From the NCBI RefSeq assembly GCF_003129605.1, contig NZ_QBDX01000004.1, positions 620,001-684,000 of the forward strand: DNA of 64,000 nt, written 5' to 3'. The notes beneath the pieces were generated by a model. It was not told where the DNA came from and searched no databases. It saw only the letters and a list, made by a program, of their open reading frames with translations. How positions within the stretch are numbered: the first letter of the stretch is position 1; each line of letters opens with the position of its first letter. Of this stretch, positions 1 to 64,000 are shown one piece after another. This DNA comes from Hyphobacterium indicum (GTDB taxonomy: Bacteria > Pseudomonadota > Alphaproteobacteria > Caulobacterales > Maricaulaceae). A program made the position numbers and the translations under genes.

Positions 1-993
1 CGTCGCGTAGAATTTGGACATCGCCGCTTCGCGCGATATCCGGCCAACGCCTGAATCTTTCATCCAGGCCCCACGATAGATCAGCAAGGCGCTGGCATCG
101 ATATCAATCGCCATCTCGGCCAGTTGCGATTGCACGACCGGCATGTCGGACAGCGTGGCACCGAACAACTCTCGCGACTGCGCCCGCGACCGGGCTTCAT
201 CCATCGCCCGTCGGGCAAAGCCCAGCGCAGCCGCAGCGACTGTAGAGCGGAACACATCCAGCGTTCCCATCGCATATTTGAACCCGGCATTTTCCTCCCC
301 GATCAGCGCCGAAGCCGGGATGCGGCAATCCTCGAATTTCAGCCGCGCCAGCGGGTGCGGGGCGATCACCTCGATCCGTTCGGCAACCGACAGGCCGGGC
401 GTATCCGCTGGAACGACAAAGGCGGAAATACCGCGCGCACCCGCCTCGCCGGTCCGGGCAAAGACGACATAGAAACCGGCAATCCCGCCATTGGAAATAT
501 AGGTCTTTTCGCCATTGAGAATGTAGCTATCGCTATCGCGTGTCGCACTCATGGCCAGCGAGGCAACGTCCGATCCTGCTGCCGGTTCGGTCAGGGCAAA
601 AGCGGCCAGCGTCTCGCCGGACGCGACTTTCGGCAGCCACTCGTCTTTCTGCTCATGAGAGCCAAAAAGAGAAATCGTTCCCGACCCCAGCCCCTGCATG
701 GCGAAGACGAAATCGGCGAGCCCCGAATGATAGCCCAGCGTCTCGCGCATGAGGCAGAGCGAACGGAGATCCAGTGTCGCGTTGGTTCCGCCGTATTCGC
801 CGGGTACGCAATTTTTCAGCCAGCCAGCCTCACCCATTTTCCGGGCCAGCATCCGGCAATCCTCATCAATATCGGTATGTTCGGAAAAGCCGCTTGTCCC
901 GATCTCTGCAGCACACCAGCCGCGGGCGGCATGAGCCAGATCGCGATGCCGATCCTCGAAGAAGGGCCAGTCCAGAAACGTCCGGTCCGCCAT
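1..993 (-). CDS. Acyl-CoA dehydrogenase, 3' end outside window
   Basis: FAD-dependent acyl-CoA dehydrogenase expected to introduce an alpha,beta double bond into a CoA thioester. 331 codons are present and the frame is still open at base 1, so roughly the last 50 residues are missing. The start is the ATG at 993, placed 2 bases after the stop of the upstream crotonase, whose last codons supply the GAGGGA ribosome site. The family motif [11 protein letters not shown] lies at residues 132-142, followed by the beta-barrel segment ([11 protein letters not shown]) and the C-terminal helical domain. It closes a three-gene operon with a crotonase and an anthraniloyl-CoA-type monooxygenase, so the likely substrate is a ring-derived or ring-opened CoA ester; the exact substrate is inferred only from context. 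Confidence 0.9.
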
Positions 994-995
994 GG

Positions 996-1805
996 TCAAT
1001 TTCCCTCGAAGACAGGCTTCTCTTTCGCGATGAAGGCCCGGTAGGCACGGCGGAAATCCTCGGTCTGCATACAGATGGCCTGTGCCTGCGCTTCGGCCTC
1101 GATCGCCTGATCGATCCCCATATCCCATTCCGCATTCAGCTGGGTCTTGGTGATCCCATTGGCAAAAGTCGGTCCGGTGGCAATCCGCTCAGCCCACTTC
1201 CCGGCCTCGTTTATCAACTCATTGGCAGCCACCAGCGCATTCCAGAAACCCCAGCTTTGGCCTTCTTCAGCGCTCATGGAACGGCCAAAGAACAGCAATT
1301 CGCTGGCCCGTCCCTGCCCGATAATGCGGGGCAGAATGGCGCAAGCACCCATATCACATCCGGCCAGTCCAACCCGGTTGAACAGGAAGGCGGTTTTGGC
1401 GTCCGGTGTGGCGATGCGCAGATCCGATGCCATGGCAAGGATCGCCCCGGCCCCGACACAGACCCCGTCGACCGCGGCAATGACCGGTTGCGGGCAATGC
1501 CGGATGGCCTTCACCAGATCACCGGTCATCCGGGTGAATTCCAGGAGTTGCGGCATGTCCATTTCGGTCAGCGGCCCGATGATCTCCCGCACATCGCCGC
1601 CGGAACAGAAATTCCCGCCAGAGCCGGTCAGGATGATGGCCTTGACGTCCGGCGCATAAACCAGCGCACGGAAGAATTCACGCAGCTCGGTATAGCTTTC
1701 AAATGTCAGGGGGTTTTTCTTCTCGGGCCGGTTCAGCGTGACCGTCCCGACGCCATTATCAAACGACCACAGGAAATGTTCCGGATTGTGCGTGGCGGGA
1801 TTCAT
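996..1805 (-). CDS. Crotonase (enoyl-CoA hydratase/isomerase) family protein with atypical active site
   Basis: 269-residue crotonase-fold protein. The CoA and oxyanion-hole segments [13 protein letters not shown] (about 63-75) and [14 protein letters not shown] (112-125) are clear. The two glutamates of classical enoyl-CoA hydratase (rat E144 and E164) align with Ile122 and Arg144, so simple hydration by the textbook mechanism is unlikely; Cys150-Asp151 sit in the loop used by other crotonase subfamilies for different chemistry. The ATG overlaps the stop of the monooxygenase by 4 bases (ATGA), so the two are translationally coupled. By context it acts on the hydroxylated and reduced anthraniloyl-CoA product, possibly in ring opening. 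That role is inference. Confidence 0.88.
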
Positions 1806-4078
1806 ACCTTCATCTCCTGCATTTCCGCGGCACGTTTCAGATTGCGCGCCAGCTGCACATGACCGGCAATATACTGGTTCGGAACGTCCACACCACGATA
1901 GCCCAGCTCCGCCGCCGCGCGCAGCGTCCAGTAGGGATCGGAGAGATGGGGCCGCGCCAGCGCCACCAGATCGGCCCGGCCCGCAGCGAGAATCGAATTG
2001 ACGTGATCGACCTCATAGATATTGCCGACCGCCATGGTGGAACAATGCAAGGTATTGCGGATCTGATCGGAAAACGGCGTCTGGAACATGCGGCCATAGA
2101 CAGGCTCGCCCGCCGGCGTTGTCTGCCCCGCAGAAACATCGATCAGATCGGCACCAGCCTTGGCAAAGGCCTCTGCCACCTGCACCGTATCGTCCGGGGT
2201 AATGCCGTCTGCACCCACCCAGTCCGTTGCCGACAGGCGCACGGCCATCGGCCGGTCCGCCGGCCAGACCGCGCGCATGGCGGTGAACACTTCCAGCGGA
2301 TAGCGCAGCCGGTTTTCAAGCGAGCCGCCATACTCGTCCGTGCGTTGGTTCGAAACCGGCGTGATGAAGGAGGAGAAGAGATAGCCATGCGCGCCGTGCA
2401 TCTCGACCATGTCGAATCCCGCCTCCAGCGCCCGCTTCGTCGCCGTGACGAATTCATCCTTCACCCGGTCCATATCCTCGCGGGTCATCTCGCGCGGAAT
2501 CTGGTTATTCTCTGACCAGGGAATGGGAGACGGCCCGATCAGCTCCCAGCTGCCATGTTCAAGCGGCTCGTTATTGCCTTCCCAGGACAGCTTCGTAGCA
2601 CCCTTGCGGCCCGCATGCCCGATCTGGATGGCCATCTTTGCATTATTGGCATGCACATGATCAACAACCCGCTTCCAGGCCGCGACATGCTCATCCGTAT
2701 AGATGCCTGCGCATCCCGGTGAAATCCGCGCATCGGCAGCAACATTTGTCATTTCGGTATAGATCAGTCCGGCCCCGCCCATGGCGCGCGATCCATAATG
2801 GACGAAATGGAAATCATTGATCAGCCCATCTTCACTCGAATACATGCACATCGGCGAAACCACGACGCGGTTCTTGAGCTCCATCCCGCGCAGGGCATAG
2901 GGCACGAACATCGGCGGCCGCACCGATACGCCGTGCTTCTTCGCAAACCAGTCCTCCATGCGCGCCATCCATTTCGGATCGCGTTCGCGCAGGTTTTCAT
3001 GACTGATGCGCTGCGAGCGAGTCAGCAGTGAATAGGCAAACTGGATCGGCTCGAAATCGAGATAGCGCTCCAGCGTTTCGAACCATTCGGTCGAATTGCG
3101 GGCCGCCGATTGCAGTTTCAGCACTTCGACCGTGCGCACGTCCTGATAGTCTTTCAGCCCCTCCTCGACCGGCTTGGTCGTAGAGGTCAGCACCTCGGCC
3201 AGCATGATCGCATCCTCGAACGCCAGCTTGGTGCCGGAGCCGATGGAAAAATGCGCCGTATGGGCTGCATCGCCGAGCAGGATGATATTCTTGTGCGTCC
3301 AGCTTTCACACAGGACACGCCGGAAATTGAGCCAGGCTGAGCCGCGCAGATGCCGCGCATTGCTCATCAGGGCGTTGCCATTGAGCTGGTCCGCAAACAG
3401 GGCCTCACAGGCCCGGCAGGTCTCGTCCTGATCCATCTGGTCAAAACCCAGCCCGCGCCAGGTTTCTTCCGAACATTCGACAATGAAGGTCGAGAGGTCA
3501 TCATCAAAACGGTAGGCATGCGCCCATACCCAGCCATGTTCGGTTTCCTTGAAGGCAAAGGTGAAGGCATCAAAAACCTTCTTCGTGCCAAGCCAGACAA
3601 ATTTGTTGGCCCGCACATCAATGTCAGGCTTGAACACATCGGCATATTGTTCGCGGATGCGGGAATTGATCCCGTCCGCCGCAATCACGATATCCGCAGG
3701 GGGCAGGTTCGCCGGGTCGATCTCGGCTTCAAAATGCAGGTTGACGCCGAGTTCGGCCGCTCTTTCCTGCAGGATGCTTAACAGGCGCTTGCGGCCAATG
3801 CCGCAGAATCCGTGGCCGCCCGAGCTTTCGACCGTGCCTTTGAAATGGACATCGATATCGTCCCAGTGAGCCAGCGAGTCGGCGATGGATTTGGCGCTTT
3901 GCGGATCGGTTGCCGACAGATTGGCCATCGTCTGATCGGAGAAGACCACGCCCCAGCCGAACGTATCGCCCGGCGCATTGCGCTCATAGATATCGATCTC
4001 GCAGAACGGGTCCCGCAATTTCATCGCGATGGCGAAATAAAGCCCCGCAGGGCCGCCTCCAATGCAGGCAATTTTCAT
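1802..4078 (-). CDS. Anthraniloyl-CoA/salicylyl-CoA-type monooxygenase-reductase fusion
   Basis: 758-residue two-domain flavoenzyme. Residues 1 to about 380 are a group A FAD monooxygenase with the dinucleotide fold [10 protein letters not shown] (7-16) and the FAD motif GDAAHTAHF near 275. From about 390 to the end is an old yellow enzyme-type FMN oxidoreductase ([22 protein letters not shown]). This architecture is known from 2-aminobenzoyl-CoA monooxygenase/reductase of Azoarcus and from proteins annotated as salicylyl-CoA 5-hydroxylase, which hydroxylate and then reduce the aromatic ring of a CoA thioester in the cytoplasm. An upstream ATG at 4123 is rejected because the ATG at 4078 has GGGGAGG about 9 bases upstream and starts exactly at the FAD fold. 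No anthranilate-CoA ligase is adjacent within the window. Anthraniloyl- versus salicylyl-CoA cannot be settled from sequence alone. Confidence 0.85.
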
Positions 4079-4156
4079 GGACCGAAGCCTCCCCGAAACC
4101 GTCTGCGCCAGACAATCACACAAAGCGGGAAATGGGGAGGCCTGAACTGGTTTTGG

Positions 4157-4777
4157 CTAGACCAGGTCAGCCGCCAGCGTGGCTTTGGTTTCAGCCGAGA
4201 GCATCGTCATATGGGGATAATTCTCATGCCGGATTCCCAGCATGACGTCCCCCTCAAATCCCTTGAAAGCGGCGGCCTGTTCATCGCTGAAATCGAAATG
4301 GATGAACTGGACGGAAGAGGCCTTGCCTTCGGCCGTCGTCCGGTCGACATCGGTTTCCGCGCGGGCCTGAATCTCGTGATCCCCGAATTTGAGGAAAATG
4401 GTCTCCTCGACACCGCCCAGCCGGCCGAGCACGCTCTTGCGCAGTTTTTCATCATCGATTTCGAACATCAGGGTCGCTGACAGGTCGCGGCCTTTCGGAA
4501 TCAACGGATTGTAGGCTGCCAGCTCGTCGGGAATCTGTTCCGCGCCCCCCTTCTCAATGTAGAGCATTTCATGGATCTGAAGCCACATGGTCTCATAGCT
4601 CTCGAAATAGAAGGTCGCATGCGGCCCGATGGGTACGCGGCGCGATTTCTTGTGCGGTACCAGCTCGGCGCGTTTCTGTTTCCGGACCTTGCCATACTCG
4701 GCCATGTCCATGAGATCGCTGGCCTTCACCTCGGTCCGGAGCCGGGCTTCGGATAGATTGACGATATTTCCCATCAT
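4157..4777 (-). CDS. DUF3501 family protein
   Basis: 206-residue soluble protein with no signal peptide, recognised as DUF3501. The start is one of two adjacent ATGs (4777/4774) with AAGGA 5 bases upstream; a longer frame reaching 4915 would run into the preceding gene. Its biochemical function is unknown. It lies 10 bases after the HdrD/GlpC-like iron-sulfur protein and downstream of rubrerythrin, an association I recall as recurrent in Proteobacteria, which points to a shared peroxide or iron-redox role. No cysteines or obvious metal site were noticed. An inverted repeat (GCCTCCCC 4087-4094 with GGGGAGGC 4134-4141) separates it from the monooxygenase operon. Confidence 0.82.
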   Translation of the reverse strand: MMGNIVNLSEARLRTEVKASDLMDMAEYGKVRKQKRAELVPHKKSRRVPIGPHATFYFESYETMWLQIHEMLYIEKGGAEQIPDELAAYNPLIPKGRDLSATLMFEIDDEKLRKSVLGRLGGVEETIFLKFGDHEIQARAETDVDRTTAEGKASSVQFIHFDFSDEQAAAFKGFEGDVMLGIRHENYPHMTMLSAETKATLAADLV

Positions 4778-4787
4778 TCTGGTCCTT

Positions 4788-6143
4788 CTAGAGTCCGTAG
4801 GCTTTCGCAAAGATTTCAATCGGATGCCAGGTCCGTGCGGGGGCGGAATCAGACTGAATCGTATTGATCCCGGTCTTGATGTGATCGCAGGAGAGCGGGC
4901 AGGTCGACGACACAAAGGTATTGTGATGGTCGAGTGCCTTGCGGAAAACCGGCGTTCCTACCTTGATGGCCGTGTCGTGATTGGCCTTCTTGATGCCCCA
5001 CGTGCCCCCATGTCCCGAGCACCGCTCGATGACATTGAGCTCGGTGTTGGGAATCATCTTCAGGAGCTCGGTCGATTTCTGGCCGATATTCTGGGCGCGT
5101 GAATGACAGGAAAGGTGCAGCGTTATACCGCCCTTGAGCGGCTTGAGCCCTTCGGCAAGCCCTTCGGTTTTGGCCACATCGACGATCAGTTGATCAAAAT
5201 CCATTGTCGCGGCTGCCAGCGCCCTGACGTCGTCATCCTCCGGGAGAATCAGCGGCCACTCGAATTTCAGCATGAGTGAGCAGGACGGTACCAGCCCCAT
5301 GATCGTATAGCCGTCATCGACCAGCGGGCGCAGCGCTTTGGCAACCTTGCGGGCATTGGCCGCGACTTTTGCCAGATTGCCGTGTTCCAGCTCGGGCATG
5401 CCGCAGCATCCGGGATAGACCACCTTTGCGTCGATACCGTTCTTTGCCAGCACGCCGAGGGTCGCCTCTCCGATTTCCGGCTTGTTGTATTCCCCGAAAC
5501 AGGTCGCATAGACCGCGACCTTGCGCTTGCCGTAAGCGGGTGCATCCGCGTTGATGTCCCGCTTGGCTTTCGCCCGGCTGGTCAGCGTGCGGGTATTGAA
5601 TTTCGGCAGCTCGGCGTCCGGACTGATATCACCCAGCGTATTGATCAGCGTGCGAACACCCGTGTTCTTCTTGTCTGTCGCCCAGTTGATCACACCGGCG
5701 ACAGGCCGGGCGAGCGTGCCATTGCGGTCGGTCTTGACCAGCTGATTGTCGGCAAAGGGAATCTCGCCCTTTTCCTGCTGAATGGCACGATAGCGCAGCA
5801 TCAGATGGGGGAAATCGATATTGAATTCATGCGGCGGCACATAGGGGCATTTGGTCAGGAAGCACATGTCACAAAGCGTGCAGCCATCGACCGTGGCCTT
5901 GATGTCATTGGCGGTCAGATCGTCGACTTCGAAACTCTCTGATTCATCGACCGCATCGAAAAGTGTCGGGAAGCTGTCGCACAGATTGAAGCAACGCCGG
6001 CAGGAATTACAGACTTCTGCCTGACGCCGGAATTCGGCATCGAATTTTTCTTCATCGTAGAAATCCGGGTTCTGCCAGTCGACCGGATGCCGGACCGGTG
6101 CATCCAGAGATCCTTCGCGCGGTTGTGTCGGTGTCTCGCTCAA
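4788..6143 (-). CDS. HdrD/GlpC-like heterodisulfide reductase-related Fe-S protein
   Basis: 451-residue electron-transfer protein. The N-terminal third has two ferredoxin-type Cys clusters (CNSCRRCFNLC near 42-52 and CTLCDMCFLTKC near 92-103), each expected to hold a 4Fe-4S centre. The C-terminal part has two CCG-type domains (CFGEY...PGCCGMPELEHG and CHSRAQN...ERCSGHGG...CPLSC) like those of HdrB/HdrD, GlpC and GlcF. GlpC itself is the membrane-linked subunit of anaerobic glycerol-3-phosphate dehydrogenase, but no glpAB is nearby. Between rubrerythrin and DUF3501 the likely role is feeding electrons to the diiron protein, which is inference. It lies 91 bases after rubrerythrin, beyond an intercistronic hairpin that may lower its expression. 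Confidence 0.85.
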   Translation of the reverse strand: MSETPTQPREGSLDAPVRHPVDWQNPDFYDEEKFDAEFRRQAEVCNSCRRCFNLCDSFPTLFDAVDESESFEVDDLTANDIKATVDGCTLCDMCFLTKCPYVPPHEFNIDFPHLMLRYRAIQQEKGEIPFADNQLVKTDRNGTLARPVAGVINWATDKKNTGVRTLINTLGDISPDAELPKFNTRTLTSRAKAKRDINADAPAYGKRKVAVYATCFGEYNKPEIGEATLGVLAKNGIDAKVVYPGCCGMPELEHGNLAKVAANARKVAKALRPLVDDGYTIMGLVPSCSLMLKFEWPLILPEDDDVRALAAATMDFDQLIVDVAKTEGLAEGLKPLKGGITLHLSCHSRAQNIGQKSTELLKMIPNTELNVIERCSGHGGTWGIKKANHDTAIKVGTPVFRKALDHHNTFVSSTCPLSCDHIKTGINTIQSDSAPARTWHPIEIFAKAYGL

Positions 6144-6171
6144 GCCTGTGCCTCCCCGGCCTGTCCCGAAT

Positions 6172-6208
6172 AAAAACGCCCGAGCCCGCCGTCTGGCCAG
6201 CCCGGGCG
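6172..6208 (-). terminator. Intercistronic rho-independent terminator/attenuator after rubrerythrin
   Basis: On the minus strand a GC-rich 9-bp stem (arms 6200-6208 and 6177-6185, one G-U pair) is followed directly by TTTTT (complement of 6172-6176). It sits between the rubrerythrin stop (6235) and the iron-sulfur gene start (6143), so it should end many transcripts after rubrerythrin and let a fraction read through. Confidence 0.6.
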
Positions 6209-6234
6209 CATTGTATTACTGTCGGAATGGTGGC

Positions 6235-6654
6235 CTAGCTGGCCAGTTCGTCCAGCGTTTTCTGGAATTTTCCGGCGTGAGAGCGCTCGGCCTTGGCCAG
6301 CGTCTCGAACCAGTCAGCGATTTCGTCAAACCCTTCTTCGCGGGCCGTGCGTGCCATACCCGGATACATATCGGTGTATTCGTGCGTTTCACCGGCAATC
6401 GCGGATTTCAGATTGGCTTCGGTATTGCCGATCGGCTCACCCGTGGCCGGATCACCGACTTCTTCGAGATATTCGAGATGACCGTGTGCGTGGCCGGTTT
6501 CGCCTTCCGCTGTGGAGCGGAAAACCGATGCCACATCGTTATAGCCTTCAATGTCGGCCTTTTGCGCGAAATAGAGATAGCGGCGGTTGGCCTGGCTTTC
6601 ACCGGCAAATGCTTCCTTGAGGTTTTCCTCGGTCTTCGAACCCTTGAGCGACAT
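6235..6654 (-). CDS. Rubrerythrin, short form without rubredoxin domain
   Basis: 139-residue ferritin-like diiron protein expected to reduce hydrogen peroxide in the cytoplasm. Two ExxH motifs (ETGH near 54-57 and ERSH near the C-terminus) and accompanying glutamates mark the four-helix diiron site. Classical rubrerythrins are about 190 residues with a C-terminal rubredoxin Cys4 iron site; this one stops after the four-helix bundle and has no cysteine, so it needs an external electron donor, plausibly the iron-sulfur protein downstream. The start at 6654 has GGAGG about 7 bases upstream; the longer frame to 6687 is rejected. Two 19-bp palindromes of Fur/Irr type lie about 80-115 bases upstream, implying iron- or peroxide-responsive control. 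Confidence 0.9.
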
Positions 6655-6730
6655 GATCTTCCTCCCTGTGAACCGGATATCCGGCATGAATATGAGGCCG
6701 AACCTAATCGCCCCTCAGGCGAAGTCAACA

Positions 6731-6749
6731 TTTTAGAATCATTCTAAAA
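6731..6749. promoter_or_regulatory. Irr/Fur-type operator 1 (iron control element-like)
   Basis: Perfect palindrome TTTTAGAATCATTCTAAAA: two 9-base arms around one central base, containing the 7-1-7 core TTAGAAT-C-ATTCTAA. It closely resembles the iron control element bound by alphaproteobacterial Irr (TTTAGAA...TTCTAAA). It lies between irr and rubrerythrin in the only non-coding stretch before rubrerythrin. Confidence 0.75.
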
Positions 6750-6768
6750 AATGAGAATTATTCTCATT
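6750..6768. promoter_or_regulatory. Irr/Fur-type operator 2, abutting operator 1
   Basis: Second perfect palindrome, AATGAGAATTATTCTCATT (9-1-9), directly adjoining the first and overlapping the stop codon of irr. Its 7-1-7 core TGAGAAT-T-ATTCTCA differs from the classical Fur 7-1-7 consensus at one position per arm. The tandem arrangement suggests cooperative or dual-regulator binding in front of rubrerythrin. Confidence 0.72.
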
Positions 6769-7168
6769 TGGAGCGGGTCCGGATCACCAGCTCGCAGGAA
6801 ACAATTTCGCTGCCATCAGCCGGTTGCGGCAGCAGATCCAGCGGAATGGCACCCGCCGGAATATCCGTCAGTTTTCCCGTCGTCTCGTTCAGAAAATGAT
6901 GATGCGGACCTGTGTTGGTATCGAACAGCGTTGCCTCCGACCGGCTGGAGGAAATTGGCCGCAACAGGCCCGCATCCACGAAATGGCCCAGCGTGTTGTA
7001 GACGGTCGCCAGTGCGATCGTCACACCCTCGCTTGCCAGCTGGTCGTGGACATTTTCAGCTGTGACATGCCGGTCCTGACCGTCTGCAAACAGCATCCGG
7101 GCAATCTGGATTCGTGGCTGCGTGATACGCAAGCCAGCCGTCTCGAGAAGGGCAACAGGATCCGCCAT
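6764..7168 (-). CDS. irr: Irr-type Fur-family iron response regulator
   Basis: 134-residue FUR-superfamily repressor. It has the winged-helix DNA-binding region with LATVYNTLGHF (about 50-60), and the dimerisation part carries the triple-His motif GPHHHFLNETTGKLTDIP with no cysteines at all. Absence of the CxxC zinc site and the HHHF...TG.L.DIP signature fit alphaproteobacterial Irr, which senses haem/iron status, better than Fur or PerR. The start is the ATG at 7168 (MADPVALL); in-frame GTG and earlier codons overlap the end of putP and are less likely. No strong ribosome site is visible, so the start is moderately certain. Palindromic boxes overlapping its 3' end and preceding rubrerythrin are its probable targets. 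Confidence 0.8.
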   Translation of the reverse strand: MADPVALLETAGLRITQPRIQIARMLFADGQDRHVTAENVHDQLASEGVTIALATVYNTLGHFVDAGLLRPISSSRSEATLFDTNTGPHHHFLNETTGKLTDIPAGAIPLDLLPQPADGSEIVSCELVIRTRSK

Positions 7169-7205
7169 CAATCCATGTGTAGGCGAAGTCTGATTTTCCG
7201 GCAAC

Positions 7206-8681
7206 TCATGGCGCACTCGTGGTTTTAATGGCCGGACGCACGCCACGCGACCCTGCGGCCAGCAGGATGAGCGGCAACACCCACGGCACAATGCGCTCGA
7301 ACGGATCGCCCGGCAGACGCGCCAACATTCCGGCCCAGCTGTCTCCTCCGGTCTGACCGGCAAGATAGAAGAAAACCGTCATCGCAAAACCGGAGAGAAT
7401 GGCGGCCAGAATCGCCCATCCGGCTGGTTCCCGCTTGAAGACCCGGACAAGAACCACAGGTCCGAATGCGGCCCCGAGTGCCGACCAGGCGAACAGGACC
7501 CGGCTGAATATGGTTGCCGGCAAAGCCAGGGCCAACACGACCGCCAGGGCGACCAGCACCGCCATGACGATGCGCGAGATCAGCACTTCACGGCCGGGAA
7601 ACTGGCGCGCCACGCCCATGTCGTGTGCCACCGCCGCCGAGGTCGCAACCAGCAGTGAATCCACCGTCGACATCACCGCTGACAACACCGCAGCGATGAT
7701 CAGGCCAGCGATCATCGCCGGGAAGAGATCGCCGGCCAGCAGATAGAGCAGGCTTTCGCCGTCTGCCATCCCGCCCGTCAGCGCCCGCCCGGACAAGGCC
7801 AGTGTAATCATGCCGGTATAGACGATAACGGCCCAGCCGATGGCGATCCGGAACCCTTGCTTGCGCGCCACTTCATTCTTGACCGCCATCAACCGGGCGA
7901 TGAGGTGCGGCTGGCCAAACGGCCCCAGTCCGATCGCGGCAATGCCGAGCACGAACCCGATGAAGATGAAGCCGGCATGCGGCCCGGTCCAGGACAGATA
8001 GCCCTCGGGAGCCGACGTGCCGAGCGTCTCCCACACACCGCCCGGACCGCCGGCCGCGATCAGTGCGGCAGCTGGCAACAGGATTGCGACCAGAGCCATC
8101 AATGCGCCCTGCAGCATATCGGTCACGCTGACCGCCCAGAACCCGCCCAGCAGGGCATAGATAAGGATGACCGCCGCGCCGATCAGAATGCTCTCGAAAT
8201 GCGGCAGGTTGAGCTGGGTTTCAAATGCGGCCCCCGCCGCGCCGAACTGGGCGGCGATATAGAAAATGAAACAGAAGATGATCAGGATCGCGCTGGTCAT
8301 GGCGATCACAGTTTTCATGCTCCCGCCGGTTTCGGCGGTCATGAAGTCGGTCAGCGTCATGTGATTCCGGGCCACCGTCTCTTCCCGCAGGCGTTGTCCA
8401 AAGACCTGCCACACCACGACATATCCACCCAGAATACCCGGCACCATCCAGAGCGCGCTGAGACCGTTGGTGTAAACGAAGCCGGTAAAGCCCAGAAGCA
8501 CCCACGCTGATGATGTCGATGCGGCATAGGATAGCCCGGCCACCCAGGCCCCGAGACCGCGGCCGCCCAGGAAGAAATCATCCTCGGTCCTGTTGCGCCG
8601 CGACGCCCACAGGCCAATGCCGATCAGCGCCAGCTTGTAGACAATGAGTGTCACAACAATGATCAGCGTATCGGTGTTCAT
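7206..8681 (-). CDS. putP: Sodium/proline symporter-like SSS transporter
   Basis: 491-residue inner-membrane solute:sodium symporter with about 13 hydrophobic helices. The conserved stretch RNRTEDDFFLGGRGLGAWVAGLS (abridged) near 30-50, followed by the serine-rich helix SYAASTSSAW, is typical of PutP, which imports L-proline with Na+; length matches PutP (about 500). Substrate is assigned by similarity only. It is upstream of irr with 37 bases between them, and divergent from gcdH, with 125 bases holding both promoters. Confidence 0.82.
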   Translation of the reverse strand: MNTDTLIIVVTLIVYKLALIGIGLWASRRNRTEDDFFLGGRGLGAWVAGLSYAASTSSAWVLLGFTGFVYTNGLSALWMVPGILGGYVVVWQVFGQRLREETVARNHMTLTDFMTAETGGSMKTVIAMTSAILIIFCFIFYIAAQFGAAGAAFETQLNLPHFESILIGAAVILIYALLGGFWAVSVTDMLQGALMALVAILLPAAALIAAGGPGGVWETLGTSAPEGYLSWTGPHAGFIFIGFVLGIAAIGLGPFGQPHLIARLMAVKNEVARKQGFRIAIGWAVIVYTGMITLALSGRALTGGMADGESLLYLLAGDLFPAMIAGLIIAAVLSAVMSTVDSLLVATSAAVAHDMGVARQFPGREVLISRIVMAVLVALAVVLALALPATIFSRVLFAWSALGAAFGPVVLVRVFKREPAGWAILAAILSGFAMTVFFYLAGQTGGDSWAGMLARLPGDPFERIVPWVLPLILLAAGSRGVRPAIKTTSAP

Positions 8682-8806
8682 GGTGTCTCCCCTGCGCCGA
8701 CCCTAGCGCGGCATTCCCGATGCGAATAGTGCCCTCGCCAATGGACGCCTGCGCGTGAAAATGCCATCAGACACTCCATATTCCGGACGAATACAGGACG
8801 ACCGCC

Positions 8807-10000
8807 ATGAACACGCACCAGACCGTCGATGCCAAGAGTTTCAACTGGGAAGACCCGCTGGATCTGACCGGCCTCCTGACGGAGGAAGAGCGCATGGTTC
8901 AGGAAACCGCGCGGGGCTATGCGCAGGAAAAACTGATGCCGCGCGTCATTGATGCGGCCCGCGAGGAAAAATTCGACCGCAACATCATGACCGAAATGGG
9001 CGAGCTGGGACTTCTGGGCGCCACCCTGCCGGAGGAATATGGCGGGGCCGGGCTCAACCATGTTGCTTACGGCCTGATCGCGCATGAAGTCGAAAAGGTT
9101 GATTCCGGTTATCGCTCGGCCATGTCGGTCCAGTCATCGCTGGTCATGTATCCGATCTACGCTTTCGGCTCCGAGGCACAGAAGCGGAAATATCTGCCCA
9201 AACTGGCCACCGGCGAATGGGTTGGCTGTTTCGGCCTGACCGAGCCGGATGGCGGATCCGATCCGGGTGCCATGCGCACCACGGCGACGAAAGTTGCGGA
9301 TGGCTACATCCTCAACGGTTCGAAAATGTGGATCACCAATTCGCCGATCGCCGATATCGCCGTCGTCTGGGCCAAGCTGGATGGCGCCATCCGCGGTTTC
9401 ATCGTCGAGCGCGGGACGCCCGGTTTCGACACGCCGAAGATCGAAGGCAAGATGAGCCTGCGCGCCTCCATCACCGGCTCGATCACCCTGAGTGATTGCA
9501 AGGTCGGTGAAGACGCACTGATGCCGGATGTAAAAGGCCTGCGCGGCCCGTTCTCCTGTCTCAACAAGGCGCGCTATGGCATTGCCTGGGGCGCCATGGG
9601 CGCCGCAACCTTTTGCTGGCATGCGGCCCGGGAATACGCGCTGGAGCGTGTCGTCTTCGGCAAGCCGATTGCCGGCACCCAGCTTGTCCAGAAGAAGCTC
9701 GCCGACATGCAGACCGAAATTTCGCTCGGTCTGATGGGCGCCTGGCGGCTGGGCCGGCAGCTCGATGAAGGCGCGTGGATCCCGGAAACCATCTCCCTGA
9801 TGAAGCGCAATAATTGCGGCAAGGCCCTCGCGATTGCCCGGGAGGCCCGGGACATCCACGGCGGCAATGGTATCGCCGAGGAATATCATGTCCTGCGCCA
9901 CGCCGTGAATCTGGAAACCGTGAACACCTATGAGGGGACGCACGACATCCATGCGCTCATCCTCGGACGGGCCCAGACCGGCATACAGGCCTTCACCTGA
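8807..10000 (+). CDS. gcdH: Glutaryl-CoA dehydrogenase
   Basis: 397-residue acyl-CoA dehydrogenase that oxidatively decarboxylates glutaryl-CoA to crotonyl-CoA, the convergence point of lysine, tryptophan and benzoyl-/anthraniloyl-CoA breakdown. Motifs: [15 protein letters not shown] (about 145-159), WITNSP in the beta domain, and the C-terminal signature [19 protein letters not shown] containing the catalytic base Glu376. The start ATG has AGGAC 6 bases upstream. Together with the class III CoA-transferase five genes downstream it could form a glutarate activation/oxidation pair, and it fits the ring-degradation operon at the start of the window. Confidence 0.95.
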
Positions 10001-10035
10001 AGCAGACCGGACCGGCTTGCAGACGGCCTGCCACG

Positions 10036-10056
10036 CCCGGGAATTTGCATCCCGGG
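10036..10056. terminator. Hairpin after gcdH
   Basis: CCCGGGA and TCCCGGG arms around a 7-base loop, 36 bases after the gcdH stop, with outer CCA/TGG also pairing. No T-run follows, so it may be only a weak or rho-assisted terminator. Confidence 0.35.
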
Positions 10057-10103
10057 TGGATTTGCCGATTGCTTGCCGCTGTGCAGCCTGAAACACTCGG
10101 CAA

Positions 10104-11192
10104 ATGTCTGCGCAACCCCGCCTCACCATTGATCTGGATGGCATAGCCGCCAATTACCGCCTGCTGCAGGAAACAGTGGCTCCGGCAGAATGCGCTGCTG
10201 TCATAAAAGCCAACGCCTATGGCCTGGGCGCGAACGCGATTGGCCGCAGATTGCTGGCAGAGGGCTGCCGTACATTCTTTTTCGCACACCTTTCCGAAGC
10301 GCTCGAGCTGGCACCCGAAATCCATCAGGCGGGCGGTACAATGTTTACGCTGAATGGCACGGGCCTCTATCCGGTTGATGCCTTTCTGAAAGCCGGCATC
10401 ATTCCGGTTTTGAACACGCTGGAAGAAACACGTCACTGGGCACGGGAGGCCGGGGGCGCACCTGCTGGCTTGCATCTGGATACCGGTATGAACCGGCTTG
10501 GCCTGCCAGCTTCGCATGACGCGGCGGTCCTGGAATTGAAAACTGACGGCCTCAACCTGATCCACCTGATGAGCCACCCTGCCTGCGCTGACGAGCCACA
10601 GCGGGCGGAAAACCGGGCTCAGCTGTCCCGATTTGTTCAACGCGCTGCTGCATTCGGCGACATCACGAAATCCTTCGCGAATTCCGCCGGATGTTTTCTC
10701 GGGCCGGAATACCGGTTTGACGTCGCACGTCCGGGTCTTGCGCTTTATGGCGCGCAACCTGTCTCTGACAGGTGGGTAGATCTGGCCACTCCCTATCGCT
10801 TTGAGGCGCCTGTACTGCAGGTCCGGCGCTTTTCCGAAGGCGAAAGCTTCGGCTATGGCGGCACGCATAGCGCAAAGTCCGGCGGGTGTTCCGCAACCAT
10901 TGGCGCCGGATATGCGGATGGCGTGCCGCGCTGCCTGTCAAACCGGGGGCATATCTGGCTCGGAGGCATAAAAGCGCCCATTATCGGGCGTATATCTATG
11001 GACTCTTTGGCCGCCGATATTTCGGCACATCCCGATCCGGAAAGCCTGGTCCATGAACTGGCGCAAATATATGGCCCGGATCTGACAGTGGATGCCCAGG
11101 CGGCATCAGCCGGGCTCTCGGCCTATGAATTATTGACGCGCATCGGCGGCAGGACACAGCGGATATTTGCCAATGCATTGGATTCGCGCTGA
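10104..11192 (+). CDS. alr: Alanine racemase
   Basis: 362-residue PLP enzyme that interconverts L- and D-alanine for peptidoglycan synthesis. The PLP-binding lysine lies in AVIKANAYGLG (Lys35), and the second catalytic base, Tyr, in GAGYADGVPR near 270; the overall order (TIM barrel then C-terminal beta domain with RISMD) and length match bacterial Alr. No clear ribosome site was seen. It stands 103 bases after gcdH and 41 before the peptidase, so it may have its own promoter or be part of a loose operon. Confidence 0.95.
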   Translation: MSAQPRLTIDLDGIAANYRLLQETVAPAECAAVIKANAYGLGANAIGRRLLAEGCRTFFFAHLSEALELAPEIHQAGGTMFTLNGTGLYPVDAFLKAGIIPVLNTLEETRHWAREAGGAPAGLHLDTGMNRLGLPASHDAAVLELKTDGLNLIHLMSHPACADEPQRAENRAQLSRFVQRAAAFGDITKSFANSAGCFLGPEYRFDVARPGLALYGAQPVSDRWVDLATPYRFEAPVLQVRRFSEGESFGYGGTHSAKSGGCSATIGAGYADGVPRCLSNRGHIWLGGIKAPIIGRISMDSLAADISAHPDPESLVHELAQIYGPDLTVDAQAASAGLSAYELLTRIGGRTQRIFANALDSR

Positions 11193-11233
11193 CGGCGCGA
11201 TAAGTCTGACAGCATCAGAGTGGGGGACGAATC

Positions 11234-13825
11234 ATGCAGAAATATCTTCTGGCAATATGTGCCATCCTGGGCCTCGGCGGGACGGCATTGGCCGATCCGA
11301 TTGCCTATTTCCAGGTCGAGGGCGTCACCTATGACGAATCGATTCCCGCACCTGAAGACCGGCTCGGTTTCGGTGTTGGCGACCGCCCGGTACGGCATGA
11401 GGCCATGGTCGCCTATCTGACCGAAATCGCCGGGCAATCGGACCGCATTTCTGTCGAGACCATCGGCTATTCCCATGAACATCGACCGATTCTCTTCTTC
11501 ACCGTCACGGCGCCGGACAATCACGCCCGCATCGAGGATATACGCCAGCAGCACCTGGCCTCGCTGAGCCCGCAATCGGCTGCAGCAACCGGACCCGCCA
11601 TCATCTGGCTGAATTACGGCGTCCACGGCGCGGAAAGTGCCGGCATGGATGCCGCCATTCCCACACTCTACCATCTCGCGGCCGCTCAAGGGACGGATAT
11701 TGAGGAAACGCTGGCCAACAGCGTCATTCTGATAACCGCGGTTTTCAATCCGGATGGTCATTCCCGACGCGTCAATCATGTCGAGACATTCGGGTCGGAA
11801 GTCCCGGTCACGGACCCCGGCCACGAACAGCACAGACTCTGGACCGAAGCGCGCACCAATCACTACTGGTTTGACCTGAACCGCCAATGGCTGCTCCAGA
11901 CCCAGCCGGAAAGCCAAGCCTGGCTGGAACAATGGCATCGCTGGAAGCCGCAGGTCTCGGCGGATTTCCACGAAATGCAGACCGAAGCCACTTTCTATTT
12001 CCATCCGGGCGAGCCACTGCGCCGCAACCCGCTGATTCCCGAGCGCGCGCGTGAACTCACCGAGGGAATTGCCCAATACCATGTGCGGTTTCTCGACAGT
12101 GAGGCGCGGCTCTATACCTCCGCGGAAGGCTTTGACAATTTCTATGTCGGCAAGGGGTCAACCTACCCGCAGGTCAATGGGTCACTCGGCATTCTGTTTG
12201 AAATCGGAGCCGCGCGCGGCGGTTTGATCGAGGCCGAACGTGGTCTCGTCCGCCATGCCGAGAATGTGCGTACGCATTTCCGCACCAGCCTGACCACAAT
12301 AGAAGGCGCGTTGGCGCAGCGGCAGGCCATCGCGGATTATCAGCGCCAGTTCTTCGCTGAGGCCGCGGCCCGGGCGGCACGCGATGCCGACCGTGCCTAT
12401 GTCTTCACGGCCGAAGGAGATCCGGAACGGCTCAACCATTTCGTCGATCTGCTGGACCGGCATGACATAACCGTAAATGCGCTGGCGCGTGATGTCAGTG
12501 CCGGTGGCCGCGACTACCGCGCTGGCGAAGCCATGATCGTCCGCCTCGATCAGCCGCAATATATCATGATCCGGAGCCTGTTCGATCGCGTTACCGACTT
12601 CGAGGAAAACATCTTCTACGACGTCTCCGGCTGGACCCTGCCGCTGGCTTACGATCTCGAATATGCCGCTCTGGGCCGGGCTTTTTCCGCAAACCTGATT
12701 GGCGAAGCAGTCGCACCCCGCCGTCCCGGTTCAGCGCCGCCGCAACGTTCCAGCTATGGATATGTCCTGCGTTGGTCTGACTATTATGCCCCGCGCAGCC
12801 TGTATCGCCTGCTCGACCATGAGGTCCGCGTCCGCATCGCTACCGAGGATGTGACCATTCCGGTCACGGGCGGGCCGCAATCATTCGGACCGGGGGCCGT
12901 CTTTGTGCCGCTGGTGGGCCAGGATGTCTCCGCCGACCGGATTTACGAACTGGTTGCCGAAGCGGCCCGCGACGATGGTGTATCCGTTCATGCTGTGGTG
13001 TCCGGATCAACGCCGGGCAATACGCCCGATCTGGGCGATAGCCGTGGGTTCCGCTCCGTGGAGCAGCCACAGATACTCGTCCTGTTTGACGATGGCCTGT
13101 CCTCCTATGATGCCGGCGAGGTCTGGCACCAGCTCGATTATCGCATGCACATACCGGTCACTCTGCGGCGCAAGGACGAGCTCGGTGGTCTCGACTGGTC
13201 GCGCTATACACATCTGGTGATTGTCGGCGGCGGCAATACCCGCCTGTCAGAGAGCGATGCTGAACGTGTCCGCCAATGGGTGCGCGAGGATGGCGGTGTG
13301 ATCATCGCCAGCCGCCAGGCCGCGCTGATGGCGCAGTCCGTCTTCCTTGGCGTCGAGCCGGACGAGGGGGACAGCGAGGAGAACGCGGACGGCGCGGACG
13401 ATGATAGCGGACCGGACCGGCGCAATTATGCCGATCTCTCCGTGGATGATGCCGAACACATTATCGGCGGCGCCATTTTCGAAGGCGATCTTGATCCAAC
13501 CCACCCGATCGGATTTGGCTATCCGGATCGCTTTATCGCCCTGCACCGCAACATGGTGGAGACACTGGAATGGCCGGAGGAGGATCCGTTTGCCGTCGTT
13601 GTCCGCTATGCCGATGATCCGCTCCTGTCAGGCTATGCCTCGGAGCGCCGTCGCGAGGAAATCGGCGGCACACCGGCGGTCATCGCTCAACGTATGGGCC
13701 GCGGCACGATTGTATTGTTCGCCGACAATCCCAATTTCCGCGCAACCTTTCGGGGTACAGAGCGCATGTTCATGAATGCGGTCTTCTTTTCCCGCCTGAT
13801 CACGCCGCCAAGTGGCGACTACTGA
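11234..13825 (+). CDS. Secreted M14-family zinc carboxypeptidase with large C-terminal extension
   Basis: 863 residues with a Sec signal peptide (MQKYLLAICAILGLGGTALA, cleavage near 20), so periplasmic or secreted. The M14 site is intact: zinc ligands His131 and Glu134 in VHGAES and His246 in ADFHEM, with the catalytic Glu probably Glu323 in LFEIGAARGG. The peptidase domain covers about 35-350. The following 500 residues are unlike standard carboxypeptidases and include a predicted alpha/beta segment (ILVLFDDGLSSYDAGEVW, VIVGGGN near 655, GGVIIASRQAAL) resembling a class I amidotransferase-like fold, interrupted by an acidic Asp/Glu-rich stretch near 715-730. GGGGGAC precedes the ATG. The substrate is unknown; peptide or cell-wall turnover is plausible. 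Confidence 0.88.
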   Translation: MQKYLLAICAILGLGGTALADPIAYFQVEGVTYDESIPAPEDRLGFGVGDRPVRHEAMVAYLTEIAGQSDRISVETIGYSHEHRPILFFTVTAPDNHARIEDIRQQHLASLSPQSAAATGPAIIWLNYGVHGAESAGMDAAIPTLYHLAAAQGTDIEETLANSVILITAVFNPDGHSRRVNHVETFGSEVPVTDPGHEQHRLWTEARTNHYWFDLNRQWLLQTQPESQAWLEQWHRWKPQVSADFHEMQTEATFYFHPGEPLRRNPLIPERARELTEGIAQYHVRFLDSEARLYTSAEGFDNFYVGKGSTYPQVNGSLGILFEIGAARGGLIEAERGLVRHAENVRTHFRTSLTTIEGALAQRQAIADYQRQFFAEAAARAARDADRAYVFTAEGDPERLNHFVDLLDRHDITVNALARDVSAGGRDYRAGEAMIVRLDQPQYIMIRSLFDRVTDFEENIFYDVSGWTLPLAYDLEYAALGRAFSANLIGEAVAPRRPGSAPPQRSSYGYVLRWSDYYAPRSLYRLLDHEVRVRIATEDVTIPVTGGPQSFGPGAVFVPLVGQDVSADRIYELVAEAARDDGVSVHAVVSGSTPGNTPDLGDSRGFRSVEQPQILVLFDDGLSSYDAGEVWHQLDYRMHIPVTLRRKDELGGLDWSRYTHLVIVGGGNTRLSESDAERVRQWVREDGGVIIASRQAALMAQSVFLGVEPDEGDSEENADGADDDSGPDRRNYADLSVDDAEHIIGGAIFEGDLDPTHPIGFGYPDRFIALHRNMVETLEWPEEDPFAVVVRYADDPLLSGYASERRREEIGGTPAVIAQRMGRGTIVLFADNPNFRATFRGTERMFMNAVFFSRLITPPSGDY

Positions 13826-13837
13826 TCGGCGGACACC

Positions 13838-14632
13838 ATGGATCAGCCGCTCTTTTTTCACCGCAATGGGCAGACGGGTGAACTGGTCATCAACCGCCCC
13901 GCCAAGCGCAATGCGCTGACCCGGGCCATGTGGCAGGCTCTGCCCGGGCTTCTGGATGAGGCCAGAGCCGATACTGCCCTGCGTGTGCTGGTTGTACGGG
14001 GTGAAGGTGGAAGTTTTGCTTCCGGAGCCGACATTGCAGAATTTGCCGATATCTATGCCACGCCGGAAAGCGCCGATGCTTTTTCGCAGGAAGTGGCTAC
14101 AGCCCTGGATGCGCTCGCCGCCTTTCCGCTGCCCACCATCGCCCGGATCGAGGGGGCGTGTATCGGCGCAGGATGCGGACTCGCGCTGGCCTGCGATCTT
14201 CGTTACGCGGCCGATGGAGCCAGATTCGGGATCACGCCGGCCAAGCTCGGCCTGCTCTACCCGCTGAATGATACGCGGCGGCTGGTCGATGCAGTCGGCC
14301 AGGCTGTCGCCCGCGACATGCTGTTTTCTGCCCGTCACCTGACGGCAGATGAAGCGGCCGCAACAGGCCTTGTAAATGCCTGTTTCCCGGCAGAGACGCT
14401 CGGGGGCAAGGTCGGGGAAATGGCGGATATGATCGCCTCACGCTCTGCGGAAAGCCTGCATGGCCTCAAGCTGATCCTCGGCCAGATTGCCGGAGGGGTC
14501 AGGAATGACACGCCCGAAAGCCGGGCGCTCTTCCGTCAGGCGTTCGACAGCGCCGATTTCGCTGAGGGCTATCGTGCTTTCCTCGAAAAACGCACGCCGG
14601 ATTTCAATCGGTCAGAAAAGGACCAGACATGA
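13838..14632 (+). CDS. Enoyl-CoA hydratase/isomerase family protein
   Basis: 264-residue crotonase-fold protein: CoA/oxyanion segments GGSFASGADIAEF (58-70) and GACIGAGCGLALACD (106-120). The positions of the two hydratase glutamates hold Gly114 and Pro134, so it is probably not a standard hydratase; isomerase, hydrolase or decarboxylase chemistry is possible. It starts 12 bases after the M14 peptidase and overlaps the next gene by 4 bases (ATGA), so it lies in an operon ending with a CoA-transferase, consistent with a CoA-ester pathway role. It is clearly different in sequence from the crotonase at 996-1805. Confidence 0.88.
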   Translation: MDQPLFFHRNGQTGELVINRPAKRNALTRAMWQALPGLLDEARADTALRVLVVRGEGGSFASGADIAEFADIYATPESADAFSQEVATALDALAAFPLPTIARIEGACIGAGCGLALACDLRYAADGARFGITPAKLGLLYPLNDTRRLVDAVGQAVARDMLFSARHLTADEAAATGLVNACFPAETLGGKVGEMADMIASRSAESLHGLKLILGQIAGGVRNDTPESRALFRQAFDSADFAEGYRAFLEKRTPDFNRSEKDQT

Positions 14633-15021
14633 AACGCGGACTTCAGATTTTCCTCGCTGTCTTCAGCCTCGCCCCACTGTATTTCGGGATTACCGGCGTC
14701 TTCTTCGGGGCGGCAGGCCTCATGCCTCCGGGCGATGTGACACCGGAGATCGACAGTCAGTTCCGCTACCTTTCGGGCCTCTATATTGGGTTTGCCGCCA
14801 TCATCTGGTGGTTCATTCCCAATGTCGACCGCCATGTCTGGCTGTTTCGCCCTGTCACGCTGGCAATCTTTCTGGGCGGTTTGGCGCGGTTGTATTCCTA
14901 CCTGAATGTCGGCGCGCCAGCACCGGAAATGGTGGCCGGCATTGGGATCGAGCTCGCTCTTCCCCTGATCATGATCTGGCAGACCGCCGTGGCCCGTAAG
15001 ACTGCACGACAGGGAGACTAG
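14629..15021 (+). CDS. DUF4345 small membrane protein
   Basis: 130 residues with four predicted membrane helices (about 5-27, 50-68, 76-94, 102-120) and the short conserved features of DUF4345 (QFRYLSGLYIGFA). Function is unknown. Its start overlaps the preceding crotonase stop (ATGA) and the CoA-transferase follows 6 bases later, so all three are co-transcribed. Confidence 0.8.
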   Translation: MKRGLQIFLAVFSLAPLYFGITGVFFGAAGLMPPGDVTPEIDSQFRYLSGLYIGFAAIIWWFIPNVDRHVWLFRPVTLAIFLGGLARLYSYLNVGAPAPEMVAGIGIELALPLIMIWQTAVARKTARQGD

Positions 15022-15027
15022 ACTCAG

Positions 15028-16170
15028 ATGACCGAAGCGCCCCTCAAAGGCTTAAGGGTTTTGGAACTGGCCCGTGTTCTGGCCGGTCCGTGGATCGGAC
15101 AGACGCTGGCCGATCTGGGGGCCGACGTGATCAAGGTCGAAGCCCCGCAAGGCGATGATACGCGGCAATGGGGTCCGCCCTGGATTGACCACAAGGGCGA
15201 GCGGGCCGCCGCCTATTATCATGCCTGCAACCGGGGCAAGCGCTCGATCACGGCCGACTTCCGGACGGAAGAAGGCCGCGAACTCGTCCGGAAGCTGGCG
15301 GCGCGGTCCGACGTGTTGGTCGAGAATTTCAAACATGGCGGTTTGGCGAAGTACGGGCTTGATTATGCGACACTCAGCGCCCTCAATCCACGGCTTGTCT
15401 ATTGCTCGGTGACCGGCTTCGGCCATACCGGACCCTATGCTGACTATGCCGGATACGACTTTATCATCCAGGGCATGTCCGGCCTGATGGATCTGACCGG
15501 TGAAGCCGATGGCGCGCCACAGAAAATCGGTATCGCCATCGCCGATCTGTTGACCGGTCTCTACGGGGTGATCGCCATTCAGGCCGCGCTGGCCGCGCGC
15601 GGGACAACCGGCAAGGGCCGCCATATTGATATGGCGCTGATGGATTGCCTGACCGGCGTCCTCTCCAACCAGGCCATGAACTATCTGGTGACGAAGAAAA
15701 GCCCGCGCCGGATGGGTCCGGCCCATCCCAACATCGTGCCCTATCAGGCGTTTCCGGTTACGGACGGATATCTCATCATCGCGGTCGGCAATGATGGACA
15801 GTATCAGCGGCTGGTCGAACTGCTCGAGCTCGAGGCCGGACGCGCGCCGGAGTTTGCAACGAATTCCGGCCGGGTCGAGCATCGCGCCCGGCTCGTCCCG
15901 CTGATCGCGGAGCAGACACGCAAATGGTCACGTGCCGATCTTCTGCAAGCGTGCGAGGATCACACCATTCCGGCCGGCCCGATCAACACCCTCGCAGAAG
16001 TCTTCAACGACCCCCAGACGATTGCGCGCGAAATGGCTATCCTTGTCGACGGCGTACCAGGGGTCCGGACACCCATCACCTTTACCGGCAGCGAACTTGC
16101 GCTCGACAAACCCTCGCCTCGGCTGGATGAACACCGGGCCGAAATCCTGGCAGAGTTGACGTCCGGATAA
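15028..16170 (+). CDS. CaiB/BaiF class III CoA-transferase, candidate glutarate CoA-transferase
   Basis: 380 residues. Family III CoA-transferases move CoA between carboxylic acids through an aspartyl thioester. Seen here: LELARVLAGPWIGQTLADLGADVIKVE (abridged) at the N-terminus, the GHTGPYADYAGYDFIIQGMSG region and the probable catalytic Asp173 in IADLLTG. Length is slightly under the usual 390-420. With gcdH in the same gene run, succinyl-CoA:glutarate CoA-transferase is an attractive guess, but other dicarboxylates or acyl acceptors are possible. The stop codon lies within the A-run that serves as the T-run of the convergent receptor terminator on the other strand. Confidence 0.88.
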   Translation: MTEAPLKGLRVLELARVLAGPWIGQTLADLGADVIKVEAPQGDDTRQWGPPWIDHKGERAAAYYHACNRGKRSITADFRTEEGRELVRKLAARSDVLVENFKHGGLAKYGLDYATLSALNPRLVYCSVTGFGHTGPYADYAGYDFIIQGMSGLMDLTGEADGAPQKIGIAIADLLTGLYGVIAIQAALAARGTTGKGRHIDMALMDCLTGVLSNQAMNYLVTKKSPRRMGPAHPNIVPYQAFPVTDGYLIIAVGNDGQYQRLVELLELEAGRAPEFATNSGRVEHRARLVPLIAEQTRKWSRADLLQACEDHTIPAGPINTLAEVFNDPQTIAREMAILVDGVPGVRTPITFTGSELALDKPSPRLDEHRAEILAELTSG

Positions 16171-16195
16171 AAAAAGGCGGGCCCGAAGGCCCGCC
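16169..16195 (-). terminator. Rho-independent terminator of TonB-dependent receptor copy 1
   Basis: On the minus strand: 8-bp stem GGCGGGCC/GGCCCGCC with a TTCG tetraloop, then seven T (complement of 16169-16175). It ends the receptor transcript after a 114-base structured 3' untranslated region and overlaps the end of the convergent CoA-transferase gene. A matching terminator ends the second copy at 41057-41086. Confidence 0.85.
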
Positions 16196-16199
16196 CAGC

Positions 16200-16291
16200 A
16201 TACGCATAACACTGTTTTCGGAGGGCGAGGCCGGCGTCCGGAACCGAGAACTCACCAAAGTCCCGGATGCCAACCTCTGAGTGCTGCGTAT
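16200..16291 (-). ncRNA. Candidate structured 3'-UTR RNA element, copy 1
   Basis: Between the receptor stop and terminator, the minus-strand RNA can form an outer stem (16280-16291 with 16200-16213, one bulge) enclosing an 18-bp stem (16260-16277 with 16227-16244, one mismatch) and a 15-base loop containing GAGTTCTC. The same structure, with loop length and mismatch position preserved, occurs at 41090-41179. Two base pairs of the 18-bp stem differ by compensatory double changes (G-C to A-U at pair 3, A-U to G-C at pair 17). It could be a stability element, a 3'-derived small RNA ending at the terminator, or a protein-binding site. Confidence 0.5.
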
Positions 16292-16309
16292 TACTCCGTT
16301 GTGATCTGC

Positions 16310-19207
16310 CTAGCGGCGGATCGTGACCCGGCCGTAGAAGTAGCGGCCAGCCGTGTCATAGGTCTGCTGAAGCGTGTTCATGTCGTCATTATTGGAGACA
16401 TAAGGCGGCGTCTCGTTGGCGAGATTGCGCACACCAAAGGTCAGGCCAACACCGCTGTCGACAAAGTCGTAAGCAGCCTGGATGTCATGATACATCACAC
16501 GCTCTGCCGTGTTCGACACATTGTTCGGGTTCGATGAGAAGTCGGTGACTTCATCGATATAACGGCCAACATAGTTGAACTGCCAGTTATCCGAGACCAC
16601 GCCCAGACGCAGCAGGGCGGTGATTTCCGGGAAGGCGGCAGGATTAGTGGTGAACGGATCCTGAGCAAACGTTCCGGCATATTCAGACACCGCACCACCC
16701 GGAAGCACCTGATAGGCGAAGCTTTCCAGATAGGTCACATCCAGACCGGCCACGAACTGCGCCGTCGACTGGAAGATGTCGAAGGTCGGACCGGAATAAT
16801 CAATTCCGACATCGACACCCGACGTCTCATAGGTTGACAGGTTGGCATTCGTCAGCAGAACACCGGCCAGAACACCGACCGCGGAACGGCGGGCTCCACC
16901 CGGTCCCGGGAAGGGAGCGGCCAGCGGCGTGCCAGTCACACCGGTATAACCCGGGCCTGCGATCAGGGCACAGAGCGGATCCGAGAAGTTCGGCGAGTTG
17001 TAGCACGCATTGGCAATCGTGTTGACATCTGCCGAACCGACAGCCTGCGTGATCTCGAAGGAGAAATAATCCGCCGAGAAGGTGAAGTCCTCGAGGATCG
17101 GGGTCCCCGACGGCGTGAACACCACACCGAACGTATACCCTTCCGATTCTTCTGGTGTCAGGTTTGGATTACCACCAATAACACCCGATGCCTGCGTGGA
17201 GGTCAGGGTGAAATTGCCCGGCAGACCATCAGCCTGACAGTTGGCCACCAGCGCGGCGCTGGCCGAGGCATTGGTACCGTAATTCGTACACGGATCCGTG
17301 TACTGAACAGCGGACTGTGCCTGCGGTGCGAAGAGCTCGCCGATCGACGGCGCCCGGAAGCCGGTCGAGAACGACCCGCGCAGACGAACCTGGTCATTCG
17401 GCGCCCACTCGGCCTTGATGGCATAGGTGTTGGCATCAAAGGACGAGTTCACACCCGTGCCGGTCACGTCATAGTTGGACGAACGGGCCGAAAGCTCAAC
17501 CGCCAGAAGCTCGGCAAATTCAACGCCGGACAGGATGGGAAGGCGGACCTCACCATAAAATTCCTGCGACGTGGTTTCACCTTCTGTGGCATTGCCCGAG
17601 ACGAAATAGATCTGACCGATCTGTGCCGCACCATCGGGGATGAACTCACCGGAATCCCGGCGGCGCTCATAACCCACAGCCCAGCCGATTTCACCGCCCG
17701 GAAGCTGCAGGCCACCCAGATCACCCGACAGGTTGGCCTGGAAGGACAAACGGGTCTGACGGGACACCGGTGAGTGACGCACCAGCATGTAGTTGGCGAT
17801 GGTATCGGTCAGCGTATCGCGGCGGAACGGGTCCCAGATCAGATTGGCCGGGGTCTGACACGCACCGGCCGCGAGGGACGCCGGGTCATTACACAGCACC
17901 TGAGCCGCGCGGATCGGATTAGCCTGACCATCAATCACCCGAGCGTCGAGATAACGGCCATAGGACAGCGACGTATCCCAGAAAATGCCAGCCGGCAGCA
18001 TGCCTTCAAGACCGAAGATCGACCGCCAGGAGGTCGCATCCTGGGTGAAGAAACGGCCGCTTTCCAGCTCCGCCAGACGGCGGGCGACAAAGACGCTTTC
18101 ACCGGTCGGGTTGTTCGGGTGGAAGGCCGGAACCAGCGGGAACCAGAACGTGCCCACAGGGGCAAGCTGCTGCTGCGACGAGCGCTGGGCGAACATGAAT
18201 TCACCATAGGCCGTCGCCTGACCGAAGCGGTCAGAGTTCAGAACGTCATACTCGGCATCAAAGAAGCCGGAGAAGACTTCCTGCGGTGTCACCATGTAGG
18301 AGCGTGCCGCGAAGTTATAACCATCCGCCGGGGTGAAGGCGCGAAGAACGCCCGTCGCCGGATCGAGGATCGCACCGGCACTGCCGAATTGAGCAGTAAA
18401 GTTGGGCGAAGCCGCACCATTTCCGAAGATCTGTCCCGGATAGGACGTACCCGAACCGCCACAGATCAGCTGGCCACCAACTTCTGCCCACGGACAGGCC
18501 GAGAACGGACGCGCACCCTGAATAATGGTACCACGGTCGAAATATTCGAGGTTGGCGGTAAAGCGGCCACCATCGAAGGACCGGCCGAAGGTCAGGCCGT
18601 AACGATAGATCTGGCCATCGCCTTCCCCCGTCACATCATACTGGCCGAAAGCTTCAAAGCCTTCGACATCATCACGGGTGATGATGTTGACCACGCCGGC
18701 AATCGCGTCGGAACCATAAACCGTCGAGGCGCCGTCACGCAGGACTTCAACACGGCCGATCAGCGAGACCGGGATCAGGTTGAGGTCAGCCGTACCGCCG
18801 GTATTCGCCGGGGTTGTACGGCGGCCATTGACGAGGACCAGCGTCCGCTGCGGGCCGAGGCCGCGCAGCGAGATCGTCGCCTGACCACCCGAACCGTTAT
18901 TGACGCGCGAGTTGGTTTCCCCACCCGGCGCGAATGTGATCTGGTCGGCAAAGTCTTCCAGCGTCCGGACCGCCTGAACATTCAGGTCATCCTGGCTGAC
19001 GACTGTGATCGGGCTGACCGAGGTCAGCTCGCTGCGGCCGATCCGTGAACCGGTCACGATGATGCGGTCTTCCGACGCGCCATCCTGAGCGAAGGCAACG
19101 CCGCCCCCAAAAGTTGAAGCCATAGCCACTGCCGCACAGGACGACAGAGCCAGAGTCTTCAACGAGACGCGTGTGCGCCGTTCAAACACTTTCATCTGAG
19201 TCTCCAT
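16310..19207 (-). CDS. TonB-dependent outer-membrane receptor, duplicate copy 1
   Basis: 965 residues. The signal peptide (cleavage near Ala40-Gln41) is followed by the plug domain (RIIVTGSRIGRSEL at about 47-60, RGLGPQRTLVLVNGRR near 115-130, VEVLRDGASTVYGSDAIAGVVNIIT near 150-175) and a large beta-barrel ending in ...FYGRVTIRR. It imports an unknown ligand across the outer membrane using TonB energy. The start ATG has GGAGGGG 6 bases upstream. An orphan LytTR regulator is transcribed divergently, with a 21-bp-period direct repeat between them. It is about 95% identical to the receptor at 41198-44095. No substrate-binding protein, transporter or catabolic gene is tied to it, so the ligand cannot be guessed. 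Confidence 0.93.
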   Translation of the reverse strand: METQMKVFERRTRVSLKTLALSSCAAVAMASTFGGGVAFAQDGASEDRIIVTGSRIGRSELTSVSPITVVSQDDLNVQAVRTLEDFADQITFAPGGETNSRVNNGSGGQATISLRGLGPQRTLVLVNGRRTTPANTGGTADLNLIPVSLIGRVEVLRDGASTVYGSDAIAGVVNIITRDDVEGFEAFGQYDVTGEGDGQIYRYGLTFGRSFDGGRFTANLEYFDRGTIIQGARPFSACPWAEVGGQLICGGSGTSYPGQIFGNGAASPNFTAQFGSAGAILDPATGVLRAFTPADGYNFAARSYMVTPQEVFSGFFDAEYDVLNSDRFGQATAYGEFMFAQRSSQQQLAPVGTFWFPLVPAFHPNNPTGESVFVARRLAELESGRFFTQDATSWRSIFGLEGMLPAGIFWDTSLSYGRYLDARVIDGQANPIRAAQVLCNDPASLAAGACQTPANLIWDPFRRDTLTDTIANYMLVRHSPVSRQTRLSFQANLSGDLGGLQLPGGEIGWAVGYERRRDSGEFIPDGAAQIGQIYFVSGNATEGETTSQEFYGEVRLPILSGVEFAELLAVELSARSSNYDVTGTGVNSSFDANTYAIKAEWAPNDQVRLRGSFSTGFRAPSIGELFAPQAQSAVQYTDPCTNYGTNASASAALVANCQADGLPGNFTLTSTQASGVIGGNPNLTPEESEGYTFGVVFTPSGTPILEDFTFSADYFSFEITQAVGSADVNTIANACYNSPNFSDPLCALIAGPGYTGVTGTPLAAPFPGPGGARRSAVGVLAGVLLTNANLSTYETSGVDVGIDYSGPTFDIFQSTAQFVAGLDVTYLESFAYQVLPGGAVSEYAGTFAQDPFTTNPAAFPEITALLRLGVVSDNWQFNYVGRYIDEVTDFSSNPNNVSNTAERVMYHDIQAAYDFVDSGVGLTFGVRNLANETPPYVSNNDDMNTLQQTYDTAGRYFYGRVTIRR

Positions 19208-19290
19208 ATTTTTCCCCTCCGAACGTCATGACGACGCAGGAACTGATCCCCCTAAACGAGTGGGAACAGGATCAAAAGACCCGAGCGATG

Positions 19291-19318
19291 AACCGTAGAA
19301 AAAGCACGACGAAGCGTA
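19291..19318. promoter_or_regulatory. 21-bp-period direct repeat, candidate LytTR site (copy 1)
   Basis: AACCGTA (19291-19297) and AAGCGTA (19312-19318) recur exactly 21 bases apart in the AT-rich intergenic region between the receptor and its divergent LytTR gene, 84 bases upstream of the receptor start. LytTR proteins are known to bind pairs of roughly 9-bp direct repeats on one DNA face about two helical turns apart. A different 21-bp-period repeat occupies the same place in the second module. Confidence 0.4.
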
Positions 19319-19441
19319 ATAAATGAACGCTATCTTACTGATATTTCATATTAAAAAGAGTCCACATATCACGTTTCTGTTACCGGAATTCAGCCGATCG
19401 TGATTTCCTTTGAAGCCCGGAATTCTCAACCATTGGAAGTT

Positions 19442-20251
19442 ATGGGAGGACGCCAGTTTAATACGATGAGTATGTGTGGAGACCGTCCCGTTCTGGTGAT
19501 GTGTGCGCCTGATGCGCTCGGCGTCCGTCTGCAATCTTTCATTGCTGACAGGTGCAAGCTCTTGCGTATTTCAAACGTCAGTACACCCCGTGAACTTGAT
19601 GAGCTGATCCGGGACGGCGGTGCGGCCGGAGCATTACTGGCTGCGCATCAGGTCGGACGGACGGAAAGGCAACTCGCCGCCCGGCTGGAGGAAGCCGACA
19701 TCCCCTACCTGCTCGCAGTGAACTCGGAACACCAGGCACATCTGATGTTTGAATTGACCGCGCGCGACTATGTGCTGATGAAAATGCCCGATGATCATAT
19801 CAGAAATGCACTCATCCGGTTTCTGAAAAGCCTTGTTCCGGACCAAAGCCCGGTCGCAGCAAATGGCACCGCATCGTTCATGACAGAGTCGAACGCGATC
19901 TGGGTCAGAACCGGCCATGCCGAGCGGAAAGTCCTGCATTCCGCCATAAGATCGATTTCGGCGGACAAGGATTATGCCATTATCGAGCTCGACGACACAT
20001 CCCTGCTCGTCCGGGCGACCATGTCGTCACTGGAAGCAGAACTGCCGGATAACGATTTCGTCCGCATTCACAGATCGCATATCGTTTCGGCAGACGACAT
20101 TCGTGAAGTGCGGACGCTGGGTCCGAACCGTCACCAGATCAGGCTGAAGAACGGGCGGGCCTTTCCGGTCGGCCGGACCTACTGGCCCCGTATTCGTGCC
20201 ATGCTGCGCCGCCAGAACCGGCCCTCCGGCGTACAGCTCCCGGCGGGCTAA
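19442..20251 (+). CDS. Orphan LytTR regulator with degenerate receiver-like domain, module 1
   Basis: About 269 residues from the ATG at 19442; GTG at 19400 and ATGs at 19466 and 19472 are alternatives, the last aligning best with the paralogue start. The N-terminal 120 residues show the alternating beta/alpha pattern of a receiver (PVLVMCA, ALLAAH, IPYLLAVN, YVLMKMP), but the acidic pocket and phospho-acceptor Asp are not evident. The C-terminal 100 residues are a LytTR DNA-binding domain (SISADKDYAIIELDD, FVRIHRSHIV, FPVGRTYWPRI). No histidine kinase is adjacent. Divergent orientation from the receptor implies that it regulates the receptor and possibly itself. Its LytTR domain is clearly related to the protein at 44356-45117, while the N-terminal halves share little. 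Confidence 0.85.
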   Translation: MGGRQFNTMSMCGDRPVLVMCAPDALGVRLQSFIADRCKLLRISNVSTPRELDELIRDGGAAGALLAAHQVGRTERQLAARLEEADIPYLLAVNSEHQAHLMFELTARDYVLMKMPDDHIRNALIRFLKSLVPDQSPVAANGTASFMTESNAIWVRTGHAERKVLHSAIRSISADKDYAIIELDDTSLLVRATMSSLEAELPDNDFVRIHRSHIVSADDIREVRTLGPNRHQIRLKNGRAFPVGRTYWPRIRAMLRRQNRPSGVQLPAG

Positions 20252-20419
20252 CAGCACCGCCCATTCCTGTCTCGAAATAAAATCAGGGAAAGCGGGCGGG
20301 CCCGGAGACTCGCCCGGTCAGACGCGAAATGGGAGACTCTTGGGGAGACATCGCGCAAGGCCTTTTTGCCCGCTGGCTGTGTCGCTTTCATCGCAGCGCG
20401 ATGACGCTTTCGCGACGGA

Positions 20420-21250
20420 TCAGCCCAGCGCTCTTGCATGATGGGCGATGTGATCGTCCATGAAGGTGGAGATGAAATAATAGGAATGATCATACCCGGC
20501 CTGCCGCCGGAGGGTCAGTTTCTGACCGGCTTCTGCACAGGCCGCCTCGAATAATTCCGGCTTCAGCTGTTCTTCCAGGAAATTGTCCGCCAGTCCCTGA
20601 TCGATCAGGATGTGGGCGCCTGACACCTGTTTCCGCACCAGCTCGCAGGCATCATATTGCGCCCAGCCGGAGCGGTCCTCGCCCAGATAGGCGGCGAAGG
20701 CCTTTATCCCCCACGGCACCTGCGCCGGTGCCACGATCGGCGCAAAGGCGGAACAGCTCCGGTAGGTCTTGGGGTGTTTCAGATGCAAGGTCAGCGCGCC
20801 ATGCCCGCCCATGGAGTGCCCGAAAATGCCCTGACGGCTCATGTCCGCCGGGAAGTTCGCAGCGATGATAGCCGGCAGTTCTTCAGTGATATAGCGATCC
20901 ATGGCGAAATGCCTGGACCACGGTTCCTGCGTGGCGGTCAGGTAGAAGCCCGCCCCCTGCCCGAGATCGTAAGACTCATCGTCGGGAACCCCCTCGCCGC
21001 GCGGGCTCGTATCCGGCGCAACGACGATCACCCCATGGCGCGCCGCCGCAGCCTGGAGATTGCCCTTCTCCATCACATTCGACCAGTTGCAGGTGAGGCC
21101 CGACAGATACCATAGCACCGGCACCGGGCCGTTCTCCGCCTGAGGCGGTACATAGACGGCAAACCGCATCGCCGACCCGGTCACCGCCGAGTCGTGATCA
21201 TGGACGGACAGCGTGCCGCCAAAGGAGCGGAAGGTGGAAACGGCCTCCAT
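20420..21250 (-). CDS. fghA: S-formylglutathione hydrolase
   Basis: 276-residue esterase-D type alpha/beta hydrolase that releases formate and glutathione from S-formylglutathione, the last step of glutathione-dependent formaldehyde detoxification. The nucleophile Ser lies in GHSMGGHGAL, and the NWSNVMEKG and YDHSYYFISTFMDDHIAHHA segments are hallmarks of the family, the latter carrying the catalytic His. The ATG at 21250 overlaps the stop of frmA (TGATG), so a longer frame extending into frmA is rejected. 168 bases separate its end from the convergent LytTR gene; they hold a GC-rich inverted repeat near 20292-20315 but no gene. Confidence 0.95.
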   Translation of the reverse strand: MEAVSTFRSFGGTLSVHDHDSAVTGSAMRFAVYVPPQAENGPVPVLWYLSGLTCNWSNVMEKGNLQAAAARHGVIVVAPDTSPRGEGVPDDESYDLGQGAGFYLTATQEPWSRHFAMDRYITEELPAIIAANFPADMSRQGIFGHSMGGHGALTLHLKHPKTYRSCSAFAPIVAPAQVPWGIKAFAAYLGEDRSGWAQYDACELVRKQVSGAHILIDQGLADNFLEEQLKPELFEAACAEAGQKLTLRRQAGYDHSYYFISTFMDDHIAHHARALG

Positions 21251-22368
21251 CAATAAACCACCACGCTTCGAATACTCTCGCCCGCATGCATCAGGTCGAA
21301 GCCGGTGTTGATGTCTTCGAGGTCCAGCCTGTGCGTGATCAGCGAGTCGATATCGATCCGCCCATCCATATACATGTCGACGATTTTCGGCACGTCCGTA
21401 CGCCCTCTCGCCCCGCCAAAGGCCGAGCCTCGCCAGACCCGGCCGGTGACCAGCTGGAAGGGCCGCGTGGATATCTCGGCCCCCGCCGGGGCCACACCGA
21501 TAATCACGCTCTCGCCCCAGCCCTTGTGACAGCATTCCAGCGCCGCGCGCATGACATCGACATTGCCGATGCATTCAAACGAATAGTCCGCCCCGCCGCC
21601 AGTCAGCTCGACCAGATGACCGACCAGCCCGTCATGTCCACCGGGAATCTCCTTGGGATTGACGAAGTCCGTCATGCCGAACTGGCGTGCCATCGCCTCG
21701 CGCTTGGGATTCAAATCAACGCCGACGATCTGGCGCGCTCCGATCAGTCTCAGCCCCTGGATGACATTGAGCCCGATCCCGCCGAGCCCGAAGACAACGG
21801 CGGTGGAATTGGGCTCCACCTTGGCGGTGAACATCACCGCACCAATGCCCGTCGTCACCCCGCAGCCGATATAGCAGATCTTGTCGAAGGGCGCGTCCTT
21901 GCGGACCTTGGCGAGCGAGACTTCCGGCAGGACCGTATGGTTCGAGAAGGTCGAACAACCCATATAGTGCAGAAGTTTCTGCCCCCTGTAGGAAAACCGG
22001 CTGGTCCCGTCCGGCATCACGCCCTGGCCTTGTGTCGCACGGACTTTCTGGCAGAGATTGGTCTTCGGATTGAGGCAGTATTCGCACTCCCGGCACTCGG
22101 CCGTATAGAGCGGAATGACATGATCGCCCGGTTCCAGACCGGTCACGCCGGGCCCAACCTCCAGCACGACGCCTGCACCCTCATGGCCGAGAATGGCCGG
22201 AAAAGCCCCCTCCGGATCCGCACCCGACAGGGTGAATTCGTCCGTGTGGCAAATCCCGGTCGCCTTGATCTCGACAAGGACCTCTCCGGCCTTCGGGCCC
22301 TCAAGATCGACCTCGCAAATTTCCAGCGGTTTACCGGCCTCGAAGGCAACAGCAGCGCGTGTTTTCAT
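21250..22368 (-). CDS. frmA: S-(hydroxymethyl)glutathione dehydrogenase (class III alcohol dehydrogenase)
   Basis: 372-residue zinc-dependent NAD enzyme oxidising S-hydroxymethylglutathione to S-formylglutathione. Catalytic zinc ligands lie in [10 protein letters not shown] and GHEGAGVV, structural zinc cysteines in [15 protein letters not shown] (about 97-111), and the Rossmann motif in [12 protein letters not shown] near 195. The product feeds fghA, which overlaps its 3' end. It begins 10 bases after the amidohydrolase gene upstream, so all three may share a transcript. FrmA-type enzymes also reduce S-nitrosoglutathione, relevant in a nitrate-respiring cell. Confidence 0.95.
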
Positions 22369-22378
22369 CAGTCTCTCT

Positions 22379-24484
22379 CTACTCGGCCGGTTCGGTCACA
22401 TTCGGCACCTCGGTGAAGGGCAGGATGCCGAATTCCGGATAGATTTCGGTCGGGAAATAGACCCGCCCATCCGCCATCACCATCGAAATCGTCTTGATCT
22501 CGCGCAGATCCTGTGTCGGATCGCCCGGCACCAGAAGGAAGTCGGCGAGATAGCCCTCCTCGATCAGGCCCACCTCATCCCCCACGCCCAGATATTCCGC
22601 CATGCCATGGCTGGCCCAGGCGAGGATTTCCGGCGGCGTCATGCCGATCCGCTGATACAGCTCCAGCTCGCGGTGATAGGTAAAGGAGCCCCCCAGATCC
22701 GTGCCCGGCACGATGAAAATGCCGCGATCACGCATGCGCCGCAGCGTCTCGGTGATCTGGTCGAACGCGCCGCGATAATTGACATCATCCTCTTCCGTCT
22801 CGATCGCCGCCCAGGCCGAACGGGCCTGCCGCTGTGCGTCGACCGGCAGATGGTCGATATAATCGACCGTTCCCGGCGATATCTCGCCATTGCGTGAAAG
22901 CAATAGCGCCTCGTGAATGGCAAAGGTCGGGTCGATCGCCACACCATTTTCCACCATCGCATCCAGCGTCGCCTGAACCGGCGCACTGTCGAGATCCAGC
23001 GCCGGCAGACGCCGCAGAGCCGTCAGACGGAGCAGTTGCCGAGTGTCCTCACCCTCTTCCAGAACCCAGCCCAGCATGACCTGGTTGATGTGTGTCATCT
23101 CATCATAACCGGCTGCAATCATGGCGTCGGCATTGGTAAAGGCGGGCACGTGCCCGGCCACACGCAGGCCGCGCTCATGCGCCCGCGCAATCATGGCCGG
23201 CACCCATTCCGGGGTCATTGAATTGTAGATCTTGATCTGGTGGAAAATTCCCGCATCAGCATAGGTATCGACCGCCGCGACCGCCTCTTCCTCACTGGAA
23301 ACGATGATGCCGTTATTCGAGCTGAAATCGCTCTGCCCCTCAATGAAACCGGAGCGGTGAATGCGCGGGCCCGCCAGCTCGCCGGATTCAATCCGCTCGA
23401 CCAGCGCATCCAGCACTTCGTTGTCATTGCCCATATCGCGCAGGGAGGTCACGCCGGCCGCGATATTCAGGAAAGCGGCGGTTTCGCCCATATGGCCGTG
23501 CATTTCGAAAAAGCCGGGCAGCAATGTCCCACCCGCCCCGTCAATCTCGACGGCATCGGCCGGCGCCGCCATGTCGGCGGCTCCGATTGCGGCAATCCGG
23601 TTGCCCTCGACCAGTACCGACGCCGCGTCGCCTCTGGTTTCCGTTTCGGCGTCGAAAACATGGACATTCCGGATCAGCACCGGCGCATCATAATCACGGA
23701 TCACCCGCGACTGGATCTCCTCGAACCGGCGCGCGCCATAATCGGCGGACAGATTGCGCAGCCGCTCGTCCTCGCCTTCAAATCCTTCCGAGAGAATGGC
23801 AAAGCGCGGCGTCATCAGCCCCATGAAGGCCTCGCCGGCCATCAGGAAATAGGTCGGGTTCAGGCTCGTGCCGGACATCGCATAGCTTGTCGCCTCGACC
23901 GTCGCTTCACCATTCGAGAGCGTCAGCGTCTCGATCGGGGTCATCCGCAATTCACCGCCCGGAATGGCCGGCAAGACGCCATCCTCGTCCGCAATCAGGG
24001 CACGCGCGGCAATTGCCAGCCAGTAGGGGCTGCCATCTTGCGGAACGTAGAAGCCCGGCGATTCCATCACCGCCTCGCCCGAACCGGTTGCATCCGTCCA
24101 GCTCGCCTGGCTGTCAGTATAGCCATAGGTCTCGTTGACGGCATTGCCAAAGGTCGTATTGCCCGCAACCGTCCAGCTGACCGGCAACCCGTTTTCATCG
24201 AGCAGCACACGCTCACTGATGGTCGGGCCCCGGCCATTATTCCGGAATTCGTATTCGACCGAATACCCATCCTCGATCTCGCTGATCTCCAGCGCGCCAA
24301 TCACGGTGCCACCGACCATGATGGTAAAGACATCGGCTTCGGCAATCTGTGCCGTCTCCGCCCCTGACCCAGCCGTTTGCGAATCTGTCGCCGGCGTCGT
24401 CGCTGACGGGTCCTCTGCTGCCGGTGAACAGGCCGCAAGCATAAGGCCCGCGCCGGCCAGAAGGCTCAATCTGATCGAATTCAT
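22379..24484 (-). CDS. Lipoprotein amidohydrolase family enzyme
   Basis: 701 residues. An N-terminal lipoprotein signal with lipobox LMLAAC (Cys19) places it on the periplasmic face of a membrane. Residues about 45-260 form an extra beta-rich domain; the amidohydrolase barrel follows, with metal ligands HGH in [11 protein letters not shown] near 325, later His in AGHVPAF and EMTHINQ, and Asp in GTDLGG near 595. Related imidazolonepropionase-like or prolidase-like amidohydrolases cleave cyclic amides or dipeptides, but the substrate here is not recognisable. It lies directly upstream of frmA (10 bases). Confidence 0.85.
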
Positions 24485-24560
24485 GTCATTCTCCCCCGAA
24501 TTGTTGCGGGGAGACTAGCAGGCCGATTTGGCCCTGTCGCCTCAGCCGGGCGCGCAAAAG

Positions 24561-25109
24561 TCAGGCCGGAAAATCAAAGCCGGTTCTGCCCTCGCGCGTC
24601 AGCGTGAAAACATAGGGCCGCGACATGCGCTTCATATCCATGAAGCCCAGCACATTGTCGTCATCCAGCTTGCGGAAAACATCGTGAATCGGCAGCTGAT
24701 CATAACACATGGTCGCCGACACCTTGCCGCGATACTCGGTCATCCGCAGACGCGCCCGGCTTTTTGTGGTCTGCATATACGCCTTCATGCCCTGGCGCAG
24801 GACCGGCAACATCCAGTCCGGATAGCGAGGCGTCTTCATGCGCGGTCCCATCGGCATTTTGCCAGGATCCGCAAAGTATTTGCGGCCCTGACCATCAAGA
24901 TGAACCAGCGGATGGACGTTCTCTTCATCCAGAAACGTCTTGCCATACCAGCGCGCGAGGGCCAGCGAACCATCCATATTGTGACCGGTCGACACTTCGC
25001 GTCCCCACCACTCGCCCAGCATGAAGTCGGTCGGGACAGCTTCCAGCGTGTCATAAAGGGCTTCAGCCGCTTCAAAGCTCATCAAAACAGGATTGGCGGG
25101 TCCGGTCAT
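24561..25109 (-). CDS. GXWXG/DUF4334 domain protein
   Basis: 182-residue soluble protein with the N-terminal GXWXG motif (GEWWGREVSTGH near 32-43) and a C-terminal DUF4334 region (YRGKVSATMCYDQLPIHDVFR). Function is unknown; members look lipocalin-like in size and may bind a hydrophobic ligand. ATG at 25109 or 25082 are both possible and neither has a strong ribosome site. It follows msrQ by 44 bases and precedes the amidohydrolase by 76. Confidence 0.8.
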   Translation of the reverse strand: MTGPANPVLMSFEAAEALYDTLEAVPTDFMLGEWWGREVSTGHNMDGSLALARWYGKTFLDEENVHPLVHLDGQGRKYFADPGKMPMGPRMKTPRYPDWMLPVLRQGMKAYMQTTKSRARLRMTEYRGKVSATMCYDQLPIHDVFRKLDDDNVLGFMDMKRMSRPYVFTLTREGRTGFDFPA

Positions 25110-25153
25110 GACAGTAATAGGCCACGAATTACAGGGCCTGCCTAGCCGTTTAC

Positions 25154-25807
25154 TTATATCCTGGGTTTTCGCGGCACCAGCTTATGTCCCCAATGCCGCC
25201 ATATCCGCCAGCCCAGAAGCAGGGCGAGGATACCGGCATGGATCAAAGGTCCCGGCTGGAGGCCCTTCTCGGCAAAGAAATGGTGCGTCACCGCCAGAAT
25301 GGCCAGCGGATAGACCAGCATGTGAAGGCGTTTCCAGCGCTGCGCGCCGAGCCGCCGGATCATGGAATTGAACGATGTCACCGCCAGCGGCACCAGCAGG
25401 ATCAGCGCCGCCATGCCGAAAGTTATATAGGTGCGCTCAACGATATCTTCCCACAGTGCCGGCAGCGAGAAAAACAGGTCCGCCCCGAAATAGGCGAACA
25501 GATGCATCAGGGCATACCAGAAGGCCGCCAGCCCGATCCGCCGCCGCACCTGCAGGATCGGAGCCCAGCGCGTGATATCCCGGAACGGCGTCACCGCCAG
25601 CGAGATCAGAAGGATGCGCAAGGCGGTCTGTCCGAGAAAATGATGGGTCGCGGCCACTGGCTCGAAGCCGAGATCATGCTCCATCCCGGCGAACAGCAAG
25701 GCCCACTGGCTGGCAATCCAGGCGAACGGCAAGACCAGCAGAAACAGCGTCACCGGCTTCAGCCAGTGCCGGGCGAAGCTGCGCAGAAAAGCGGATCTTT
25801 GCGTCAT
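25154..25807 (-). CDS. msrQ: MsrQ, haem-binding membrane subunit of methionine sulfoxide reductase
   Basis: 217-residue inner-membrane b-type cytochrome with six predicted helices that passes electrons from the quinone pool to periplasmic MsrP. Seen: the N-terminal helix after RHWLKPVTLFLLVLPF, His-containing helices (FWYALMHLFAYFG, RLHMLVYPLAILAVTHHF) supplying haem ligands, and the RRLGAQRWKRLH loop typical of the family. It starts 5 bases after msrP, the standard operon order. Confidence 0.93.
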   Translation of the reverse strand: MTQRSAFLRSFARHWLKPVTLFLLVLPFAWIASQWALLFAGMEHDLGFEPVAATHHFLGQTALRILLISLAVTPFRDITRWAPILQVRRRIGLAAFWYALMHLFAYFGADLFFSLPALWEDIVERTYITFGMAALILLVPLAVTSFNSMIRRLGAQRWKRLHMLVYPLAILAVTHHFFAEKGLQPGPLIHAGILALLLGWRIWRHWGHKLVPRKPRI

Positions 25808-25812
25808 TGGCT

Positions 25813-26790
25813 CTAGTAGTTTTCTTCCAGATCCATGCCGGCATAGAGCGAGGCGACCTCGTCATAGCCATTGAACATTTCCGTATCGCGCCGGGCAAAG
25901 GGACCAGCGCCGATAATCCGCTCGCTCGCCTGGCTCCACCGGGGATGAGACCGGTTCGGATTGACGTTGGAATAGAAACCGTATTCACGCGGCGCCGACT
26001 GTTTCCAGCTGGTTTGCGGCTGTTCGGAGACAAAGCTGATCCGTGAAATCGACTTGATCGACTTGAATCCGTATTTCCACGGCACCACCAGCCGCATCGG
26101 CGCGCCATTCTGATTGGGCAGGACTTCGCCATAGAGCCCGACGGCCATCAATGTCAGCGGGTGCATGGCCTCGTCCATGCGAAGACCTTCCTTGTAGGGC
26201 CAATCCAGCACCGGAAAGCGTGTGCCGCGCATTTCCGACTGGTTCAGATAAGTCTCGAAGGCCACATAGCGGGCCTCGGATGTCGGCCGGAAGCGGTTCA
26301 GGACCGAGCTCAGGGGCACGCCGATCCAGGGGATGACCATCGACCAGGCTTCCACGCAGCGCAGCCGGTAAATGCGTTCTTCCAGCGCATTGAAATCGAT
26401 CAGGTCCTCGACATTGAATGTGCCCCTACGCTCGGCATGGCCATCGACCCGGACCGACCAGGGGTCAGTCGTCATCGCATCGGCATAACGCGCCGGATCA
26501 TCCTTGCCCGTACCGAACTCATAGAAATTATTGTATCCTGTCACCGCATCATATGGCGTCAGATCGCCATCCGTGACGCGATAGGATGTTTCAGAGAATT
26601 CCAGCGGTCCGCCGGTCACCCGGCCGGACGCCGGCGTTTGCTCCGGCTCCTGGGCCGAACAGGCAGACGTCATGCCGGTCAATGCAAGTGCACCGCCCGC
26701 TGCCATGATGGCCCGGCGGTTGAGATAGAGGTGTCTGGGCGTCACATCATTTTCGGTCACGCCCGCCAGTGGCGGTTTCCTGATCAGCAT
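25813..26790 (-). CDS. msrP: MsrP, periplasmic molybdopterin methionine sulfoxide reductase
   Basis: 325-residue molybdoenzyme of the sulfite oxidase fold that reduces methionine sulfoxide in oxidised periplasmic proteins. Export signal: twin arginines at 25-26 (NRRAIMAAGGALALTG) followed by TSACS, suggesting Tat export and possible lipidation. The molybdenum-ligating cysteine is Cys145 in YRLRCVEAWSMVIPW. Other family segments are NNFYEFGT and WKYGFKSIKSI. Electrons come from MsrQ, encoded next. A palindrome (26803-26820) just upstream may be an operator. Confidence 0.94.
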   Translation of the reverse strand: MLIRKPPLAGVTENDVTPRHLYLNRRAIMAAGGALALTGMTSACSAQEPEQTPASGRVTGGPLEFSETSYRVTDGDLTPYDAVTGYNNFYEFGTGKDDPARYADAMTTDPWSVRVDGHAERRGTFNVEDLIDFNALEERIYRLRCVEAWSMVIPWIGVPLSSVLNRFRPTSEARYVAFETYLNQSEMRGTRFPVLDWPYKEGLRMDEAMHPLTLMAVGLYGEVLPNQNGAPMRLVVPWKYGFKSIKSISRISFVSEQPQTSWKQSAPREYGFYSNVNPNRSHPRWSQASERIIGAGPFARRDTEMFNGYDEVASLYAGMDLEENY

Positions 26791-26802
26791 GTTGATCCCT
26801 TC

Positions 26803-26820
26803 GATGAGTTCTCACTCATC
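26803..26820. promoter_or_regulatory. Palindrome upstream of msrP
   Basis: GATGAG and CTCATC arms around a 6-base spacer, ending 13 bases upstream of the msrP ATG. Size and position suit an operator or short leader hairpin; no regulator can be assigned. Confidence 0.3.
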
Positions 26821-26910
26821 ATGGACATAGCACGATGAGCACGCGTGTCCCGCCGCCTTCAAAACTTGTGATCAGACGTGATCCGGCGTGACAGGATCGC
26901 GACCCTGCGA

Positions 26911-28137
26911 TTATCGCTCGATCGTATTCCGGGCCACAACGGCGGCTCCCTCAAATATTGCCGACGATGGATACAGCACGACGCGATCGCCTTCTTCCAG
27001 GCCCGAGACAATATGGGCCTGCAGGCCGTTATTCCGGTCGATCTCTACCCGCACTCGGCGGGCGCGGCCGGAGCGGACGGCAAAGACCGCCCAGTCATCA
27101 CCATCCCGGAAGAGCGCACTGGACGGCACGACCAGTGCATTATCATTCTCCCAGATCACGATGCGGACCACGACGCGATAACCATGGCCCAGCCCTTGCG
27201 GTCGCTCGCCGGGATTGGCAAAGCGTATCACCGAATTGACGCGTTGTTCTTCAACGCCCAGGGCCGAGAATTTCGTAAATCCCCACGGATCGACCCGTTC
27301 AACCACGCCGTCGAGATCGGTTTCACCACCCCAGTCTGCGATCAAAACCCTCTGACCGGGCAAAACCCGGACAGCATCGGTAGACAGGAGCTCGACCAGA
27401 ATTTCCAGATCATGTTCGACATTGCCGATTTCCAGAATTGGGGACCCGGCCGGCAAAGTGGTTTCGCTTTGCTGGATCAGGCGCAGCACCCGTCCGGAAG
27501 CCGGCGCATGTATCGGAATATCCGCAATAAGCTGTGGCGCATCCTCGCGATCTCCGCGGATGCCATCAAGCATGGCACGCGCATTCGCCAGCTCGGCTTG
27601 CCGGACCGAGACTGCAGCATCAGCGGAATCGAGTGCCGCACTTGCCGAACGCGCCTCGCGGACCGCACGATCCAGCGCGGCTTCGCTGGCGACGTCATTC
27701 TCCCGCAGATAGCGCTGCCGTTCCAGCTCCGATTCGGCCAGTTCAAGGTCAGCAACCGCCCGGTTGCGTTCAGCCTGCGCCAGCCGCAGAGCGGCCTCTG
27801 CAGCGCTGACATTGGCGCGGGCCTGCTCGCGCGTCCTTACGTCCAGCACAGCCGGATTGGACGGTGCCATATAGGCCACGATATCCTCGCCGCGCTCCAC
27901 CGGATCACCGGGCTCGACCTCGACACGGCGCAACCGGCCCGACACCGGTGTTGAGACGACATAGGCATCATGAACCCGTGTCCGCCCTTCTTCTGTGACC
28001 GTATCCAGCATGGGCTCCCGGACCACCTCTCCGATATCAACCGGGACAGGGCGCGGCCAGAAGGCAAATGCCAGCACGGCCACCAGCAGAATGGCGGCCA
28101 AGAGGACGAGTATGGTGCGCGAATATTTCTTGATCAT
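26911..28137 (-). CDS. Efflux periplasmic adaptor (HlyD/membrane fusion) protein
   Basis: 408 residues: one N-terminal membrane anchor (about 8-27), a lipoyl-like half motif, a long alpha-helical hairpin (about 100-190, rich in Ala/Arg/Glu), the second lipoyl half and beta-barrel domains. Such adaptors bridge an inner-membrane transporter and an outer-membrane channel. It starts 7 bases after the FtsX-type permease, forming a three-gene ABC efflux operon with the ATPase. No outer-membrane TolC-like gene is in the window. Substrate unknown. Confidence 0.87.
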   Translation of the reverse strand: MIKKYSRTILVLLAAILLVAVLAFAFWPRPVPVDIGEVVREPMLDTVTEEGRTRVHDAYVVSTPVSGRLRRVEVEPGDPVERGEDIVAYMAPSNPAVLDVRTREQARANVSAAEAALRLAQAERNRAVADLELAESELERQRYLRENDVASEAALDRAVREARSASAALDSADAAVSVRQAELANARAMLDGIRGDREDAPQLIADIPIHAPASGRVLRLIQQSETTLPAGSPILEIGNVEHDLEILVELLSTDAVRVLPGQRVLIADWGGETDLDGVVERVDPWGFTKFSALGVEEQRVNSVIRFANPGERPQGLGHGYRVVVRIVIWENDNALVVPSSALFRDGDDWAVFAVRSGRARRVRVEIDRNNGLQAHIVSGLEEGDRVVLYPSSAIFEGAAVVARNTIER

Positions 28138-28143
28138 TTACCC

Positions 28144-30510
28144 CTATTCCCTCGACTTTAGCGCGGAAACCAGATCGGCGCGATCACTCTCGCGCTTGAC
28201 CATCCATCCGGAAAATATCGCAGCGGCCAGTACCGCCAATCCCGCCACACCCAGACTGTCCGGCGAGAAAATGGCCGGCACCTGATAAAGATCCGTACTG
28301 AAGCCCGCGGCAATCGCATGGCTCAGCCCATAGCCAAGGACCGCGCCGGCTGGCAATGCCAGCAGGACGATCAGGCCAAGCTCACCGAGTAACACAAAAG
28401 CCGCCTCTCCCTTGGAAAATCCGATCACGCGCAGGCTGGCCAGATCATGCGCACTTTCGGCATAGGCGATACGGGCCGTATTGTAGACGATGCCGAATGT
28501 GATCAATGCCGCAATCGCTGCCATCACGAACCGCATGGCACCGGCCCCATTGTCCATCATGCGCTGGAAAGCTTCGCGCGCATCCTGCTTCACGGAGATG
28601 CCCGCAACCACCGGCATGGCATCCAGTGCGGCATAGATCGCATCTCGCCGCAGCGGATCGATCCGCAAATAGGTACCTGATACGCGATTCGGTTCGCCCA
28701 GCGCCCGGTTCAATGCCGACAATTCCATATAGGAGGGCGCGCCCAGAAGGGATTCTGCAATACCCGTGACAACGAGGTCCAGTTGCGGACGCCGTCCTTG
28801 CCGGATGTCAGCGCGCAGCCGGTCTCCGGTCTGAAGCTGCAGAATATCTGCCAGGGCAGGCGTGAGAATGATGCCATCCCCGCGCAGTGTCAGTGCCTGA
28901 CCGTTTGCATCAACCGCCCGCTGGAGCCGGGCACCGGACGTAATACCGGACACCCCGCCCCGATAGGAATGAACACCATTCCTCAGGATAACCGGGATTG
29001 TCCGCGAGGCTTCCACCTCGATCACTCCATCGAGCTGTGCAAGCGCGTGCAGGGTTCTGTCCGGCAAGGGTTCGATGAAGCTAACCGACATGTCGCTGCG
29101 GTCGATGACGCTGAATGTGGTCTCGACCGCCTCGTCAAATCCGGCCAGCACCGTCATCATCCCCGCTGAAAGCGCCATGCCGGCGGAAACCCCGGCAATC
29201 GCCCCCAGACTGCGTCCCGGATGCCGGACAAAGCGGCGCAGCACCATGCGGGTCGGCTGATCCAGCACCCGCTTCAGCAAGCCGCCAAAACGGCCTGTCC
29301 CGCTATAGTCCGGCGGTGTGGGCGGCCGCATGGCAACGGCGGGCGTCAGGGCAAAAATCCGGCGCAGTGCGAAGAGGCCACCGAACGCGGCGGCCGCCAC
29401 ACTTGCAGATACCGCAATGATGAACGAAGCGGGGTCGATTTCGAAGACCAGAAACGGAAATTTGTAATACTGGACATAAACACCGATGAGCGCTGCACCG
29501 GCCGCCAGCCCGAGTAGACAACCCAGCACGGCACCTCCGGCCGCGATGGTGAGGATGAGTTTGAAATAGTGAGCCGTCACCTCTGCATTGGTATAGCCGA
29601 ACGCCTTGATCAGGCCGATTTGCTGGCGTTCGGCCTGCAAAAGCCGCGAGATCACAATGTTCAGCAGAAAGGCGGCCACCGCCAGAAATATCGGCGGCAC
29701 GCCGGCGCTGGAGGCGCGCAATCCGGCAATTTCCTCTGCCACGAAGCGGTTCGAGAACTGATCCGCGAGCCCGTAAGCGCCGACGGCCCCGTAATCATCG
29801 AGAATCCGGTCTGCCGCTGCCAGAACCGACGGCAGATCTTCTTCCCGGCCAATGTCCAGCAGCGCCTCATTGAAGGCCCCGTCCAGATCATAGGCCGCCT
29901 CCATGGCCGTCCGGCTCATCCAGATCACACCGAAACGGGAATCATCCGGCACCAGTTCGCCCGGCGCGGTCGTGTAGAGAAACTCGGGAGACTGGGCGAT
30001 GCCGACGATTTCAAAACTCCGCCGCGCGCCATGCATTGTGGCTGACAGGATATCGCCGGCCTCCAGACCATGGGCATCCGCAAAACTCTTGAGCAACAGG
30101 ATTTCATGGGACCGCCGCCGGTCGATCCAGCGGCCAGCCGAAAGATAGACCGCATTCAGCCGCGGTTGGCCGAAATCGGGCAGCGAAACGGCACGCGCCT
30201 GCACCGGCAGATCGCTCCCGGGCATATCGATCAGAGCGCTCCCGGTGATACGCCCTTCGGCGGCCGACACCCCTTCTATGCCCGCCAGGCTGGTCAGCAC
30301 GCGGTCAGGCGCACGCACAACCGGTGCAAAGACGTCCGCCAGCCGATAGCGTTCATAATAGGCCCGCCGCGTCTCATCGAGGGAGTTGACCAGACCCGAC
30401 ATCATCACCAGCAGCATGACGCCCACAGCGACGACCAGGCTGATCGCCAGGGCCTGCGTCTTCATCCGCCAGAGATCGCGCAGCAACTTGCGGTCCAGCG
30501 GGCTTACCAT
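28144..30510 (-). CDS. ABC transporter permease with two FtsX-like halves
   Basis: 788 residues: an N-terminal membrane helix (about 20-38), a large periplasmic domain, a block of three helices (about 260-380), a second anchoring helix near 435, another periplasmic domain and three C-terminal helices (about 660-780). This is the duplicated FtsX/MacB-like arrangement of the DevC/LolE group, which couples ATP hydrolysis to periplasmic movement rather than classic transport. Its start overlaps the ATPase stop by 7 bases, and the adaptor follows. Export or release of a lipid, lipoprotein or amphiphile is possible; the substrate is not evident. Confidence 0.87.
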
Positions 30511-31211
30511 TCGATTTCGTCCGGCGAGAGCTTGGTGGGGTTCCGGACGACCTCCCGAATGCTGCCGTCCGAAAAATAGATGACGCGGTCGGCCATATTG
30601 GCTGTGGCAGCCGCATGGGTGACAATCAGCACGGTCGCACCCAGCCGCTCATTCACATCGCGCAATGCGGTCAGGACGGTCCGTCCGGTCTCGGAATCCA
30701 GAGCGCCGGTTGGCTCGTCACAGAACAAAACCGTCGGGTTTTTTGCGATCGCTCGGGCAATGGCGACACGCTGCTGCTCCCCGCCGGAAAGCTCCGATGG
30801 AAAGTGATCGGCGCGATTGGAAAGGCCCACCATGGCGAGCGCCGCCTCGGCCGTCATCGGGTCTTCGGCCACTTCGGTGACCAGTTCGACATTCTCGAGC
30901 GCGGTAAGACTGGGCATGAGATTGTAGAACTGGAAAACAAAACCGACATGGTCCCGCCGGTAGCGGGTCAGCTGGCGGTCGCTCATCGCCGTCAATTCCC
31001 GGTCGAGAAACCAGGCCTGCCCGCCGCTCGCACGGTCCAGTCCGCCGATAATGTTCAGAAGGGTCGACTTTCCACTTCCCGATGGCCCCAGAAGCACGAC
31101 AAATTCACCTGCCGGAATGTCCAGATCAACGCCGCGCAACGCATGTACAGCCGTCTCGCCTTCACCATAGACCTTGGTGAGATTCTTCGTGGTAAAGGCA
31201 TTCTGCGTCAC
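30504..31211 (-). CDS. ABC transporter ATP-binding protein (LolD/MacB type)
   Basis: About 235 residues from a GTG at 31211; an upstream frame to 31286 is less likely because homologous sequence begins at [13 protein letters not shown]. Motifs in order: Walker [11 protein letters not shown]-loop [17 protein letters not shown], signature [16 protein letters not shown], Walker [13 protein letters not shown] and the switch histidine VTHAA. All are intact. It energises the FtsX-type permease, whose gene overlaps its 3' end. Confidence 0.92.
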
Positions 31212-31304
31212 GCGGGCTCTTGTCCCTTCCAGCCGGAGGCGGTCAGCCAGCTGCGCACAGTTTGAGGATTTTCCGGCGCGGCGCAATGTCCGCCATCGGC
31301 GAAC

Positions 31305-31928
31305 TCACGCCGCTCCGTCGCTCCACAATTCATGCTTTTCCATGATGGCGGTAAACAGTGGTGATGCCAGATGCGCCGACAGCCATGCCTGAAGGTGCGG
31401 CAGGTCCTGCGCGTCAAACCATGAGCGGTCGGCATTCGCGAACTGGCGGACAAAGGGAAAGATGGCGATATCGGCAAGGCTGACCGCATCGCCGAAGAGC
31501 TGGCTTTGTCCCGTCAGCCGGTCATCCAGTTTTTTCAGAAAGTCCAGACCGCCCGCGCGATGGACTGCTGCATCGGCATTTTCATACCGGTTGGAATATT
31601 TATAGCGGTCGAGATGGTGTTTGAACGGGCCGTCATTTTCCGCGACGAGATCAAACATGATGTCACCCGGTGCCAGCCAGTTTTCCGGATCATTCCGCGC
31701 CAGCGCCCAGCGCATGACATCCAGACTTTCATCAATCACTTCGCCATCAGGCAAAATGACCACCGGCACCGTGCCCTTGGGTGAAGCTGCGAGCATCGAG
31801 GCGGGTTTGTCGCGCAGCAGGATTTCGCGGTGTTCACAGGCAATGCCGGAAGCTTTCAGCGCCATCCGGGCTCGCATCGCATAGGGGCAGCGCCGGAAAG
31901 AGTAGAGGATGGGGCGGGGTCCGCTCAA
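31305..31928 (-). CDS. Glutathione S-transferase family protein, TTG start
   Basis: 207 residues: thioredoxin-like N-terminal domain with [17 protein letters not shown] (Cys13-Pro14 of a CPYA motif) and the VPVVILPDG strand, then an all-helical C-terminal domain with [15 protein letters not shown]. The CPYA motif suggests glutaredoxin-like or omega-class thiol chemistry rather than the Tyr/Ser class. No ATG fits; the TTG at 31928 overlaps the trhO stop (TTGA), with GGAGG and AAAGGA just upstream, so translation is coupled to trhO. Confidence 0.87.
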
Positions 31929-32857
31929 TCCTTTGCCTCCTCCGTGTATCTTGCGCCCAGATGCACCTCGCCCCGTGCCGCTGCCAACTCCTGCTGGCGC
32001 TGCCGCTCGGCAAACCTGGCGCGCTGCGCTTCGCTGGTCAGGTCGTGACAATGGGGACAGGATTCCCCCTTCACAAACAGCGGTGATTTCAGATCTTCGG
32101 GTGCCAGCGGTTCGCGGCAGGCATGACAGGCAACATATTCGCCGACGTCCAGCCCGTGACGGACCGCAACGCGGCGATCGAAAACAAAGCATTCGCCCTG
32201 CCAAAGGCTGTCTTCTTCAGCGATGGTCTCCAGATATTTCAGAATCCCGCCCTTGAGGTGAAAGACCTCCGGCTCGCCTTCGGCCAGCGCAAAGGCGGTG
32301 GATTTCTCGCATCGGATCCCGCCGGTGCAATACATGGCGATCCGCGCATTCGGGCGCGTCTTTCTGAACTCGCGGAACCAGCCGGGAAACTCGCGGAAGC
32401 TGACGGTTTCCGGATTGATCGCGCCTTTGAACTGGCCGATGCGGACTTCATAATCATTGCGGGTATCGATCGTCACAACATCCGGCGAAGAGATCAGATC
32501 ATTCCATGCCTCGGGTTCCACATAGGTGCCAACCGCCTTGTTGGGATCAACTCCGGGAACCCCTAGCGTCACGATTTCCTCTTTCAGCCTTACTTTCAGC
32601 CGGAAAAAGGGCTGCTCGTCAGCAAAGCTTTCCTTGTGCTCGAGATCGGCGCAACCTGGCAGGGCGCGAATGGCCTCCAATACCCGCTCCATCCCGTCCG
32701 CCGGACCGGCAATCGTTCCGTTTATGCCTTCCGGTGCAATCAGGATGGTGCCGATCACCGCATTGTCCGAACAAATGTCAAACAGTCTTTTCTGGAGCGC
32801 CGTTCCGGCCTCCATGGGCGTGAATTTGTAAAAGGCGGCAATGCGGAAGGCGGGCAT
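31925..32857 (-). CDS. trhO: tRNA uridine(34) hydroxylase (rhodanese-family)
   Basis: 310 residues of the TrhO/YceA family, which uses oxygen to hydroxylate U34 of tRNA for 5-carboxymethoxyuridine formation. The N-terminal ferredoxin-like domain ([21 protein letters not shown]) is followed by a rhodanese domain ([12 protein letters not shown]) with catalytic Cys in [15 protein letters not shown] near 182, and a C-terminal cysteine-rich tail (CHACREPL...CPHCHD) with two CxxC pairs that could bind zinc. The downstream glutathione S-transferase is translationally coupled. Confidence 0.92.
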
Positions 32858-32930
32858 GGCACAACGGTCCTTCAGCGGTCAGAGATCGTCTCTGTCCTAT
32901 TCAGGGCGGGACGCGCGCGCAAGCCTTCGG

Positions 32931-33791
32931 TCAGTCGAGAAAAGCCTTGATCGCGGCCCAGGCTTCTGGCTCGGTCAGGAAAGGCGCATGGCCCACATCC
33001 GGGACATTGACAAAGGCGAGATCCGGCTTGCGGCGTTGCATTTCTTCAACCGTGGACATCATCAGAAGGTCTGAAATGCCGCCGCGGACGACCAGAGTTG
33101 GAATATCCTTCAAGGCATCGAACAACGGCCAGAGGTCGACATCGACATCCCCGCCTTCGGCGACCGATTTGGCAATGGCTGGGTCATAGTCGAGCACGAC
33201 AACGCCATTGTCTTCGCGGCAGGTCTTCCGGGCAAAATCCATCCAGAAGGCATTGCCGGTCTCTTTCGGAAAGGCAACGCCATTGATAGCGCGGATCGCG
33301 TCCGCGGCCGCTTTCCAATTGGCAAACCGGCCATCGGTTTTTCCGGCATAGGTGCGGATGCGGGCAATGCCCGCCGGGCCAAGCTCGGGACCGATATCGT
33401 TCAGCACCGCTTTCGCAATGCGCTGCGGCACCATGGTCGCCGCAATCATCGTCATCAGCCCGCCCATGGACGTGCCGACAAAAACCGCCTTGTCGATGCC
33501 GAGATGGTCCAGCAGGCCAATCATGTCCTGCGTATAGACGGCCGGATTATAGCGCTCATGCTGCGGATCATGGTCCGATCCGCCCCGCCCCCGCTGGGTC
33601 GCGGATATGACCTTGCGGCCGAGCGCGGCGAGCTTCGGGGCCAGTTCCTCGAAATCCTTCAGATTGCGTGTCAGCCCGTGCAGGCAGAGAACCGGCGGCC
33701 CGGTCTCTTCCGCTGTCGCCGGATAGATCCGGTAATGCAGCTTCAGCCCGTCCGCTGTCTCGAACATCTGATCGGAAAAGCCGCCTGCCAT
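32931..33791 (-). CDS. Alpha/beta hydrolase
   Basis: 286 residues, cytoplasmic. Oxyanion segment LCLHGLTRNLKDFE near 36-49, nucleophile elbow VGTSMGGLM (Ser near 109) and a C-terminal His in PDVGHAPFL. Family members hydrolyse esters, lactones or C-C bonds. It starts 3 bases after the MFS transporter stop, which overlaps a second alpha/beta hydrolase, so the group hydrolase-transporter-hydrolase is one operon, possibly for uptake and hydrolysis of an ester substrate. Confidence 0.9.
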   Translation of the reverse strand: MAGGFSDQMFETADGLKLHYRIYPATAEETGPPVLCLHGLTRNLKDFEELAPKLAALGRKVISATQRGRGGSDHDPQHERYNPAVYTQDMIGLLDHLGIDKAVFVGTSMGGLMTMIAATMVPQRIAKAVLNDIGPELGPAGIARIRTYAGKTDGRFANWKAAADAIRAINGVAFPKETGNAFWMDFARKTCREDNGVVVLDYDPAIAKSVAEGGDVDVDLWPLFDALKDIPTLVVRGGISDLLMMSTVEEMQRRKPDLAFVNVPDVGHAPFLTEPEAWAAIKAFLD

Positions 33792-33794
33792 GGA

Positions 33795-35171
33795 CTATTT
33801 CTCCCAGTCATTGGCCAGCGTCCGGGACGCCAGCAGGAATAACAGGCCCGCGACCAGATAGAGCGACGCGCCGATCATGATCGAATAGCGCAGCGCGTCG
33901 GCGCCGAATGCAGGGGTAAGCAGGGTCGACAATTCGCCCAGCACGTACACCCCGACCCCGATCCCCAGGAGATTGTTGATCAAGAGGAAGACGGCGGACG
34001 CCATGGCGCGCATGTTCGCCGGCGCCAGATGCTGGAAGGCCGACAGCGTCGGCCCGAGCCAGGCGAGGCCCAGACCGGTGGGAATGACGAACAGCAACGC
34101 CGCAATCAGAGGCGTCGAGGCCATCGTGCCGGCGATATACATCGGGAAGGTGCAGAAGAAGGCGATTGCAGGCACGATGGCGTACATCTTCTTCGACCCC
34201 TTGCCCATGAGATCGCCAAGAACGCCGCCCAGGATGATCCCGAGCGAACCGCCCACGAACAGCACGCCGCCGAACAGCCAGCCGGTGGTGATGATGTCCA
34301 GCTCGAAGCTGCGCGCAAAAAAGCTGGGGACCCAGAAAAACACGCCATAGCCCATCATGGATGAGCACGACGCGCCGAACACCAGAAACCAGAAGCTTGG
34401 CTTCTTCGCCAGGACGGCGAACACGCCGAAAAAGCCGGGCTTTTTCTCGTCGGCCGCCTCGGCCGGCACCGCGGCGCTCGCCGCTTCGCCGGGTTCGGGC
34501 TGGAGCTTCGCCGCTTGCGTCTGCGGTTTCACGTCGAGTCCGCCGCGCTTGGGTTCGCGCAGGGTGAGCTTGAAAATCGGCGCGATCGCAATGCCGGCAA
34601 GCCCGACGATGATGAAGGCGGCGCGCCAGTCGAGGCTTTCGCCCAGATTGCCGCCGGCGATCTGCGCCCCGGCGATCACCCCAAAGGCCGAGCCGATGGG
34701 TATACCAAGCGAATAGAGCGCCAAAGCGCGAGCCCGTTTTTCGGGCGGAAAATAGTCAGCAATCAGCGAATAGGATGGCGCCACGCCCCCCGCTTCACCT
34801 ACACCAACGCCAACCCGGGCGAGGAAGAGCTGCCAGAAACTCTGCGCCATACCGCAAACCGCCGTGAACCCGCTCCAGACCACCAGAGAAACCGTAATGA
34901 TCGAGGTTCGGCTTTTCCGGTCGGCCAGCCAGGCAATCGGCACACCGAGTGTCGAATATAGCGCCGCGAAGGCGATCCCGCCCAGAAGGCCGAGTTGCCG
35001 GTCCGACAGGCCCAGCTCGTCCTGAATCGGAATCGCCAGAATGGAAATGATCTGCCGGTCAAGAAAATTGAAGGCATAGACAATGAACAACATGACCAGC
35101 ACCCAGGCGCGATAGCCTGCCGTCGTCTCGCTTGCTGCTGGCGGTCGGGCCGGAGCCGTGGCTTCATTCAT
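33795..35171 (-). CDS. MFS transporter
   Basis: 458 residues with 12 predicted membrane helices. Typical MFS features are FNFLDRQIISIL near 36-47, the loop 2-3 motif WLADRKSRTS and VGEAGGVAPSYSLIADYFPPEKRARAL (abridged). The central cytoplasmic loop (about 205-245) is long and rich in Ala, Glu and Lys. The best guess is a spinster-like or organic-acid/aromatic transporter. The start overlaps the stop of the preceding hydrolase (ATGA). Confidence 0.88.
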   Translation of the reverse strand: MNEATAPARPPAASETTAGYRAWVLVMLFIVYAFNFLDRQIISILAIPIQDELGLSDRQLGLLGGIAFAALYSTLGVPIAWLADRKSRTSIITVSLVVWSGFTAVCGMAQSFWQLFLARVGVGVGEAGGVAPSYSLIADYFPPEKRARALALYSLGIPIGSAFGVIAGAQIAGGNLGESLDWRAAFIIVGLAGIAIAPIFKLTLREPKRGGLDVKPQTQAAKLQPEPGEAASAAVPAEAADEKKPGFFGVFAVLAKKPSFWFLVFGASCSSMMGYGVFFWVPSFFARSFELDIITTGWLFGGVLFVGGSLGIILGGVLGDLMGKGSKKMYAIVPAIAFFCTFPMYIAGTMASTPLIAALLFVIPTGLGLAWLGPTLSAFQHLAPANMRAMASAVFLLINNLLGIGVGVYVLGELSTLLTPAFGADALRYSIMIGASLYLVAGLLFLLASRTLANDWEK

Positions 35172-36112
35172 TCGCTTGTCTCCAGAAAGGTCAGCACATC
35201 GGCAACCGTGCGCTCGGGATCATCTTCATGCGCCGCATGGGCGAGCTCGTCATAGACGATCAGCTGTGAATTCGCGATGGCAGCGGCAACGCGCGGTCCA
35301 TGACTGGCCGGAATCAGTAGATCGCGGCCACCCCAGAGGATGAATGTCGGCGCGGTAATCTGCGACAGCAATTCGGTGGGATCAGGCATGGTGAACTGGC
35401 GGATATGCGCAATGAAGGCGTCCCCGTTTCCCTCGCGCCGCATCATGTCGATAATGGTCTGAACCCGGGCTTCGCTGACCGCCGAAGGGTCGGCATAGCT
35501 GAAAGCAAGGCTCTGGCGCACACCTGCTTCAGGCGCCAGCTGCAGGAAGGCCTGGATGGCAGCCGGCGGCTCGACCGGCGTGTCACCCACCTCGTTGAAC
35601 GGAAAGACACCGGGGTCGACCAGGATCAGGTGATCAACGCGATCCGGAAAGGCCGCCGCAAATCGCCAGGCAATCGTGCCCCCGAGTGAACTGCCGGCCA
35701 GAGTGGCACGTTCAATGTCCAGCGCATCCATCAGCTCGGCCAGAAACTCCGCCCTCGCCTGGGGCGCATAGCGCTCCTGCGGATCGGGCCCGGTCAGGCC
35801 GTGACCCAGCAGGTCATAACGGATGACGCGATAGTCTTCTGACAAGCGCTCCGCCCAGCCATCCCAGCTTTCCAGCGAGAAACTGAACCCATGGATCAGG
35901 ATGATGACTTCGCCGTCTGTCGGGCCCTCTTCACGTACCCGCACGCGGGCCCCGGAGACATCGACAAAACGGTCACTGGCCGTCATGTATTCGGCTTCCA
36001 GCGCATCCGCCGCTTCACCGCCCGTGGCATTCAGATACCAGACATACCCCGCTCCGAGAACGAGGGCGATGAAAGCCAGCAAGACGCCGGCAAGAATGAG
36101 AATCGCGCGCAT
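35168..36112 (-). CDS. Membrane-anchored or exported alpha/beta hydrolase
   Basis: 314 residues. A hydrophobic N-terminal segment (about 4-25) indicates a signal anchor, so the enzyme probably works in the periplasm. HGFSFSLESWDGW gives the oxyanion loop, AGSSLGGTIAW the nucleophile Ser and LAHAAHEDDP the C-terminal His. Located between a TonB-dependent receptor and an MFS transporter, it may hydrolyse the imported ligand in the periplasm before transport inward. A strong hairpin 16 bases upstream separates it from the receptor gene. Confidence 0.88.
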   Translation of the reverse strand: MRAILILAGVLLAFIALVLGAGYVWYLNATGGEAADALEAEYMTASDRFVDVSGARVRVREEGPTDGEVIILIHGFSFSLESWDGWAERLSEDYRVIRYDLLGHGLTGPDPQERYAPQARAEFLAELMDALDIERATLAGSSLGGTIAWRFAAAFPDRVDHLILVDPGVFPFNEVGDTPVEPPAAIQAFLQLAPEAGVRQSLAFSYADPSAVSEARVQTIIDMMRREGNGDAFIAHIRQFTMPDPTELLSQITAPTFILWGGRDLLIPASHGPRVAAAIANSQLIVYDELAHAAHEDDPERTVADVLTFLETSE

Positions 36113-36127
36113 GGAATTACCCTACAC

Positions 36128-36151
36128 GGCTCTGGCCCGGAGGCCAGAGCC
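36128..36151 (-). terminator. Intercistronic hairpin after TonB-dependent receptor
   Basis: Perfect 10-bp stem GGCTCTGGCC/GGCCAGAGCC with a 4-base loop between the receptor stop and the hydrolase start. No T-run follows, so it more likely stabilises the receptor mRNA or lowers downstream expression than fully terminates. Confidence 0.5.
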
Positions 36152-36164
36152 GCGAGGTGCTGCA

Positions 36165-38486
36165 TCAGTAACGGAAGGCGATGGTGCCGGTTACCGTGCG
36201 GGGATCGCCATAGAAGGCCGTCAATGTGCCTTCGAGGCCGAGCTCAGGTGCGAGGGTGGCATTGTTGACGAAGTCATACCCGGCAACCCGGTAACGCTCA
36301 TCCGTCAGATTGCGCCCGTGAACACCAAACTGCCAGCGCCCGTCATCGGAATCCCAGACCACGCTGGCATTCCACAATGTGAAGGCTTCCTGGTCGATGG
36401 CCGCGAACGGAATCTCGAACTGGCTGGAGTCCCCGCGGTGCGACAGCGTGTTCAGGATCGTCAGCTCTCCCTGCCGGACCGGCACCGTATAGGTCAGGGT
36501 GGCGGATGCCGTCATGTCGGGCGTGTTCTGGATCTGGACCTGATTGGAGATATCAACACCGAACGCGTTGATGAAGCTGTCATACTCCCCGTCCAGAAGA
36601 CCCACGGCCCAGTTCAGTGAGAGCGTGTCTCCGTTGCCGCTCATATCATCGGCAATCAGAACAGAACCCTCATATTCCACGCCCTGAATGGTGGCGGCTG
36701 CGGCGTTGGTGGTGACCCCTGTGAAGGTATCGTTGATGCCGTCTCCATTGGTATCGACACCGACCGAACCGGGAATCTGGACATCCTGATAGTCCATGAA
36801 GAACACGGCGACAGCATGCCGGTAGCGGCCATTGTCCAGACGCCAGCCAACTTCATAGGAATCGACTTCCTCGGGATCAAAGCTCATGAAGCGGAAGACT
36901 TCGTCGGCTGTAACCGCACCGCTATTGTCGAAGTCCGGAGCGGCAGATGTCTGGCCACGCGGGTCGAATGAGCCGCCCTTGAAGCCCTGGCTGTAGGAAA
37001 AATACACGCTGTTCTGGTCATTGACCGTGAAATTCAGCGACGCGCGCGGGCTGAAATCGGTCCACTCATTTGTTCCGGTGAAGTTCGACGTTGTCGCAAT
37101 CAGTGTCGGATTTCCGCCGAAGAATTCCGAGAACCCGCCGATATAGGTCCGCCGCAAAACCGTCGAGCTCCGCTGGTCATTCGTGTAACGGCCGCCAATG
37201 GATGCGCTCACCCAGTCATTGAGGTCGAAACTCACATCCGCGAACACCGACCAGGTTTCCGTCGAGACATCGCCGAAGGTCTGCGCGTTCAGGCCCGGCA
37301 GATTGATCAGCGCACCGGTGGTGCCCAGAAGCACGTCGAACACCGTGCTGGAATTGGCATCCAGATAATAGAAGCCGGCCACACCGCTGATCCGGTCACC
37401 TTCATAAAGGACCTGGAATTCCTCGGAGAACTGGTCATTCGTGTAAATGGCCGGCACATCCAGATCGGCTGCTGGCAGGCTGTCAAAATCGATCGGGGTG
37501 GCAGATTCATCATCCCGGTAGGACAGGATGTTGCGGAAGGTCCACTGATCATTATGACGATATTCGGCGAGCAAGGAGACACCCGACGCCTCGACGTTCT
37601 GGCTAATCACATTCAGTCCGGCCCGTGTGTCGAACTCATTATTCAGCACAGGTGCGCCGCTCAGCGCGCCCGGGATCAGGCGATGCCCCTGGCGCGGTGC
37701 GGAATTGTCTTCCAGCGTATCCGCTGAAAGCCGGAAGAACCACTGATCATTGGGCTCGAACTCTGCCGACGCCCGAAAGGCCAGAACATCCTTGTTGTAA
37801 TTGTCCTCACCGGTGGTGAGATTGGTCCCGTAACCGCCGCGATTGAGGCTGGCAACCGCACCGCCGACTCGGAAGGTGTCGCTGAGCGGCACCGAGCCGG
37901 ACACAATGGCATCGATCTGCTCATAGCTGCCGACATTCAGGCGGGCATTGAGGGTCGGCGCATCGGGGTCCAGCCGCCGGGTCACATATTTGACCGCGCC
38001 GCCAATCGTGTTGCGGCCGTACAGCGTGCCTTGCGGTCCGCGCAGCACCTCGATGCGCTCGACATCATAGATATCCAGAACAGCAGCCTGCGGGCGGTTG
38101 AGATAGACATCATCAAGGTAGAGGCCGACACCCGACTCAAACCCGGATACCGGATCCTGCTGGCCCACACCCCGGATGAAGGCCGACAGTGTTGTGTTCG
38201 TTCCACGCGACACTTCCAGCGTCACATTCGGCGTGGTCTGGCCAACATAGGTGATGTCCGGAGAGCCCTGGGTTTCCAGCTGGTCACCGGAAATCGCCGT
38301 CACCGACAAGGGCACATCCATGATGGATTCTTCGCGCCGGCGGGCCGTCACCGTGATGACGTCCTGTTGCATCGGTGTGCTGGCTGATTCGTCCTGGGCC
38401 ACCGCCATTGGTGCGGCAAGTACCGGCAGCATAGATGCGCTGGCCAACAGTGCGGTCAGCCGTGCGGAACGGTTACGTATGGTCAT
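36165..38486 (-). CDS. TonB-dependent outer-membrane receptor
   Basis: 773 residues. A signal peptide ends near AMAVAQ (about 30). The plug contains DVITVTARRREESIMDVPLSVTAI (abridged) near 43-66 and VERIEVLRGPQGTLYGRNTIGGAVKYVT (abridged); the barrel ends in ...TGTIAFRY with terminal aromatic residue. The IMDVP plug variant is common in proteobacterial receptors for plant- or lipid-derived compounds. Its operon partners (two hydrolases, MFS transporter) and the divergent TetR/acyl-CoA synthetase suggest import of an ester or fatty-acid-like compound; this is inference. The 5' leader contains a small hairpin (CGCGGA/TCCGCG, 38524-38538). Confidence 0.93.
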   Translation of the reverse strand: MTIRNRSARLTALLASASMLPVLAAPMAVAQDESASTPMQQDVITVTARRREESIMDVPLSVTAISGDQLETQGSPDITYVGQTTPNVTLEVSRGTNTTLSAFIRGVGQQDPVSGFESGVGLYLDDVYLNRPQAAVLDIYDVERIEVLRGPQGTLYGRNTIGGAVKYVTRRLDPDAPTLNARLNVGSYEQIDAIVSGSVPLSDTFRVGGAVASLNRGGYGTNLTTGEDNYNKDVLAFRASAEFEPNDQWFFRLSADTLEDNSAPRQGHRLIPGALSGAPVLNNEFDTRAGLNVISQNVEASGVSLLAEYRHNDQWTFRNILSYRDDESATPIDFDSLPAADLDVPAIYTNDQFSEEFQVLYEGDRISGVAGFYYLDANSSTVFDVLLGTTGALINLPGLNAQTFGDVSTETWSVFADVSFDLNDWVSASIGGRYTNDQRSSTVLRRTYIGGFSEFFGGNPTLIATTSNFTGTNEWTDFSPRASLNFTVNDQNSVYFSYSQGFKGGSFDPRGQTSAAPDFDNSGAVTADEVFRFMSFDPEEVDSYEVGWRLDNGRYRHAVAVFFMDYQDVQIPGSVGVDTNGDGINDTFTGVTTNAAAATIQGVEYEGSVLIADDMSGNGDTLSLNWAVGLLDGEYDSFINAFGVDISNQVQIQNTPDMTASATLTYTVPVRQGELTILNTLSHRGDSSQFEIPFAAIDQEAFTLWNASVVWDSDDGRWQFGVHGRNLTDERYRVAGYDFVNNATLAPELGLEGTLTAFYGDPRTVTGTIAFRY

Positions 38487-38590
38487 GGTGCTCTCCCTTT
38501 GACCTTTCCGGACTTGCCGTTACCGCGGATTTTCCGCGATCCGGCCCGCCTCCATTCGAGGTCATTTCCTTTGTGATGCGGCACAACAAA

Positions 38591-38606
38591 TTCAACGCTG
38601 GTTGAA
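38591..38606. promoter_or_regulatory. Candidate TetR operator A
   Basis: Perfect inverted repeat TTCAACGCTGGTTGAA (6-4-6) in the divergent intergenic region between the receptor and the TetR gene. A related site lies 29 bases away (38620-38635), and a half-site TTCAACGCTTG occurs at 39407-39417 just upstream of the acyl-CoA synthetase gene. Confidence 0.55.
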
Positions 38607-38619
38607 ATGTCAAATGAAA

Positions 38620-38635
38620 TTCAATGAACGTTGAA
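38620..38635. promoter_or_regulatory. Candidate TetR operator B
   Basis: TTCAATGAACGTTGAA, an imperfect palindrome sharing the TTCAA...TTGAA ends of operator A. Two sites 29 bases apart between divergent genes suit a repressor controlling both promoters. Confidence 0.45.
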
Positions 38636-38739
38636 ATAAGTTTCATGTCCGGGCAGGAATGCAACAGTGCGTGAACGCGCTTGCCCGATCGCGTCTACGG
38701 TGCAAGGCTTGTTTCAAATCGCTGATTGGGGGAGACAAT

Positions 38740-39396
38740 TTGGCGAAGCGTGGTGAGAAGACCCGGCAGAAAATCCTCGATTCGGCGGAAAAGCTTTTCG
38801 CCAGGCGCGGCTATCACGGCGTCACCATCCGCCAGATCACCGAAGACGCGAAAGTGGATACGGCGCTGGCCAACTACCATTTTGGCAGCAAGCGGAACCT
38901 GTTTGATGCGGTTCTGTTGCGGCGCGCCGAAGAGCTCAACAAGGTCAGGCTGGAAAAACTGGAAGAGATCGAGGCGGCCGCTGAAAACGGCGTCGCCAGC
39001 CTCGAGGACATTATCGACGCTTTCTCGCACCCGCTCCTGGACCGGTCCGAGCGCGGCGGGCCGGGGTGGAAAAGCTATTTTGCGCTCATTGCCCAGATCA
39101 ACAACTCGCCGGAATGGGGCGGCAAGCTGATGACCGAGTATTTCGATCCGTTGGTCCGACGCTTCATCGCCGCCCTGAAGCGGGCACTGCCCGAGGCGCG
39201 CGAGGAAGACATCTACTGGAGCTATCATTTCTTTTCCGGCGCGCTGGTGCTGACCTACGCGGAAACCGGGCGCATCGACAATCTTTCCGATGGCAAGGTC
39301 CATTCCAGCGATCTGGACGCCGTGCAACTGCGCATGCCGCCCTTCATTGCGGCCGGATTCCGGCGTTTGTGCGAGACCGGTGGTCCCAAAAACTGA
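38740..39396 (+). CDS. TetR/AcrR-family regulator (PsrA-like C-terminal domain), TTG start
   Basis: 218 residues from TTG 38740, preceded by GGGGGAG 6 bases upstream; the longer frame from 38659 lacks a ribosome site and homologous sequence. The N-terminal helix-turn-helix is clear (KILDSAEKLFARRGYHGVTIRQIT (abridged), ALANYHFGSKRNLFDAV). The C-terminal part (WKSYFALIAQINNSPEWGG, YWSYHFFSGALVLTYAETGRI) resembles ligand domains of fatty-acid-responsive TetR proteins such as PsrA. Palindromes upstream and a half-site in front of the acyl-CoA synthetase are probable targets, so the inducer may be an acyl-CoA or fatty acid. Confidence 0.87.
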   Translation: MAKRGEKTRQKILDSAEKLFARRGYHGVTIRQITEDAKVDTALANYHFGSKRNLFDAVLLRRAEELNKVRLEKLEEIEAAAENGVASLEDIIDAFSHPLLDRSERGGPGWKSYFALIAQINNSPEWGGKLMTEYFDPLVRRFIAALKRALPEAREEDIYWSYHFFSGALVLTYAETGRIDNLSDGKVHSSDLDAVQLRMPPFIAAGFRRLCETGGPKN

Positions 39397-39489
39397 GCGA
39401 TTTAATTTCAACGCTTGTATAAATTTTGTTGACGGCGGCGATTTCCTTCGCTCCCCTGCAGGTCCGATTGCAGGGAATTGACGACAGGA

Positions 39490-41046
39490 ATGCAGCCCGG
39501 CCTGACCTCTCCCTCTCCGCTTCTGCCGGAGATTTTGCGCCTGAATGCGCGCTGGCGCAGCACATCACCGGCGCTTGTTTCAGACCATGAAACACTCAGA
39601 TGGGCAGAATTCCACCGCCGCACCAATGCGCTGGCCAACGGTTTTGCTGCCTGCGGACTGAAACCCGGCGATGCCATCGCTCTGGTCATGTCGAACAGCG
39701 TGGATATGGCTGTGGTTATCGCCGCCGCCATCAAGGCGGGTCTGGTCACAGCCCCGTTGAATACCAGCATTCTGCCCTCCGCCATGATCAGCATGATCGG
39801 GGATGCCGGCGCCAGAGCGGTGATCGCCTCTCCCGGCTTCGCGGAAGCGCTCGAATCGTCAGCCACCGGCGGAGACTGCGAATTGCCTCCGCTCCGTCTG
39901 CTGGACAGGGGAAGCCTGAACGGGTGGCGGCCGCTTTCCAGCCTGATTGAAGAATCTGATCCGGCCGAGCCGGACTGGACGCCGGACCGCGACCATCCGC
40001 TGAACATCATTTACTCCTCGGGCACGACCGGCATGCCCAAGGGCATTCTCCACACCCACGGGACACGTCTGGACTGGGCCTATGATCTTGCCATTGCCCT
40101 GCGCTATCATTCCGGCGCACGGACGCTGGTCACGCTCGGCCTCTATTCCAATATCAGCTGGGTGATGATGCTCTGCACCTGGTTGTGCGGCGGCACGCTT
40201 TTCATCCGCGAAAGCTTCTCGGCCGAGGATGTGCTGGAACAGACGGCCGGGAATGGCATCACCCACACCGCCATGGTCCCGGTACAATACCAGCGCATTC
40301 TCGACGATCCGGCCTTCGATCCGGAAAAACTCGCATCGCTGCAATATGTGATGTCCTGCGGCGCACCGCTTCTGGCCCACACCAAATCCGCCTGGCTGGA
40401 AATCTGCCCCGGCGTCATCGAGCTTTACGGGCTTACCGAAGGGCTCATCACCACGCTCGATCCCGAGGATGCGCCGGGACGGCTGGCCTCCGTCGGCAAG
40501 CCCGTCGCCGGCACCGACATCAAAATCCTTGACGATACTGACCGGGAATGCCCCCCCGGCACGGCCGGAGAAATCGTCGGACGGGGCCGCATCGCCATGC
40601 CCGGCTATCATAACCGGCCAGACGCAACCGCAGAAGCGACCTGGATTGACGATGGCGGACAGGCCTGGCTGCGCACCGGCGATATCGGACAGCTCGACGA
40701 GGACGGCTTCCTCTATATCGTCGACCGCAAGAAAGACATGATCGTCTCCGGCGGCCAGAATATCTATCCGCGCGACCTTGAAAGCGTTCTGATCGAACAC
40801 GCCGATGTGGCCGATGTGGCCGTTATCGGCGTCCCCGATCCCGAATGGGGCGAGACTCCCGTCGCGATCATTGTTCCCGCAGATGGCCATCGGCCCGATG
40901 TGGCCACCCTGATCGGCTGGGCCAATGGCAGGCTGGGCAAGCAGCAGAAACTGCGCGGCGCACACTTCATTGACGAACTCCCGCGCAACGCCAATGGCAA
41001 GGTGCTGAAGCGCGAATTGCGACAACGGTATTCCGGAAAACAATAA
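39490..41046 (+). CDS. AMP-forming acyl-CoA synthetase/ligase
   Basis: 518 residues (ATG 39490; an in-frame TTG at 39478 is possible). It activates a carboxylic acid to its CoA thioester via an acyl-adenylate. Core motifs: IIYSSGTTGMPKGILHTHG (A3), IELYGLTEG (A5), WLRTGDIGQLDEDGFLYIVDRKKD (abridged; A7-A8) and LPRNANGKVLKREL (A10 with the catalytic lysine). The substrate acid cannot be told from sequence; neighbours suggest the hydrolysis product of an imported ester or fatty acid. Anthranilate is a less likely alternative. Confidence 0.9.
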   Translation: MQPGLTSPSPLLPEILRLNARWRSTSPALVSDHETLRWAEFHRRTNALANGFAACGLKPGDAIALVMSNSVDMAVVIAAAIKAGLVTAPLNTSILPSAMISMIGDAGARAVIASPGFAEALESSATGGDCELPPLRLLDRGSLNGWRPLSSLIEESDPAEPDWTPDRDHPLNIIYSSGTTGMPKGILHTHGTRLDWAYDLAIALRYHSGARTLVTLGLYSNISWVMMLCTWLCGGTLFIRESFSAEDVLEQTAGNGITHTAMVPVQYQRILDDPAFDPEKLASLQYVMSCGAPLLAHTKSAWLEICPGVIELYGLTEGLITTLDPEDAPGRLASVGKPVAGTDIKILDDTDRECPPGTAGEIVGRGRIAMPGYHNRPDATAEATWIDDGGQAWLRTGDIGQLDEDGFLYIVDRKKDMIVSGGQNIYPRDLESVLIEHADVADVAVIGVPDPEWGETPVAIIVPADGHRPDVATLIGWANGRLGKQQKLRGAHFIDELPRNANGKVLKRELRQRYSGKQ

Positions 41047-41056
41047 GGGGCACAAT

Positions 41057-41086
41057 AAAAAAGGGGCGGGTCCGAAGACCCGCCCC
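41057..41086 (-). terminator. Rho-independent terminator of TonB-dependent receptor copy 2
   Basis: On the minus strand a 10-bp stem GGGGCGGGTC/GACCCGCCCC with TTCG loop, then six T. It parallels the terminator of copy 1 at 16169-16195 but with two extra base pairs. It begins 10 bases after the convergent acyl-CoA synthetase stop. Confidence 0.88.
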
Positions 41087-41089
41087 CAG

Positions 41090-41179
41090 ATACGTGACAC
41101 TGTACTCGGAGGGCGAAGCCAGCATCCGGAGCGGAGAACTCAGAGAAGCTCCGGAAACCAGCTCCTGAGTGTCGCGTAT
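41090..41179 (-). ncRNA. Candidate structured 3'-UTR RNA element, copy 2
   Basis: Minus-strand RNA between receptor stop and terminator: outer stem 41168-41179 with 41090-41101 (11 of 12 paired) and inner 18-bp stem 41148-41165 with 41115-41132, with one mismatch at the same place as in copy 1 and a 15-base loop containing the shared GAGTTCTC. Sequence differences from copy 1 largely preserve pairing, with two full compensatory changes in the inner stem. Confidence 0.5.
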
Positions 41180-41197
41180 TCCTCTGTTCAGACCGGC

Positions 41198-44095
41198 CTA
41201 GCGGCGGATCGTGACCCGGCCGTAGAAGTAGCGGCCAGCCGTGTCGTAGGTCTGGTTCAGTGTGTTCATGTCATCATTATTGGTGACATAAGGCGGCGTC
41301 TCATTGGCGAGATTGCGCACACCGAAGGTCAGGCCAACACCGCTGTCGACAAAGTCGTAAGCAGCCTGGACGTCATGATAGAAGACACGCTCTGCCGTGT
41401 TCGACACATTGGCCGGGTTCGACGAGAAGTCGGTGACTTCGTCAATATAGCGGCCAACATAGTTGAACTGCCAGTTATCCGAGACCACGCCCAGACGCAG
41501 CAGGGCGGTGATTTCCGGGAAGGCGGCAGGAGTCGTGGTGAACGGATCCTGAGCGAACCGGCCAGCATATTCAGACACCGCACCACCCGGAAGCACCTGA
41601 TAGGCGAAGCTTTCCAGATAGGTGATGTCCAGGCCGGCCACAAACTGTGCCGTCGACTCAAAGATATCAAAGGTCGGACCGGAATAATCAATTCCGACAT
41701 CGACACCGGACGTCTCATAGGTCGACAGGTTGGCATTGGTCAGCAGCACGCCGGCCAGAACACCAACCGCTGAACGGCGCGCCCCGCCCGGTCCCGGGAA
41801 AGGAGCGGCCAGAGGCGTTCCACCGACGCCCGAATAACCCGGGCCTGCAATCAGGGCACAGAGCGGATCCGAGAAGTTCGGCGAGTTGTAGCACGAATTG
41901 GCAATCGTGTTGACATCAGCCGAACCCACAGCCTGCGTGATCTCGAAGGAGAAGTAATCCGCCGAGAAGGTGAAGTCCTCGAGGATCGGCGTCCCCGACG
42001 GCGTGAACACCACACCGAAGGTATACCCTTCCGATTCTTCCGGTGTCAGGTTTGGATTACCACCCACAACACCCGAAGCCTGCGTCGAGGTCAGGGTGAA
42101 ATTGCCCGGCAGACCATCAGCCTGACAGTTGGCCACCAGCGCGGCGCTGGCCGAGGCATTGGTACCGTAATTCGTACACGGATCCGTGTACTGAACAGCG
42201 GACTGTGCCTGCGGTGCGAAGAGCTCGCCGATCGACGGAGCCCGGAAGCCGGTCGAGAACGACCCGCGCAAACGAACCTGGTCATTCGGTGCCCACTCGG
42301 CCTTGATGGCATAGGTATTGGCATCAAAGGACGAGTTCACACCCGTGCCGGTCACGTCATAGTTGGACGAACGGGCCGAAAGCTCAACCGCCAGAATCTC
42401 GGCAAATTCAACGCCGGACAGGATGGGCAGGCGGACCTCACCATAAAATTCCTGCGACGTGGTTTCACCTTGCGTGGCATTGCCGGAGACAAAGAAGATC
42501 TGACCGATCTGTGCCGCACCATCGGGGATGAACTCGCCGGTATCCCGGCGGCGCTCATAACCCACAGCCCAGCCGATTTCACCGCCCGGAAGCTGCAGGC
42601 CACCCAGATCACCCGACAGGTTGGCCTGGAAGGACAAACGGGTCTGACGGGACACCGGTGAGTGACGCACCAGCATGTAGTTGGCAATGGCATCGGTCAG
42701 CGTATCCGTCCGGAACGGGTCCCAGATCAGATTGGCCGGGGTCTGACACGAACCGGCCGCAAGAGACGCCGGGTCATTACACAGCACCTGGGCCGCACGG
42801 ACCGGATTGGCCTGCCCATCGACCACCTGGGCATCGACATAGCGGCCATAGGACAGCGACGTATCCCAGAAGATACCGGCCGGCAGCATGCCTTCAAGAC
42901 CGAAGATCGACCGCCAGGAGGTCGCGTCCTGGGTAGAGAAACGGCCGCTTTCCAGCTCCGCCAGGCGGCGGGCGACAAAGACGCCCTCACCGGTCGGGTT
43001 GTTCGGGTGGAAGGCCGGAACCAGCGGAAACCAGAACGTGCCCACAGGGGCGAGCTGCTGCTGCGAGGACCGCTGGGCGAACATGAATTCACCATAGGCC
43101 GTCGCCTGACCGAAGCGGTCAGAGTTCAGAACATCATACTCGGCATCAAAGAAGCCGGAGAAGACTTCCTGCGGCGTCACCATGTAGGACACGGCAGCAA
43201 AATTATAGCCATCGGCCGGGGTGAAGGCGCGAAGAACGCCCGTCGCCGGATCGAGGATCGCACCGGCAGTGCCGAATTGAGCAGTAAAGTTGGGCGAGGC
43301 CGCACCATTACCGAAGATCTGGCCCGGATAGGATGTGCCCGAACCGCCACAGATCAACTGGCCACCGACTTCAGTCCACGGACAGGCCGAGAACGGACGG
43401 TCACCCTGCATGATCGTGCCACGATCGAAATATTCGAGATTGGCGGTAAAACGGCCACCATCGAAGGAGCGGCCGAAGGTCAGGCCGTAACGATAGATCT
43501 GGCCATCGCCTTCCCCCGTCACATCATACTGGCCAAAGGCTTCAAAGCCCTCGACATCATCACGGGTGATGATGTTGACCACGCCGGCAATCGCGTCGGA
43601 ACCGTAAACCGTCGAGGCGCCGTCACGCAGCACTTCAACACGGCCGATCAGCGAGACCGGGATCAGGTTGAGGTCAGCCGTACCGCCGGTATTCGCCGGG
43701 GTTGTACGGCGGCCATTGACGAGGACCAGTGTCCGCTGCGGGCCAAGGCCGCGCAGCGAGATGGTCGCCTGACCACCCGAACCGTTATTCATCCGCGAAG
43801 AGGTTTCCCCACCCGGTGCGAATGTGATCTGGTCGGCAAAGTCTTCCAGCGTCCGGACAGCCTGAACATTCAGGTCATCCTGGCTGACGACTGTGATCGG
43901 GCTGACCGAGGTCAGCTCGCTGCGGCCGATCCGTGAACCGGTCACGATGATGCGGTCTTCCGACGCGCCATCCTGAGCGAAGGCAACGCCGCCCCCCAGG
44001 GCCGTTGTGAGAGCCATCGCCGCGCAAGACGATAAGGTCAATGTTTTCAAAGAGACGCGTAAGCGCCGTTCATTCATCTTCATTAGAGTCTCCAT
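41198..44095 (-). CDS. TonB-dependent outer-membrane receptor, duplicate copy 2
   Basis: 965 residues from the ATG at 44095, which has GGAGGGG 5 bases upstream and matches the start of copy 1; an in-frame extension to 44368 is rejected because it crosses the promoter region and overlaps the LytTR gene. Domain order is as in copy 1: signal peptide (cleavage near 40), plug and barrel. Of about 44 differences from copy 1, 11 lie in the first 41 residues; the rest are scattered, for example in the region after EYFDRGTI and in the extracellular-loop-like stretch near GRYVDAQVVDG. A distinct divergent LytTR gene and different upstream DNA suggest different expression conditions for nearly the same receptor. 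Confidence 0.93.
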   Translation of the reverse strand: METLMKMNERRLRVSLKTLTLSSCAAMALTTALGGGVAFAQDGASEDRIIVTGSRIGRSELTSVSPITVVSQDDLNVQAVRTLEDFADQITFAPGGETSSRMNNGSGGQATISLRGLGPQRTLVLVNGRRTTPANTGGTADLNLIPVSLIGRVEVLRDGASTVYGSDAIAGVVNIITRDDVEGFEAFGQYDVTGEGDGQIYRYGLTFGRSFDGGRFTANLEYFDRGTIMQGDRPFSACPWTEVGGQLICGGSGTSYPGQIFGNGAASPNFTAQFGTAGAILDPATGVLRAFTPADGYNFAAVSYMVTPQEVFSGFFDAEYDVLNSDRFGQATAYGEFMFAQRSSQQQLAPVGTFWFPLVPAFHPNNPTGEGVFVARRLAELESGRFSTQDATSWRSIFGLEGMLPAGIFWDTSLSYGRYVDAQVVDGQANPVRAAQVLCNDPASLAAGSCQTPANLIWDPFRTDTLTDAIANYMLVRHSPVSRQTRLSFQANLSGDLGGLQLPGGEIGWAVGYERRRDTGEFIPDGAAQIGQIFFVSGNATQGETTSQEFYGEVRLPILSGVEFAEILAVELSARSSNYDVTGTGVNSSFDANTYAIKAEWAPNDQVRLRGSFSTGFRAPSIGELFAPQAQSAVQYTDPCTNYGTNASASAALVANCQADGLPGNFTLTSTQASGVVGGNPNLTPEESEGYTFGVVFTPSGTPILEDFTFSADYFSFEITQAVGSADVNTIANSCYNSPNFSDPLCALIAGPGYSGVGGTPLAAPFPGPGGARRSAVGVLAGVLLTNANLSTYETSGVDVGIDYSGPTFDIFESTAQFVAGLDITYLESFAYQVLPGGAVSEYAGRFAQDPFTTTPAAFPEITALLRLGVVSDNWQFNYVGRYIDEVTDFSSNPANVSNTAERVFYHDVQAAYDFVDSGVGLTFGVRNLANETPPYVTNNDDMNTLNQTYDTAGRYFYGRVTIRR

Positions 44096-44189
44096 TTTTC
44101 CCCTCCGGACGCCGGGAAGGCGTACGAAGCCGAAGTCATACGGGAGAGAAAAACAGCTCTGAACCGCGTAGCGACGATGTCGGGACGGG

Positions 44190-44220
44190 ATGCGTTGAAC
44201 GCATGGAATAATGCGTTGAA
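44190..44220. promoter_or_regulatory. 21-bp-period direct repeat, candidate LytTR site (copy 2)
   Basis: ATGCGTTGAA occurs at 44190-44199 and again at 44211-44220, exactly 21 bases apart, 95 bases upstream of the receptor start and before the LytTR gene. It approaches the known LytTR half-site pattern. The first copy is also part of the palindrome ATGCGT-TGA-ACGCAT. Confidence 0.5.
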
Positions 44221-44355
44221 TGGCGAATTTTGCTGTCCAGTGGCCAAGCGTATTCACGTTTTTGTGTTTATTGGCAGCGCTTTTTGAGTTTGTGTGTCCG
44301 TGGACAGGGCCTATGTCTGCAGCGGGGAAATGTGGTGTCAGAATGGGATTAGACC

Positions 44356-45117
44356 ATGCCGTCGCCACGCCTGAATGTAATCCTGTCGTCCAACGGCGAT
44401 ATCCGCCGCGAGCTGACGGGCTTTATCTCCAGTGTCAGTGAGGTCACGACAACACCTCCACGTCTGGCTCGTGAACTGACCGAGACAATGGCCAGGTCCG
44501 GCAATGTGGACGGTGTGCTGATATTCGCCGACGAAGCGGACAGCGACACAATCGGTCTGGCGAAACATGTGGATACGCTCGATATTCCCTACATGCTCGC
44601 ACTGGGACAGTGCGGCTCCGCACAAGTTCTGTTCGAGTTGGCGTCGCGCGAATTTATCCTGATATCGCGGGATTTCGACCAGATCCGCGCTACGATAACC
44701 AGGTTTCTGGCATATCTGGCTGATCCGTCCCGGAAATACCGGGGACCGAAGTCCGGAGCCTCGCAGCTGCCCGGAGATATCTGGGTGCGCCAAGGCTATG
44801 CAGAACGCAGGATTTCTCTGAATGAAATCCGCTCGATATCGGCTGACAAGGATTACGCTATCATCGAACTGCCGAACGCGTCGCTGCTGGTTCGCGCAAC
44901 ACTTGCAACACTCGAGGATGAGCTCAATGCGCAAGATTTTGTCCGAATTCACCGCTCGCACATCGTCCCCGCGCGTCGTATTCGTGAAGTCAGGAATACG
45001 ACGCGGCACAGCCATCAGGTCAGACTCGAGAACGGGGAGGTGTTTCCGGTTGGCAAGACATACTGGCCGCGGCTGCGAAAGCGGTTTCGAAGCCAGTTGA
45101 TTCGCAACCCGGGTTGA
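44356..45117 (+). CDS. Orphan LytTR regulator with degenerate receiver-like domain, module 2
   Basis: 253 residues. The N-terminal 120 residues have receiver-like strand/helix alternation (LNVILSS, VDGVLIFADEAD, IPYMLALG, EFILISRDF), but the usual acidic pair and phospho-Asp/Lys set is incomplete. The C-terminal LytTR domain (SISADKDYAIIELPN, FVRIHRSHIVPARRIREVR, FPVGKTYWPRLRKRF) is clearly homologous to the module 1 regulator, whereas the N-terminal halves align only loosely. No kinase is nearby. Its divergent position and the 21-bp repeats point to control of receptor copy 2. Confidence 0.87.
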   Translation: MPSPRLNVILSSNGDIRRELTGFISSVSEVTTTPPRLARELTETMARSGNVDGVLIFADEADSDTIGLAKHVDTLDIPYMLALGQCGSAQVLFELASREFILISRDFDQIRATITRFLAYLADPSRKYRGPKSGASQLPGDIWVRQGYAERRISLNEIRSISADKDYAIIELPNASLLVRATLATLEDELNAQDFVRIHRSHIVPARRIREVRNTTRHSHQVRLENGEVFPVGKTYWPRLRKRFRSQLIRNPG

Positions 45118-45136
45118 TCAGGCGGCCTGATTGCAC

Positions 45137-46252
45137 CTAGCCGCCGATCCGGGCCTGATAAAGCCGGACCCTGATGCCGCCATGATCCACCGGCCGCGAG
45201 GGCGCACCGAAGGGCAGGCGTGTGGCCCGCGCGAGCCTGTCCTCACTGGTGATCAGCCCGACCCGCCAGCCAGGAAACCGCTCCCGCAGGCTTTGCCCCA
45301 GTTCATGATAAACGCCGTAAAGGCCTTTCAGATTCCCGATCCGCCCGCCATAGGGCGGATTGACGATCACCAGACCCGGCACTCCCTCTGGCGGCGTGAT
45401 ATCCGCCACACCCTTCTGTTCAAAAGCCGTGAACGCGGCAACACCGGCCCGCGCGGCATTGGCCTGGCTGGCCCGGACCGCCCCGGCATCCCGGTCAGAT
45501 CCGGCAAAGCGGACAGACGGGGTCAACGATGGCACATCCGCTTTCAGTGTTTGCCAAGATTCGGCATCGAAGCCGGCCAGCGCTTCAAAGGCAAAGCGAC
45601 GCTCACGCCCGGGCGCCAGCCCGGCCGCCATCTCTGCAGCTTCGATCACGAAAGTCCCCGACCCGCACATCGGATCATAGACCGGCTCGCTGCCGGTATA
45701 GCCACACTGGCGCAGGAAAAGCGCGGCGAGGTTTTCGCGCATCGGGGCCCTGGCGACCGCTTCCTTGAATCCGCGCCGGTGCAGCAAACCGCCGGATGTA
45801 TCGACACTGATCGTGCAGACATTGTCATCGATGCGCGCCAGGACACGCACGTCTGCGTCCTTCGAAACCGGCGCGCCGAATGTCTCGGCAATTGCGGTCT
45901 CAACCCGCTGGGCGATCGCGCCGGCATGGTAGAGTTTCGACCGCCGCGCCGAAGCGTCCACCTTGACCGGCACATCACGCCGCAGCGTATTTCGCCAGTC
46001 GATGGCGCGGGCTTTCTTGTCGAGCTGTGCCAGATGGACGACGCGGAATTGCGCCATCCGCGCCAGAACCCGGCTGGCCCCGCGGATTTCCAGATTCGCG
46101 CGCCAGACCTCGGGCCATGTCCCTTCTATCGTCACGCCTCCCGCCACGATTTTGGGTGTTGCAAATCCCTTCTCGCGCATCTCCCCGGCGAGAACCGGTT
46201 CAAGGCCGGGCGGTACGGTCAGAAAGATTTCAAAGGGGTCAGAGTCAGACAT
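45137..46252 (-). CDS. THUMP-domain class I RNA methyltransferase (RlmL-like)
   Basis: 371 residues from ATG 46252 (MSDSDPFEIF); the frame extending to 46321 is rejected as non-homologous. A THUMP RNA-binding region (about 50-150) precedes a Rossmann methyltransferase with SAM motif YDPMCGSGTFVIEAA near 185 and the catalytic motif NPPYGGRIG near 298, typical of N2-guanine methylation in rRNA or tRNA. It resembles the N-terminal half of E. coli RlmL, which methylates G2445 of 23S rRNA. It is convergent with the LytTR gene (19 bases between stops). Confidence 0.88.
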   Translation of the reverse strand: MSDSDPFEIFLTVPPGLEPVLAGEMREKGFATPKIVAGGVTIEGTWPEVWRANLEIRGASRVLARMAQFRVVHLAQLDKKARAIDWRNTLRRDVPVKVDASARRSKLYHAGAIAQRVETAIAETFGAPVSKDADVRVLARIDDNVCTISVDTSGGLLHRRGFKEAVARAPMRENLAALFLRQCGYTGSEPVYDPMCGSGTFVIEAAEMAAGLAPGRERRFAFEALAGFDAESWQTLKADVPSLTPSVRFAGSDRDAGAVRASQANAARAGVAAFTAFEQKGVADITPPEGVPGLVIVNPPYGGRIGNLKGLYGVYHELGQSLRERFPGWRVGLITSEDRLARATRLPFGAPSRPVDHGGIRVRLYQARIGG

Positions 46253-46348
46253 CGGGAATCTATATGCTGGATCAGGACGTCGTGCGATTCTCGCGGTCAG
46301 GTAGCCGCCTAATATTTTCACCCGAAGGCGGGCTTTATATCGGTTGTT

Positions 46349-47023
46349 CTAGAACGGAACGGCGCTCTCGAATGACATCTTCTCACCGGTGGCAGGATGG
46401 CGGAAGCCAAGCGACTGCGCATGCAGGCATAGACGGCCGCTGGCGGCCCGCGCCTCGGCATGGGCATAGAATTTATCGCCCAGCACCGGATGCCCCAGAT
46501 GTGCCATATGAACCCGCAACTGATGCGAGCGGCCGGTTAGCGGCATTAGAGCGACACGGCTGTGACCACCCTCAATGGCCAGAACCTGCCAGTCTGTGAC
46601 AGCGGAGCGGCCCCTGACAGGGTCAATCATCTGTCTGGGCCGGTTGGGCCAGTCGGTGATGATGGGCTGCTCCACACGCCCCTCCGCCACCTTCATCTCC
46701 CCCCAGACCCGGGCGATATACCGCTTTCCGGTCTGACGGTTTTCAAACTGCCGGCCCAGCGCGGCATGGGCCGGAATGGTCAGTCCCAGAACGATGACAC
46801 CGGAGGTATCCATATCCAGCCGGTGAACGATGCGGGCGGTCGGGAAAACCTCCCTTGCCCGGGATTCCAGACAATCGGCGCGGCCGGGATGATTGCCCGG
46901 AACTGTCAGCAAACCGGACGGCTTGTCGAGCACCAGAATGTGCTCATCCGCAAAGATCACCGGCAACTCACCCTTGGGCGGCGGCGTGTAGACGAAGGGA
47001 GCGGGCCCGGCCTGTTCAGGCAC
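46349..47023 (-). CDS. RluA-family RNA pseudouridine synthase
   Basis: 224 residues from GTG 47023, which overlaps the tdk stop by 8 bases; ATG 47080 inside tdk is an alternative start. The catalytic Asp is in RIVHRLDMDTSGVIVLG, and the LDKPSGLLTVPG and MPLTGRSHQLRVHMAHLGHPVLGD (abridged) segments mark the RluA family. There is no S4 domain. It isomerises uridine in rRNA or tRNA; which site is not predictable. It is probably co-transcribed with tdk. Confidence 0.88.
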   Translation of the reverse strand: MPEQAGPAPFVYTPPPKGELPVIFADEHILVLDKPSGLLTVPGNHPGRADCLESRAREVFPTARIVHRLDMDTSGVIVLGLTIPAHAALGRQFENRQTGKRYIARVWGEMKVAEGRVEQPIITDWPNRPRQMIDPVRGRSAVTDWQVLAIEGGHSRVALMPLTGRSHQLRVHMAHLGHPVLGDKFYAHAEARAASGRLCLHAQSLGFRHPATGEKMSFESAVPF

Positions 47024-47618
47024 GATCGGCCTGGTGACGCTCGACCCGTTCCCGCCAGTGCTTGCGGCACAGGGAGTCATAATCCGATTTCGCCACGCCC
47101 ACCTGCGCGCCCTCTGTCACCGCTTCACCGCTGGCATCATGACGCAAATTCATCGTTGCCTTGCGGCCGCAATGACAGATCGTCCGCGCCTCTCGCAAAT
47201 CATCCGCAATGGCCAGAAGCTCGGCCGATCCTTCAAAAAGCCGCCCCTGGAAATCGGTTCGCAGGCCATAGCACAGGACCGGCACACCGAGCTCGTCACC
47301 CACGCGCGATAATTGCCAGACATGGCCGCGGGAGAGAAACTGGGCTTCATCGACGAAAACGGCATCCAGCTGCCCCTCCGTCTTGCGGCGCAGAACCGCC
47401 TCGAACAGGTCGGTTTCCGGCCGGAACAGATGCGCCGGAGCCTTCAGGCCGATCCGCGATTCAATCTCGCCGGTTTCCGCATCCGCATGTTTTGCGTGAT
47501 GCACAGACGTCCACAGCATGACGTCCATCCCGCATTCGCGGTAATTGTGCGCCGCTTGCAGCAGGATGGCAGACTTACCGGCATTCATGGCGCTGTAGGT
47601 GAAGTAGAGTTTTGACAT
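47016..47618 (-). CDS. tdk: Thymidine kinase (type II)
   Basis: 200 residues. It phosphorylates thymidine for dTMP salvage. P-loop YSAMNAGKSAILLQ (about 8-21), FVDEAQFLS with the catalytic Glu near 92, lasso/thymidine-binding segment YDSLCRKHW and zinc cysteines (CHCGRK...C) are all present. The start is the ATG at 47618, MSKLYFTYSAM; a longer frame to 48047 lies antisense to the helicase and is rejected. It is divergent from the helicase gene. Confidence 0.94.
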   Translation of the reverse strand: MSKLYFTYSAMNAGKSAILLQAAHNYRECGMDVMLWTSVHHAKHADAETGEIESRIGLKAPAHLFRPETDLFEAVLRRKTEGQLDAVFVDEAQFLSRGHVWQLSRVGDELGVPVLCYGLRTDFQGRLFEGSAELLAIADDLREARTICHCGRKATMNLRHDASGEAVTEGAQVGVAKSDYDSLCRKHWRERVERHQADRA

Positions 47619-47750
47619 GGTCACTGGATAATTCGATTCCGGCGAAGGTCTATCGCCTTTGGCGCAAGCCTGTGTTAGACGCCCCCCGCGCGAGAGAGCT
47701 TCGGTATGGGGTGACGCTTGAAGAGCGCACTTTGACAACACACCGGAGCC

Positions 47751-47770
47751 TTGATCCGACAAAGGATCAA
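47751..47770. promoter_or_regulatory. Perfect inverted repeat in helicase leader
   Basis: TTGATCCGACAAAGGATCAA: 7-base arms around a 6-base loop, ending 21 bases upstream of the helicase start. It could be a leader hairpin for self-regulation by the RNA helicase, or an operator. No T-run follows. Confidence 0.4.
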
Positions 47771-47791
47771 TGCGCCGCGCCCATTTGGAAA

Positions 47792-49936
47792 ATGACCGTA
47801 ATGACCATGAATTCCCGCATCGCGCCGGCTTTGGCGCGCGCTCTTGAAGGCAAGGGCTATGAAACGCTGACCGAAGTCCAGACGGCCGTACTGGCCCCCG
47901 AAGCCGATGGCGCCGACCTTCTGGTCTCGGCCCAGACCGGCTCGGGCAAGACCGTCGCCTTCGGCCTTGCGATTGCGCCGACCCTGTTGGGCGAAGAAGA
48001 TCGTTTCGACTATGCCGCCGCGCCGCTGGCGCTGGTCGTCGCTCCAACGCGGGAGCTGGCGCTTCAGGTCCAGCGTGAATTGCTCTGGCTCTATGGCGAG
48101 GCCGGTGCCCGCATCGTCTCTTGCGTTGGCGGCATGGATGCCCGCTCTGAACGCAAGGCGCTCGAGCGGGGCTGTCATATCGTCGTTGGCACGCCGGGGC
48201 GGCTGCGCGATCATATCGAACGCAAATCCCTGGACATGTCCTCGCTGCGCGCGGTTGTTCTGGATGAAGCCGATGAAATGCTGGATTTCGGCTTCCGGGA
48301 GGATCTGGAATTCATCCTCGAAGGCGCACCGGAAAACCGGCGGACCCTGCTGTTTTCGGCCACCGTTCCCAAATCCATTGCCGACATTGCACGGCGCTAT
48401 CAGAACAATGCTGTGCGCCTGTCGACCGTCAGCGAACGCGAGCAGCATGCTGATATTGAATACCGCGCCCTGACCGTATCACCGGCAGATCGCGAGAATG
48501 CGCTCATCAATGTTCTGCGCTTCTACGAGGCCGAACGTGCGCTGGTGTTCTGCGCCACCCGCGAAGGCGTCAATCGCCTGGCCGCACGGCTTGGCAATCG
48601 CGGATTCGCCGCGGTTTCGTTGTCCGGAGAACTGTCCCAGAAAGAGCGCACCCATGCACTCCAGGCGCTGCGGGATGGCCGCGCCCGTGTCTGTATCGCC
48701 ACCGATGTGGCCGCACGCGGGCTGGACCTGCCCGGCCTGGAACTCGTGGTGCATTCCGACCTTCCCACCAATAGCGATGTCCTGAAGCATCGCTCCGGCC
48801 GCACCGGACGCGCAGGCCGGCAGGGTGTCTGCGTGATGATTGTGCCGCAAAACCAGCGCGGCCGCGTCAACCGGCTCCTGCGCGGCGCCAATATCGAGGC
48901 CGAATGGGGCGAAGCCCCCAGCCTGAATGATGTGAAAGAGCGCGACCGGGAACGCTTGCTGAATGATCCCAGCCTGCATCAGGATTATGATGAAGACGCC
49001 CTGGCCGGGGCCCGCGAACTTCTCGCCCTGCACAGTCCGGAAAAGATAGCCGCGGCCTTCCTTCACCGCATGCAAGCCACAACGCCCTCCGCAGAAGACC
49101 TCATGGCCATGCCCGCCGCCGGTGAGCGCGCCAGGCCCGCCCGCCGCGAGCCGTTTTCCGGCGGTGTCTGGTTCAAGCTGACCGCAGGCCGCAATCAGCG
49201 CGCCGAGCCGCGCTGGCTGCTTCCGATGATCTGCCGCATGGGCGATGTCACCCGCAACGAGGTCGGCGCTATCGAGATTGCCGACAGTGAAACTCTGTTT
49301 GAAATTTCCGCTGATCATGCCGAGCGCTTCGCCGCCCACGTCAAGGCATCCGGCGGCGCGGAAGGCTCGATCTACATCCATCCGGCCAACGCTCCGGCGA
49401 ACAAGCCGCAGGACCGCAAACGTGAAGAGCGCCCCAAGCGCAAATTCGAGGGCAAGCCGGAAGGCCGGCCCGACAGGCCTTTCCGCAAACCACGGGCCAA
49501 TGACGAGGTGTCGCAATCGCGCGCACCCCGCTATGATCCTGACGATGGTGCGCCGCGTGAAATAGCAGACGCTCCGCAAAGCGCTTCAGCAGCAGCGCAA
49601 CGTCCCGAAAGCGGCAAGCCGCCATTCCGCAAGACCGGCAAGCCATCAGACGCACAAACCGGCAAGGACCGGCCCCGCAAGGCTTATGGCAGCAAACCGG
49701 AATACCGCGCCGAAGGCGGGGCCGCCAAGCGTCCGGCAGCGGCAAAGCCCGGTTTCAGGAAACCTGCGGCAGATGAGGCCCGCCCATCGGGCCGCCAGAC
49801 TCCGGCAAAGCCTGCCACCGCCTCACCAGGCGGGAAATACAAGGGCAAGCCCAAACCACACCGCGCCAACTATGATGACGGTCAACAATCCTTCAAACGC
49901 GTGAAGCGCAAGGGGCCACGTCCGGGGCGGTCCTGA
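47792..49936 (+). CDS. DEAD-box RNA helicase with DbpA-type RNA-binding domain
   Basis: 714 residues from ATG 47792 (47801 and 47807 are in-frame alternatives). Helicase motifs in order: Q motif LTEVQTAVL, I AQTGSGKT, Ia APTRELA, II DEAD, III SAT and VI HRSGRTGRAG. A DbpA/CsdA-type RNA-binding domain lies at about 450-520 (GVWFKLTAGRNQRAEP, DVTRNEVGAIEI). The last 190 residues are a low-complexity Lys/Arg/Pro/Ala/Gly tail, probably disordered and RNA-binding. Likely roles are ribosome assembly and cold adaptation, as for DeaD/CsdA. The leader has a perfect inverted repeat. Confidence 0.92.
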   Translation: MTVMTMNSRIAPALARALEGKGYETLTEVQTAVLAPEADGADLLVSAQTGSGKTVAFGLAIAPTLLGEEDRFDYAAAPLALVVAPTRELALQVQRELLWLYGEAGARIVSCVGGMDARSERKALERGCHIVVGTPGRLRDHIERKSLDMSSLRAVVLDEADEMLDFGFREDLEFILEGAPENRRTLLFSATVPKSIADIARRYQNNAVRLSTVSEREQHADIEYRALTVSPADRENALINVLRFYEAERALVFCATREGVNRLAARLGNRGFAAVSLSGELSQKERTHALQALRDGRARVCIATDVAARGLDLPGLELVVHSDLPTNSDVLKHRSGRTGRAGRQGVCVMIVPQNQRGRVNRLLRGANIEAEWGEAPSLNDVKERDRERLLNDPSLHQDYDEDALAGARELLALHSPEKIAAAFLHRMQATTPSAEDLMAMPAAGERARPARREPFSGGVWFKLTAGRNQRAEPRWLLPMICRMGDVTRNEVGAIEIADSETLFEISADHAERFAAHVKASGGAEGSIYIHPANAPANKPQDRKREERPKRKFEGKPEGRPDRPFRKPRANDEVSQSRAPRYDPDDGAPREIADAPQSASAAAQRPESGKPPFRKTGKPSDAQTGKDRPRKAYGSKPEYRAEGGAAKRPAAAKPGFRKPAADEARPSGRQTPAKPATASPGGKYKGKPKPHRANYDDGQQSFKRVKRKGPRPGRS

Positions 49937-49992
49937 TTGCCGGGCAGGCTGGTTGCTGCGATGATCAATCAAGCCGGTTGTGAGGCGTATCT

Positions 49993-50499
49993 TCACACCG
50001 GCGGATCGCTGTCATCATTCACTTCACCGGTCCGCCCGACATCGCCAACATCCAGAATCGGCGCGGCATCGACATCCTCCGCACTCATCAGCTCTGCAAT
50101 CCGGAGCAGGGAGGCGATCAGCATTTGCTGCTCCCAGTCGGGCAGCTCACCGAACGCCTTCACAAAGCCGGACTGTAGCGCAGGCGGGGCCGCTGCGAGG
50201 CAGTCCCGGCCGGCATCATTGATATCAACAACGACATTGCGGCGGTCCGACTGACTGCGGTGCCGCGAAATCAGGGCGCGTTGCTCAAGCCGGTCGAGAA
50301 TAACCGTCACCGTTGCCTGGCTTAGTGACACTTCGCGCGCGAGCACACTCGGTGTGGCCGGTCCATTTCGGGCCAGCGTTTGCAACACAATCCGTTGCGA
50401 CGATGTCAGGCCACTGGCCTTCATCAGTTTCTTGGAATGCAGATCAACCGCACGGACAATCCGGCGGACCGCAATCAGCACATCATCTTCCCGGCTCAT
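49993..50499 (-). CDS. MarR-family transcriptional regulator
   Basis: 168 residues from ATG 50499 with GGAGA 8 bases upstream. The winged helix-turn-helix is evident (LTSSQRIVLQTLARNG, LAREVSLSQATVTVILDRLEQRALI (abridged), SQSDRRNVVVDINDAG). The acidic C-terminal tail (ELMSAEDVDAAPILDVGDVG, EVNDDSD) is unusual in length. A palindrome about 75 bases upstream of the start is a probable autoregulatory site. The divergent TonB-dependent receptor gene may also be a target. Confidence 0.9.
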   Translation of the reverse strand: MSREDDVLIAVRRIVRAVDLHSKKLMKASGLTSSQRIVLQTLARNGPATPSVLAREVSLSQATVTVILDRLEQRALISRHRSQSDRRNVVVDINDAGRDCLAAAPPALQSGFVKAFGELPDWEQQMLIASLLRIAELMSAEDVDAAPILDVGDVGRTGEVNDDSDPPV

Positions 50500-50820
50500 C
50501 TGCTGTCTCCGCACCCTGTTGTCCGCCTGCAGACTAGCGGTTTTTGCAAAACCGGAACATGCCCGATCCATCTTTAGTTATCTAAAGTCTTTCCACACCC
50601 ATCTCTGTGAAGTCGTGAAAAAACACGCGTGAAAATCGTTGCGAAATTACAACAACTACCTCATGTTACTGTTATTAATATGGTTTAAGCGATCTTTTTG
50701 ATCACTCATTTCTGATGGCCGCACCTTGAATTACTTTGATGACTAACCTTGTCTAGCCATGCCGCGCGCCATCGCCTAAACCCCCGCCCGTCTAGCAAAA
50801 ACAAGAGGTAATTGAGAGCC
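50500..50820. other. Intergenic region between marR and a TonB-dependent receptor
   Basis: A 321-base divergent promoter region, AT-rich from about 50570 to 50740, contrasting with the flanking coding DNA. It holds the palindrome at 50572-50587 and a GATC-TTTTT-GATC inverted repeat near 50691-50703. No open frame, tRNA or other RNA gene was recognised. Confidence 0.7.
50572..50587. promoter_or_regulatory. Candidate MarR operator
   Basis: CTTTAGTTATCTAAAG: perfect 6-base arms around TTAT. Length, AT-content and position (72-88 bases upstream of the marR ATG, facing the receptor gene) suit a MarR dimer site. Confidence 0.5.
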
Positions 50821-53409
50821 ATGCTGAAAAAGCGCGCGCTTGCGACAACCATTCTATCTTCCGCCGCCCTGGCGACGGCCGCGAGCGGCCTGGCCGCCGC
50901 GCAGGTGGAAACCATCACCGTGACCGCGACCAAGCGGGAATCCAGCACCCAGACCATTCCGATAGCGGTCAATGCATTGGGCGAGCGCACACTCGATGAG
51001 CTCCGCGTCGATGTCTTTACCGATTATCTCCAGCAATTGCCCGGCGTGACGGCAGGCGGGTCCGGCCCGGGTCAGAACACGATCTATATTCGCGGCCTCG
51101 CCTCCACGACGCCGAACCTGACAACCGCTGGCGTTGCGGGCCTGGCCCCCAATGTCGCCTTCTACCTGGATGAACAGCCGCTCGCCCAACCTGGCCGGAA
51201 TCTGGACGTCTACGCTGCCGATATCAATCGTGTCGAGGTTCTGCCCGGACCGCAGGGCACACTATACGGCGCCAGCTCGCAGGCCGGTACCGTCCGGATG
51301 ATCACGAACGAGCCGGTCATCGGCGAGTTCGAAGCCTCGGCCAGCTTCGGCACATCCTTCACCGAGAATGGTGAGATGAGCAATAATGTCGAAGCCGTTG
51401 TCAACTTCCCGGTTGCCGACAATTTCGCCCTCCGCGGGGTTGTCTATGCTGACAACCAGGGCGGTTATATCGACAATGTCGCCGGAACGAGAACCGCGCG
51501 GGAAAGCGCCCGCTTCCGCCCTGCTGGAACCATGCGCGCCAACGGTGTACCGGTGAACAACAACCGGGCCGGCTTCCAGGCCGCATCCGATCTGACCGGA
51601 GTCACTTTCCTGACCGCCGACAATTCCGGCCTAGTCGAGGAAGATTTCAACGACACGACATATCAGGGCTTCCGCGTCAGCGGCCTGTGGGACATCAACG
51701 CCGACTTCAGCCTCCGGGTCACCCATACCCAGCAAAGCCTGGAAAGCGATGGCGTCTTTTTCTCTGACCCCACGCTCGGCGATCTCGAAATCCAGCGCTA
51801 TGAGCAGGATGAGCTGGAAGACTCCTTCCACAATACGGCCTGGACGCTGGAAGGCCGCCTCGGCATGCTCGATGCGGTTTACACCGGTGCCTATACCGAC
51901 CGGCAGACCGACCAGCGCGTCGATTATTCCGACTATCTCTTCGTCGGCCAGTACCTGCCCTATTATATCTGTGACGGCTCGGTATCCTATCCGGGCGCGG
52001 GCAATAACCCGACGGGCACATGCCAGGCCCCGAATCTGTATGTGCGATCCACGACCGAAACCACCGTCTTCACACAGGAGCTCCGCTTCACCACGCCGGA
52101 AGATCGCCGGGTTCGTGCAACTTTCGGCGGATTCTACAGCGATCTTGAACTCGCGGAACGGAATGATTTTACCTATCCGGGTTCTGAAAACATCAACCTG
52201 TTCGGCCTGAACGGCTTCCCGGACAACTTCCCCTTCCCGGGCGTATACAATTCCGACCCGGGACCATTCCCGGCAGGGGTGATTTTCCGCAACGATGTTC
52301 TGCGCACGGACCTGCAAATGGGTCTCTTCGGTGAGGTGACTTTCGATCTGAATGAGCAGTTCGCCCTCACACTGGGTGCCCGTGCCTATGATATCGAGGT
52401 GGATATGGAAGGCGGTGCCAATTCGTCTTTCTGTAATTCGAGCGGTGTTGATGAAAACGCCTTCGGCACGAATATTTCCGATCTCTATGACGGAGACGGG
52501 TCCTTCACCTTTATCGGAACGTGTAATGACGCGGCCCGCATCACCTACACCGACCCGAATGCGCCGGGAATCCCGGCAGCCGCAGCGGCGGCGCTGGGTG
52601 CACCTGATACAGCATCGACGGATGGCGTGATCTACAAGGCAACCGGTGAATGGACACCGCGTGAAGGAATCCTTCTCTACGCAACATATTCGGAAGGTTT
52701 CCGTCCGGGCCTCCTGAACCGCCCTGGCGGTGCCGCCGGACCGAACGGATTTACGGTTCCCTTCGCCCTCGATACCGACGAAGTGACCAATTATGAGTTC
52801 GGCTGGAAGCTGGACCTTCTGGATAATCAGCTGCGCTTCAACGGGAATGCCTTCTTCGTGGATGTGCAGAATCTGCAGACGACGATTTTCGACCCGTCGA
52901 TCACCAATCTCTTCTTCTCGGATAATGCTGCCAACGCGGAAATCCGCGGCGTAGAAGGTGATGTCACATGGGCTCCGTCGGACATGCCGGGCCTGACTGT
53001 CACCGGCGCCTTCTCCTTCCTTGACACTGAAATCACGGAAGTGTTGACGCCCACCAATGATGTGCTGGTCGGATCGGAGCTGGCGTTTGCGCCGGGCTTC
53101 CAGGGCAATATCCGGGCCCGGTATGAATGGGACCTGGAAAACGGGCTCCGGGCGCATGTCATGCCGCAGCTCATGGTGTCCGGCGACTCGGTCAGCGACG
53201 TCGTCGAGATCAACAAGATCGACCTTGAGGGCTATACAATGGTCGGCTTTTCGACCGGCCTGACCGGCGATCAGTGGAGCATCGAGGCCTTCGTCGACAA
53301 TCTCACGGATGAACGCGCCGAGTTGAGCAACAACTTTGTCTATGACCGGGAACGGGTAACAATCGCCCGGCCGCGGACATGGGGCGTGCGTGTGCGGGTT
53401 CAATACTGA
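50821..53409 (+). CDS. TonB-dependent outer-membrane receptor
   Basis: 862 residues. Signal peptide cleavage is near SGLAAAQ (about 27). The plug has VETITVTATKRESSTQTIPIAV (abridged) near 28-50, a NTIYIRGLAS segment and VEVLPGPQGTLYGASSQAGTVRMIT (abridged); the barrel ends ...WGVRVRVQY. ATG 50821 is preferred over TTG 50812; GAGG lies 11 bases upstream. It is the only receptor here without a downstream metabolic partner: a sulfotransferase and a BCCT transporter follow after a strong hairpin. It is divergent from marR and possibly controlled by it. The ligand is unknown. Confidence 0.92.
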   Translation: MLKKRALATTILSSAALATAASGLAAAQVETITVTATKRESSTQTIPIAVNALGERTLDELRVDVFTDYLQQLPGVTAGGSGPGQNTIYIRGLASTTPNLTTAGVAGLAPNVAFYLDEQPLAQPGRNLDVYAADINRVEVLPGPQGTLYGASSQAGTVRMITNEPVIGEFEASASFGTSFTENGEMSNNVEAVVNFPVADNFALRGVVYADNQGGYIDNVAGTRTARESARFRPAGTMRANGVPVNNNRAGFQAASDLTGVTFLTADNSGLVEEDFNDTTYQGFRVSGLWDINADFSLRVTHTQQSLESDGVFFSDPTLGDLEIQRYEQDELEDSFHNTAWTLEGRLGMLDAVYTGAYTDRQTDQRVDYSDYLFVGQYLPYYICDGSVSYPGAGNNPTGTCQAPNLYVRSTTETTVFTQELRFTTPEDRRVRATFGGFYSDLELAERNDFTYPGSENINLFGLNGFPDNFPFPGVYNSDPGPFPAGVIFRNDVLRTDLQMGLFGEVTFDLNEQFALTLGARAYDIEVDMEGGANSSFCNSSGVDENAFGTNISDLYDGDGSFTFIGTCNDAARITYTDPNAPGIPAAAAAALGAPDTASTDGVIYKATGEWTPREGILLYATYSEGFRPGLLNRPGGAAGPNGFTVPFALDTDEVTNYEFGWKLDLLDNQLRFNGNAFFVDVQNLQTTIFDPSITNLFFSDNAANAEIRGVEGDVTWAPSDMPGLTVTGAFSFLDTEITEVLTPTNDVLVGSELAFAPGFQGNIRARYEWDLENGLRAHVMPQLMVSGDSVSDVVEINKIDLEGYTMVGFSTGLTGDQWSIEAFVDNLTDERAELSNNFVYDRERVTIARPRTWGVRVRVQY

Positions 53410-53443
53410 CCCGGACCTTGGCTGAACTCAGCTGATGCTTAAG

Positions 53444-53477
53444 GTGGGCGCCTCGCAAATATTTGCGGGGCGCTCAC
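53444..53477. terminator. Long perfect-type hairpin after TonB-dependent receptor
   Basis: A 17-base arm (53444-53460) is immediately followed by its complement (53461-53477), with two G-T positions only and AAATATTT at the centre; TTT-C follows. It lies 34 bases after the receptor stop and ends 20 bases before the chosen start of the next gene, so it probably ends or processes the receptor transcript. Confidence 0.55.
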
Positions 53478-53497
53478 TTTCATCGGACGGAAATCAC

Positions 53498-55489
53498 TTG
53501 CCCAGCGAAACCGCAACCGAAACCGCTCCTCTCGAAACCGCGCAATCCCGCATGTATGCAGGCGATTTCAGCGCGGCAATCGAAGCGCTGAACCAGGTCC
53601 TCACAGAGGATGAGGACTCGGTTGATGCCCGCTATATGCGGGCGGTCTGTTTCCGGTATCTGAAAGATCCGGCAAAAGCCCGCGCCGATCTCGATGCACT
53701 CAAGCGGATCGTGCCCGATTTCGGCCGGGCCTATCAGGAAGAAGGCCATCTTTACCGTGACACCGGCGATTGGTCGCGCGCCCTCCTTGCCTATCAGCGT
53801 GCCTGCCAGTTTAATCCGGCCCTGCTGGCCAGCTGGAAAGGCCAGGCCGCCGCATTCCGGTCACTGGGAAAAGAGGCAGAGGCGGAACAGGCCGAAGCCC
53901 AGGCACGCCGGCTGGAAAGCCTGCCGAATGACCTGGTCGCCGTCACGCACTTGCTGCATGAGGGCAAACTGCTGAAAGCCGAGCAACTCTGCCGTGCCTA
54001 CATGCAGAAAAACCCGCACGACATCGAGGGCATGCGCCTGCTGGCGGCCATCGGCACACGCTTTGGTGTGCTGGAGGATGCGGACTTTTTGCTGGAGACC
54101 GCGCTCGAGCTGGATCCGGACAATATCCAGTTGCGCCTTGACTTCATTGATGTGCTCCGCAAGCGTCAGAAATTCGAGGCCGCGCTCACCCAGGCCACAC
54201 TGCTTTATGACCGCGAGCCGGACAATCCGCTCTTCCAGTCCCATCTCGCCATCGAATCCATGCAGACGGGCGATTACGAAAAAGCCCTCGCCCTGTTCCG
54301 CACCATTCTCGAAAAATTGCCCGATGACGCCGCCACGCTGACCTCGCGCGGCCATGCGCTGAAAACGCTGGGCGAGCAAGACGAGGCCATTGCCTCCTAC
54401 CGGAAAGCCGCCCGTATCAAGGCGGATCATGGCGACGCCTGGTATGCCCTGGCCAATCTCAAGACCTATGCCTTTTCCGATGACGAGCTGGCCACGATGC
54501 GAGCTCGGGAAGCCGGATCCGATCTTGGTTTTCAGGACCGGATCTATCTCTGCTTTGCGCTCGGAAAGGCGTTCGAGGACCGCAAGGAATACGCCACGGC
54601 GTTTGAATATTATGAGCGCGGAAATGATCTCAAACGGGTCCAGACGCGCTATAAATCCGATCAGATGGAAGAGGAATTACAGGCACAGGCCAGCATCTGC
54701 ACGCCGGATCTGTTTGAAAAACAGGCGGGCAAGGGATGTCCGGCTCCGGATCCGATATTCATCGTCGGCCTGCCGCGGGCCGGCTCCACACTGATCGAAC
54801 AGATTCTCGCCTCCCACAGCCTGGTCGATGGCACGCTGGAACTGCCCAACATCCTGGCGCTGTCGCATCGGCTGCGCGGCCGCAAACGGGTGAGTGACCG
54901 GACTTTCTACCCGCGCGTGTTGCATGATCTGGACGCGGAAAAACTGCAGGCGCTGGGTGAGGATTACATCGAAAACACGCGTATTCACCGCCAGGGCGCG
55001 CCCTTTTTCACCGACAAGATGCCGAACAATTTCCGCCATATCGGTCTGATCAAGCTGATCCTGCCGAATGCGAAAATCATTGATGCGCGGCGCGGCGCGA
55101 TGGCCTGCTGTTTTTCCGGTTTCAAGCAACTCTTCGCCGAAGGCCAGGAATTCACCTACGGGCTTGATGAAATCGGACGCTATTACAGAGCCTATGTCCG
55201 GCTGATGGAACATTGGGACAATGTCCTGCCCGGAGAGATCCTGCGTGTGAATCACGAGGACGTGGTCAATGATCTTGAAACCCAGGTCCGCCGCATCCTG
55301 GAATTTTGCGGACTGCCCTTCGAGCAGGCCTGCGTAGATTTTCACAAAACCCGGCGCGCTGTCCGCACCGCATCATCCGAGCAGGTGCGGCAGCCCATCT
55401 ACAAGGATGGCGTTGAACAATGGCGTCATTTCGAACCCTGGCTCGACCCGTTGAAAAGCGCGCTGGGGCCGGAACTCGTTAAGACCTGA
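53498..55489 (+). CDS. TPR-repeat sulfotransferase
   Basis: 663 residues from TTG 53498 (GGACGG 7 bases upstream); the ATG at 53435 is rejected because the 5' part would run through the terminator-like hairpin. Residues about 10-380 are consecutive tetratricopeptide repeats; the rest is a PAPS-type sulfotransferase with phosphosulfate loop IVGLPRAGSTLIEQ near 424-437 and the 3'-phosphate region around NHEDVVNDLETQVRRILEFCG (abridged). The family transfers sulfate to protein, peptide or carbohydrate acceptors; the acceptor here is unknown. A BCCT transporter gene follows 13 bases later. Confidence 0.87.
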   Translation: MPSETATETAPLETAQSRMYAGDFSAAIEALNQVLTEDEDSVDARYMRAVCFRYLKDPAKARADLDALKRIVPDFGRAYQEEGHLYRDTGDWSRALLAYQRACQFNPALLASWKGQAAAFRSLGKEAEAEQAEAQARRLESLPNDLVAVTHLLHEGKLLKAEQLCRAYMQKNPHDIEGMRLLAAIGTRFGVLEDADFLLETALELDPDNIQLRLDFIDVLRKRQKFEAALTQATLLYDREPDNPLFQSHLAIESMQTGDYEKALALFRTILEKLPDDAATLTSRGHALKTLGEQDEAIASYRKAARIKADHGDAWYALANLKTYAFSDDELATMRAREAGSDLGFQDRIYLCFALGKAFEDRKEYATAFEYYERGNDLKRVQTRYKSDQMEEELQAQASICTPDLFEKQAGKGCPAPDPIFIVGLPRAGSTLIEQILASHSLVDGTLELPNILALSHRLRGRKRVSDRTFYPRVLHDLDAEKLQALGEDYIENTRIHRQGAPFFTDKMPNNFRHIGLIKLILPNAKIIDARRGAMACCFSGFKQLFAEGQEFTYGLDEIGRYYRAYVRLMEHWDNVLPGEILRVNHEDVVNDLETQVRRILEFCGLPFEQACVDFHKTRRAVRTASSEQVRQPIYKDGVEQWRHFEPWLDPLKSALGPELVKT

Positions 55490-55502
55490 GGAGACTGCCT
55501 CT

Positions 55503-57443
55503 ATGAAACGCATCGAACCTGCCGTGTTTTTTCCTGCCGCCATTCTGGTTGCCGTGGGGGTTGGGTATGCAGTGTTCGCGGGAGATCAGGCCGAGACAGT
55601 CTTCACCCAGATCCGTGAGGCCATTACCGATTCAATGGGCTGGCTCTATTCCGTCAGCGTGGGAGGTTTCCTCGTCGCCCTCCTGATCGTGGCGTTTTCG
55701 GACTGGGGCCGGATCCGCCTTGGACCGGACGATTCACGCCCCGAATATGGCTTCATGCCCTGGTTTGCCATGTTGTTTTCGGCCGGCATGGGCATCGGGC
55801 TGATGTTTTTCGGTGTCGCCGAACCGCTGACTCACTACATCAACCCGCCGGTTGGCGAAGGCGAAACGCTGGAAGCTGCGCGCCAGGCGATTGTTCTCAC
55901 CTTTTTCCACTGGGGCATTCATGCGTGGGGAATCTACGTCGTCGTCGGCCTGTCATTGGCCTATTTCACCTATCGGCACGGTCTTCCGCTGACCATTCGA
56001 TCGGCGCTTTATCCGCTGATCGGAGACCGGATCCATGGCTGGATCGGGCATACCGTGGACACGATCGCAATTCTCGGCACGCTTTTCGGTGTCGCCACCT
56101 CGCTTGGATTCGGTGTGACGCAGATCAATGCCGGGCTCAACACGCTCTTCGACATACCCATTGACACCAATGTCCAGCTTGTCCTGATTGTTGTGATCAC
56201 GGGCATGGCGACGTTGTCAGTGCTGGCCGGCCTTGATGCCGGAATCAAACGGCTCAGCGAATGGAATCTCTACCTGGCCATCGGCCTTATGGTGTTTGTC
56301 CTGATGTTCGGCCCCACCATGTATCTGATCAGCGCCTATGTGCAGAATATCGGCAACTATCTGGATCAGATCGCAACCCTGACCTTCAATGTCGACGCCT
56401 TTGGCGACGGCGCATGGGTCAATGACTGGACGCTTTTCTATTGGGGCTGGTGGATTTCCTGGTCGCCGTTTGTCGGCATGTTCATAGCCCGCATCTCGCG
56501 TGGCCGGACCATTCGCGAATTCATTTTCGGCGTGCTGATCGGGCCAACCCTGTTCACCTTTGCCTGGATGACCATCTATGGCGACTCGGCCCTGCGCCTC
56601 GCTCTCATGGACATGGCGCAGCCCATGGTCGAGGCCGTGCGCAGCGGGACCAGCGAACTGGCGCTGTTCGGCCTGCTGGACACGCTGCCTTTCTCGACGA
56701 TCACTTCGGTGGCAGCCATCGTTCTGGTGACAACCTTTTTTGTGACCTCGTCGGATTCCGGCTCGCTGGTGAAATCGGCGCTGGCATCAGGCGGATCGCT
56801 CGAACCCCCGCTATTGCAACGCTTCTTCTGGGCTGTGCTGGAAGGCGTCGTTGCGGCAACGCTTCTGGTCGCGGGCGGCCTGGCAGCGCTGCAATCGGTG
56901 ACGATCGCCGCCGCCCTGCCCTTCACGATCGTCGTGATACTGGCCTTTGTCGGTCTGCTCCGCGCCTTCTCGATGGAAACGGCGCGGCGGGCCGGATTCA
57001 AGACCGCGGCCCAGATTCCGGTCGATGGCACCAGCGTGCCGTGGAAAACACGGTTGAAGCTGATGTTCACCCGGCCAAAGGTCAAAGAGGTCAATGATTA
57101 CATAAGGCAATCGGTCGTTCCCGCCCTTCGCGAGGTCGGCGACGAACTCGAAAACAACGGGTACAATGTCACCCTGACCGATGAAATCGGCTGGGCCGAG
57201 ATGAAGGTCGAGGGATATGAAGAGCCCTATTTCATCTATCGCGTCGAAAGGCGGGAATTCGACCAGCCACACTTCCAGCCGACCGACCAGGTGTCCGAGG
57301 ACAGTTTTGCCCGCGCCGAGGTCTTCCTGTCAGAAGGCGGTCAACACTATGATATATACGGCTATTCCAAGCTTCAGGTGATCCGCGACGTGCTACGCCA
57401 GTATGAGCGCCACCTGCAATGGCTCTATCACCTCGCGACCTGA
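55503..57443 (+). CDS. betT: BCCT-family betaine/choline/carnitine transporter
   Basis: 646 residues with 12 predicted helices and the family hallmark WWISWSPFVGMFIARISRGRTIREF (abridged) near 310-335, also ISAGMGIGLMFFGVAEP-like sequence near 95-110 (MLFSAGMGIGLMFFGVAEP). The extended cytoplasmic C-terminal domain of about 150 residues (to ...HLQWLYHLAT) resembles BetT-type choline carriers rather than short BetP forms. It imports a quaternary ammonium osmolyte or nutrient with H+ or Na+. It is probably co-transcribed with the sulfotransferase and stops immediately next to the convergent csaA-like gene. Confidence 0.9.
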   Translation: MKRIEPAVFFPAAILVAVGVGYAVFAGDQAETVFTQIREAITDSMGWLYSVSVGGFLVALLIVAFSDWGRIRLGPDDSRPEYGFMPWFAMLFSAGMGIGLMFFGVAEPLTHYINPPVGEGETLEAARQAIVLTFFHWGIHAWGIYVVVGLSLAYFTYRHGLPLTIRSALYPLIGDRIHGWIGHTVDTIAILGTLFGVATSLGFGVTQINAGLNTLFDIPIDTNVQLVLIVVITGMATLSVLAGLDAGIKRLSEWNLYLAIGLMVFVLMFGPTMYLISAYVQNIGNYLDQIATLTFNVDAFGDGAWVNDWTLFYWGWWISWSPFVGMFIARISRGRTIREFIFGVLIGPTLFTFAWMTIYGDSALRLALMDMAQPMVEAVRSGTSELALFGLLDTLPFSTITSVAAIVLVTTFFVTSSDSGSLVKSALASGGSLEPPLLQRFFWAVLEGVVAATLLVAGGLAALQSVTIAAALPFTIVVILAFVGLLRAFSMETARRAGFKTAAQIPVDGTSVPWKTRLKLMFTRPKVKEVNDYIRQSVVPALREVGDELENNGYNVTLTDEIGWAEMKVEGYEEPYFIYRVERREFDQPHFQPTDQVSEDSFARAEVFLSEGGQHYDIYGYSKLQVIRDVLRQYERHLQWLYHLAT

Positions 57444-57815
57444 TCAGGCCAATCGGGCGCCAAGCGGCACATCGCCATCCGGCTGCGCCAGCCGGATGGC
57501 TCCGTCCTTGTCGGCAAATCCCAGGACCAGGACTTCGGACCGCACTGGTCCGATCTGGCGGGGTGGAAAATTGACCACCGCCATGACGCGGCGGCCGGCG
57601 AGCTCATCCAGCGTGTAATTCACGGTGATCTGCGCCGCACTTTTCTTTTCGCCGATGACAGGCCCGAAATCGATCCATATCTTGTAGGAGGCATTACGGG
57701 CTTCCGGAAATGTTTCAGCCCGGACAATCTCTCCAACGCGGATATCGACCTTCAGAAAGTCGTCAAATCCGATCTCGTCCGCCCGTGGGGAATCCGGTGC
57801 AAAATCCTTGTGCAT
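57444..57815 (-). CDS. CsaA-like tRNA-binding OB-fold protein
   Basis: 123 residues of the EMAP/MetRS-C tRNA-binding OB fold: FLKVDIRVGEIVRAETFPEARNASYK (abridged) at 19-44, IGEKKSAAQITVNY, and VVNFPPRQIGPVRSEVLVLGF (abridged). CsaA is described as a chaperone-like or export-related protein in Bacillus, but tRNA binding is the better-founded property. It is about 10 residues longer than typical CsaA at the N-terminus. The adjoining convergent stop leaves no space from betT. Confidence 0.9.
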   Translation of the reverse strand: MHKDFAPDSPRADEIGFDDFLKVDIRVGEIVRAETFPEARNASYKIWIDFGPVIGEKKSAAQITVNYTLDELAGRRVMAVVNFPPRQIGPVRSEVLVLGFADKDGAIRLAQPDGDVPLGARLA

Positions 57816-57903
57816 TCGCCTGCCCCTGCTGTCGTATCACTACAGCGACAGACAAACACCGTTGGCGGCGCATTTCCAGCCCCGGCAGAACCGCCGGCGG
57901 CCA

Positions 57904-58587
57904 TCATGCCGTGTGCGGGCACATCTCCGCGCAATCCCCGAAACCCGCACCCAGCCAGACCGACAACCGGTCCGGAAATTGCTGCGACGCCTCCCGGCGA
58001 TTTGAGACCGACAGGTCGAGATCACAGATCAGCCCGTTTTCAATCGCATAGATCCAGCCGTGAATCGTGACTGCCTGCCCCCTCGCCCACGCATCATGGA
58101 TGATCGGATTGCAGGCAACAGAGCGGACCTGGGCCGCGACATTGGCCTCGCACAAGGCATTCAGACGCTGAACCGGATCATTGATCCGCAACAGATGGCT
58201 GGCCATTTCATCCGACACATCGCGAATAGGCTGCAGCCAGTGATCGATAAGACCATGCCGGTCGCCGGACATCGCTGCAGCAACCCCGCCACAGCCATAA
58301 TGACCGCATACGATGACGTGCCGGACCTTCAGCGTTTCCACAGCAAACTGGAGCACTGACAGGAAATTCGCATCCTGCGCCGGTGCGAGATTTGCCACAT
58401 TGCGGTGTACGAACAACTCACCCGGGTCGAGCCCGACGATATCATTCGCCGGCACACGGCTGTCGGAACAGCCAATCCAGAGATAATCGGGATGCTGCTG
58501 ACGGACCAGGCGGTGAAAGAAGTCCGGGTCTTTCCGGGTCTTGGACTCCGCCCAGGCCAGATTGTTCTCAAGAAGATCGCTGATCAT
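57904..58587 (-). CDS. can: Beta-class carbonic anhydrase
   Basis: 227 residues. It interconverts CO2 and bicarbonate in the cytoplasm. Zinc ligands: Cys40 with Asp42 and Arg44 in CSDSRVPAND, then His96 and Cys99 in GHYGCGG. Overall length fits E. coli Can. It stands between csaA (88 bases away) and an outer-membrane protein gene (29 bases) on the same strand. Confidence 0.94.
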   Translation of the reverse strand: MISDLLENNLAWAESKTRKDPDFFHRLVRQQHPDYLWIGCSDSRVPANDIVGLDPGELFVHRNVANLAPAQDANFLSVLQFAVETLKVRHVIVCGHYGCGGVAAAMSGDRHGLIDHWLQPIRDVSDEMASHLLRINDPVQRLNALCEANVAAQVRSVACNPIIHDAWARGQAVTIHGWIYAIENGLICDLDLSVSNRREASQQFPDRLSVWLGAGFGDCAEMCPHTA

Positions 58588-58616
58588 CGGCCTGCCCGGT
58601 TGTCCGGCCTCCTGTT

Positions 58617-59819
58617 TTATCGGCTTACCGTGATGGCAAACCAGAATTTGTTGCGATCCGCGGGCCCGCCGGCCGGGCCATCATAGAAAGCGCTCTTGAA
58701 CTGCAGCGAGACATGCTCGGTCAGCCGCGACGTGGCGACGAGATCAAATTCGGATCCCAGTGATCCACCAGCGTTTTCTGCCTCGAAGTCATGAAAGAAA
58801 GCCGCCAGTGACAGCGTTTGCCCGAAAGGTGGCTCCGGCACATTCCAGCCGCCTGTCAGATAGATATCGCGCACACCGTTTCCCGGCGTGCCGAGAAAGA
58901 CATCGCCCCATCCCTGAAAAGCGTGAAGCGTGGCCAGCGGCGTTGAAAAACCGACAACACCATTCCCCTCCAGATTCTCGATCCCGATCCCGGCGGAAAG
59001 CCCATTCCGGGCGATGTTCGCGCGAGCCCGGAACAGGCCCAGGTCAAAGCTGGCGGGATTGTCGCCATAGTCTGTTTGGTGCGCATATTCGACAAAATAG
59101 GTAAAGGTCGGCGCACCTTCGGTGGCAATCGCGCCCTGCCAGCGCAGTCCATAGGTTGCTGATGACTGGGCCGCGGCATCCTGATTGTCGATGAGAAACG
59201 CAAAGCCCGACAATTGCCCGGCGGGGGCCTGATAATCCGCAGAGAAAACATGCCCGTCGAGATCCCAGTCGCCAGCCGGGTGATCCGGGCCGAAAATCCG
59301 GTTGACCCGGTCAAGATAGAGATAGTTGACGGTCAGGTTCTCGATACCGTCGAATGTTGCGCGGAACGCGTCGAAAGTCTGCTCATTCTGCCGGAATCCG
59401 ACATTGCCGATATAGCGCGCATCGCCCAGAATCACCCGTTGGCGGCCCAGCGTCAGAGTGGCACCTTCAAAACCGCTATAGGCGATTTGTGCACGGTTGA
59501 GTTCGGTGGCTTCGGGGTCGGCGACCACCGGATAGGCCGCTTGCCCGTTCGCGGTTGAATTGAAGTCGTCAACCAGGTGCAGCACATTTTCGCCTTCGAT
59601 CAGGAAGCGGAAATCATTCACCGGTCCGCTATCAAGGCCGAAACGCGTCCTCAGGGTCAGGGCTTGCGCGGTCTCGGCGAAGCCATCCTGATCAACTGCC
59701 TCATAGCGCAAACGCGCATCCAGCGTGAAAGCGGGGTCGGCAACAACCGGCGCTGTGAATGACGCCAGAAGCGTCACCATGCTTGCGGGAAGAACCAGCC
59801 CTCTGACAACACCCTGCAT
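58617..59819 (-). CDS. Outer-membrane beta-barrel protein (alginate-export/porin-like)
   Basis: 400 residues from ATG 59819 with AAGGG 9 bases upstream; the frame to 59948 is rejected. A signal peptide (about 1-28, ...FTAPVVADPA) precedes alternating amphipathic strands typical of a 16-18-strand porin and a C-terminal strand ending FAITVSR. The LGRQRVILGDARYIGNVGFRQNEQTFDA (abridged) stretch near 125-150 resembles the alginate export/AlgE-like domain family. Placed 22 bases after the ppiC gene of the nitrate reductase operon, it may be a nitrate or small-anion porin, though that is only positional inference. Confidence 0.8.
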   Translation of the reverse strand: MQGVVRGLVLPASMVTLLASFTAPVVADPAFTLDARLRYEAVDQDGFAETAQALTLRTRFGLDSGPVNDFRFLIEGENVLHLVDDFNSTANGQAAYPVVADPEATELNRAQIAYSGFEGATLTLGRQRVILGDARYIGNVGFRQNEQTFDAFRATFDGIENLTVNYLYLDRVNRIFGPDHPAGDWDLDGHVFSADYQAPAGQLSGFAFLIDNQDAAAQSSATYGLRWQGAIATEGAPTFTYFVEYAHQTDYGDNPASFDLGLFRARANIARNGLSAGIGIENLEGNGVVGFSTPLATLHAFQGWGDVFLGTPGNGVRDIYLTGGWNVPEPPFGQTLSLAAFFHDFEAENAGGSLGSEFDLVATSRLTEHVSLQFKSAFYDGPAGGPADRNKFWFAITVSR

Positions 59820-59841
59820 AATCCACACCCTTCCGTTAGCG

Positions 59842-60675
59842 CTATTGAACCAGCGGCGATGTCGCGCCGTTGAGATTGACACCGGTGATTTTCGCCTCGC
59901 CAATGACCAGCGAAATGAATTGGGAGACAGCGCGCCGCCAACTGGCATCCCGGAGGAATTCCTCGATCAGCGGCCGGGCCGCCTCGAATTCCGGAATCGC
60001 ACCATCGGCTTTTTCGTCCAGCCGGATGATATGGAATCCGTAAGGCGTTTCGACGGGGTCAGGCGTGATGTCGCCCGGCGACATATCGGCCAGTGCGGCC
60101 TCGAAGAGCGGGGTTGTCTGACCTGCCGTTATCTGTCCCAGACGCCCGCCTTCATTGGCCGACGCGCAATCGGAGCGCTCCCGCGCCATTTTCTCGAATT
60201 GACCCGGCCGCCTCTGAAGCTCGCTGGCCAGAATCTGCGCCTCTTTCCTTGTGCGGGAAAAGACCAGCGCATCCCGCTTGTCGGCTTGCAACAGGATATG
60301 TGCCACCTCATAGAGGTCGGCGGTCCGGAAGCGTTTCCGGTTGTTCTCGAAATAGCGGCGGCAGGACTCCTCGTCCGGCTCCGGTGTCGAGACCTGCGTC
60401 TCGAGCAATTGACGGATCAGGGCATCATCATCCGTTTCGGTCCGCCCGGCTTCGTCAGAGTGTGGCTGGGCCGTCAGTCCTGTAGCGCGCGCATTCTGCA
60501 ACAGGGCCTCGCGGATGACCAGCGCCTCAGCGGCCGCTGCCCAGGCTTTCTCCGGCCGGTCGGCATCATGGTTCTGGGCTTCATCCGCAATGGCCTTGGC
60601 GGCGATTTCAACGCCATTCACCGAAACGGGAACGGCCTTGCCGGGCATGTTGGAGATCAGTGAGGCAGACGTCAT
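59842..60675 (-). CDS. PpiC-type peptidyl-prolyl isomerase of the nar operon
   Basis: 277 residues without a signal peptide, so cytoplasmic. The parvulin domain lies at about 140-240 (EVAHILLQADKRDA, FEKMARERSDCASANEGGRLG (abridged), VETPYGFHIIRLDE); the N-terminal 130 residues are helical, as in NifM-like proteins. Its start overlaps the narI stop (ATGA), so it is part of the nar operon and may assist nitrate reductase maturation; similar genes are found beside narI in other bacteria. The substrate is unproven. Confidence 0.87.
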   Translation of the reverse strand: MTSASLISNMPGKAVPVSVNGVEIAAKAIADEAQNHDADRPEKAWAAAAEALVIREALLQNARATGLTAQPHSDEAGRTETDDDALIRQLLETQVSTPEPDEESCRRYFENNRKRFRTADLYEVAHILLQADKRDALVFSRTRKEAQILASELQRRPGQFEKMARERSDCASANEGGRLGQITAGQTTPLFEAALADMSPGDITPDPVETPYGFHIIRLDEKADGAIPEFEAARPLIEEFLRDASWRRAVSQFISLVIGEAKITGVNLNGATSPLVQ

Positions 60676-61376
60676 TTGCCGGCCCCCTTGGCGGGTTTAC
60701 GGCGGACAATCTGATACCCGCTGCGGAACACATAACGCACCGGCGCGCTGAACATATGGACCAGCCGCGTGAACGGGAAGACGAGAAAGATCGTCAATCC
60801 GAGGAAGATGTGCAGCTTGAAAATCCAGTGCGCACCCGTGATGTACTGGGCCGCATCCGCCTGGAAGGTGAAGATGCCCTGCGCCCAGTTCATGAAAGTC
60901 ACCATTTCATGGCCATCCAGGTGAGTCATGGAGACCGGTATGGTGCCGAGACCCAACACAAGCTGGGCATAGAGCAGGAGCAGGATCACCATATCCGCAA
61001 AACTGGTGGTCGAACGGATCCGGGCATCAAAGAGCCGCCGGTGAAGCAGCAGACTCGCCCCGATCAGCGCGAACACGCCGGCCACACCCCCTGCGACAAT
61101 CGCAAGCACCTGCTTGGCTCCATGTCCGATACCCAGCGCATCGAAGACCGCAATCGGCGTCAGAAGGCCGACGAGATGGCCGAAAAAAATCACCAGAACG
61201 CCGAGGTGAAACAGCACCGAACCCCAGATCAGTTGTTTGCGGCGCAAAAGCTGACTCGAGCCGGCCCGCCAGGAATAGGGCTCCCGGTCATAGCGGATGA
61301 TGGAGCCGACCGCGAGCACGGTCAGGGCGATATAGGGATAGAATCCGAACACGGCAGTATGAAGGAAATCGCTCAT
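60672..61376 (-). CDS. narI: Respiratory nitrate reductase gamma subunit
   Basis: 234 residues with five predicted membrane helices. This b-type cytochrome oxidises quinol and passes electrons to NarH. Seen: FLHTAVFGFYPYIALTVL at the N-terminus, SVLFHLGVLVIFFGHLVGLL with haem histidines, MNWAQGIFTF and FKLHIFLGLTIFLVFPFTRLVHMFSAP (abridged) with the C-terminal haem ligands. Overlaps narJ upstream and ppiC downstream by 4 bases each. Confidence 0.95.
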   Translation of the reverse strand: MSDFLHTAVFGFYPYIALTVLAVGSIIRYDREPYSWRAGSSQLLRRKQLIWGSVLFHLGVLVIFFGHLVGLLTPIAVFDALGIGHGAKQVLAIVAGGVAGVFALIGASLLLHRRLFDARIRSTTSFADMVILLLLYAQLVLGLGTIPVSMTHLDGHEMVTFMNWAQGIFTFQADAAQYITGAHWIFKLHIFLGLTIFLVFPFTRLVHMFSAPVRYVFRSGYQIVRRKPAKGAGK

Positions 61377-62071
61377 GGCTGGTCTCCCTTGTTGAGACCG
61401 GTTTCAGGGGGCACGGCCATGCGGCCGAGCATGTCGCTTGCGGCCGGGCAGCCCGCATCCGGATCCGGTCCGAAGACCACCTGTTCTTCCGCCCAGGCCT
61501 TGTCGATGGCCTCCAGCGAGGTGTCTTCCGAGGCCGGTGTTTCGACCGTGCCATCGACGGCCGCCGAGCGGTCCGCCAGCTGGCCCAGCGCCCGGAACAC
61601 ACTGGCATAGATGCTGTCGCGCTTGCGGAGCCGCTCCGCCAGCGCATCAAGGACATGCGAGGTTTCACCCAGAAAGGCGCGCGCTTCGCCGACATCCCGG
61701 GTCGACAGGTATTCCAGGAAAAGCGGCAGGAAGTCCGGCAATTCGCCGGCGACCATTTCCAGACCGCTTTGCTCGTAAAGCGCCAGCAGATCGACCATGG
61801 CCTGCCCGCGGTCCCGGCTCTCGCCGTGAACATGTTCAAACAGATGAAGCGACAGGGTCCGCGACCGGTCGAAGAGCTGAACATAGCGCTCCTGAAGATC
61901 GTAGAGATCGCGGGAAGCCAGCTGGGCCGCCAGCCGGTTGACCGCAGTCTGGTCGCGCCGCGGCAACAGGGCTTCGGCCTCCAGAACGCCGGCGAACTCG
62001 CCGGCCGCATCCGCTATGTCCTGCGTCGGATAGCTGAGCAGCGCTGCAAGGATTTTGAAGGTCTTGGCCAT
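61373..62071 (-). CDS. narJ: Nitrate reductase molybdenum cofactor assembly chaperone
   Basis: 232 residues from ATG 62071, overlapping the narH stop (TGATG); an upstream ATG at 62176 lies within narH and is rejected. Helical NarJ/TorD-like fold with FKILAALLSYPTQDI at the start and RSRTLSLHLFEHVHGESRDRGQAM (abridged) near 65-90, the NarJ signature. It holds NarG for cofactor insertion before membrane attachment. Confidence 0.94.
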   Translation of the reverse strand: MAKTFKILAALLSYPTQDIADAAGEFAGVLEAEALLPRRDQTAVNRLAAQLASRDLYDLQERYVQLFDRSRTLSLHLFEHVHGESRDRGQAMVDLLALYEQSGLEMVAGELPDFLPLFLEYLSTRDVGEARAFLGETSHVLDALAERLRKRDSIYASVFRALGQLADRSAAVDGTVETPASEDTSLEAIDKAWAEEQVVFGPDPDAGCPAASDMLGRMAVPPETGLNKGDQP

Positions 62072-63597
62072 CAGCTTTTCTCCATGGGTGTGACCTGGGC
62101 ACGGCGGCGCGGGCCACCGAAGAGTGACGCCTTGCTGGAGCCGTCCGAGCAACCATTGCCAAAGCTGAAGCCGCACTCACCACGGATATCGAAGGCTTCT
62201 TCCGCCTCCTCGCGGTGGGAGGTCGGGATCACGAACCGGTCCTCATAATTGGCAATCGCCATGATGTGATACATGTCCTCGATCAGCTCGCGGGTGAGTC
62301 CCACCCGTTCGGCAATCGACGGATCAATCACGCCCTCGACCGTTTTCGCCCGCATATAGGCTCGCATCGCCAGCATGCGTTCCAGGGCAACGGCAACCGG
62401 TGCCTCGTCTCCGGCCGTCAGGAGATTGGCCAGATAGCGCAGCGGGATGCGCAAAGAGCGGACATCCGGCATGTCGCCGTCGATTTCCAGCGCACCGGAT
62501 TCGGCCGCATTATTGATCGGTGACAGGGGCGGCACATACCAGACCATGGGAAGGGTGCGGTATTCGGGGTGCAGCGGGAAGGCGACTTTCCAGTCAATGG
62601 CCATCTTGTAGACCGGTGATTGTTTTGCCGCTTCCAGCCAGGCCTCGGGCACACCATCCTTGCGCGCTTGTGCCTGAATCTCCGGATCATGCGGATCGAG
62701 GAAAATATCGAGCTGGGCCTGATACAGGTCCTTTTCATCCTCCATCGAGGCCGCTTCCTCGATCCGGTCAGCGTCGTAAAGCATCACGCCGAGATAGCGG
62801 ATACGGCCCACGCAGGTTTCCGAACAGACGGTCGGCTGCCCCGCCTCGATCCGCGGATAGCAGAAGGTGCATTTCTCGGATTTGCCGCTCGCCCAGTTGA
62901 AATAGATCTTCTTGTACGGGCAACCGGAGACACACATCCGCCAGCCGCGGCATTTTTCCTGGTCGATCAGGACAATGCCGTCTTCCTCGCGCTTGTAGAT
63001 GGCACCGGACGGGCAGGCCGCCGCACAGGTCGGGTTGAGACAATGCTCGCACAGGCGCGGCAGATACATCATGAAGGTGTTTTCGAATTCACCATAGATC
63101 TGCTTCTGTATGCCTTCAAAATTGTAGTCCTCACCCCGCTTGGAAAACTCTCCTCCCAGGATTTCCTCCCAGTTCGGACCCCACTCGATCTTCTCCATCC
63201 GCTCGCCGGAGATCAGCGAGCGCGGCCGCGCCGTTGGAAAAGCGCGCGATTCACCGGCGGTGTGCAAGTGGTTGTAATCGAAGGTGAAAGGTTCGTAGTA
63301 ATCATCAATCTGCGGCAGGTCCGGATTGGCGAAGATCTTGGCCAGAATCCGCCATTTCGAGCCCATTTTGGGGTGCAGGCTGCCATTGCCGGAGCGTTTC
63401 CAGCCACCATTCCAGCGGCCCTGATTTTCCCAGTCCTTGGGATAGCCGACACCGGGTTTGGTTTCGACATTGTTGAACCAGGCGTATTCAACGCCTTCGC
63501 GGCTGGTCCAGACATTCTTGCAAGTCACCGAGCAGGTATGGCAGCCGATACATTTATCGAGATTGAGAACTTTACCGATTTGCGCGCGAATTTTCAT
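62071..63597 (-). CDS. narH: Respiratory nitrate reductase beta subunit
   Basis: 508 residues. Four iron-sulfur clusters relay electrons from NarI to NarG. Cys groups: CIGCHTCSVTCKNVW (18-32), CEHCLNPTCAAACPSG (about 184-199), CRGWRMCVSGCPYKK (about 217-231, where Trp replaces one Cys as in the 3Fe-4S centre of NarH) and CTFCYPRIEAGQPTVCSETC (about 244-263). Length matches E. coli NarH (512). Overlaps narG by 4 bases and narJ by 1. Confidence 0.97.
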   Translation of the reverse strand: MKIRAQIGKVLNLDKCIGCHTCSVTCKNVWTSREGVEYAWFNNVETKPGVGYPKDWENQGRWNGGWKRSGNGSLHPKMGSKWRILAKIFANPDLPQIDDYYEPFTFDYNHLHTAGESRAFPTARPRSLISGERMEKIEWGPNWEEILGGEFSKRGEDYNFEGIQKQIYGEFENTFMMYLPRLCEHCLNPTCAAACPSGAIYKREEDGIVLIDQEKCRGWRMCVSGCPYKKIYFNWASGKSEKCTFCYPRIEAGQPTVCSETCVGRIRYLGVMLYDADRIEEAASMEDEKDLYQAQLDIFLDPHDPEIQAQARKDGVPEAWLEAAKQSPVYKMAIDWKVAFPLHPEYRTLPMVWYVPPLSPINNAAESGALEIDGDMPDVRSLRIPLRYLANLLTAGDEAPVAVALERMLAMRAYMRAKTVEGVIDPSIAERVGLTRELIEDMYHIMAIANYEDRFVIPTSHREEAEEAFDIRGECGFSFGNGCSDGSSKASLFGGPRRRAQVTPMEKS

Positions 63598-64000
63598 TCT
63601 GCTGCCTCCAGAGCGTCGGCGGCGGGACCTTCGAGCCAGTCGATCTTGTCCATCTTGCGGACAATCACGAACTCGTCGCGGTTGGACCCCACCGTGCCGT
63701 AATAATTGAATCCGTAGGATTGCTGCGCGTAGCCGCCGATCATGTGGGTCGGCTTCAGCGTTGCCCGCGTCACGGAGTTGTGGATTCCACCGCGCTGGCC
63801 GGTCATTTCCGACCCCGGCACATTCACGATCTTTTCCTGGGCGTGATACATGAACAGCGTGCCCGGCTTGATACGCTGGGACACCACGGCCCGCGCCACG
63901 AGCGCACCGTTGGAATTGTAGGCTTCCACCCAGTCATTATCGACGATGCCGGCGGCAGCCGCGTCATCTTCCGACAGCCAGACAATCGGCCCGCCCCGGG
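63594..64000 (-). CDS. narG: Respiratory nitrate reductase alpha subunit, C-terminal fragment at window edge
   Basis: The last 135 or so codons of NarG run off the window end and the frame is still open at base 64000. Seen: VEAYNSNGALVARAVVSQRI (abridged), PGTLFMYHAQEKIVNVPGSEMTGQRGGIHNS (abridged) and THMIGGYAQQSYGFNYYGTVGSNRDEF (abridged), all characteristic of the C-terminal molybdopterin-dinucleotide-binding domain. NarG reduces nitrate to nitrite in the cytoplasm. The catalytic and FS0-cluster parts lie outside the window. Confidence 0.95.
   Translation of the reverse strand, partial: RGGPIVWLSEDDAAAAGIVDNDWVEAYNSNGALVARAVVSQRIKPGTLFMYHAQEKIVNVPGSEMTGQRGGIHNSVTRATLKPTHMIGGYAQQSYGFNYYGTVGSNRDEFVIVRKMDKIDWLEGPAADALEAAE

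Follow-up and report, generated by a model that had tools for sequence, protein, structure and literature searches.

The messenger RNAs of two duplicated TonB-dependent receptors (TBDRs), here termed A and B, carry a conserved and structured element in their 3' untranslated regions (3'UTRs), and two segments that stay unpaired in this element are complementary to the sites at which translation of these receptors and of a third paralogue begins. With a probability of roughly 0.6, the receptor and its paralogues are repressed by this element, an antisense regulator that the 3'UTR encodes and that is probably set free as an Hfq-dependent small RNA (sRNA); transcription, processing and repression are deduced from sequence. 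The strongest evidence is the complementarity to the receptor-family starts, which is specific and non-random as predicted from pairing energies, in combination with the slower evolution of the element.

Location and Structure of the Element

The window, which is the whole stretch of 64,000 nucleotides analysed here (G000:C4:620001-684000, from a genome of 2.79 Mb), contains receptor A at 16310..19207 on the minus strand, with the domains PF00593 and PF07715, and receptor B at 41198..44095 on the same strand, whose protein is 95% identical to that of A. For both genes, the minus strand reads from the receptor stop codon through the element to an intrinsic terminator. Element A lies at 16199..16292 and the terminator of the receptor A mRNA, which has a U6 tail, at 16173..16198, while element B lies at 41087..41180 and the terminator of the receptor B mRNA at 41062..41087 (all minus strand). 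Each element consists of an outer stem, a long inner hairpin and an unpaired 3' internal loop, and scores 110 bits (A) or 112 bits (B) with the covariance model (CM R1). The inner hairpins are found at 16227..16277 (minus strand, apical loop CUUUGGUGAGUUCUC) and 41115..41165 (minus strand, apical loop CUUCUCUGAGUUCUCC); both loops contain GAGUUCUC and are enclosed by the outer stem, and both inner stems are broken at one common mismatch position, which is A/C in A and U/U in B. The coordinates and anatomy given in the original prediction hold, including the common mismatch, the loop and the outer stem. As for the strand, its coordinates were those of the plus strand but its loop was correctly quoted on the minus strand, which is the structured one and the sense strand of the receptor mRNA.

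In single-strand folding, element A reaches a minimum free energy of -43.3 kcal/mol (z -4.81) and element B -39.3 kcal/mol (z -3.74), and for neither did any of 200 shuffled sequences fold as well. The opposite strand folds less well, with z values of -2.40 (A) and -3.47 (B). A conserved unpaired segment of 13 nt in the 3' internal loop (CGCCCUCCGA...AC) was absent from the original prediction, and a conserved AAUA stands just 5' of the fold. A search for promoter-like sites found none upstream of element A and one weak candidate before element B. A pseudoknot between the loop and the 5' strand within the element (ACUCA/UGAGU) was also considered, and appears sterically unlikely because a long stem intervenes with almost no linker.

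A third paralogue, C3, at G000:C3:52568-55429, was likewise absent from the original prediction. Its protein is 92% identical and its terminator follows soon after the stop codon, with no element at its 3' end, and possession of the receptor gene therefore does not in itself entail the element.

Conservation and Covariation

The element evolves more slowly than the genes around it. Between the genome of the window (G000) and G004, 87 of 95 positions of the element are identical, compared to 2347 of 2908 in the receptor coding sequence (CDS) and 79 of 123 in the 5'UTR. Between G000 and G005, element copy A is unchanged (94/94), compared to 537/593 at the end of the CDS and 1100/1144 in the CoA-transferase gene; conservation of the pairing itself is traceable only in these two relatives. 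Within G000, the two elements share 70 of 94 positions (74%) and the two receptor CDSs 2706 of 2898 (93%), which indicates old elements beside homogenised receptor bodies. The blocks that are invariant between A and B are mainly unpaired ones, UGAGUUCUC of the apical loop and UCGCCCUCCGA towards the 3' end, to which the outer stem is added, and conservation of unpaired bases is the pattern that an RNA acting by base-pairing would show.

Two full compensatory changes had been claimed between the stems of A and B, and both were recovered, at pair 18/64 (G-C to A-U) and at pair 32/50 (A-U to G-C). The remaining stem substitutions yield G-U, as had also been claimed, save for one loss from U-G to U-C beside the loop. 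Overall, 96.7% of cells pair and two pairs are altered on both sides among four distinct sequences. The covariation score, however, was reached by 41 of 500 shuffles, and placing the same substitutions at random gave p values of 0.093 (A to B) and 0.006 (B to A). Covariation taken alone is therefore moderate evidence, supportive and not decisive, as the carriers amount to three genomes and effectively two lineages (A-type and B-type). The homologues in G005 (two copies) and G004 (one copy) retain the fold with changes that are mostly pair-preserving. Selection for RNA structure, as originally proposed, is thus supported, though less by covariation than by the slower evolution of the element and the complementarity of its unpaired segments.

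Distribution Across Genomes

DNA and covariance-model searches covered 137 genomes of the family and then 398 of the order, in overlapping sets. Solid matches occur only in three Hyphobacterium-type genomes, G000 (two), G005 (two) and G004 (one), and each lies directly behind this receptor. Judged by the receptor, the nearest named relative of G000 is a Hyphobacterium metagenome-assembled genome (MAG). The original prediction had raised a dispersed palindromic repeat as the opposing case; such a REP/MITE-type repeat was rejected, since every solid covariance-model match is at the 3' end of this receptor and both copies in the genome stand behind it. No copies were found in plasmids. Among the weaker covariance-model matches, that in G019 (22 bits) falls inside an acetyl-CoA-carboxylase-type coding frame, and several pairs are broken in that of G045 (18 bits); both were treated as chance. 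A match in G350 (23 bits) spans only model positions 21-61. BLASTN matches in other genera are ordinary and cover, for the most part, the end of the query that holds the terminator.

At the gathering cut-off, Rfam 15 places no family over the element, nor anywhere in the window. Matches to SorX/SorY, mmgR and ylbH are sub-threshold, far below the cut-off. Membership in the alpha-r8 sRNA family (SisA-D, MmgR; RF00519) was rejected, as the 10-mer UUUCCUCCCU is absent and the elements read CGCCCUCCGA at the unpaired site; the Rfam score is 15.4 against a cut-off of 41 and covers the terminator part.

Complementarity to Receptor Start Regions

The two invariant unpaired segments, UGAGUUCUC in the apical loop and CGCCCUCCGA in the internal loop, are complementary in antiparallel order to the Shine-Dalgarno (SD) and start regions of A, B and C3. 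The translation initiation region of receptor A (19192..19222, minus strand, UUCGGAGGGGAAAAAUAUGGAGACUCAG) is a predicted target of elements B and A, and that of receptor B (44080..44109, minus strand, CCGGAGGGGAAAAAUGGAGACUCUAAUG) is a weaker one; the start region of C3 reads ACUCGGAGGGAAUUCAGAGUGAAACAGAGAACUCUCAAGG. In element A, the apical-loop seed (16244..16260, minus strand, with UGAGUUCUC invariant) finds its best partner in the C3 start region, and the 3' internal-loop seed (16213..16227, minus strand, CGCCCUCCGAAAAC) is complementary to the SD of A over 9 bp and to that of C3 over 8 bp. In element B, the apical loop finds its best partner in the start region of receptor A, and the 3' internal-loop seed (41101..41115, minus strand, CGCCCUCCGAGUAC) is complementary over 10 bp to ACUCGGAGGG at the SD of C3. 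Pairing with the SD involves CCCUCCGA, over 9 bp for A with element A and 10 bp for C3 with element B.

Among 115 start regions, GAGAACUCUCAAGG of C3 ranks first for loop A (-16.5 kcal/mol, P 0.0004 with shuffled loops), and GGAGACUCAGAUGAAA of receptor A ranks first for loop B (-17.7 kcal/mol, P 0.0008). Element A pairs only moderately with the start region of its own receptor (loop P 0.15), and the self-pairing of B is weaker. When both segments were scored jointly at 244 GGAGG-centred sites, element B ranked A first, C3 second and B eighth, while element A ranked C3 second, A twelfth and B thirtieth. At the 62 genomic seed sites, comprising 61 TCGGAGGG sites and the start region of B, C3 is the top-ranking partner of element A, and for element B the ranks are again A first, C3 second and B eighth. 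In scans of the receptor mRNAs, each about 3 kb in length, the start region is the best of about 77 sites in five of the six element/mRNA pairs and the third best in the sixth. Across the 137 family genomes, the motif GAGTTCTC-N8-38-CCCTCCGA matches, besides the five elements themselves, only the antisense strand of the start region of C3 and a single further site, compared to two matches for the reversed motif; C3 was known when the motif was trimmed, which makes the count somewhat favourable to the hypothesis. The P values are not to be multiplied, since the tests overlap and share sequences, and the sequences that tested the seed hypothesis are those from which it was derived. CU-rich seeds against GA-rich start regions also give a high pairing background.

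Opening costs are appreciable, at 6-9 kcal/mol for the element and 7.5-18 kcal/mol for the mRNA. Pairing sums that include the opening of the mRNA are still favourable at about -11 to -31 kcal/mol, before the further 6-9 kcal/mol for opening the element, and the sum for element B with C3 counts a few overlapping bases twice.

Among the 15 TBDR genes of the genome, the SD sequence CGGAGGG is seen only in A, B and C3. A global regulator of TBDRs acting through this seed was thus rejected, as the other 12 genes are without the CGGAGGG start region as far as their likely starts are readable.

Proposed Mechanism and Alternative Explanations

In the favoured model, transcription of receptors A and B would yield the element as the last part of their mRNAs, up to the intrinsic terminator. 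A U-tailed sRNA of about 115-120 nt would probably accumulate after cleavage at the conserved AAUA immediately 5' of the element, and would be bound by Hfq. The long hairpin and outer stem would expose two seeds, one in the apical loop around UGAGUUCUC and one in the 3' internal loop (CGCCCUCCGA), for pairing with the start-codon region and SD of the mRNAs of A, C3 and, more weakly, B, and ribosome binding would be blocked. Expression of A or B would in this way damp the own receptor and its near-identical sisters. The order of the seeds fits antiparallel pairing, and the paired bases span the SD and the start codon or first codons, so that a block of translation is the simplest effect. The genome has an hfq gene, which, like the U-tail of the terminator and the AAUA preceding the fold, fits the release of an sRNA from the 3'UTR. 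Sequence, structure, conservation and location of the element are direct observations, as are the hfq gene and the non-random complementarity; from these we infer transcription, processing, pairing in cells, repression as the sign of the effect and the cross-aim of B at A and of A at C3. A selected 3'UTR structure ending at the terminator is supported as originally proposed, and the 3'-derived sRNA suggested at that time is the best reading of it.

Regulation in cis only, or pairing by the intact mRNA, is unlikely but the most serious of the alternatives. Here the 3'UTR would cover the SD and start codon of its own or a sister mRNA without release of an sRNA, as in icaR of Staphylococcus aureus, a proven precedent in which a C-rich 3'UTR motif acts on the SD (PMC3868564). 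This model draws on the same complementarity: element A forms 9 perfect bp with the SD of its own mRNA (CCCUCCGAA/UUCGGAGGG), the 3'UTR of receptor B forms 7 bp with its own (CGGAGGG), and no clear promoter precedes element A. However, the strongest pairings are between genes (loop A with C3, loop B with A) rather than within them, C3 is without an element of its own, and the U-tailed terminator, Hfq and the conserved AAUA fit a released sRNA.

It is improbable that the element is a plain structural hairpin, shielding the mRNA from 3'-5' exonucleases or backing up termination between convergent genes, with the complementarity coincidental. A stable stem just 5' of a terminator, convergent neighbours at both loci (the CoA-transferase and AMP-ligase genes) and pair-preserving substitutions would all suit such a role. 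Conservation concentrated in unpaired loops, on the other hand, would not be expected of a stem with a protective role, the paralogue with 92% identity manages without the element, and the complementarity tests also speak against it.

A small mobile palindromic element (REP/MITE-like), placed by chance behind both receptor copies, is very improbable: the outer stem could be read as imperfect terminal inverted repeats and the third paralogue is without the element, but there are two copies in the genome only, with no high-scoring match elsewhere in the searched genomes and none in plasmids, and all copies stand at the same position after this receptor with both loops and stems conserved. Least probable is a functionless passenger of the receptor duplication, which would account for both copies standing behind duplicated receptors and is helped by the few genomes available, yet between orthologues the element has changed less than the coding sequence next to it, although the two elements of the genome are old beside their homogenised receptors.

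Relation to Known Regulators

Both 3'UTR-derived sRNAs and sRNAs that control TBDRs are already known; the new aspect here is an element built into a receptor mRNA and apparently aimed at paralogous receptors. OppZ and CarZ of Vibrio cholerae are 3'UTR-derived autoregulatory sRNAs (PMC7398697). As with these, the element lies between a stop codon and an intrinsic terminator, in an Hfq-type organism, and carries a conserved unpaired seed complementary to target starts; the 3' end of the mRNA is predicted to base-pair with the site where translation of that mRNA begins. In contrast, its sequence and host are unrelated, it presents two unpaired seeds on a long hairpin, and its best predicted pairing is with sister mRNAs in place of the own operon. 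Release by RNase E is putative for the element.

In S. aureus, the icaR 3'UTR covers its own SD with one UCCCC motif, within its own mRNA (PMC3868564). The element likewise has a C-rich 3'UTR motif complementary to the SD, but differs in its predicted second (loop) seed, its paralogue targets and its alphaproteobacterial host. Closer by host are the sRNAs of Caulobacter crescentus that control TBDRs, namely RusT (PMC11005374), SisA-D of the alpha-r8 family and CrfA (PMC12559287). They belong to a related bacterium and, as is predicted for the element, control TBDRs by pairing at the 5'UTR or start, and SisA has a single-stranded seed containing CCUCC and a Rho-independent terminator (PMC12559287). 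Unlike the element, which is part of a receptor mRNA, these sRNAs lie outside the mRNAs that they control. The element, if it acts as proposed, would add a receptor-linked case to the few known alphaproteobacterial 3'UTR regulators.

The Receptor Paralogues

Marine alphaproteobacteria take up nutrients mainly through TBDRs, and to our knowledge it is not understood how near-identical TBDR paralogues avoid joint expression. One tentative possibility, which we hold to be doubtful, is a paralogue-exclusion circuit of inducible TBDR genes in which the loops of the 3'UTR sRNAs have diverged towards sister receptors (B at A, A at C3) and the SD seed has been kept. If so, near-identical receptors would be expressed in a hierarchy despite coding sequences kept the same by gene conversion. 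Already under the favoured model, a receptor message would carry the silencer of its sisters, and its specificity would reside in a single short loop that differs between the two copies; this would provide a compact system for reading and directly testing sRNA-target divergence after gene duplication.

Divergent LytTR DNA-binding regulators stand upstream of both receptors (19400-20251 and 44356-45117 of the window), suggesting that each receptor has its own LytTR regulator; special conditions may therefore induce A and B, which may in turn lower C3. On the other strand, read-through from the converging CoA-transferase and AMP-ligase genes at 16173-16292 and 41062-41180 (plus strand) would give an antisense RNA mimicking the receptor start (UCGGAGGGC...GAGAACUC), which could be a sponge.

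The region downstream of C3 reads as tRNA-Trp and secE, and relatives have a TBDR with a similar leader at this place. C3 looks like a hybrid in which an A/B-like body, about 92% identical to A, follows an older TBDR leader with its signal peptide. Gene conversion, by which the bodies of the receptors stay alike but their starts and 3' ends do not, is consistent with such a hybrid. In G004 and G005, C3 is not scorable, as the assemblies break at the locus or lack it.

Two further observations concern sequences elsewhere. A TBDR leader, UACUCGGAGGGAUUAAGAGUGA, is conserved, non-coding bases included, across many genomes of another Maricaulaceae genus that are without the element, and may be the target of another sRNA. 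A short palindrome, CCCTCCGA-5 nt-TCGGAGGG, recurs in G000 at C1:374764, C2:140372, C2:547205, C4:340830 and C4:865657, at several places with a CGACTTGATCGGAGGG flank, and is a dispersed repeat apparently unrelated to the receptors.
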